A DNA stretch of 26,059 bases. It comes from a virus. The translations under genes and the position numbers were made by a program. A model generated the notes under the pieces. The model was given only the letters and a program-made list of their open reading frames with translations. It ran no database searches and was not told where the DNA came from. The stretch is from positions 1 through 26,059 of IMG/VR virus record IMGVR_UViG_3300018080_000533, one strand, 5' to 3'. Position 1 is the stretch's first letter. Every line of letters starts with the position of its first letter. Below, in pieces: positions 1-26,059 of the stretch.

Positions 1-255
1 ACCGCCTTCCCTGGGATAGATGGTGATCTTGGCGTCGTCGATCGCGTCCCAGTCGATATCTCCTGTCTTCGGGATGACGACTTCCGCTCTCAAGCTGTAA
101 TCGGGTGTGAGTTCTACCGAGCCGTCGGCACGGCCCTCTTTGTTCATGGTCTTGACGACCTTCCGAAGGCCTCCTCGAGTGACATCGAGGCTGACGACAC
201 TGAAATCGGTCGAGTCGACCTCCATGACGATGTTGCCCACGTATTTTTTGGCCAT
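1..255 (-). CDS. Tail tube protein (Mu gpM-like), 3' end cut by window
   Basis: The first 85 codons are visible, from an ATG at 255 with a purine-rich GGAGGC upstream; the rest lies beyond the left edge. The protein starts MAKKYVGNIVMEVDSTDFSV and continues with short beta-strand-like stretches and a GRADGSVELTPDYSL segment. It follows the tail sheath gene directly, which is where Mu-like phages encode the tube protein polymerised inside the contractile sheath. The call rests on position and on the small beta-rich N-terminus; no catalytic motif is expected. It is the last gene of the leftward structural operon seen here. Other small tail proteins cannot be excluded because the C-terminus is missing. 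Confidence 0.62.
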   Translation of the reverse strand, partial: MAKKYVGNIVMEVDSTDFSVVSLDVTRGGLRKVVKTMNKEGRADGSVELTPDYSLRAEVVIPKTGDIDWDAIDDAKITIYPREGG

Positions 256-301
256 TTTTTGCCTCCTTGATGTCGATGCTCCCAATACTGCACCGACCCA
301 T

Positions 302-1732
302 TTACAGAATCATATTGATCCTGGCTGCGAATATGTGAAGACCTGGGACGACCGGTGTTGGAATATCGGCATTGATTCTGCCCGCCACGTCTTCGTCGAC
401 CTCGAAGATGAATTGATCCTTGTACTTGTCGATTTTCTTGAGGATCTCCGCCTTTTCCAGTCTCTTCGCCACATCGAGGATTTCGGATCGCACCTTGTCA
501 GGGGTTTTCTCAACGACCTTGGACCGCCCGAACCTTGCTGCGATCCGCTGCCTGTAGGCTTTCCTGGAGTAGAACAGAATGAGCGGCGAGGTCGTGTCGA
601 GAAGAGCATCGTCCTCCTCTCCGGCAGCATTCTCGGTGTAGGTGGTCACGCTGCGCCTGATCTGAACGATTTCCCCAGGCCCCACTTCCAGAGGAGTAAT
701 ACCGTTCCACAGGGCGCTTTCGATTTCGGTTTCGGTGGGGCGGTCTTCCATGTCTGGAACTCCGATGCCCACGAGCGGCAGCGTGTTCCTGGGCATGGCC
801 GGATCTTCCTCTCCTGCGTTGACCGAGCCGTACGCGGCCGCGATCTCGTAAGGCATGGACGGCGACCCTTCGCACCAGGGACCGTCCATCCATCCGCTGT
901 TGATCGAAGCGGCGAGCGTTGTGGCGGCTACGAGCGTCCCTCGTGTGGCGAACATCCCCATGCCTTCCCGTTGCTCGAGGGCGTTCTGCATGAAATCGAG
1001 ATGTGTCTTGAGATCCCCGAGGTTTGTCTCGTCATTGAGGCCCAGCACGGTGAAGTCATATTGCATGGGCTTGGCCGCATCGAGCGCATTCTCGGGATCC
1101 GGATCCGTTGCGCCACTGGCCATATCCACGATCGTTGCCGTGGTGCTGATATCTCTCGACCAGCCGGCCTTGAGCCTGATGTCGTTTCCCTGGGTGCCCT
1201 TGTTCTTTGCGGTCAAGTCGACCTGGGTGTCGTCTCCGCCATTGACGGCTGCCGTCACCGGCAGATCCGGGAGTTTGGTGGTGGCCATCGCAGCGACCAG
1301 GGCTGCGGCGATCTCCGTGGGCGTGTCGTCGTTTTCCACCAGGATCTCGACTTTCTGGTTGCCGACCCGGAGCGTGAGCGTGGCCGTTCCCGTGGAGTCG
1401 TTGGCGAAGGTGATGGTGCCCGTGGCGGCCACGCCGGCGCCTTCGTCCTCCATGCCACAGGCATAGAGATCGACATAGCGGTTGGCCTTGAGCGCCGCCG
1501 AGATCATCAGCGCAAGAATCGATCCGCGGCCGAAGTAGGTCCATCCTTCGGATTCGTCAAAGATGGGATATACCGTTTCCTTGGTGGCGTTGCCCGACGA
1601 GGTCATCTGGCCGATGAGAAGAAGGCTTTGCCTGTTCTCCGGCAGACCCCTCTGGGCAAGTTTGGTGTTGAATTCAAAGTATCGACCCGATCTCCGGATC
1701 GACTTCGGGATTTCATTGAATTGCATCGTCAT
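302..1732 (-). CDS. Contractile tail sheath protein (Mu gpL-like)
   Basis: This 476-aa protein has the length and layout of Mu-type sheath subunits. The N-terminus reads SGRYFEFNTKLAQRGLPENR. A middle domain of about residues 100-200 is rich in small and Thr residues. The C-terminal domain contains LILFYSRKAYRQRIAARFGR followed by a charged helix and the end GLHIFAARINMIL. Sheath subunits polymerise around the tube and contract on infection. The ATG at 1732 has AAGGAGG eight bases upstream. It sits between the gp38-like gene and the tube gene, the usual Mu order. A second ATG two codons in is possible. The antisense strand is also open over much of this gene, which reflects its GC-rich codons. 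Confidence 0.88.
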   Translation of the reverse strand: MTMQFNEIPKSIRRSGRYFEFNTKLAQRGLPENRQSLLLIGQMTSSGNATKETVYPIFDESEGWTYFGRGSILALMISAALKANRYVDLYACGMEDEGAGVAATGTITFANDSTGTATLTLRVGNQKVEILVENDDTPTEIAAALVAAMATTKLPDLPVTAAVNGGDDTQVDLTAKNKGTQGNDIRLKAGWSRDISTTATIVDMASGATDPDPENALDAAKPMQYDFTVLGLNDETNLGDLKTHLDFMQNALEQREGMGMFATRGTLVAATTLAASINSGWMDGPWCEGSPSMPYEIAAAYGSVNAGEEDPAMPRNTLPLVGIGVPDMEDRPTETEIESALWNGITPLEVGPGEIVQIRRSVTTYTENAAGEEDDALLDTTSPLILFYSRKAYRQRIAARFGRSKVVEKTPDKVRSEILDVAKRLEKAEILKKIDKYKDQFIFEVDEDVAGRINADIPTPVVPGLHIFAARINMIL

Positions 1733-1790
1733 GGCACATGCCTCCTTGATTCATATTAATCTCTTCCCGTCAGCACCGCTGCGGGATATT

Positions 1791-2015
1791 TCAAGCGCCC
1801 TGGGTCGCGGACGCAGGCTTTTCCTTGGCCGGCGCGGGCTTCTCCTTTTTCGGCGCACTCACCTTCTTCAGGGCCCCCTGCTTGATCTGCTTTCGGTAGT
1901 AGTAGGAATCCTTGACCCTCACGGACGTCTCGCTCGAGATGTGAGTCCTGGGCCGGCCTTCCTTGGGAACAACAAGCCCGGCTTTTGCGATGACGTAGAT
2001 ATCGTCCTTTGCCAT
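1791..2015 (-). CDS. DUF2635 family small phage protein (Mu gp38-like)
   Basis: This 74-aa protein begins MAKDDIYVIAKAGLVVPKEG and has the family pattern of a short strand, a proline/glycine turn (GRPRTHISSET) and then SYYYRKQIKQGAL. The C-terminal third is a low-complexity Lys/Pro/Ala tail (about residues 50-74). The chosen start is the ATG at 2015, with AGGAGGA six bases upstream; a TTG at 2021 abuts that Shine-Dalgarno and is unlikely. It lies directly upstream of the sheath gene, as gp38 does in Mu. The role is unknown; genes of this family sit at the head-tail boundary of the operon. It starts two bases after the stop of the gp37-like gene, so coupling is likely. Confidence 0.72.
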   Translation of the reverse strand: MAKDDIYVIAKAGLVVPKEGRPRTHISSETSVRVKDSYYYRKQIKQGALKKVSAPKKEKPAPAKEKPASATQGA

Positions 2016-2017
2016 TT

Positions 2018-2575
2018 TCAATCCTCCTCTTCGAATTCGATAATATCTGATGCTCGAGGTTCTTCCTCTTCGGGTGGTAGATGATGACGGAGCTCTATGC
2101 TTGTAAGATCCTCGGCGTCATCCTCTTCATCGTATGGCACGTAGTCGAACGAAGTCTCGATCTCGATCGAGTAGATGGACAGATCCTTGGACTGATCGAG
2201 CGAAAGCACTCTCAGGGGCTTGATCTCCGAGATCTCGATCTCTAGGGTCTTGCCGACAATCGCAAAAAGCACGTCTCTGACCATCTGATATGAGCCTACC
2301 TCGGCCTCGCCCACGCCACGGCGGCGCTCATATTCACCGCGGAGATTCCGGGCTCCGACGAGAATAAGAAACTGTGCGACCTCGAGGTATTCGCCCATTG
2401 CGATCGTCTTGAAATCCGATCGATCGTAGACCACCAGGACCGCAGGGAATCTCAAGATGAGATCCTCCTCGGCCATGTCGAAGTCGCCCTGGTAGGTGGC
2501 GATCATCTTGCAATACTCACCCATCTGGGAGGCCCTGAGCGCTGCTACGATCGCGTCTTCGATTTTGCTGATCAT
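2018..2575 (-). CDS. DUF1834 family protein (Mu gp37-like)
   Basis: This 185-aa protein starts MISKIEDAIVAALRASQMGE and continues with LRFPAVLVVYDRSDF and VAQFLILVGARNLRG, the alternating strand and helix pattern of gp37-type proteins. The family is placed with head-tail connector or tail terminator components on the basis of gene order; its exact job is not established. The C-terminus (about residues 150-185) is strongly acidic, with repeated Glu/Asp. The ATG at 2575 overlaps the stop of the upstream gene as ATGA, which supports the start and suggests translational coupling. The track also stays open upstream, but that part is a shadow of the tail-completion gene. Confidence 0.75.
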   Translation of the reverse strand: MISKIEDAIVAALRASQMGEYCKMIATYQGDFDMAEEDLILRFPAVLVVYDRSDFKTIAMGEYLEVAQFLILVGARNLRGEYERRRGVGEAEVGSYQMVRDVLFAIVGKTLEIEISEIKPLRVLSLDQSKDLSIYSIEIETSFDYVPYDEEDDAEDLTSIELRHHLPPEEEEPRASDIIEFEEED

Positions 2576-3090
2576 GCCTCGAGCTCGCGTTTCATGAAGT
2601 TGGTGAAAATATCGTATATGGACGAGCGATCGCCCATGTGGATCTGGGCATAGGGTCTTGCCGGAATCTCGACTTCTTTGCCACGTCCTGCCATCCCGCC
2701 GAAGTGATGGATTGCCGCATAGGGAAGCTTTGTTCCGACTTCGGCCTCGTCGCTGGTTGCCCGATAAGTGATCGATCTGAGAAGGCGCCCGGTGCGCATC
2801 AGGATCTTTGCCCCGAGGATTTTTTTCTCGGCTCTTTTTTTGAGACCCCCACCTCTCTGCCTGAACACCCTGCCGACCGTGCCCCCGGCTCGTTGGTAAA
2901 GCGTCGTTGCCGCCAGAGGCACCCATCGCTGCGGCCGACCCTGTTGCTCGAAGGTCTGGTGAATCGACTCGACCATGTGACTGCCGGTAGCCTCAAAGGC
3001 CGGCCTGAAATCAAGCCCCTGGGCACGACGCATCAATCGCCTGAATTCACGATCGTCGAAGCGGACTTTTGTCGTAAGCCCCTCTGCCAT
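2572..3090 (-). CDS. Phage virion morphogenesis / tail completion protein (Mu gpG, P2 gpS type)
   Basis: This 172-aa protein carries family hallmarks: SIHQTFEQQGRPQRWVPLA near residue 50, then LMRTGRLLRSITYRA, then LPYAAIHHFGG and IPARPYAQI near the C-terminus. Members of this family (PF05069) finish the tail-head interface in P2- and Mu-type phages. The start is the ATG at 3090, which shares a TGATG overlap with the stop of the gp36-like gene and has AAAGGA about eight bases upstream. A TTG one codon earlier is possible. Its position after gp36 rather than beside gpF differs from Mu itself; this is inferred from gene order only. Confidence 0.85.
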   Translation of the reverse strand: MAEGLTTKVRFDDREFRRLMRRAQGLDFRPAFEATGSHMVESIHQTFEQQGRPQRWVPLAATTLYQRAGGTVGRVFRQRGGGLKKRAEKKILGAKILMRTGRLLRSITYRATSDEAEVGTKLPYAAIHHFGGMAGRGKEVEIPARPYAQIHMGDRSSIYDIFTNFMKRELEA

Positions 3091-3521
3091 CAACCGAATC
3101 CTTTGAGCGTATCCTTGGTGAACACGCGGTCGTCCTTTGTGACTTCGGCCCGGGATACGTTGTCCTGGGGCGTCGTGGCGGCTGCCTGGCCAGGTAGAAT
3201 CGCTTTTCCTTTGGAGACGTCCTTGAGCAACGTCATGACCTCGTCGTATTGCTCCTTGATGTGGTCCGGGACTTTGCCTCGGCGCCGCTGATAGACCATG
3301 TGCGCAGCGATCACAACGGCCATGCGTTTTACATCGTCGTCGGCAGTAAGCGGTAGCGTATAGTGCCGGCCTGCGTAGTTTTCAATCCTCGATTCTGCGG
3401 CCGCTATGACGCCCGAGACAAGGTCCTCGTTTACCTCTCCGACGCGATCGTCGTCGGTGAGCTGAACCAGGTCCTCCTCACTGATCAAGTCATAAAGATC
3501 GTCGATCTCGATGTAAGCCAT
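3090..3521 (-). CDS. DUF1320 family head-tail connector protein (Mu gp36-like)
   Basis: This 143-aa protein begins MAYIEIDDLYDLISEEDLVQ, followed by AAAESRIENYAGRHYTLPL and VKRMAVVIAAHMVYQRRR. This is the usual DUF1320 sequence pattern of an acidic helical N-terminus and a central YAGRYxLPL-type motif. Members sit just after the major capsid gene in Mu-like phages and are thought to be head completion or connector proteins. The C-terminal 40 residues are less ordered and end TLKGFG. The gene overlaps the next one by one base (TGATG), consistent with coupled translation. The 100-bp gap upstream to gpT holds a strong hairpin. Confidence 0.85.
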   Translation of the reverse strand: MAYIEIDDLYDLISEEDLVQLTDDDRVGEVNEDLVSGVIAAAESRIENYAGRHYTLPLTADDDVKRMAVVIAAHMVYQRRRGKVPDHIKEQYDEVMTLLKDVSKGKAILPGQAAATTPQDNVSRAEVTKDDRVFTKDTLKGFG

Positions 3522-3549
3522 CTATTGAATCCGTCCGTTTCGGGCTCTG

Positions 3550-3583
3550 GGGGAGGCGTGACTCTGTAAGCCCACGCCTCCCC
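3550..3583. terminator. Strong stem-loop between gpT and gp36 genes
   Basis: A perfect 11-bp inverted repeat (arm GGGGAGGCGTG, 12-base loop) lies in the short gap after the major capsid gene. There is no U-run on either side, so it is not a classical rho-independent terminator. It may act as an mRNA-stabilising 3' end or partial attenuator that keeps capsid mRNA more abundant than the downstream message. The structure is seen directly; the role is inferred. Confidence 0.5.
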
Positions 3584-3622
3584 GATCGGCGCCCGTTGTC
3601 ACCCGTTTTCTGCGGGGTACAT

Positions 3623-4504
3623 TCAGTCGAGCCAGGGCACCACGATGAGCTCGGCGGAATTCCTCCAGACGTTGGTCGCGCCGGCGGCGTTGCGCTCGGC
3701 AATCAGAATCTCTCGTCCGGCTTCCTCGTTGGCCGGCCCCACAATGAGATGCGAAGGCTTGATTCCGAGCGGAGCGCCCTCGTCGTTTTTGAAGGCGAGC
3801 ATGGCCTTCCGCGCTGCCGCGTAGTTCGTGGCGCTGAGCGTCTGCTTCGATCCGTACGCGAGTTGCCACAGCCCCACGCCGAAGCTTCCCCGGTAGTCCA
3901 CGCCGAACAGGTATTCCTTCTTCATGAAGACATGCTCGGAGGTCTTCGGATCATCCATCTGGATGAACTCGGGCTGCTTGCGGCCCTGATAGATAAAGGG
4001 CTTGATCATGCGCGTGCAGTCCAGAAGCGCCCAGAGGTTGCCGGAGCCAGCGCCCCAGTTCGAAACGTTGGAACCGGCCACCTTGTGAGTGGCCGAGAAG
4101 AAGTTCTGGCCGTCGAAGCAGGTGGTGGAGTTCCCAGTGGCCAGGAGCGAAAAGATTTTCTCGTCGGGGTGGACTTTCGCGCTCCGGCCCATTTCGGAGA
4201 CCATCGGGCTGTAGACCCCGATCTGATCGTCGGCGATGTCGTCGCGGTCGACGGCAACCGTCCCTTCATAGGGCTTGTTCGTGAGCTCGTAATGGAAGCC
4301 CTCGAGGCTTTTCACTACGCGCTCACCGATCCATTCCCGCAGCTTGGGGAAGTTCCCGAGCCATTTGTAGTCGAGGCTGCGGCCCTCGGACGGGGAGAAC
4401 ATGGCCACAATCGGCCACTGGTTTTCGGCCTCGGTGAAGGCCTTGTTGAAGAGCGTCGAAAACGATCTGTAGATGCCCGCGAGGTTGGCGGCGTTCACAA
4501 TCAT
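3623..4504 (-). CDS. Major head (capsid) subunit, Mu gpT-like
   Basis: This 293-aa protein has the expected length for gpT. It begins MIVNAANLAGIYRSFSTLFN and contains WLGNFPKLREWIGERVVKSL, FHYELTNKPYEGTVAVDRDD, the FFSATHK region and a C-terminal SHLIVGPANEEAGREILIAE, all typical of the Mu capsid family (PF10124). It forms the capsid shell after scaffold-directed assembly. The ATG at 4504 has GAGG/AAGGA upstream. It follows the gpI/scaffold gene and a decoration-like gene and is followed by a strong hairpin, consistent with being the most highly expressed structural gene. Confidence 0.92.
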   Translation of the reverse strand: MIVNAANLAGIYRSFSTLFNKAFTEAENQWPIVAMFSPSEGRSLDYKWLGNFPKLREWIGERVVKSLEGFHYELTNKPYEGTVAVDRDDIADDQIGVYSPMVSEMGRSAKVHPDEKIFSLLATGNSTTCFDGQNFFSATHKVAGSNVSNWGAGSGNLWALLDCTRMIKPFIYQGRKQPEFIQMDDPKTSEHVFMKKEYLFGVDYRGSFGVGLWQLAYGSKQTLSATNYAAARKAMLAFKNDEGAPLGIKPSHLIVGPANEEAGREILIAERNAAGATNVWRNSAELIVVPWLD

Positions 4505-4566
4505 CGTCCTTTCCTCCCTATTGGTTTGACCGATTCAGTCTCATCCAAATGAATCCGACTCGCCGG

Positions 4567-5496
4567 TTACGCGGCGAAGGTCACGCTCTTGTCGGCCTGG
4601 TTGATGTTTGCGAGCTTGTCGTCCGCATCGTCTCCACCGAGCCGAGCGGTGACGTGCACGAGATCGTCGGCCGAGTTGGTGAGCGTGCACTCGAATTCGC
4701 CGTTTTCGTCGCAGGTGACCACGGCGTCGTTGCTGTTCTCTCCGCTCACGAATTCCCCCTTGGTGGCGGTGCCGAGGGTGGCGGTGCCGTGAAGACTTCC
4801 GCCGACGGCGTCCAGGGCCTGGAGCGCAAGGGTTGCTCCCCCTTGGCCTTCATCGTTGATGAGTTTGAGCGCATCGATTGCGATCGATGCCGTTGTGGAT
4901 CCGCCGGTGCCGCCGGTGATATCGTCCTGGACGATTTTGAGGAATAAATTCAGCATCGCGACGCCAATGACCTGCAATGCAGCCTCGACCTCATCCTCCT
5001 CGCCGAAGTATCCTCCTGCGTCCTCAATACCGACCATCGAGGCGCCTTCGCCGTTTGCCGTGCTCGCCAAAGCGGTCTGGAGATCCTCGAGCTCGGACCG
5101 TCCGCCGCTGAAGTCGACCCAGACGCCGTCGTCATCGACCTCGATGACCTTGCCGGCGACCGGGGAGGTGGCCAGCGACGATACCGTCTCATCGTCCTCG
5201 ACGTAGCAGTTGCCGCCGACATGGGCCTGGGCGACCGGGTTGCCGGACGAATTCGCGAACTGGAATACTCCCCGGCGGACCTTGACGGTCTTGTCTCCGT
5301 CGGAGCCGCCTGTGTTGTCCACGGCTTCTTCGGAACGGCCGAGAGCCGAAGCGCCTGCCACGATCGCGCCGGCCTTGGCGTAGCCTGCGTCCTCGATCGT
5401 GATTCCGCCGGCATAGATCACTGCGTTCGCCGCCACGGGCACGACCATGAAATCACCCTCCCTCCAGGGTGTGTTTCTGTCTTTTGCGAGTACCAT
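4567..5496 (-). CDS. Putative capsid decoration / head fibre protein
   Basis: This 309-aa protein looks composite. Residues 1-130 are a small beta-rich domain (VIYAGGITIEDAGYAKAGA, RRGVFQFANSSGNPVAQAHV, GKVIEVDDDGVWVDF) resembling DUF2190-type capsid cement proteins. Residues about 135-178 contain GASMVGIEDAGGYFGEEDEV, the repeat-like linker often seen in phage head or tail fibre proteins. Residues about 210-309 form an acidic, Thr/Asn-rich beta domain that may be immunoglobulin-like. The ATG at 5496 has AGGAGGAAAAGAAG upstream. It sits between scaffold and capsid, where decoration proteins are common. The family assignment is from pattern memory, and the C-terminal domain is not recognised. 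Confidence 0.6.
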   Translation of the reverse strand: MVLAKDRNTPWREGDFMVVPVAANAVIYAGGITIEDAGYAKAGAIVAGASALGRSEEAVDNTGGSDGDKTVKVRRGVFQFANSSGNPVAQAHVGGNCYVEDDETVSSLATSPVAGKVIEVDDDGVWVDFSGGRSELEDLQTALASTANGEGASMVGIEDAGGYFGEEDEVEAALQVIGVAMLNLFLKIVQDDITGGTGGSTTASIAIDALKLINDEGQGGATLALQALDAVGGSLHGTATLGTATKGEFVSGENSNDAVVTCDENGEFECTLTNSADDLVHVTARLGGDDADDKLANINQADKSVTFAA

Positions 5497-5545
5497 CTTC
5501 TTTTCCTCCTATCAGTGAATTTATTTGCCTTGCTCTCCCGATACT

Positions 5546-5584
5546 CAAGGAGGCTGCCTGTTCTACTGAACAGCGTTCTCCTTG
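5546..5584. other. Stem-loop spanning the gpI/scaffold stop codon
   Basis: On the minus strand the outer arms CAAGGAG/CTCCTTG and inner arms CTGTTC/GAACAG flank an AGTA loop. The structure covers the last codons and the stop (TAG, 5565-5563) of gpI. No U-run follows. It may tune termination or mRNA processing between scaffold and capsid genes. The pairing is visible in the sequence; any function is inferred. Confidence 0.4.
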
Positions 5585-6207
5585 GGGCCGTACTTGGCGA
5601 AGTCGTCGGCGCCCACGCCGAGCATCTGGTTGATCCCGGCCTGCACGGCATCGGTGGCCTCGCCGCCGGCGAGTTCCTCCTCCTTTTTCGTCCTGGCGAG
5701 CTCGGCCGTGCTCACAACCACGGGCGCGTCCTTGAGGAAGCCCTCGAAGCCGTCGGGGTCGTCGAACGCCATCTTTTTGGCCCAGGGAAGCTGGGCGGCG
5801 GTGATCTTTCCTTCGTTGGTGGCGCGTTTTACCAGCTCGTCCCGCCTGGACTCCTTGTTTCTGGTCTCGAGGTCCACCACGCGCTTCGAAAGATCATCGG
5901 CCCCGGCCGACAGGTTCTGCAGTTTCACAATCGCGCCCGTGACGGCCGTGAGATTGGCGTCTTCGCCCAGCGACAGAGCCTTCATGACATCCGGGTGTGC
6001 CACCTGGTGGCCGGCAGAGGTCTTGATCTTTTCGATGATTTTCGATTCGTCGGTGGCCTCGTCGGAGTCCGAGGCGATGCCCAGTGCCTCGAGGATCTTG
6101 GTCGTGGCCGTGCGTCCAGCCGCCTCCTCGCAGGCGGCGTAAATGTCGTCCTCGTTGGATGCCTCTCCCAGACTGAATAGCTTTCTCAGTTTCGCGAGAA
6201 AATCCAT
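5563..6207 (-). CDS. Internal-start scaffold protein nested in gpI (Mu gpZ-like)
   Basis: An in-frame ATG at 6207 (codon 262 of the gpI gene) is preceded by AAGGAGAG with a five-base spacer, a better ribosome site than many real starts here. It yields a 214-aa protein beginning MDFLAKLRKLFSLGEASNED. That start falls just after the last conserved protease block and an Asn/Pro/Gly linker. The product is helical with a predicted coiled segment (VKLQNLSAGADDLSKRVVDL). In Mu the scaffold gpZ is made exactly this way from inside gene I. The start is seen in the sequence; separate expression is inferred by analogy. Confidence 0.7.
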   Translation of the reverse strand: MDFLAKLRKLFSLGEASNEDDIYAACEEAAGRTATTKILEALGIASDSDEATDESKIIEKIKTSAGHQVAHPDVMKALSLGEDANLTAVTGAIVKLQNLSAGADDLSKRVVDLETRNKESRRDELVKRATNEGKITAAQLPWAKKMAFDDPDGFEGFLKDAPVVVSTAELARTKKEEELAGGEATDAVQAGINQMLGVGADDFAKYGPKENAVQ

Positions 6208-6990
6208 TTTGCTCTCCTTTCCTGTAGGATTGTTTTTTACTCTAAACGTTTCTCCGGCGAGCGCCGGCATGGCGATCGCCGGCTGGTTGACCAGGGCGAC
6301 GCTGTGTAACTCAAGGGGATGCGACTTATCGTCCAACGGGAAGACAGGAGAAAGGTATCGATACTCCCGGCTGCCGATGACTTCTCTTGCTTTTTCCGTC
6401 CAACCGATGACTGCCCATAGCCCTTCCGTGCCTTTATTTATAAGCCTCCGGATCCAGCCGGCGGCGGGTTTGCGGGTGCCCGGAGGGGCCAGGAGCGAAT
6501 CGTGATCATAGTCGACGACCACATCGATCCCACGTTCGTCGAATGCTTTGACCACCTTATCGATGTCGGTTTCGTCAACGTACGTGGGGATGCTCATCCG
6601 CTCGTGATAACCCAACGGAGCAATCTGGACTTCCTGCTCCTCAGGAACCTCCCGGCCTTCTGCCAGTGGGACCATCAGTCCGAGGCTCGCCTTTGCATGC
6701 CGGCCGATCTCGAACTTCTCGGCTGCCTTTTCGATCCGGCCGGAGATGATGTCTTGTTCGTCGGAGGTGTAGGGCCCCCTGTTTTTCGGCATCCCCCAGT
6801 ACGACAGCGCCGCTCGGATGTGGTCCTCGTCGATGGGATAGCGATAATTCACGGGATCCGCGAATTGATCATCGGTGAGGTGCTCGAACTCACCGGGCTT
6901 GGTCACATTCCCGTCGGCCTTGATGCCGATCTTGTATCGTTCGGACCTCCGTTCCTGCGCTCGTTTCACAGCTCGTTTTGACAGCGCCAT
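5563..6990 (-). CDS. Head maturation protease with scaffold (Mu gpI-like)
   Basis: This 475-aa protein matches the Mu I family. Key stretches are VVVDYDHDSL (about 157-166), PAAGWIRRL (175-183), GLWAVIGWTEKAREVIGSRE (190-209), YRYLSPVF and HSVALVNQPAI (about 229-239). The family self-cleaves and processes the prohead. The C-terminal half (about 262-475) is helical and charged and is the scaffold. The first 100 residues (EHLTDDQFADPVNYRYPIDE, then AALSYW and GRIEKAAEKF) look like an extra DUF6582-type domain that canonical Mu gpI lacks. The ATG at 6990 has GGAG about ten bases upstream, next to a hairpin. An internal start encodes the scaffold alone. Confidence 0.87.
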   Translation of the reverse strand: MALSKRAVKRAQERRSERYKIGIKADGNVTKPGEFEHLTDDQFADPVNYRYPIDEDHIRAALSYWGMPKNRGPYTSDEQDIISGRIEKAAEKFEIGRHAKASLGLMVPLAEGREVPEEQEVQIAPLGYHERMSIPTYVDETDIDKVVKAFDERGIDVVVDYDHDSLLAPPGTRKPAAGWIRRLINKGTEGLWAVIGWTEKAREVIGSREYRYLSPVFPLDDKSHPLELHSVALVNQPAIAMPALAGETFRVKNNPTGKESKMDFLAKLRKLFSLGEASNEDDIYAACEEAAGRTATTKILEALGIASDSDEATDESKIIEKIKTSAGHQVAHPDVMKALSLGEDANLTAVTGAIVKLQNLSAGADDLSKRVVDLETRNKESRRDELVKRATNEGKITAAQLPWAKKMAFDDPDGFEGFLKDAPVVVSTAELARTKKEEELAGGEATDAVQAGINQMLGVGADDFAKYGPKENAVQ

Positions 6991-7002
6991 CGCTCAAATT
7001 CT

Positions 7003-7024
7003 CCGCACAAGGCCGCCTGTGCGG
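7003..7024. other. Stem-loop touching the gpI ribosome binding site
   Basis: A perfect 7-bp stem (CCGCACA/TGTGCGG, 8-base loop) sits in the 118-bp gap between gpF and gpI. On the minus-strand mRNA its 3' arm runs into the GGAG that serves the ATG at 6990, so folding could partly mask translation start. This is a structural observation; regulation is inferred. The rest of the gap holds no gene that I can support. Confidence 0.35.
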
Positions 7025-7108
7025 CCCCTGACGGGCCGAACGGGGCCTGGTCTATACAATCCCCCCAGCCAACTGCTCCATTCCCGCCATTTCAGCCATT
7101 TTGACCAC

Positions 7109-7861
7109 TCAGACACCGAATAGCTCCGATTTGGTTTTCGTTCCCGGCGAGCCCTCCCATCCGGGATCGGGGTTTACGCCGGTCGGCGGGCGCCGCGGCT
7201 TGAGCCGCTTGCCGGCCGCCACGCCCACGACCGAGCATCTGCATCGATGCCCGTTCGGAGGCCACCAGGTCGCCCAGATCGGATCGTCCCGCGACGCTGT
7301 AGTCCCTGACATGGCAGCATGAGATGGCCTAGTATCTGAGTCCCCGATCGCGTGATAACGGAACATGGGCACCAGATCCTCGACCTCTGGTGCATGAAGC
7401 TGGTACCATCTTCCGACTCCGTATGCGGTGAAGACGTTGTTCCGAAATATCGTCTCGATCTGATATCGGTTGTCGCCTGAGTAACCCAGGGTGGACCAGA
7501 CATCGTCGAGCCCCTTTTTCCATTGATTGAACGTGGTCCCCTCGTCGATCGCTTTCTCAAGAGAGCCTCTGACTCGCTCGAGCGTGGTCTCATCGGTCGC
7601 TTTGGCGATCGTGAATGAAAGCCGGCGATCCTCGTCCGCGAGCTCGTTAAAATCTTCCTTGAGCATGGGGACTTTACCGGAGAAAAAGGAGACCGCCTCT
7701 TTGAATCCAAGCGGCGATAGCACGATGTCCTGGACGATCCCGCCGGCAGCAAGTGCTTCGAGCCCAAGCTCCTCGATGATCTTGGCCCGGCCGAGCAGCT
7801 CGGCTGTGAATATTGCCCTGAATATGAGTTCCGAAAGCGGTTCAACTTCTTCGTCCGTCAA
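7109..7861 (-). CDS. Head morphogenesis protein (Mu gpF / SPP1 gp7 type)
   Basis: The 250-aa product contains family blocks SPLGFKEAVSFF, RRLSFTIAKATDETTLERVR, LGYSGDNRYQIETIFRNNVF, AYGVGRWYQL and the C-terminal block GDSDTRPSHAAMSGTTASRD followed by WWPPNGHRCRCSV. This is the Mu F domain, a minor capsid protein that binds the portal and is needed for head assembly. No ATG with a ribosome site exists upstream. The chosen start is a TTG that overlaps the portal stop as TTGA and has no clear Shine-Dalgarno. The frame stays open back through an A9 run in the portal 3' end, so production as a portal-gpF frameshift fusion is a serious alternative. Confidence 0.8.
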   Translation of the reverse strand: MTDEEVEPLSELIFRAIFTAELLGRAKIIEELGLEALAAGGIVQDIVLSPLGFKEAVSFFSGKVPMLKEDFNELADEDRRLSFTIAKATDETTLERVRGSLEKAIDEGTTFNQWKKGLDDVWSTLGYSGDNRYQIETIFRNNVFTAYGVGRWYQLHAPEVEDLVPMFRYHAIGDSDTRPSHAAMSGTTASRDDPIWATWWPPNGHRCRCSVVGVAAGKRLKPRRPPTGVNPDPGWEGSPGTKTKSELFGV

Positions 7862-9339
7862 GGGGTAGAGGATGTGCTCATAGTCTTTTTTTTTAAGCCC
7901 TCCAGAATGTCCTGATAGATTTTTACCCCGGCCTCTTCGGCCACGGCACTGAGTTGTTCTGGAGGAAAAAGCCTCCCACGATCCGCGCTCATGGATAAGA
8001 TTCCGGGCCCGGAGTACATGCCCACGCCCTGCGGCCCCCTCATCGGAGGCACCAGGATCTCTTCGTCTTCCTTTGGCTCCGGATAGTTGTATTGCTTGTA
8101 CGGATAACTGGCGGGCACTTTCACGCCCACCTTGCCGATCATGATCTCGTCGACCTTGGCCTGGGTGAGTTTGTCTCCTTCCGGTTTGACCTGGGTGGCG
8201 TAGGTCGGGTACCTGGCTTGGGCCCCCAAATTGAGCTCGGTGATCCAAACCACAAGGGACGAGTTCATGGTTTCGTCGAGATCGCCGGCGTCGGCTTCGA
8301 GGATGTCCTGGCGCACTTCTTCATGCACCGTACCCAGGGCTTGAGTCCCACGGCCTTCCTTCGACGAGGCCTCGTGCGACAGCGTCTGCCCGAGAAGCAT
8401 CTTTGAGATCTCGGCATTGACCCAGCTCAAAAATCTGTCGTATGAACCGCCGCCCGTAGAAGAGTCTTTCTGACTGACGGAAACGAAGTCGATATTGGTA
8501 GCGTCACTGATCACAGCGCCCGTGTCGGTGGCGAGCTCAAGCACGGCTTTCTTGAGCTCTTCGATTTCGTCCGGCTTGGCGCCGGCTTTGTATTTCCCGA
8601 GCCGGATGGGATGGCCGTAGACCTCGAGGAAGCGGACCCAGTCCTGGATGGAATAGGTCTTAAAGAGGTAATACCAGAGCACCGGAAAGAGCTCCCCGGA
8701 TCGCAGGACGCTTCCGTCTCGGGTCAATTTGTGAACGATCATCTTGCGAAGTGGAAATTCTTCGCCCGGATATGGATTGGCGTCGGTCACAAGACGGAGG
8801 TTTTCGTAATCATCGAAGATGAACTTCTGGTGAGGCCGGCCCAGGAGAGCATACGGATAGATGCGCCTTACGGGCAGGCCTTTGCTATCGGTCGTATCGA
8901 CCCAGGTCCACATGACCTCGGCCACGGCGAACCCCTTGAACGGCGCATTCAGCAGATCCCGAAGCGATGTCTTATAGAAGTCGATGTACGAGATCGCCTC
9001 TTTGACCGTATGTGCGATCTCCTGGTCGAGATCGTCTTCGGAGGCGGCCGCGATCTCCCAGGGCTTTCCGGTCACGGCGAGTTTCCGGGTTCGGATGCAC
9101 TGGGCGATGTGAGGATCGCGATCAGGAAGCTCTTCAAAGAGATCCAGGAGCTCCCGGTTGTTCCCCACCTTGGCGGCGCGGATGATCGTGGCCACTCGTT
9201 CCGGCGTCATACCGGTGATCGGATAATAGGTATAGCGGTCCTTGATCTCGGTACGAGCGACTTCGCGCAGCATGACCTTCGGCAAGCCCACGGCCTTGCG
9301 TGCTGCAGCCAATGCCTTTGTAAAGATATGCTCGGCCAT
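7858..9339 (-). CDS. Portal protein (DUF935, Mu gp29-like)
   Basis: The 493-aa product has DUF935 features: PERVATIIRAAKVGNNRELL and LFEELPDRDPHIAQCIRTRK near residues 45-90, PFKGFAVAEVMW, the KMIVHKLTRDGS block, WVRFLEVYGHPIRLGKY and MLLGQTLSHEASSKEGRG. It forms the dodecameric-type portal through which DNA is packaged. The start is the ATG at 9339, overlapping the terminase stop as TGATG with AAGG upstream; a GTG three codons earlier is less likely. The frame ends GLKKKTMSTSSTP, only eight codons past a slippery A AAA AAG. Typical family members extend a little further, with a helical tail resembling the residues encoded just after the slip in the other frame. Confidence 0.9.
   Translation of the reverse strand: MAEHIFTKALAAARKAVGLPKVMLREVARTEIKDRYTYYPITGMTPERVATIIRAAKVGNNRELLDLFEELPDRDPHIAQCIRTRKLAVTGKPWEIAAASEDDLDQEIAHTVKEAISYIDFYKTSLRDLLNAPFKGFAVAEVMWTWVDTTDSKGLPVRRIYPYALLGRPHQKFIFDDYENLRLVTDANPYPGEEFPLRKMIVHKLTRDGSVLRSGELFPVLWYYLFKTYSIQDWVRFLEVYGHPIRLGKYKAGAKPDEIEELKKAVLELATDTGAVISDATNIDFVSVSQKDSSTGGGSYDRFLSWVNAEISKMLLGQTLSHEASSKEGRGTQALGTVHEEVRQDILEADAGDLDETMNSSLVVWITELNLGAQARYPTYATQVKPEGDKLTQAKVDEIMIGKVGVKVPASYPYKQYNYPEPKEDEEILVPPMRGPQGVGMYSGPGILSMSADRGRLFPPEQLSAVAEEAGVKIYQDILEGLKKKTMSTSSTP
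7885..7891 (-). promoter_or_regulatory. Candidate -1 programmed frameshift site, portal to gpF
   Basis: In the portal reading frame, codons TTA AAA AAA AAG give the heptamer A AAA AAG, the slippery sequence known from E. coli dnaX. It lies inside a run of nine A (7886-7894). Six bases upstream is GGAGGG, a Shine-Dalgarno-like element of the kind that stimulates -1 slippage. The zero frame stops eight codons later, while the -1 frame continues straight into gpF. Homopolymer length error or natural indel is the alternative. The motif is seen; frameshifting is inferred. Confidence 0.55.
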
Positions 9340-10769
9340 CACATGCACCTTCTGAAATCAGCCGATCGCTGTTTCCCCAGGCTCTCGTAGTGTACTCTGC
9401 CGGCAGGCTGGCTTGCGGCCATCACCGAAAGCGCCTTGGCCCAGAAGTGATCGGCATGGCCGGTCTTCTCGGTTCGTTCCGCATCAAACCGGAAATGCCC
9501 TGTCGGCGTGGGATACTTCTTGATGCTGTGCAAGCTCTGCCGGATGGTCTGGTCCACCGGGATCCGACTGCCCAGGTCGTCGAGATTGTTTTTAAGGCTC
9601 GTAGCCAGGGCTTCCTTGTTCGCGTTGCTGAACGAGATGCCCTCGACCATGTGCTCTCCGAAGCTGTCTCGCGCCTGTTCGGCAAGCTGCATCCCGATCC
9701 CTGTCTCATCGATGCAACCTCGTCTCATTCCTGGGAGCTCCAGCAGTGCCCACAAAACCTTTTCCTGGATATAAAAAGGCGTCTTCCGTAGTTCGATCAC
9801 AGCCTGGCTTTCCATCACACCGTCCGTCATGGCATCGAGCCAGATCACAGAGAGATCCCGCCTCCTGCCGATATCCATGCCGAGATAAAGATCGCCGCTG
9901 AAACGGACGCCGCCGAAGATCTCGCCGAGAGATAGAGGCCGATCATACCTGGTTATCTTGAATTCCTTGTAAGCTTCCTTCGCCCTCTCAACCAGTGCTT
10001 CCGCCCAGGTAGGCCGGAAGCCTGCCCGATCGTCTTCGACGGTCCCGATAAGGTCATAGGTGAGAAATGCGCTGACTTCGTCGAGGAACTCAACGAGATA
10101 TTCCTGAGCCCAGGCTTCATCGTCGGCCAGAGCGCGCTCAAGATCTTCCGGAGTGCATGGCCGACCTTCTTCATCCTTGAGCTCAAGGCCTTGGGCCACG
10201 GCATCGTAGATCGTGAGATTGTGCTTCGAATATGCTGCGCCGCCGGTCCAGATGCCGTAGAATTCGTTCTGTTTGCCCTGGGGCGTGGAGACGATCCTGA
10301 TCTTGAAACCTCGGGTGACTGTCGGGAAGAGCGCCCTCCAGATCGCCCGGCTGTCCTTGTGAAAGGCGAACTCATCAAGGAGGACATTCGCCGAATGTCC
10401 TCGAGCAGTCGAAGGGTTTGCCGGAAGACCGATAATCCGGCTTCCACCATTGAACCGTATCTCGAGCTGCTTGTAGACCGTGCCGTCGTCTTCACTTTTG
10501 AATTCGCTTTCGATGAGGTCTGAAGCTGCCAGGTTGATGGCTCGCGCATGCATCCCTGCTGCTTCGATCAATTCCTTGGATTGGCGTTCGCCTGCACTCA
10601 GAAACACCCACTTTGTTACCTTCTCCACACAGTCGATGACCGCTTCCAGGGCGGTCGAAAAAGACTTTCCGGTTTGCCTCGCCCACTTGCCGATCTTGAA
10701 TCTGGATCTGTCATTGACCCATCGTTTCTGGTACTTATACAGTGGCACCGCCGGCTCAGAGGAGCCCAT
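9339..10769 (-). CDS. Terminase large subunit (Mu gp28-like)
   Basis: This 476-aa packaging motor carries an ATPase P-loop WARQTGKSFS (residues 29-38), Walker B ANVLLDEFAFH with D132/E133, and a coupling motif IVSTPQGK. The RNase H-fold nuclease follows, with candidate metal ligands D299 (LGMDIGRRRD), D354 (GCIDETGIG) and D440 (GHADHFWAKAL). It cuts and pumps DNA into proheads; in Mu-like phages it works on integrated copies by the headful mechanism. The ATG at 10769 overlaps the small terminase gene by 14 bases and has GAGG three bases upstream. All expected catalytic elements are present. Confidence 0.93.
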   Translation of the reverse strand: MGSSEPAVPLYKYQKRWVNDRSRFKIGKWARQTGKSFSTALEAVIDCVEKVTKWVFLSAGERQSKELIEAAGMHARAINLAASDLIESEFKSEDDGTVYKQLEIRFNGGSRIIGLPANPSTARGHSANVLLDEFAFHKDSRAIWRALFPTVTRGFKIRIVSTPQGKQNEFYGIWTGGAAYSKHNLTIYDAVAQGLELKDEEGRPCTPEDLERALADDEAWAQEYLVEFLDEVSAFLTYDLIGTVEDDRAGFRPTWAEALVERAKEAYKEFKITRYDRPLSLGEIFGGVRFSGDLYLGMDIGRRRDLSVIWLDAMTDGVMESQAVIELRKTPFYIQEKVLWALLELPGMRRGCIDETGIGMQLAEQARDSFGEHMVEGISFSNANKEALATSLKNNLDDLGSRIPVDQTIRQSLHSIKKYPTPTGHFRFDAERTEKTGHADHFWAKALSVMAASQPAGRVHYESLGKQRSADFRRCM

Positions 10770-11493
10770 AGACCTCTTCCTTGATGATCTTCAATGTCTC
10801 GGGATCGAGCTTCTTGCTTGCAGCCTTCTCGATATTGTCTGCGGCCTTTGCTGCCCGGTCTGCGATCTCGCCCCTTGCCGCTTCGGCTTTTTCCTTGAGC
10901 GCGCGGAAGACGTCTTCCCTACATTCGGACAAGGGACCCTTGATCCCTGGTATGCAATCGATGAGCTCGAGCGCAGCCAGGCCCCCTTCGATAAACCAGT
11001 CCCGCCGGCCGTTCTCGGACCCATCGCCACCGGTCATCTGCATGTCATGCTCGATCTTCCTGGCCTGGAGCCTCTGGCCTTCGCGCAGGCGCTGCTCCCG
11101 GAGAAGAACATCCAGATCGAGGTCGGAGAGGTTTGCGCCGTTGGCCACAATCGTTGATCGAATCAGATGGTCGACGATCTCGGCCGCGTCACTGTCATCC
11201 GGAGCCTCCTTGATCACGGTCTTGATCGTCTGCTCGAGCTCCCGGGCGTACTGGTGGAATTCTTTTTCTTCATTGAGCCGTGTGAGCACGATCGAATGGT
11301 AATACCTGGACAGCGACGAGAGGGTCACTTCCTCACCGGTCTCTGCTTTGAGCGCTTCGACGATCTCGTGATACCTGGGCTTCCTGCCGATATCGACCGA
11401 GAGCATCCGGACAACGAGATCCCGGCCCTTTTTCGATAGCTTGTCGACGGCAAAATGCCGTCTGGCAGGCCCTTTTTTCTGCTTTGGGCTCAT
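10756..11493 (-). CDS. Terminase small subunit (DUF3486, Mu gp27-like)
   Basis: This 245-aa protein starts MSPKQKKGPARRHFAVDKLS and has an N-terminal helix-turn-helix-like region (about 15-65, with YHEIVEALKAETGEEVTLSS and LSRYYHSIV). A long helical, charged part follows (AAEIVDHLIRSTIVANGANL, LREQRLREGQRLQARKIE). DUF3486 proteins lie directly before the large terminase in Mu-like phages and recognise the packaging start. The C-terminal 40 residues are Ala/Lys/Glu-rich and helical (AKAADNIEKAASKKLDPETL). The start overlaps the stop of the upstream winged-helix gene (ATGA). Length is somewhat greater than usual for the family, mainly through the C-terminal extension. Confidence 0.85.
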   Translation of the reverse strand: MSPKQKKGPARRHFAVDKLSKKGRDLVVRMLSVDIGRKPRYHEIVEALKAETGEEVTLSSLSRYYHSIVLTRLNEEKEFHQYARELEQTIKTVIKEAPDDSDAAEIVDHLIRSTIVANGANLSDLDLDVLLREQRLREGQRLQARKIEHDMQMTGGDGSENGRRDWFIEGGLAALELIDCIPGIKGPLSECREDVFRALKEKAEAARGEIADRAAKAADNIEKAASKKLDPETLKIIKEEVYGLL

Positions 11494-11783
11494 AAGGCGA
11501 TCGCCTCGTCATCGATGTGATGATCGTAAAGATCGATCCCCTTCGGGGTGATCCTGAAACTGTACAAGTCCTCTCTGCCGGCACGCTTGACGACGCGGAA
11601 CTCCACGTATTCCTTGTCCCGGAGATAGGTGAGCACCGAGTTGAACTGCTGCTCGGTAAGAGAGATGTTCAAGGTGTCGAGCTCTCGCACCAGGCGCTTT
11701 CGGGGGACGAACCAGGGGTGCTCGAAGTAGAGGAGCTCGATCACCTGGCCTCGTACAAATTCATGATCAAACTTGTCCGGCAT
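11490..11783 (-). CDS. Small winged-helix protein upstream of terminase (Mu gp26 position)
   Basis: The 97-aa product has a winged-helix layout: FVRGQVIELLYFEHPWFVPR, a recognition-helix-like LTEQQFNSVLTYLRDKEYVE and a wing with RAGREDLYSFRITPKGIDLY. Small proteins of this type (annotated in some phages as the VpaChn25_0724 family) commonly precede the small terminase in Mu-like genomes. It may bind DNA or assist packaging, but no function is established. It overlaps the gp27-like gene by four bases (ATGA), indicating coupling. The ATG at 11783 is preceded by AGGAGGAGC. Confidence 0.65.
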   Translation of the reverse strand: MPDKFDHEFVRGQVIELLYFEHPWFVPRKRLVRELDTLNISLTEQQFNSVLTYLRDKEYVEFRVVKRAGREDLYSFRITPKGIDLYDHHIDDEAIAL

Positions 11784-11802
11784 TCGCTTGGCTCCTCCTG
11801 CG

Positions 11803-12144
11803 TCATTTCTTCGTAAGCAAGCCTGCGATACCTTCCATCTGTTTCTGGAGAACTCGCAGGCAGATCAGTATTTCCCGGTGCTCGTTCTGGTCCGATTCCT
11901 CTCTGGCCTTCATGATGTTGACCATCTCGTTGATCGCCGTGGCCTGGCGGACCTGGGCGTTGACGTGTTCCTTGAAATCCTCCCTGAACACTTTCACCAG
12001 CTCGCCGGCTGCCGAGAAGGTCCTGTCAATCAGCCGCCGGAACAGGAGCCAGAGGCCGATAAGTATGAGAAGCCCCGGCCCCCACATGGCCGCAAAGTGT
12101 GCGGCGTCGAATTGCGACGGTCCGAGCGGATCCACTATGGACAT
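11803..12144 (-). CDS. One-TM coiled-coil protein (DUF2730 / Mu gp25-like)
   Basis: This 113-aa protein has one hydrophobic segment (about residues 19-37, MWGPGLLILIGLWLLF) followed by Arg-rich RRLIDR and a long amphipathic helix to the C-terminus. The layout matches DUF2730 proteins found just before the terminase genes of Mu-like phages. A lysis-related role (holin accessory or spanin) is possible but unsupported by a specific motif. The start overlaps the upstream lipoprotein gene by ten bases. Expected topology is N-out with a cytoplasmic coiled coil, judged from the Arg residues after the segment. Confidence 0.6.
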   Translation of the reverse strand: MSIVDPLGPSQFDAAHFAAMWGPGLLILIGLWLLFRRLIDRTFSAAGELVKVFREDFKEHVNAQVRQATAINEMVNIMKAREESDQNEHREILICLRVLQKQMEGIAGLLTKK

Positions 12145-12470
12145 CCTTCGTCGATCTGACCGTCACCGTTGTTGTCGATTTCGTCGTCACATATCTCGAC
12201 GATCGAGGAATCAGGCTCCTTGTCCACGGACGCCGAAGTCTCAACTCCTGCGGCGTTCCCCTCGATATTGGCGTCGGGATCGGTTACGTCGAATCCTTGG
12301 TTCTCGTTCTGTCGATTGAGGTCCTGATCCGAGTTCGTGTAGCCGGTATTGATGTTGATGTTGGTCTGTCCGCCGAAGGCCGCGCATCCGACCATGTAGG
12401 CGATCGGAACAACGACTGCTGCGATGCCGGCAAGCATCCCGAACACAATCACGACCGATGGTGATTTCAT
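12135..12470 (-). CDS. Putative lipoprotein with MopE/Ca-loop-like C-terminus
   Basis: The 111-aa product starts MKSPSVVIVFGMLAGIAAVV and has a signal-like hydrophobic stretch ending YMVGC, a somewhat atypical lipobox with Cys29. The mature part is Asn/Asp-rich and low-complexity. The last 20 residues, ICDDEIDNNGDGQIDEGC, combine flanking Cys94 and Cys110 with a DxNxDGxxDE loop, like the repeat of MopE-type proteins and EF-hand-like calcium loops of secreted proteins. In this position Mu-like phages often carry lysis-accessory (Rz1-like) lipoproteins, but such a metal-binding tail is unusual. It has AGGAGG eight bases before the ATG and is the first gene after the candidate promoter at 12.6 kb. 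Confidence 0.6.
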   Translation of the reverse strand: MKSPSVVIVFGMLAGIAAVVVPIAYMVGCAAFGGQTNININTGYTNSDQDLNRQNENQGFDVTDPDANIEGNAAGVETSASVDKEPDSSIVEICDDEIDNNGDGQIDEGCP

Positions 12471-12525
12471 TGCTCAGTCCTCCTATTGCATCGGTGGGCT
12501 CCTTTTTGCGCCGACCTGTTGCGGC

Positions 12526-12549
12526 GGCCGCCCCCCATCCAAGGCGGCC
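12526..12549. other. GC-rich stem-loop in the leader of the late operon
   Basis: A perfect 7-bp stem GGCCGCC/GGCGGCC with a 10-base loop lies between the candidate promoter (12585-12613) and the lipoprotein start (12470). There is no U-tract on the minus strand, so it is more likely a leader structure than a terminator. The 190-bp gap otherwise holds the promoter and a tandem repeat. Confidence 0.4.
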
Positions 12550-12584
12550 ACCACAGGCCGGCAATTGAGGAGTCAGTCCCCTTT

Positions 12585-12613
12585 ATTATCGCTTCGTTGG
12601 ATGGGAGTTCCAA
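12585..12613 (-). promoter_or_regulatory. Candidate sigma70-like promoter for lipoprotein/late genes
   Basis: On the minus strand TTGGAA (4/6 match to -35) is separated by 17 bases from GATAAT (5/6 match to -10). It lies in the only sizeable gap of the leftward gene run (12470-12660) and would give a leader of about 105 bases. No known Mor/C activator site was recognised. Matches of this quality occur by chance, so the call is tentative. Confidence 0.4.
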
Positions 12614-12631
12614 ATGGATCTTGTCGCTATG

Positions 12632-12658
12632 GGCGGAATAGGCGGAATAGGCGGAATA
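12632..12658. repeat. Three perfect tandem copies of a 9-bp unit
   Basis: GGCGGAATA is repeated three times head to tail immediately after the stop codon (TGA, 12662-12660) of the helix-turn-helix gene and about 20 bases upstream of the candidate -35. The spacing of nine bases is just under one helical turn. It could bind an activator or be a slipped-strand expansion. The open frame that crosses it on the minus strand has no start codon with a ribosome site. Confidence 0.6.
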
Positions 12659-12659
12659 G

Positions 12660-12893
12660 TCACACTTTATTTTCAATTTCGGCGTGATTTCCGTTCTGGA
12701 GAGCCTGAATAATCTTTGAAATGGAGGATCCAAAGATGCGGATACCCTTCCTGCTCCCAAGCCGAATGCCATCAAGATCTCCTCGATCAAACAGCCTGTA
12801 GACCTGCCTCTGGCTGCAATCCAGAATCTCCGCCACTTCATCCGGTCTGTAGAAAGTCTTATCGAGCCGGAGCTCCCCGTTCTCTGTTGCCAC
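12660..12893 (-). CDS. Excisionase-like helix-turn-helix protein
   Basis: This 77-aa protein contains FYRPDEVAEILDCSQRQVYR followed by LFDRGDLDGIRLGSRKGIRI, the MerR/excisionase-type (HTH_17) fold in which a helix-turn-helix is followed by a basic wing. The start is a GTG at 12893 with GAGGAGG eight bases upstream. The C-terminus is short and Asn-rich. It overlaps the GemA-like gene by 35 bases. As the last gene before the late promoter region it is a candidate for the middle-to-late activator, in place of Mu Mor/C, but that is inferred from position alone. Confidence 0.72.
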   Translation of the reverse strand: MATENGELRLDKTFYRPDEVAEILDCSQRQVYRLFDRGDLDGIRLGSRKGIRIFGSSISKIIQALQNGNHAEIENKV

Positions 12894-13329
12894 TTGACTG
12901 TCCTCCTCGGTTGACTCCCCATTTCGTTTGCTGCATCGCCTTGAGCGCCTCGATCACGTTGGATGCCGTGGCAGTGGTGAGCATCCGCAGATCGGTCGTG
13001 CGGAACCGGTTGAACAAAAATCGCCGAAGCGTTGTAGCCGGCCGCGTGGAATCGGATACCGTAACCCACATGGCCTCGATCTTCCTGAGCTGCGCAGGTG
13101 TTGCCATGCCGGGCCGGCCGGACAGGTTCTGAAATCTTTTTCTCTTTGGTCTGGGAGAGAATCCAAGCTCCTTGAATCTTGATAGCACCCGGTTGTATCC
13201 GGCCCGGTCGAGATCCACCGAGCTTCGCACTCCTGCATAGGCCTCGAGGATACCCCGGTAGACCTCGTCATCGAGCGCCAGGTCCTTCTTGGCGATGTGG
13301 AGGATCGCCTTCTCACGCCGTCCGATCAC
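12859..13329 (-). CDS. GemA-like regulatory protein (DUF1018, Mu gp16)
   Basis: The 156-aa product has the GemA pattern: an N-terminal IAKKDLALDDEVYRGILEAY, then AGYNRVLSRFKELGF, a basic patch PRPKRKRF, and GMATPAQLRKIEAMWVTVSD with LRRFLFNRFRTTDLRMLTTA. In Mu, GemA modulates host gene expression and DNA supercoiling. The start is GTG at 13329, overlapping the upstream stop as GTGA with AAAGGA about seven bases upstream. The C-terminal 25 residues are Gly/Arg-rich and poorly conserved. Identification is from sequence pattern and from its place late in the early gene block. Confidence 0.85.
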   Translation of the reverse strand: MIGRREKAILHIAKKDLALDDEVYRGILEAYAGVRSSVDLDRAGYNRVLSRFKELGFSPRPKRKRFQNLSGRPGMATPAQLRKIEAMWVTVSDSTRPATTLRRFLFNRFRTTDLRMLTTATASNVIEALKAMQQTKWGVNRGGQSSGNRERGAPAR

Positions 13330-13838
13330 TTCATTTCCTTTCCTTCGAGGATCTCCTTTACAAGGCCGCCTACGGCCGAATTATTGGAAGCGTGGCCGCC
13401 GGCATCCCGCGCACCGGACCTAATCCTCTCCTCCTTCACCCTATGCGTCCGGTCCGCTTCCACCAGCCTCGATTGCTCCTCAGATTCGGCCACGCCTTTC
13501 ATCACGGCTTTGAGATAGTTGTGGTTCCTCAAGCCCCTGGGAGATCGATTGCAGACCTCGCGGAGGCTTGCGCAGATGCCTTCTGTGGATATGCGATAGG
13601 TCTCGCGTCTCACGGTGAACGCCTTCTTCTGTAAAAGCGACTCCACCTCTTCGATGAGCCGGCGCATCTTCTTGGGCCTCGAGGGTCTCACGCCCTCGAA
13701 GAGCTCCAGGTACTCTGCGACGATGCCGTAATTGCGGCCAAGCCTCGAGGCGCACTCGAGCATGGCCCGAAGGTCGTTATCCAGGCAGGCGTGCTCGAAA
13801 TCATAGGCCCCGCCACAATGCGGGCAGCGTGCCTTCAT
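13326..13838 (-). CDS. Zinc-ribbon protein of unknown function
   Basis: This 170-aa protein opens MKARCPHCGGAYDFEHACLD, a single CxxC knuckle with a further Cys at residue 18 that could complete a zinc site. The middle is helical and charged (YLELFEGVRPSRPKKMRRLI, TYRISTEGICASLREVCN). The tail contains AESEEQSRLVEADR and ends LVKEILEGKEMK. It is flanked by GemA and a winged-helix gene with four-base overlaps on both sides, so it is firmly part of the early operon. The family is not recognised; nucleic-acid binding is a reasonable guess. Confidence 0.6.
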   Translation of the reverse strand: MKARCPHCGGAYDFEHACLDNDLRAMLECASRLGRNYGIVAEYLELFEGVRPSRPKKMRRLIEEVESLLQKKAFTVRRETYRISTEGICASLREVCNRSPRGLRNHNYLKAVMKGVAESEEQSRLVEADRTHRVKEERIRSGARDAGGHASNNSAVGGLVKEILEGKEMK

Positions 13839-14197
13839 CCCCCAATCCTTTTCTTCAAATCCAGGTCGAGCTGCCCCAGGAAGTTCTCCAGAGGCTCCCC
13901 GGTCATCTCATGGGCTCGCACAAGGATCGAGATGCCGTGCTTCCGGAGCTTCGAAGCGCATGCGACAATATCCTCCGGCGCCTCCGGCATGTAATAGCCT
14001 CCGCAATCCTTGTCGTAGCTCGACACGATCGGCACCTTGAAAATTGTGACCAGGCGGCGCACGATCCTGCGCACCGTGCGGTCAGGTCTGCCGAGTATAT
14101 TTGCGAGCTCCCAGTAGGGGATCGCCGCATCCTTGCCTACGTGGCTTCTCAGGATGCGCGCGGCCTCGTGCTCCAGCTCCGTCATCTTTATTTCCAT
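13835..14197 (-). CDS. Winged-helix DNA-binding-like protein
   Basis: This 120-aa product begins MEIKMTELEHEAARILRSHV and contains IPYWELANILGRPDRTVRRI, a helix-turn-helix, followed by VRRLVTIFKVPIVSSYDKDC and GGYYMPEAPEDIV, which resembles a wing with an aromatic tip. Similar small proteins occur in early operons of Mu-like phages. GGAG lies seven bases before the ATG at 14197, supporting this start over the internal ATG at 14185. The gene ends as ATGA with the zinc-ribbon gene. A regulatory role is inferred. Confidence 0.6.
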   Translation of the reverse strand: MEIKMTELEHEAARILRSHVGKDAAIPYWELANILGRPDRTVRRIVRRLVTIFKVPIVSSYDKDCGGYYMPEAPEDIVACASKLRKHGISILVRAHEMTGEPLENFLGQLDLDLKKRIGG

Positions 14198-14201
14198 CGG
14201 A

Positions 14202-14378
14202 TCACTCCATCAGAATGTTCGCTGCGATCGCGGCGAGCACACCGAGCCCGAACGCAGCGGCTGTAAGAAGCCAGACTCTCAAGCCGATTCTGAATGTAAG
14301 CTCCCGTGCGATCTCCTGGACCTCAGCGCGATTCCATCGCCGCCGGCGATCAATGTCCCTTCGTATCTTGGTGGCCAT
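14202..14378 (-). CDS. Small one-TM membrane protein, unknown
   Basis: This 58-aa product starts MATKIRRDIDRRRRWNRAEV, is very basic for 20 residues, then runs through an amphipathic stretch into a hydrophobic segment (about 37-56, VWLLTAAAFGLGVLAAIAAN) ending ILME. A GGAAG precedes the ATG at 14378. The frame is open further upstream, but that part overlaps the next gene. The Arg-rich N-terminus suggests a cytoplasmic N-end. No family is recognised; small holin-like or inner-membrane accessory roles are possible. Confidence 0.5.
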   Translation of the reverse strand: MATKIRRDIDRRRRWNRAEVQEIARELTFRIGLRVWLLTAAAFGLGVLAAIAANILME

Positions 14379-14380
14379 CG

Positions 14381-14569
14381 CTATCTTCCGTTCGATCCCT
14401 GGGGTTTTCCTGATTCCCTCGAGGGCAATGCACTCCCCAGGAGCGGTCCCGGAAGGCACGATCTTGCGGGCTCTCCGGCCTTGGCGAACTTCGGATCCAT
14501 CCGGATGTCGGTGGATCTCACGCCCCGAAACATCCGGCTCAAGCCGATGGCGACGATTCTCTTATTCAT
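14381..14569 (-). CDS. Small hypothetical protein
   Basis: The 62-aa frame begins MNKRIVAIGLSRMFRGVRST, is basic and ends Pro/Gly/Ser-rich. Support comes from GGAGGGGG just before the ATG at 14569, an eight-base overlap with the upstream zinc-ribbon gene, and its stop two bases before the next ATG. The C-terminal half (GPLLGSALPSRESGKPQGSN) is low-complexity and could be noise. No family is recognised. Confidence 0.45.
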   Translation of the reverse strand: MNKRIVAIGLSRMFRGVRSTDIRMDPKFAKAGEPARSCLPGPLLGSALPSRESGKPQGSNGR

Positions 14570-14879
14570 CCTGGTCCCCCTCCATCTTGTTCTTCAGCCT
14601 ATGAAAATGAGTCTTGTATGACGCGCGGCTTCTCTTGGCAGTGAGAGCCTCTTTTTTCCAATGATCACGAACGACGTTGGCATTTCTGAGCTGTTGTTTC
14701 AGTCGAATATTCTCCTGTCCGAGATCGGACTGTTGAGAAAATATGTTGCTGCATCCGTTCGGGCAGTAGAATGGCCTCCGATCATTTCGGCGGGCGTCGA
14801 AGAATCCCTTTGGTGCGCCAAATGTGATGCCACAACGGCATGTGCGAAATTCCATACTTTTCCATCCGACATCAACCAT
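14562..14879 (-). CDS. Zinc-ribbon plus coiled-coil phage protein
   Basis: This 105-aa protein contains RTCRCGITFGAPKGFFDARR followed by RPFYCPNGCSNIF, giving CxC and CxxxC pairs for a zinc ribbon. A long coiled-coil follows (QENIRLKQQLRNANVVRDHW). A widespread phage family has the same ribbon and coil followed by a C2H2 finger; here the product stops before such a finger, so it seems a short version. The ATG at 14879 is preceded by GGGGAGGAAGC. It follows Gam directly. Nucleic-acid binding is likely but the role is unknown. Confidence 0.65.
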   Translation of the reverse strand: MVDVGWKSMEFRTCRCGITFGAPKGFFDARRNDRRPFYCPNGCSNIFSQQSDLGQENIRLKQQLRNANVVRDHWKKEALTAKRSRASYKTHFHRLKNKMEGDQDE

Positions 14880-14895
14880 GCTTCCTCCCCTGATA

Positions 14896-15405
14896 TCAGC
14901 CGACCTGGCGGACCTTGCAGGCCTCCCAGTCGATCTCGTATCCGAACACGTCCTTGAGCGTGCGCTTGGCCCCGATCTTGGAGAGGACGTCGTCCGGAAG
15001 CTTGGCGAGCTCGTTCTTGTCCGCGTTCTTCTTGACGATGAGGCATCCGTCGAGCTTTCGCCTTTCGAGCGCTGCGACGACTTCCTCGGCCTTGCTCGTG
15101 AACCGGATCGACGAAGACCGATGGAAGGAGATCTTCCCGTGGTAGAGTCTCTTGCTCCGGAGCTTTCCGAGGTCCTCCATGTGCGCCTTCGAGAACTCCT
15201 CGATGTCTTTTTCCAGTCGCTTGTGACGCTGGAGATCCGGCTCTGTCCTTTTCGCAAGCTCCTCTTTGAGATCCTGGATCTTCTTGTTGATCCTGGCCTC
15301 GGCCATCGACACCCGCGATTCGATCTGTGCGATCTCGTGTAGTGCCGAATCCACTTCGGCCCAGTCCTTGAGCACCGGTTCCGCCTTGATTTTTCGTCTT
15401 GCCAT
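14896..15405 (-). CDS. gam: Host-nuclease inhibitor Gam
   Basis: This 169-aa product matches Mu Gam: a lysine-rich start MARRKIKAEPVLKDWAEVDS, a long coiled-coil helix (ISRVSM-type AQIESRVSMAEARINKKIQD), then the compact domain KLRSKRLYHGKISFHRSSSI and LKDVFGYEIDWEACKVRQVG at the end. Gam, a Ku-like dimer, binds double-strand ends and protects them from exonucleases during transposition. AAAGGAGG lies seven bases before the ATG at 15405, which decides the start against a longer open frame. Length is typical. Confidence 0.9.
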   Translation of the reverse strand: MARRKIKAEPVLKDWAEVDSALHEIAQIESRVSMAEARINKKIQDLKEELAKRTEPDLQRHKRLEKDIEEFSKAHMEDLGKLRSKRLYHGKISFHRSSSIRFTSKAEEVVAALERRKLDGCLIVKKNADKNELAKLPDDVLSKIGAKRTLKDVFGYEIDWEACKVRQVG

Positions 15406-15424
15406 GACTTGGCCTCCTTTTTTT

Positions 15425-16063
15425 TTACAGACAAATGATCGGCCGCCTGAACTGCGTATTGCCAGGCAGGAAGCGGCCCTGAGCGTCCTTTTCCGATATC
15501 TCGTCCCGGATCGCTGGGTACTTCTGCCCGAGCTCGTGATCGGGGCGGATCTCGTAATTCGACCTCCAGGAGAACACACAATGAACCCGGCATTGATCGA
15601 CGTTCAGGAGCCAGATCCCCTTGGATCGAACCGGAAAGATCCACCGGATGTCGAGTCCGGTGATCGTTGTAAGAGCTTCCCCGGTGCCGGGATCTCGAAG
15701 GGGCTCGATCAAGAGACAGTTCCCGGGCCAGTCTTTTGATATGACCTTCCGGACATAGCCGCCTGCCGCGCCGGCGATCTTCAGGTGGGAATGCTTCTTT
15801 ACTCCATCCCCCTTGTATTCGATCTCGACGCCGTAGACCCGAATCCTTCCGCCGGCCACGAGGACGAGGCCGGTTCTGTTCTCCGCGTAGCCTGTGAAGT
15901 TTTCCACGGTGATGTCTCCGGAGGCGTACAGAATCACGCCTCCGCCGGCAGCTCTGCAGTTATCCAATTCAATATTGCCGTCGTGGCTGATCCTTTGGGG
16001 AGGAATGGTTTCATCCCTATAGACCAGGTTCGACGGCACGGACTCGATTTCGTTTCCCCTCAT
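15425..16063 (-). CDS. Beta-helix-like protein of unknown function
   Basis: The 212-aa product has no recognised family but shows repeating short strands: NIELDNCRAAGGGVILYASG, DITVENFTGYAENRTGLVLV, AGGRIRVYGVEIEYKGDGV, then LTTITGLDIRWIFPVRSKGI and WLLNVDQCRVHCVF. This rhythm (strand, turn, Asn/Gly) is like right-handed beta-helix or pectate-lyase-fold proteins. There is no signal peptide. AGGAG lies seven bases before the ATG. It is odd between Gam and a secreted protein, as beta-helix proteins are usually late tail spikes. It could be a cargo gene or a modification enzyme; this is open. Confidence 0.5.
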   Translation of the reverse strand: MRGNEIESVPSNLVYRDETIPPQRISHDGNIELDNCRAAGGGVILYASGDITVENFTGYAENRTGLVLVAGGRIRVYGVEIEYKGDGVKKHSHLKIAGAAGGYVRKVISKDWPGNCLLIEPLRDPGTGEALTTITGLDIRWIFPVRSKGIWLLNVDQCRVHCVFSWRSNYEIRPDHELGQKYPAIRDEISEKDAQGRFLPGNTQFRRPIICL

Positions 16064-16093
16064 TGACGATCTCCTTTGCTCGTCAATCTGTGA

Positions 16094-16471
16094 TCACCCT
16101 GATGTCCTCGTGCATCCCGGAGCCTGGAGATTCCGAAGCCCGAACGTCGGGTAATCGATCTGATAGGTCTCGCTGTCCGACCAGGCTGTCTCAGAGTACA
16201 CGAGCTGCCCGGTCTCTGGATCCGTGTATTCGGATCGGACTCCAACGTAATAGGATCCTCTGGAGATGGTTACTTCATACGGTGGCGCGGCCGTCACGCC
16301 GAGCTCGTCGATGGTCTCACCGGACTTGGCGAAGACCCTATACTGCTCCGCCCCATCTCCCGGATCCCAGGCGATTGAGAAGCTTTCCCCGTCGTGCCAT
16401 TGGTCCACCTGGGCAAAGACCACGACGACCGAAACCAGAACAACGACCGCTACGATCAGTGCCTTTTTCAT
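16094..16471 (-). CDS. Exported fibronectin-III-like protein
   Basis: This 125-aa protein starts with MKKALIVAVVVLVSVVVVFA, a clear signal peptide with a likely cleavage after VFA. The mature part has the fibronectin type III pattern: SFSIAWDPGDGAEQYRVFAK, a proline-containing turn, YEVTISRGSYYVGVRSEYTD and SETAWSDSETYQI. It would be secreted or periplasmic as one domain. GGAGGG lies three bases before the ATG. In tailed phages such domains usually decorate virions; a signal-bearing version in the early block is unusual and may alter the cell surface of a lysogen. Confidence 0.65.
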   Translation of the reverse strand: MKKALIVAVVVLVSVVVVFAQVDQWHDGESFSIAWDPGDGAEQYRVFAKSGETIDELGVTAAPPYEVTISRGSYYVGVRSEYTDPETGQLVYSETAWSDSETYQIDYPTFGLRNLQAPGCTRTSG

Positions 16472-16483
16472 GAGCCCTCCGAT

Positions 16484-16573
16484 CTACACTCCGAATTTGA
16501 GCAACAGCGCCAGGACTGCGCCCCAGGTTAGGATGTTGAGATAGATGAGCTTTCGACTGGCTTCCATTTCCAT
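16484..16573 (-). CDS. 29-aa membrane microprotein
   Basis: A short frame encodes MEMEASRKLIYLNILTWGAV followed by a hydrophobic stretch ALLLKFGV. GAGGAGG precedes the ATG at 16573 by six bases, a strong ribosome site. It sits snugly between two genes of the same operon. One transmembrane segment (about 9-27) is predicted by eye. Function is unknown. Confidence 0.5.
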   Translation of the reverse strand: MEMEASRKLIYLNILTWGAVLALLLKFGV

Positions 16574-16588
16574 GACTGTCCTCCTCTT

Positions 16589-16771
16589 CTAGATCTTGGT
16601 CGCGACAATTCTGTATCCTTCGACTCGACCGAGGTCGACGTGCTTCTGGCCGTCGGTGTTCTCGCGGACCCACCTTTTCACTGCCAGGTCGACGAGCTCC
16701 TCTGAAAATCTCTTCATCGTTTCCTCGGTGATTCTCATTTTTAAATTCGTCTCTCCCGCCATTTCCTGCAT
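16589..16771 (-). CDS. Small hypothetical protein
   Basis: This 60-aa frame gives MQEMAGETNLKMRITEETMK, then RFSEELVDLAVKRWVREN and a short beta end VEGYRIVATKI. It lies four bases after the winged-helix gene stop and has no strong Shine-Dalgarno; the internal ATG at 16762 is another possible start. The amphipathic helix and charged character suggest a small soluble protein. It is supported mainly by tight spacing in the operon. Confidence 0.45.
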   Translation of the reverse strand: MQEMAGETNLKMRITEETMKRFSEELVDLAVKRWVRENTDGQKHVDLGRVEGYRIVATKI

Positions 16772-16775
16772 CCAA

Positions 16776-17228
16776 TCAACTCTTCTTGGATTTCCTTGCC
16801 GCCCAGAAGCCCTTCGGCGCTTTCACCTGGTCCTTTTCGAGTCCATAGACCGGCTCCATTACGTTCAGACAATTCGGGCAAGGCCGTGATCCCAGTTTTT
16901 CGACAAATCCGTTTTTCTTCAGGAAGGCGATGACCTTCTGCGTATATCCTTTGCTCGTGCCGGCAAAGACCTGGACCTCACGTCTCGTGAAGCGGCGGTT
17001 GATCCGGATGAACTGCCAGATCTTCTCGAAGCTCGTGAGCCCGCGCCTCTCTGGCTTGTCTCCGACGTATCGATATTCCCTGATGAGCCACCTTTCCCTG
17101 AGCCCTCGCTGGATATGCTTTGTGGCTGCCGACTCCGACAGCGTATCCTCGCCCACCTTTTCCCGAAGTTCGTCCATCGTGAAATGCTCGATCTCCCAGG
17201 CTGCCTCTCTGAATTCATCCCTCTTCAT
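16776..17228 (-). CDS. Winged-helix protein following MuB
   Basis: The 150-aa product contains FTMDELREKVGEDTLSESAA followed by TKHIQRGLRERWLIREYRYV, then a second helix-turn-helix-like part, FTRREVQVFAGTSKGYTQKV with IAFLKKNGFVEKLGSRPCPN. CPNC at about residue 118 may be half a zinc site. It overlaps the MuB-like gene by 14 bases and probably is co-translated. Two winged-helix units in tandem suggest DNA binding. No exact family is recognised. Confidence 0.6.
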   Translation of the reverse strand: MKRDEFREAAWEIEHFTMDELREKVGEDTLSESAATKHIQRGLRERWLIREYRYVGDKPERRGLTSFEKIWQFIRINRRFTRREVQVFAGTSKGYTQKVIAFLKKNGFVEKLGSRPCPNCLNVMEPVYGLEKDQVKAPKGFWAARKSKKS

Positions 17229-17937
17229 GGTCTTTCCTCCCGAGGGCTGTTTTCTTCATGAGCAAGCGCACCATCACCTCGGTGATGGCATCAGACTTGT
17301 TGGCCTTGGCCATTCGCTCTAGGTGATAGAGCGCTACCGTGACCTCCCTGAAGTCCCCGGCTGTGGCCTTTCTCAAGATCTCGCTCGCCCCGGCCTCGGT
17401 CTTCAGATTCGCCCAGGTTTTGGCCAGAAAGGCGATCTCTCCCGGGGTGAGCGGTTGGAACTCGATGATCTGCGATAGCCTCGACCAGAACTGCCCTTTG
17501 CGGATGAGCTTGCCTGTGATCTGCTCCATGCCGATGAGGACAATCGGGATGTTGGTTTTGTCGTGGAGATCCCGGACTGTATCCAGCATCCTGGAATCGC
17601 GAAGCAGATAATCGGCCTCGTCGATGAACACGGGCCTGTCGCTCTTCCTCAATGCCTTCATGACTTGGCCGAAAAGCTGCGCTGTGTACCGCTCCGGGTA
17701 CTGCCGGAGCTCGGCGCAAAGATCCGTGAGCATCCAGTGCGGCGTCCATAGCGCCGCGCCCCTGAGATAGATGCTGTCGTGGTTCACTGCGTACCAGCTC
17801 ACGGCCTTTGTCTTGCCGAGGCCGGCGCGGCCGTAGATTAGCCCCAGCCCCGGGATCTCGGCGTCCCGGCCTTCCAGGGCACCCATTGCCTTGACAAGCT
17901 TTCGGATGTTGTCGGTTTCAACAAATGAGATCTTCAT
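17215..17937 (-). CDS. AAA+ transposition protein, MuB-like
   Basis: The 240-aa ATPase has Walker A GRAGLGKT at 36-43 and Walker B PVFIDEADYLL with D106/E107. Sensor-type IPIVLIGMEQ and a C-terminal helical lid (LTPGEIAFLAKTWANLKTEA) follow. It lies downstream of the transposase as MuB does. MuB-type proteins form ATP-dependent filaments on target DNA and stimulate the transposase. The N-terminal helix-turn-helix of Mu B itself (about 70 residues) is absent, making this the short form seen in many Mu-like phages. The start ATG at 17937 has GGAGGGG about nine bases upstream. The C-terminus overlaps the next gene. Confidence 0.88.
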   Translation of the reverse strand: MKISFVETDNIRKLVKAMGALEGRDAEIPGLGLIYGRAGLGKTKAVSWYAVNHDSIYLRGAALWTPHWMLTDLCAELRQYPERYTAQLFGQVMKALRKSDRPVFIDEADYLLRDSRMLDTVRDLHDKTNIPIVLIGMEQITGKLIRKGQFWSRLSQIIEFQPLTPGEIAFLAKTWANLKTEAGASEILRKATAGDFREVTVALYHLERMAKANKSDAITEVMVRLLMKKTALGRKDHEEG

Positions 17938-17986
17938 GAACCCCTCCCTCTAATGAAGTAAGTATCTTCTTTAATAAGCTGCTCGT

Positions 17987-18223
17987 TCACCCACCTCTTT
18001 TCCTGAGTTCATCAGCGGCTTTTATGAAATTCTGGATGTCGGCAAGGCATCCGGAGCTGTAGATGGCTTGGCACAGAGGGAAATAGCAATACTGCCTCCA
18101 CGGCCCATGCCACCTCACATGGCCCAAGATATGATCGGTCCTATTGTTCCTGCACTCCCAGACGGAGGTTTTCCCTTTGTCCTCTATCTTTACAAAATGA
18201 ATGTATTCATATCTGATGTTCAT
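17987..18223 (-). CDS. Small conserved phage protein, Trp/Cys-rich
   Basis: The 78-aa product starts MNIRYEYIHFVKIEDKGKTS and has VWECRNNRTDHILGHVRWHG, WRQYCYFPLCQAIYSSGC and ADIQNFIKAADELRKR. This layout (two strands, WRQYCYFP, a helix) recurs in many phages and prophages as a conserved hypothetical protein of unknown role. It overlaps the transposase gene as ATGA. Regular Cys residues do not form an evident zinc motif. Function unknown. Confidence 0.65.
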   Translation of the reverse strand: MNIRYEYIHFVKIEDKGKTSVWECRNNRTDHILGHVRWHGPWRQYCYFPLCQAIYSSGCLADIQNFIKAADELRKRGG

Positions 18224-20457
18224 TCTTTCCCTCCGAGCTTTTCCTTGAGCTGCTCCTCTTCGAACTGATACAGGCCCTTTGTCATCTGGTAGGCATCCGT
18301 CTTCTCGAATTCCGCCATGAACTCCTGATCATCGGCGTCGATTTCGATATCCCTAGCCCGCTGCTGCAGGAGCCACCTGTACCGCTCCTCGTCGTCTAGG
18401 AAGAGCGGGCGTTCATCGCTTTCACTCTTCAGCTCCACCAGGCGGGGCCCCTCACTCTCGGCATCCTCTATTTTCAAGGGGTCTGTTCTGTACCAGGCGG
18501 ATCGAGGGATCTGCGCGATTGCGGCCGAGCCCTCCTGGATGCGCTTTTCCTGCTCCTTGAGGAATTTGCGCTGGTAGGCCTGGAGCTTGGCTTTCCTCTT
18601 GAGCTCGGTGTCGTCCAGGAAGGATCCGTATCGCAGCGGCACAGCGTCGAACCAGTATTGCTCGCGGAAGAAGACTTTCGCGCGCCTCGTGTTCCAGGGA
18701 TCGTAAAGGACCCGGACATACTCTCCGATCACACGGTCCCAGGCTGCCGCGCCCTCGATGCTCGTGGGGATATCCGGCTCGTATTTGGTGCCGTTCAGGG
18801 TTAAGCCCCAACTGTGCATTTTGACGCGATCCTTGCGCATGAGCGCGAAATCGAGCACAGCCTCATGTACTGAATATGGAGTCTCCGGCACGAGGGCCGT
18901 CCAGACCTCGTTGGGACTCATTCCTCGCATGCCGTGCCCTTCCTGGGGCCGGTGGTGGTATTGATTGATGACCCAGTCGGTGAAACGCTCCTTGAAATCT
19001 TCGTACTCGAGGAAAAGCCCGCGCTTTCTTTCCCAGGCAAGCTTCTCGGGCTTCTCGTCCGGATTCGATCCGCACCACCCGGGAAGGCCTCGGGAGAAGT
19101 CCTGGACAACGTTGCGGAACATCCTCTCGATGGGCTTTGCCCAGGGATGGTAGGCGGTGGCATAGTGAGAGTGGATCCCCAGTCGTGCAAACACCCCACC
19201 CACGCGGATGCTCTTGACCTGGTGGTAGTCGTTCCCTCGCTTTTTCACCCAGGACCTCTGTTTTGGGTCATACTCGAGGTCGATGTAGAAGGGATCGATC
19301 CCGAAGGCCCGGAACTTTTCGATGAACGCCGGATAGTCGATCGAGCCCAGGGACTTCTCCTCGCCGATCAAGAATTTCGACTTATAGTCCTTGCCGTTAT
19401 CGATGTAGATCGACGCCGGTAGACCCTGCATGGGGAAGTCGGCGTGGTTTTTGGGTAGGATTGCGTTTCGCAACGCAAGTGCGATGGCCAGGGAGTTGGG
19501 CTGGAACGAGATCACCCATCCCATGAGCGCGCGTGTCCGCATGTCCATCCAGGCCGTGAGCCAGGGCCTGTAGACCTCTCCTTTGAATTTCACGAAGACG
19601 TCGAAGATATGGTGGTCGCCCACCCACATGAAGTTCGGAGGGATCTCCTCATAGTTGCGAAGGATCTTGATCGACCGGCCGGCCGTCCACTTTCTGGGCC
19701 CGGACCGGGTGAGGTCGGTAAGGCTCTGGGATATGTTCTCATCGAGGATCCGACGCAGGGAATTGTAGGACCCCACTTTCCATCCCTGTATTTCGGCCTC
19801 AGTCTTTAGATGATGGTAGATGTCCAGGAGGTTGAGCATCGTCTGATCGCAGTACTTCTCGACCGCATAAGCGATGGCCTCCGGAGAAAAGGAGTAGCAC
19901 TGGCCCCGTTTCTTCCCCCGTTGAGGAGCCAGGGCCGCGAGCTGCGCAATCACCTGGTCCCCGCCGTTTACTCCGGCCAGGGCCTGGTCGGCTGTTTTGA
20001 CGTATCGCAGAAGCGTCCGGCCGGAGATGTCGTTCTCGGCAGCCAGCGATTCAATTGCCTTGGTTGAACCAGGCTGTTGCCGGAGCTCCCTCGCGAGATT
20101 CACGAGCTTCATCCTCGCCACGGCCTCGTCCCGTTGCCAGTCCGGGGATCTGAACCAGGAGCGGATTGTCGGATCGGGGATCTTCTGCAGGGAGGGAGGA
20201 GTTGTAATCCCGGTGTATGTTTCTATATTATTATAATGTTGCTCCAGGTACCGGTTCTGGACCTCGACTGGAAGCGATTTTAATGCAACCAGTGTTTTAC
20301 TATTATCAGTCAGATCAGATCCTGGGCTTTTCTTGGCGAGATACTTTCTATCTTGAATCGCCTGGGAAATTGCTTGTTTTGTTACCCCCAACAGGTTGAC
20401 CAGGTCCATGAATGGAATCCATGTCTCTGTAGTAGATAACTTGTTAATATCACTCAT
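18220..20457 (-). CDS. DDE transposase, MuA-type
   Basis: This 745-aa recombinase has an N-terminal Mu DNA-binding winged helix (IPFMDLVNLLGVTKQAISQA, 14-33), a second helix-turn-helix part (ENDISGRTLLRYVKTADQAL, 141-160) and an RNase H-fold core. Candidate catalytic residues are D281 (WVGDHHIFDVF), D353 (YIDNGKDY) and E444 (KPIERMFRN). A C-terminal beta-barrel (IGEYVRVLYDPWNTRRAKVF) precedes an acidic tail that may contact the ATPase. The D2-to-E gap is longer than in Mu. It joins phage ends to target DNA in replicative transposition. GAGG lies upstream of the ATG at 20457. Confidence 0.95.
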   Translation of the reverse strand: MSDINKLSTTETWIPFMDLVNLLGVTKQAISQAIQDRKYLAKKSPGSDLTDNSKTLVALKSLPVEVQNRYLEQHYNNIETYTGITTPPSLQKIPDPTIRSWFRSPDWQRDEAVARMKLVNLARELRQQPGSTKAIESLAAENDISGRTLLRYVKTADQALAGVNGGDQVIAQLAALAPQRGKKRGQCYSFSPEAIAYAVEKYCDQTMLNLLDIYHHLKTEAEIQGWKVGSYNSLRRILDENISQSLTDLTRSGPRKWTAGRSIKILRNYEEIPPNFMWVGDHHIFDVFVKFKGEVYRPWLTAWMDMRTRALMGWVISFQPNSLAIALALRNAILPKNHADFPMQGLPASIYIDNGKDYKSKFLIGEEKSLGSIDYPAFIEKFRAFGIDPFYIDLEYDPKQRSWVKKRGNDYHQVKSIRVGGVFARLGIHSHYATAYHPWAKPIERMFRNVVQDFSRGLPGWCGSNPDEKPEKLAWERKRGLFLEYEDFKERFTDWVINQYHHRPQEGHGMRGMSPNEVWTALVPETPYSVHEAVLDFALMRKDRVKMHSWGLTLNGTKYEPDIPTSIEGAAAWDRVIGEYVRVLYDPWNTRRAKVFFREQYWFDAVPLRYGSFLDDTELKRKAKLQAYQRKFLKEQEKRIQEGSAAIAQIPRSAWYRTDPLKIEDAESEGPRLVELKSESDERPLFLDDEERYRWLLQQRARDIEIDADDQEFMAEFEKTDAYQMTKGLYQFEEEQLKEKLGGKE

Positions 20458-20599
20458 GGATTGCCTCTATTGTCAAAGATATGTTTTGATTGACCACTGA
20501 ATCGAGGATGTGGTCAACCAATCCTGGACTCATTTTCACCCGACTTTCACCGTCCATTTTCACCACATCGATCGCAGATAAATAACGCTGTTTGATCAA
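20450..20599 (-). CDS. Small protein preceding the transposase
   Basis: A 49-aa frame from a TTG at 20599 with GGGG six bases upstream reads MIKQRYLSAIDVVKMDGESR and then VKMSPGLVDHILDSVVNQNI. It sits between the regulator-like gene and the transposase, overlapping the latter by eight bases. A shorter start at an ATG near 20554 is possible. It is predicted helical; no family is recognised. Support is mostly positional. Confidence 0.4.
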   Translation of the reverse strand: MIKQRYLSAIDVVKMDGESRVKMSPGLVDHILDSVVNQNISLTIEAIHE

Positions 20600-20600
20600 A

Positions 20601-21080
20601 TCATGCCCCTTTTTCCATCTCTCCGAGGAATACCCTTCGCTTATTTCGCTCCTTCTTGAGGACCTCGATCTCCTCTTCAATCCGTTTGATTTCTGCGCGA
20701 AGAGCCTCAGGACCAGGCAGCACAAAAGACCCTGCGAATTTGGCCAGGAGTTTCAGGGGTTCTGTCGAACCGACCGCCTTGCAAAATGCCGGCAGGAATA
20801 TCGCAGGGAACCGGTGGCGTTCTTTGGATTCCGCGGTCCAGCTGTCGAGCATCGTCCTAGTGATGTCGATCCCGACGAGTTCGCTCATCTCTGCGGCTAT
20901 TTGGAATCTGGACTTGGGGGATTGCTTGAGACTTTCAGATATTATTGATCTGAACTGTAGGTCGACATTGAACGACCCAGAGAGCGGCGCGCCTTGGTCT
21001 CTCTCTATAACCTTTATAACAGCTTCAAATAGAGAAAGTTGCGCCGGATCTCTGTCTATTTTTTTCCTCCTCTTTGCCAT
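20601..21080 (-). CDS. Conserved early phage protein with coiled-coil end
   Basis: The 159-aa product begins MAKRRKKIDRDPAQLSLFEA, with a helical region containing SPKSRFQIAAEMSELVGIDI and TRTMLDSWTAESKERHRFPA, followed by FLPAFCKAVGSTEPLKLLAK and a C-terminal coiled coil (EALRAEIKRIEEEIEVLKKE). Proteins of this design occur next to Ner and the transposase in many Mu-like phages. The central part looks like a helix-turn-helix, so DNA binding is likely, but the role is unknown. AAGG lies seven bases before the ATG; an upstream TTG is less likely. Confidence 0.65.
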   Translation of the reverse strand: MAKRRKKIDRDPAQLSLFEAVIKVIERDQGAPLSGSFNVDLQFRSIISESLKQSPKSRFQIAAEMSELVGIDITRTMLDSWTAESKERHRFPAIFLPAFCKAVGSTEPLKLLAKFAGSFVLPGPEALRAEIKRIEEEIEVLKKERNKRRVFLGEMEKGA

Positions 21081-21111
21081 TGAAACACCTTCCAAGGTGT
21101 GCTAATAAGAA

Positions 21112-21128
21112 TTACTCATGATGAGTAA
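21112..21128. promoter_or_regulatory. Perfect 17-bp dyad between ner-like and next gene
   Basis: TTACTCAT-G-ATGAGTAA is a perfect inverted repeat around one central base. The one-base centre makes an RNA hairpin unlikely, so a protein-binding operator is the better guess. It lies in the 62-bp gap between the ner-like stop (21143) and the next start (21080). No other copy was found by eye. Confidence 0.5.
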
Positions 21129-21142
21129 AACCATGTTGAGAC

Positions 21143-21337
21143 TCACGACATTCCAGGCCAGAGGTCCTTCGTTTTTCTTTTCACGGCCCTGGCGATCGCC
21201 TTGCGGATCCTGGCCGAGTACATCCGCCCGTTGACTTCATGGCTAACAGCTGATCTGGAGATACCGAGACTTTGAGCTATCGCAGCCTGAGTAACACCAG
21301 CTTTAAGGAGCAGAATTTTGACCTCGAGCGGTTCCAT
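21143..21337 (-). CDS. Ner-like helix-turn-helix regulator
   Basis: This 64-aa protein contains GVTQAAIAQSLGISRSAVSH followed by EVNGRMYSARIRKAIARAVK, a compact lambda-repressor-like helix-turn-helix with a basic C-terminus. Its position as first gene of the leftward early operon, divergent from the repressor, is that of Mu ner, a Cro-like negative regulator of early and repressor transcription. The ATG at 21337 lacks a strong Shine-Dalgarno (GAGAGG is 18 bases upstream). Confidence 0.75.
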   Translation of the reverse strand: MEPLEVKILLLKAGVTQAAIAQSLGISRSAVSHEVNGRMYSARIRKAIARAVKRKTKDLWPGMS

Positions 21338-21393
21338 TCGTCTAAGTATTTGGCCTCTCTTCGGTGGGGGTCTAATTTTTTTTGATTCGTAGA

Positions 21394-21407
21394 CTCAACA
21401 GGTTGAG
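21394..21407. promoter_or_regulatory. Operator-like palindrome at the early transcription start
   Basis: CTCAAC-AG-GTTGAG has perfect six-base arms and overlaps the expected start point of the early promoter at about 21404. It is a plausible site for the Ner-like protein. A GTTGAGAC element also occurs near 21134. Confidence 0.45.
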
Positions 21408-21410
21408 ACC

Positions 21411-21440
21411 ATTATTAATTCATATATGAATATTTGTCAA
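21411..21440 (-). promoter_or_regulatory. Early promoter driving ner-like to late early genes
   Basis: On the minus strand, a consensus TTGACA (21440-21435) is followed 18 bases later by AATAAT (21416-21411), a 5/6 match to TATAAT. The leader to the ner-like ATG is about 67 bases. Being located at the divergent junction with the repressor, it corresponds to Mu Pe. The spacer carries the palindrome at 21418. Confidence 0.75.
21418..21431. promoter_or_regulatory. Repressor operator palindrome in the promoter spacer
   Basis: ATTCATATATGAAT is a perfect 14-bp palindrome lying between the -35 and -10 of the early promoter. Its half TATATGAA recurs exactly 30 bp away (21453-21460), ending at the A of the repressor start codon. 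Repressor binding in the spacer would shut off early transcription. The palindrome is seen; the bound protein is inferred. Confidence 0.6.
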
Positions 21441-21459
21441 GTATTTTTTTGGTATATGA

Positions 21460-21849
21460 ATGTACGGAAATAGACTAAAAAAATACCGAGAGAGTCTCGG
21501 GCTTAAAGTGGCTTCTTTTGCTGAGAAATTAGGTATTTCTCAAGGCACGCTCTCAAACCTAGAAACTGAAAAAACAAGACCGTCTGCCGACACAATCCGA
21601 TCATTATATGTTCATACGAATATTAATTTAGGCTGGCTTTTAACTGGGGAGGGGCCAATGGAGAGGAGGACAAAGGATGACGCCGATCCGGAAGAAGATC
21701 TTCCTTTATCGAGCATATTGTCCTATTTGAAACAGGCATGGAGGAGGGCAGATCCTGAAGAACGAGCATGGATCAGGATTCAATTCCGCAAGGCTTTCCC
21801 TGAATCTGAAGAGGTCATAACTAGGGAGGTGGCCAGGAGAAAAGACTGA
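21460..21849 (+). CDS. Phage repressor, XRE-type helix-turn-helix
   Basis: The 129-aa protein has RESLGLKVASFAEKLGISQG followed by TLSNLETEKTRPSADTIRSL, a classic XRE helix-turn-helix (about 10-60) with INLGWLLTGEGPM, as in many CI-like repressors. The C-terminal half is short and charged (SILSYLKQAWRRADPEERAW), with no LexA-type protease, so induction is not by self-cleavage. No Shine-Dalgarno precedes the ATG; a half-operator ends at the first base of that codon, so translation may be leaderless or autoregulated. It is divergent from the early promoter. Confidence 0.85.
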   Translation: MYGNRLKKYRESLGLKVASFAEKLGISQGTLSNLETEKTRPSADTIRSLYVHTNINLGWLLTGEGPMERRTKDDADPEEDLPLSSILSYLKQAWRRADPEERAWIRIQFRKAFPESEEVITREVARRKD

Positions 21850-22583
21850 TGTGGAGGGCATTAATTAATAAGATAAATTTGTTTGTGATTTTATCTCTTT
21901 GCCTTTTTCCATATATCACTGCTTGCGATGAAAACAGTGGTATTGTTGAACATGGCTTATCCTCCAATGAACCCATCATCTCTAAAAGAGCGGGCCTCGG
22001 TGATACATTCTCTTTCATTGAATCAGCCTGGGATTACAAAGACAGAAGAGAATTGCCCTTCAGCGTAAAATTAGAAATTGGAAATGGTTGTGAACTAATC
22101 TATGGTATCGGCTGTGAGGGCTATTCTTTTGGCGATCCAGAAAGGGCGGGCCGGTTAGAAGCAAACTCAGAATCTTGTTTTGGCGCTGAACATAATGAAA
22201 ATCCTACTGCCACACAATTTTTTCAGGGCATCAAGGATCTTATGCCCTCAGATTCAGTGCTAGTAAAAGCTTTCGTTAAAAAAGAAGGGACCTTCAAAAA
22301 AGAGATCTATTGTTTTCAATCAAAGCGGTTATCTTCGGCCCCTGGAATCAAGGAATCATGCGCTTATCATCAGAGCCCTGAAGCTATTGGCAATTTTTCT
22401 CTATACCTAAATTATGAATTGGGCAATGATAATAATGTTGCAAATTATCTGCTTGCTCTTGGATCTCCGGCTGAAGTCGGCCTTCATGAAACGAAGCCCT
22501 TCTCACCAAAACATTTTTCGGGTACAATTAAACAAGTCATTCCAACAGATACAGCAAACCACACATTTGAGCCTCAACATTAG
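21849..22583 (+). CDS. Putative lipoprotein, lysogenic cargo
   Basis: This 244-aa product starts MWRALINKINLFVILSLCLF and has a lipobox YITAC with Cys26. The mature part has several Cys (CELIYGIGCEGYSF, SCFGAEHNE) and no recognised domain. Its start overlaps the repressor stop by one base (TGATG) with AGGAG upstream, so it is probably co-expressed with the repressor in the lysogen. Outer-membrane lipoproteins in this position often block superinfection or alter the surface; that is a suggestion only. Codons are AT-rich against the structural genes, indicating separate acquisition. Confidence 0.6.
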   Translation: MWRALINKINLFVILSLCLFPYITACDENSGIVEHGLSSNEPIISKRAGLGDTFSFIESAWDYKDRRELPFSVKLEIGNGCELIYGIGCEGYSFGDPERAGRLEANSESCFGAEHNENPTATQFFQGIKDLMPSDSVLVKAFVKKEGTFKKEIYCFQSKRLSSAPGIKESCAYHQSPEAIGNFSLYLNYELGNDNNVANYLLALGSPAEVGLHETKPFSPKHFSGTIKQVIPTDTANHTFEPQH

Positions 22584-22587
22584 AGCC

Positions 22588-23145
22588 ATGAGAAAAAAGC
22601 TATATATGTGCCCCAATTGCAGCGCCTCTTTTCCAAAGAAATTTGTAAAGGAGTTGGGATTCAATATTTGTCCAACATGCGGAAATCTTCTACCTGAGAC
22701 AATTGATTACATCGAGAATTTCTTTCGAATAATCCAGCTGATAGAACCCCTCCAGAATGCAAAAGACCTGATGGTAAAAAGTGAATGCGCTGCAGCAGTC
22801 AGAGATGCACTGATCATGTTCGAGGTCATTGTGAAAGAGAAGTCGGGTCTATCACATCTTATGGGCAAGGAACTGATGGATGAGGCTTTCAAATTTAAAT
22901 ACGATTCTCAAAATGATACGATCACTCAAAAGCCCAAAATTGCTATCAATGGCCTCTCGAATATAACAGAACGAAATGAGCAAAATGGAATTAGAAATCT
23001 TGCAATAGGGCTTATGCGAGGCATGAGAAATATATATATGCATACTCAAGGAACAAGGAAGCTTTATTACTGTCTTCAGATTATCACCATGACCGACCTA
23101 TTGCTGAAACATGTCCTGGGTTGGCAAGGTGTGGCAAGGTCTTAA
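22588..23145 (+). CDS. Zinc-ribbon plus HEPN (Ymh-like) putative RNase
   Basis: The 185-aa product has a zinc ribbon, MCPNCSASF and FNICPTCGN (Cys 8, 11, 28, 31), then a helical domain with AAAVRDALIMFEVIVKEKSG and GIRNLAIGLMRGMRNIYMHT. RNIYMH (147-152) fits the HEPN RX4H motif, and the whole resembles TIGR02391/Ymh-type proteins. HEPN members are often metal-independent RNases in abortive infection or toxin systems. The ATG at 22588 has no strong ribosome site; it starts five bases after the lipoprotein stop. Activity and target are inferred, not shown. Confidence 0.65.
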   Translation: MRKKLYMCPNCSASFPKKFVKELGFNICPTCGNLLPETIDYIENFFRIIQLIEPLQNAKDLMVKSECAAAVRDALIMFEVIVKEKSGLSHLMGKELMDEAFKFKYDSQNDTITQKPKIAINGLSNITERNEQNGIRNLAIGLMRGMRNIYMHTQGTRKLYYCLQIITMTDLLLKHVLGWQGVARS

Positions 23146-23180
23146 TTTGACCGATTTTTCTAAATAATGGAGAAATTGAT

Positions 23181-23471
23181 ATGGCAGATAAAACTGGTCA
23201 TAACGAAAGCCGGACCCTTGAATCGGGCGAGATCGTTTATCTTTTAAAGGAACCTGGAAAGAACTGGAAGATCAGTAGCTATGAATGTCACCAACGGGTT
23301 GTTTTTGATGTGGCAGCTGGTGGTTTCGCGTTGGTGTACAAACAAGGTCTTCCAAAGGAATGGCAAGAGCGAGAATTCGATACAGCGGATAATGCGGCAA
23401 GCTTCGTTCAAACAGAGATCGACGATGGCAGGATCCCAGCGAACAGCAAGCCCCCCGGACAATTCAAATGA
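23181..23471 (+). CDS. 96-aa protein of unknown function
   Basis: The product begins MADKTGHNESRTLESGEIVY and contains KEPGKNWKISSYECHQRVVF, then GFALVYKQGLPKEWQEREFD and an acidic end. GGAGAAATTGAT precedes the ATG. It is soluble, with mixed strands and helices by eye. It lies between the HEPN gene and the RelA-like gene in the same direction, so it might be an antitoxin or adaptor, but no motif says so. Confidence 0.55.
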   Translation: MADKTGHNESRTLESGEIVYLLKEPGKNWKISSYECHQRVVFDVAAGGFALVYKQGLPKEWQEREFDTADNAASFVQTEIDDGRIPANSKPPGQFK

Positions 23472-23531
23472 TAGAATTTTTTCTGTAGGCTATATAAAAA
23501 AATTGCAAAATTAATAAGGATAATCGACATA

Positions 23532-24623
23532 GTGGATAATAATGATGTAATCCTGTTTCCTGGAGGCTCGAGATCAAAAGTTAACCGCGCTGGCGCAAAC
23601 ATACGCAATAGTACTGCTTCGGCTTCTGACCTCCGAGTATTCGATGAGTGGAGGGCGGCTCATCGAGCTGTGCTCAATACTTTCCAGGCCATTCTTCGCA
23701 ACAGAACCCGTGGAACAGAGATTGTTGTTGCCCAGCGCCATAAACGTAGATCCACCATCGTTGGCAAACTCCAGCGATATCCAGATATGAAACTGTCGCG
23801 AATGGACGACGTTGCCGGTTGTCGATTGATCTTCAAGTCAATGCGTGAATTGTACCAATTCAGAGATCAATTCCACGAGGCGCGATTCAGACATGTTCGA
23901 CGTAATGATTTAGACAAATACGACTATATAAAAAGCCCAAAGTCGACTGGGTATCGAGGTATCCACGATGTATACTCCTACGATGTCAACTCACCTATGG
24001 GTCGGCCCCTCAAAGGACTATTAGTCGAGATTCAATATCGGACGCTGATTCAACATGCTTGGGCAACGACTGTTGAAGTTATTGGCTTCATCACAGAAAG
24101 TCAGCCAAAGTTTGAAGAAGGAGACAAGCGATATCAGCATGCAATGGCACTTGCTAGTGAGATCCTGGCTCGGTGTTTCGAATACACTAGTGGACCCTTC
24201 CCTGAAAAGGGGAATCGAGATCTTGTCCAGGAGTTTCTTGATGTGGAGAGTCGAATTGGTCTCATGCAGACTTTGCGTGGGTTGAACGTCGTAAATACCG
24301 AAATCAGTGAGAAAAGAAACACTATCCTTATTTTCAATGACGCGGGTGAATTGGAGGTTCGAACATACCGTGACGCCCCAGATGCCTTACGCGAACTTTT
24401 TGTGTTGGAACGAGAGATGCCTCGAAACGATGTTGTCCTGGTCCGCGCCGATTCTACAGAGGAGGTCCGTCTCGCGTTCAGAAATTACTTCTCTGATGCT
24501 CGAGATTTCATACGTTTATTGAGTAGGGGTTGTAACAACCTCGCCGACAATCGTCGCAGTCGCCGAACGAAAGCATCCAACGGACCACGTAAGTTGCGCA
24601 AACACACCTCACGCGGCCGCTGA
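23532..24623 (+). CDS. Stand-alone RelA/SpoT-type nucleotide synthetase
   Basis: The 363-aa product holds a RelA/SpoT synthetase fold at about 60-185: MDDVAGCRLIFKSMRELYQF (91-110), DYIKSPKSTGYRGIHDVYSY (131-150) and VEIQYRTLIQHAWATTVE (165-182), with likely ligands D92/D93, K134, R142 and E166, Q168. There is no HD hydrolase, TGS or ACT domain. The C-terminus is helical and basic. It could make (p)ppGpp or, like toxSAS proteins, another pyrophosphate product or modify tRNA. The start is GTG at 23532 with AAGGA well upstream. The substrate is unknown. Confidence 0.8.
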   Translation: MDNNDVILFPGGSRSKVNRAGANIRNSTASASDLRVFDEWRAAHRAVLNTFQAILRNRTRGTEIVVAQRHKRRSTIVGKLQRYPDMKLSRMDDVAGCRLIFKSMRELYQFRDQFHEARFRHVRRNDLDKYDYIKSPKSTGYRGIHDVYSYDVNSPMGRPLKGLLVEIQYRTLIQHAWATTVEVIGFITESQPKFEEGDKRYQHAMALASEILARCFEYTSGPFPEKGNRDLVQEFLDVESRIGLMQTLRGLNVVNTEISEKRNTILIFNDAGELEVRTYRDAPDALRELFVLEREMPRNDVVLVRADSTEEVRLAFRNYFSDARDFIRLLSRGCNNLADNRRSRRTKASNGPRKLRKHTSRGR

Positions 24624-24633
24624 TGCATATTGA

Positions 24634-24665
24634 TGCCGTGGCGCGAAGCGTCCGCGCCATCGGCA
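24634..24665. other. Long GC-rich hairpin between RelA-like and SDH genes
   Basis: TGCCGTGGCGCG pairs with CGCGCCATCGGCA apart from one bulged A, with a 7-base loop. It lies just after the RelA-like stop and about 40 bases before the ATG of the next gene. No U-run follows. It may be an attenuator or stabilise the upstream message. The pairing is visible; the role is inferred. Confidence 0.45.
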
Positions 24666-24702
24666 CTGTGGATTGCTGTTCGCACCCGAAAGGAGAGTGT
24701 CC

Positions 24703-25728
24703 ATGCCCAGGAAGGCAAAGCATAAGGCCGTGAGCCAGAAGGCAGTGGAACCGAAGCCAAAGACCGAAAGAACTCCAAGCGGTGAACCTACACCTTCACC
24801 ACCGCCTGCCGCTATGGGAGGGAGTCAGTCCAGGAAGAAGTTCGATATCAACCCGCTCGTCGATGCCTTGATCAACTCACTGGTGTCTGAGCCACCCTCG
24901 GGCGCTGACAAAAAGCGTGACAAACTCGTTAGAGAGTACATCAAACACCAGGTAGCCGGTAGCCCCATTGCGGACAAGTACAATCTCCTCATACTCCATG
25001 ACGAAGGACGAATGGTGAAGAGCGATGCCGACCACATCTACTCCGCTGCATCTGCATTCACTGACGATCGACCAATCCTACTTGTTCTCTATTCAACCGG
25101 AGGTGTCATTGACTCCGCCTACCTGATTGGGAAGCTGTGCCAAGAACACTCCGCCAGAAAGTTCGTCGTGGCGGTTCCCCGCCAAGCAAAGTCTGGCGCC
25201 ACTCTGATCTGCTGTGCTGCAAACGAGATACACATGGGCAGCCTGAGCGAACTCGGCCCAATTGATCCACAGATTCAAGGACTCCCAGCACTAGGCCTAA
25301 AGGCATCCATCGAGCACATCGCCGATCTCATCAAGGATCATCCTCACGCGTCGGACATGTTCGCCAAGTACCTGAACATGTCTCTCCAACCTATTCACCT
25401 CGGCTACTACGAACGAGTCGCAGAGTCTGCAGCGCAGTACGCGGAACGCCTCCTTAAGCCACACGCGTCGGAGCTCAAGCAGAAACCAGCACAAATATCC
25501 AAGACACTGGTCTACTCGTATAAAGACCACGGCTTCGTGATCGACAAAGCCGAAGCCTTCGACATATTCGGCGACAAGGTGGTGAAGACTAATACCGAGG
25601 AGTACCAGCTTGGGAACAGTATCTACTCAGCCCTGATGTTTATCTCGCGTATCGCTCGAGCAATGAATCACTACTTCTACTTCATCGGGTCCCCTGATTC
25701 TGATCCAAATTTCCAAAAGAGCAAATAG
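24703..25728 (+). CDS. SDH-type serine protease homologue (ClpP/SppA fold)
   Basis: This 341-aa product has a Lys/Pro-rich leader (1-45), then a ClpP/crotonase-fold core. LLVLYSTGGVIDSAYLIGKL (126-145) carries the oxyanion STGG, RQAKSGATLICCAANEIHMG (160-179) carries the likely nucleophile Ser164, and SELGPIDPQ (182-190) is the signature of SDH/SppA proteins (PF01972). The C-terminus is helical. No signal peptide or membrane segment is seen, so it is likely cytoplasmic. AAAGGAGAG precedes the ATG at 24703. It sits 80 bases after the RelA-like gene, suggesting a two-gene unit. Confidence 0.78.
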   Translation: MPRKAKHKAVSQKAVEPKPKTERTPSGEPTPSPPPAAMGGSQSRKKFDINPLVDALINSLVSEPPSGADKKRDKLVREYIKHQVAGSPIADKYNLLILHDEGRMVKSDADHIYSAASAFTDDRPILLVLYSTGGVIDSAYLIGKLCQEHSARKFVVAVPRQAKSGATLICCAANEIHMGSLSELGPIDPQIQGLPALGLKASIEHIADLIKDHPHASDMFAKYLNMSLQPIHLGYYERVAESAAQYAERLLKPHASELKQKPAQISKTLVYSYKDHGFVIDKAEAFDIFGDKVVKTNTEEYQLGNSIYSALMFISRIARAMNHYFYFIGSPDSDPNFQKSK

Positions 25729-25840
25729 CAGAAATGCGAACAAGCGGCCGGAGTTGGACGCTCATAAACTCGCGCCTCTCATCCGCAGTGTGATGCCGAA
25801 TAAAATTAATCAATCACTCGCTTTTATATATTATTGTTCT

Positions 25841-25860
25841 ATTTTTAATATTTTTTGACA
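25841..25860 (-). repeat. Terminal repeat copy 2 (candidate transposase site)
   Basis: On the minus strand this reads TGTCAAAAA, six bases, AAAAT. It matches 16 of 20 positions with the copy at 25981-26000, exactly 140 bp away, in the same orientation. It lies about 170 bp from the proposed phage end. Confidence 0.5.
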
Positions 25861-25905
25861 ATTTATTTGGTGATACCCCCCGTTTCCCCTACTTTTTCAC
25901 ATCTT

Positions 25906-25915
25906 ATTGTCAAAA
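25906..25915 (+). repeat. Inverted copy of the TTTTGACAAT element
   Basis: ATTGTCAAAA here is the exact reverse complement of TTTTGACAAT at 25853-25862. With the two direct copies it makes three related elements at about 30, 115 and 170 bp from the proposed end, similar to the spread of MuA sites in Mu attL. A ten-base match in AT-rich DNA can be chance. Confidence 0.4.
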
Positions 25916-25980
25916 CTTTTCCATCGATCAGTGTACTTCATTATATTAGTCTTTTTAATACCTTACACATGCATCTCGCG

Positions 25981-26000
25981 ATTTTCCACAATTTTTGACA
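25981..26000 (-). repeat. Terminal repeat copy 1 (candidate transposase site)
   Basis: The minus strand again reads TGTCAAAAA, six bases, AAAAT, next to a small palindrome TGACATTTGTCA (25996-26007). It is the copy nearest the proposed phage end at 26028. Confidence 0.5.
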
Positions 26001-26059
26001 TTTGTCATATTATTCGTTTAATTTCACAGGCCTATCTGTGGATGGAGCAGGAGGCACCG

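Follow-up and report, generated by a model that had tools for sequence, protein, structure and literature searches.

A conserved run of about nine adenines between portal and gpF genes of Mu-type phages as a candidate programmed slip site

Introduction

Recoding in tailed phages is best known from the tail chaperones and from a few capsid or tail proteins. In phage lambda, a morphogenesis gene gives a short form, gpG, and a C-terminally extended form, gpGT, in a set ratio (PMC5009743, PMC4493119). Outside the phages, the dnaX gene of Thermus thermophilus carries nine A's (A9) late in its coding sequence, where transcriptional slippage leads to full and truncated products (tau/gamma) and where off-frame stops lie nearby (PMC1088944, PMC5009743). 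In Shigella mxiE and in IS elements, a base gained by the transcript at a homopolymeric run joins overlapping frames (PMC1088944).

The portal protein and the gpF-type morphogenesis proteins of phage heads are also known to be associated in more than one way. The SPP1 portal gp6 recruits gp7, a gpF-type protein, to the procapsid in few copies by binding it (PMC6316719), and in Microbacterium phages of subclusters EA3, EA5 and EA8 and of cluster EB the portal and MuF domains are found in one polypeptide (PMC7302621). As far as we found, the only earlier description of a slip site between portal and gpF is a comment by an annotator in the record of a single cultured phage, RcapMu (JN190960), where the portal is said to be shorter than related ones, a +1 frameshift to be possible and gpF to lack a good ribosome site.

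Here, a virus record of 26,059 bases, analyzed at its full length and called the window, illustrates how a single portal-gpF gene may give rise to two proteins. Comparison of about 470 portal-gpF loci suggests, with a probability that we would put at roughly 0.7, that a run of about nine A's serves as a programmed slip site, RNA-polymerase slippage being the more likely route.

The portal-gpF junction in the window

By gene content the window is a Mu-like transposable phage. Its minus strand encodes a MuA-type transposase, a MuB-type ATPase, a Mu gp27-like protein and TerL, as well as a Mu-type portal, gpF, a Mu I-type protease, gp37 and a tail sheath. The portal gene (7858..9348, minus strand), read in the zero frame from a GTG start, encodes 496 residues ending in LKKKTMSTSSTP and matches the Mu-type portal profile PF06074 at 285 bits, above the gathering cut-off of 23.9. 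The solved structures nearest to it are the Mu portal (9khx/9knu) and the JBD30 portal (8rka), and the zero-frame product retains the residues that match Mu portal 29-413.

On the minus strand the junction reads CTG GAG GGC TTA AAA AAA AAG ACT ATG AGC ACA TCC TCT ACC CCT TGA. The first-pass annotation had drawn attention to an A AAA AAG heptamer in the portal codons TTA AAA AAA AAG and to a GGAGGG upstream of it, and both are where it placed them: the nine A's occupy 7894..7886, and the Shine-Dalgarno-like GGAGGG occupies 7903..7898, six bases 5' of the last A AAA AAG. Past the run the zero frame extends over 7858..7885 and closes, eight codons on, at the TGA at 7860-7858. The -1 frame, open on this strand from 8248 to 7109, leads into gpF, as had also been claimed, and past the run comprises first a helical portal tail, DYEHILYPLTDEEVEPLSELIFRAIFTAELLGRAKIIEELG (7762..7885, minus strand), and then the gpF domain PF04233 Phage_Mu_F (7229..7576, minus strand; profile match, residues 225-340), which scores 64.3 bits against a gathering cut-off of 29.6. 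Tail and gpF together span 258 residues (7109..7885, minus strand). Because the encoded frame of the window is broken, portal and MuF domains would be found in one polypeptide only in the slip product, for which the predicted size of about 745 residues is upheld. A second A9 in the window (15418-15426, minus strand) lies directly 5' of a GGAGG and an ATG, as the leader of a ribosome site.

The unit formed by tail and gpF has no conserved start of its own. The statement that gpF lacks any good start except the TTG of a TTGA overlap (7861) was too strong, as a GTG at 7721..7723 (minus strand) has AGGA four bases upstream and is the sole plausible internal start. This GTG is nevertheless not a conserved gpF start, because ATT stands at this codon in L002, a contig that was assembled separately and is 85% identical to the window over this region.

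L002 also bears on the quality of the sequence. It shares with the window a 30-base exact match around the run, the A9 and the GGAGGG, and keeps both the stop position and the -1 relation of the frames. For the window alone, direct pairwise comparison gives a suggestive, though modest, signal of conservation around the run. That the break is a homopolymer error of sequencing or assembly, the true gene being a plain fusion of the kind that does exist in relatives, is scarcely credible, as the same A9 and the same direction of the break recur in separate contigs and GenBank phages, as well as in about 45 loci belonging to one clade; L002 and these independent records led to its rejection. A run of another length in the raw reads, or homologues with a disrupted heptamer and a ribosome site for gpF, had been named beforehand as grounds for abandoning a frameshift, and in this lineage the comparison with L002 favors the frameshift, L002 keeping the A9 and sharing with the window no conserved gpF start.

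Distribution of the run among portal-gpF loci

Protein- and alignment-based scans of viral contigs, one scan of genome contigs and some GenBank phages yielded a first set of 404 loci with both genes, in which contigs are labeled by L-numbers and the window as WIN. Searching viral and genome contigs with a single portal protein brought up no relatives, and an alignment of seven portals was too divergent to serve as a search query. With duplicated contigs included, 330 of the 404 loci have complete separate genes, 43 are plain fusions and 31 have portal reading frames that end before the tail; A9 or A10 is found in 14 of the 43 plain fusions, and an A run of at least seven in 24 of the 31 short-portal loci. 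After removal of near copies the run is present in 19 of 44 fused or broken genes compared with 1 of 121 complete separate ones (Fisher p = 6e-12).

The same kind of run, A8-A10 placed just 5' of the portal C-terminal tail, is thus found across many lineages, the cultured phages RcapMu, RcWaterboi and RR1-B among them. Runs with -1 breaks are found in WIN/L002, L028, L042-44, L045, L069, L098, L100, L071, L180, L184/L186, L280 and EBPR siphovirus 4; among GenBank phages the -1 break accompanies A9 in EBPR siphovirus 4, RcWaterboi and Rhizobium phage RR1-B, and A8 in RcapMu. Across 23 loci of the window type there are 22 runs of at least nine A's at the junction and none in the rest of the same 137.7 kb. 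L184 and L186 keep the run intact just 3' of a stretch that is only 52-63% identical. In L180 and L181 the run is A7, and the L180 stop follows one codon past it. In other loci outside the RcapMu clade (L020, L154, L268, L271-L275, L288 and L291), A9 or A10 accompanies an in-frame fusion. One of these, L020, is the nearest relative of the window in the portal tree (sister, SH-aLRT 99), keeping the A9 with the fusion encoded in frame. In L143 and its near copies the portal is complete and contains an A9 some 250 nt further upstream.

A different arrangement is found in L354 and L355, where a truncated portal and the tail-gpF unit are distinct genes in succession, the latter having an ATG and a ribosome site to itself; this is a third route to the same two parts. 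Because these loci encode the short portal and the tail-gpF unit as separate genes, each is suggested to be functional. They also lend something to the idea that the truncated portal and gpF of the window are simply two ordinary genes, gpF being started by coupling at the TTG of the TTGA (present in both the window and L002) or at the internal GTG. The TTGA, however, lacks a ribosome site and was not seen in the other lineages inspected, the GTG is lost in L002, the RcapMu record likewise notes no good ribosome site for gpF, and both the A9 run and the presence of the tail in the gpF frame would be left unexplained. A separate gpF start, neither candidate for which is conserved, was therefore rejected, and we consider it highly improbable.

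Several loci stand apart. In L360 (585-640), poly-C and poly-G tracts (C9, C10, G8) end a truncated portal beside a tail-gpF gene in a manner resembling L354/L355. L088 (2670-3136), which has no A run, shows a -1 break from portal to gpF, L266 has a broken portal/gpF, also with no A run, and in L162 and L414 the portal reading frame stops in mid-core. L098 (3007-3273) shows a second frame break between slip site and gpF, which may be a sequence error or real.

The RcapMu clade

RcapMu genes 36/37 (GenBank JN190960) have the same architecture as the window. By the present reading the RcapMu shift would be -1 at the A run, as opposed to the possible +1 of the record, which separately flags gene 35, upstream of the portal, for a potential -1 frameshift (L425:371; JN190960 18511). 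The peptides HVCFAEPGGPVER and ITDQAISAAER are encoded between the run and the annotated start of RcapMu37. The RcapMu study reportedly included shotgun proteomics of particles.

A scan seeded with the RcapMu clade added 62 loci and gave 63 with both genes, 60 of which carry an A8-A10 run, exactly A9 in 55. Portal and gpF do not share a frame in 48 of these 60 loci (46 at -1, L442 at +1 and L479 at a contig edge), and the remaining 12 are in-frame fusions. No other A run of at least eight occurs on the sense strand in the 385.5 kb of these loci. The flanks of the run are variable: the 12-mers on the upstream side take 50 distinct forms and those downstream 49, and all three codon phases occur. 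The other lysine codons of the portal (n=1172) are mostly AAG (890) rather than AAA (282). Conservation of the run thus goes beyond codon use and base composition. L442, in which A8 in place of A9 puts gpF in the third frame, is the one clear off-register member; together with the doubly broken L098 it indicates that errors or real variants do occur.

Broken and in-frame states have changed into one another at least four times within this clade, and also between the window and L020, with the run kept. Such interchange, the mutation-prone nature of A9 tracts and the A8 of L442 are what might be expected if replication slippage made this a phase-variable locus, so that only some virions would encode the fusion. 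Against this, the breaks are almost all -1, not half +1 (L442 and L098 being the exceptions), and the length stays at nine across divergent loci, 55 of the 60 runs being exactly A9. RcapMu and RcWaterboi, moreover, align without gaps at 95% identity and keep the frame despite A8 versus A9, and run length agrees among the near-identical contigs L042-44 and in the identical pair L020/L021. Apart from these exceptions, both off-frames and a varying run length, the pattern of phase variation, were not found, and phase variation is disfavored as very improbable, on account of the -1 bias and the fixed length.

What the -1 frame encodes

Where relatives keep the two genes separate, a helical tail (..LAGR..) closes the portal, and the start of gpF lies right behind it, often with an overlap. 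The zero-frame, -1 and +1 readings were each scored with a profile built from 121 separate portals. Joining the -1 frame of the window moves the end of profile coverage from 424 to 485 of 489 positions and raises the score from 410.2 to 416.6 bits, a modest gain of 6.4. With the same profile the gain is larger in L280 (+50 bits), RcapMu (+31), L045 (+29), L069 (+29) and L184 (+25), and about nil in L028, L042 and L071; the +1 frame added no portal-profile score in the readings tested. The suggestion that the residues after the slip are the normal helical tail of the portal is in this way supported, as the -1 reading extends the match into the tail, and the zero-frame product is therefore a portal without its tail.

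The solved chains are modeled over 369-383 of 512 residues in the Mu portal and 405 of 526 in the JBD30 portal, and the Mu portal chains align to a predicted model of L020 only up to about Mu residue 390, so that the tail probably lies outside the ordered ring. In the AlphaFold model of this in-frame relative, the slip site (residues 466-469) falls in a low-confidence linker (421-479) that precedes helices 481-568. As the model is middling (mean pLDDT 65), only the domain order and the linker are taken from it.

Mechanism of the proposed slip

The comparative case for a programmed slip is strong, and the proposal of the first-pass annotation that a programmed frame change joins portal to gpF is supported by it, although a different mechanism from the one it favored is the more likely. 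The run of about nine A's would sit in a flexible linker joining the portal core to its C-terminal tail. Read as encoded, the window gene would give a portal with its ordered, ring-forming part and without the tail; one extra A in the transcript, added by slippage of RNA polymerase, or a step back of one base by the ribosome, would join tail and gpF to it. Rings of mixed short and fused subunits would then fix the number of gpF copies at the portal vertex.

What appears to be conserved is about nine A's, whatever the codon phase or the encoded frame, which fits polymerase slippage better. This route is favored because it is the run that is conserved, and not a heptamer, a Shine-Dalgarno motif or a downstream structure, and because the layouts are those of dnaX and of the mxiE/IS type, the run is kept across changes of state and its length is nine. 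About nine A's within a coding sequence, as in realignment of the Thermus dnaX and mxiE type, are found in both the window and the RcapMu clade. With respect to length, it is at nine that many bacterial genomes select against runs of A or T, which has been attributed to transcriptional slippage (PMC1088944). The A8 of RcapMu and the A7 of L180/L181, which fall below the nine usual for polymerase slippage, count against it.

A programmed -1 ribosomal frameshift at A AAA AAG, aided by GGAGGG, is the route that had originally been proposed, and the window does contain both elements, unchanged in L002. The breaks are -1 almost without exception, and the L180 A7 with its stop one codon on looks ribosomal. 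Neither element is general, however. A GGAG, GAGG or AGGA core within 20 nt upstream occurs in 0 of 60 RcapMu-clade loci and in under half of the other 23, and the GGAGGG at this place is common only to the window and L002, so that the conservation of heptamer and GGAGGG expected across homologous loci failed to appear. The heptamer itself is mostly absent: in the RcapMu clade it is usually not A AAA AAG because a C follows the run in 43 of 60 loci, and other lineages mostly have A AAA AAA. Predicted pseudoknot-free structure in the 60 nt downstream has a z of 0.05 in the window and a mean of -0.62 over 23 loci, with none that is consistent among them, and nearly all lineages have at least eight A's although six or seven would do. 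Ribosomal slippage as the source of the fusion is thus the less likely route, yet it stays a rival because every run of at least eight A's contains A AAA AAA in frame and because of the A7, the A8 and the heptamer with GGAGGG noted above. It may also act as a helper of polymerase slippage.

Implications for head assembly

From these comparisons we infer that slippage occurs, mostly in transcription, and that its ratio would bear on gpF copy number. On balance we lean, by a small degree, toward regarding the homopolymer slip site as a widespread copy-number device of Mu-type heads, in which polymerase slippage sets the share of the twelve portal subunits that bear gpF and in which A9 has been kept through repeated flips of the encoded frame. 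In the in-frame A9 relatives a slip would instead truncate the product; in the in-frame fusion loci both other frames hit a stop within 16 codons. Off-frame stops close to the run lie only slightly nearer to it than would be expected (Fisher p about 0.03).

If this is true, it would be the first conserved transcriptional slippage site described in head genes of tailed phages, as far as we found, and a case of recoding in head assembly shared by many lineages, among them phages of the culturable Rhodobacter and Rhizobium. Portal rings that mix subunit types are predicted, offering a direct test of how gpF copy number is set at the unique vertex. With a run that stays in place as the encoded frame flips, the family also represents a natural experiment that separates the slip signal from the frame. 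The slip site would further explain the short portals and start-less gpF genes that gene callers report in these phages.

Comparison with known systems

The literature searched, which left most subscription papers outside its scope, held no description of portal-gpF slippage. Plain portal-MuF fusions (PMC7302621) and slippage at A9 (PMC1088944, PMC5009743) are both known, and as far as we found it is their combination that is new. The layout of Thermus dnaX matches that of in-frame relatives such as L020, L271 and L448; the present genes differ from it in being phage head genes and, in the window, in needing the slip for the longer product. The overlapping frames of Shigella mxiE and the IS elements are arranged as in the window, but the mxiE run is of U, and the products here are structural proteins. 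The lambda gpG/gpGT pair is likewise a short and an extended form of a morphogenesis protein, although it is made from tail genes by a ribosomal heptamer such as GGGAAAG, with no long homopolymer. In the EA3, EA5, EA8 and EB fusions a single gene is used and no slip site is described, so that every portal subunit would carry MuF, whereas in SPP1 gp6 and gp7 come from separate genes and associate non-covalently, with no recoding. In the phages described here, the slip ratio would fix how many copies of gpF are covalently attached to each portal ring of twelve.
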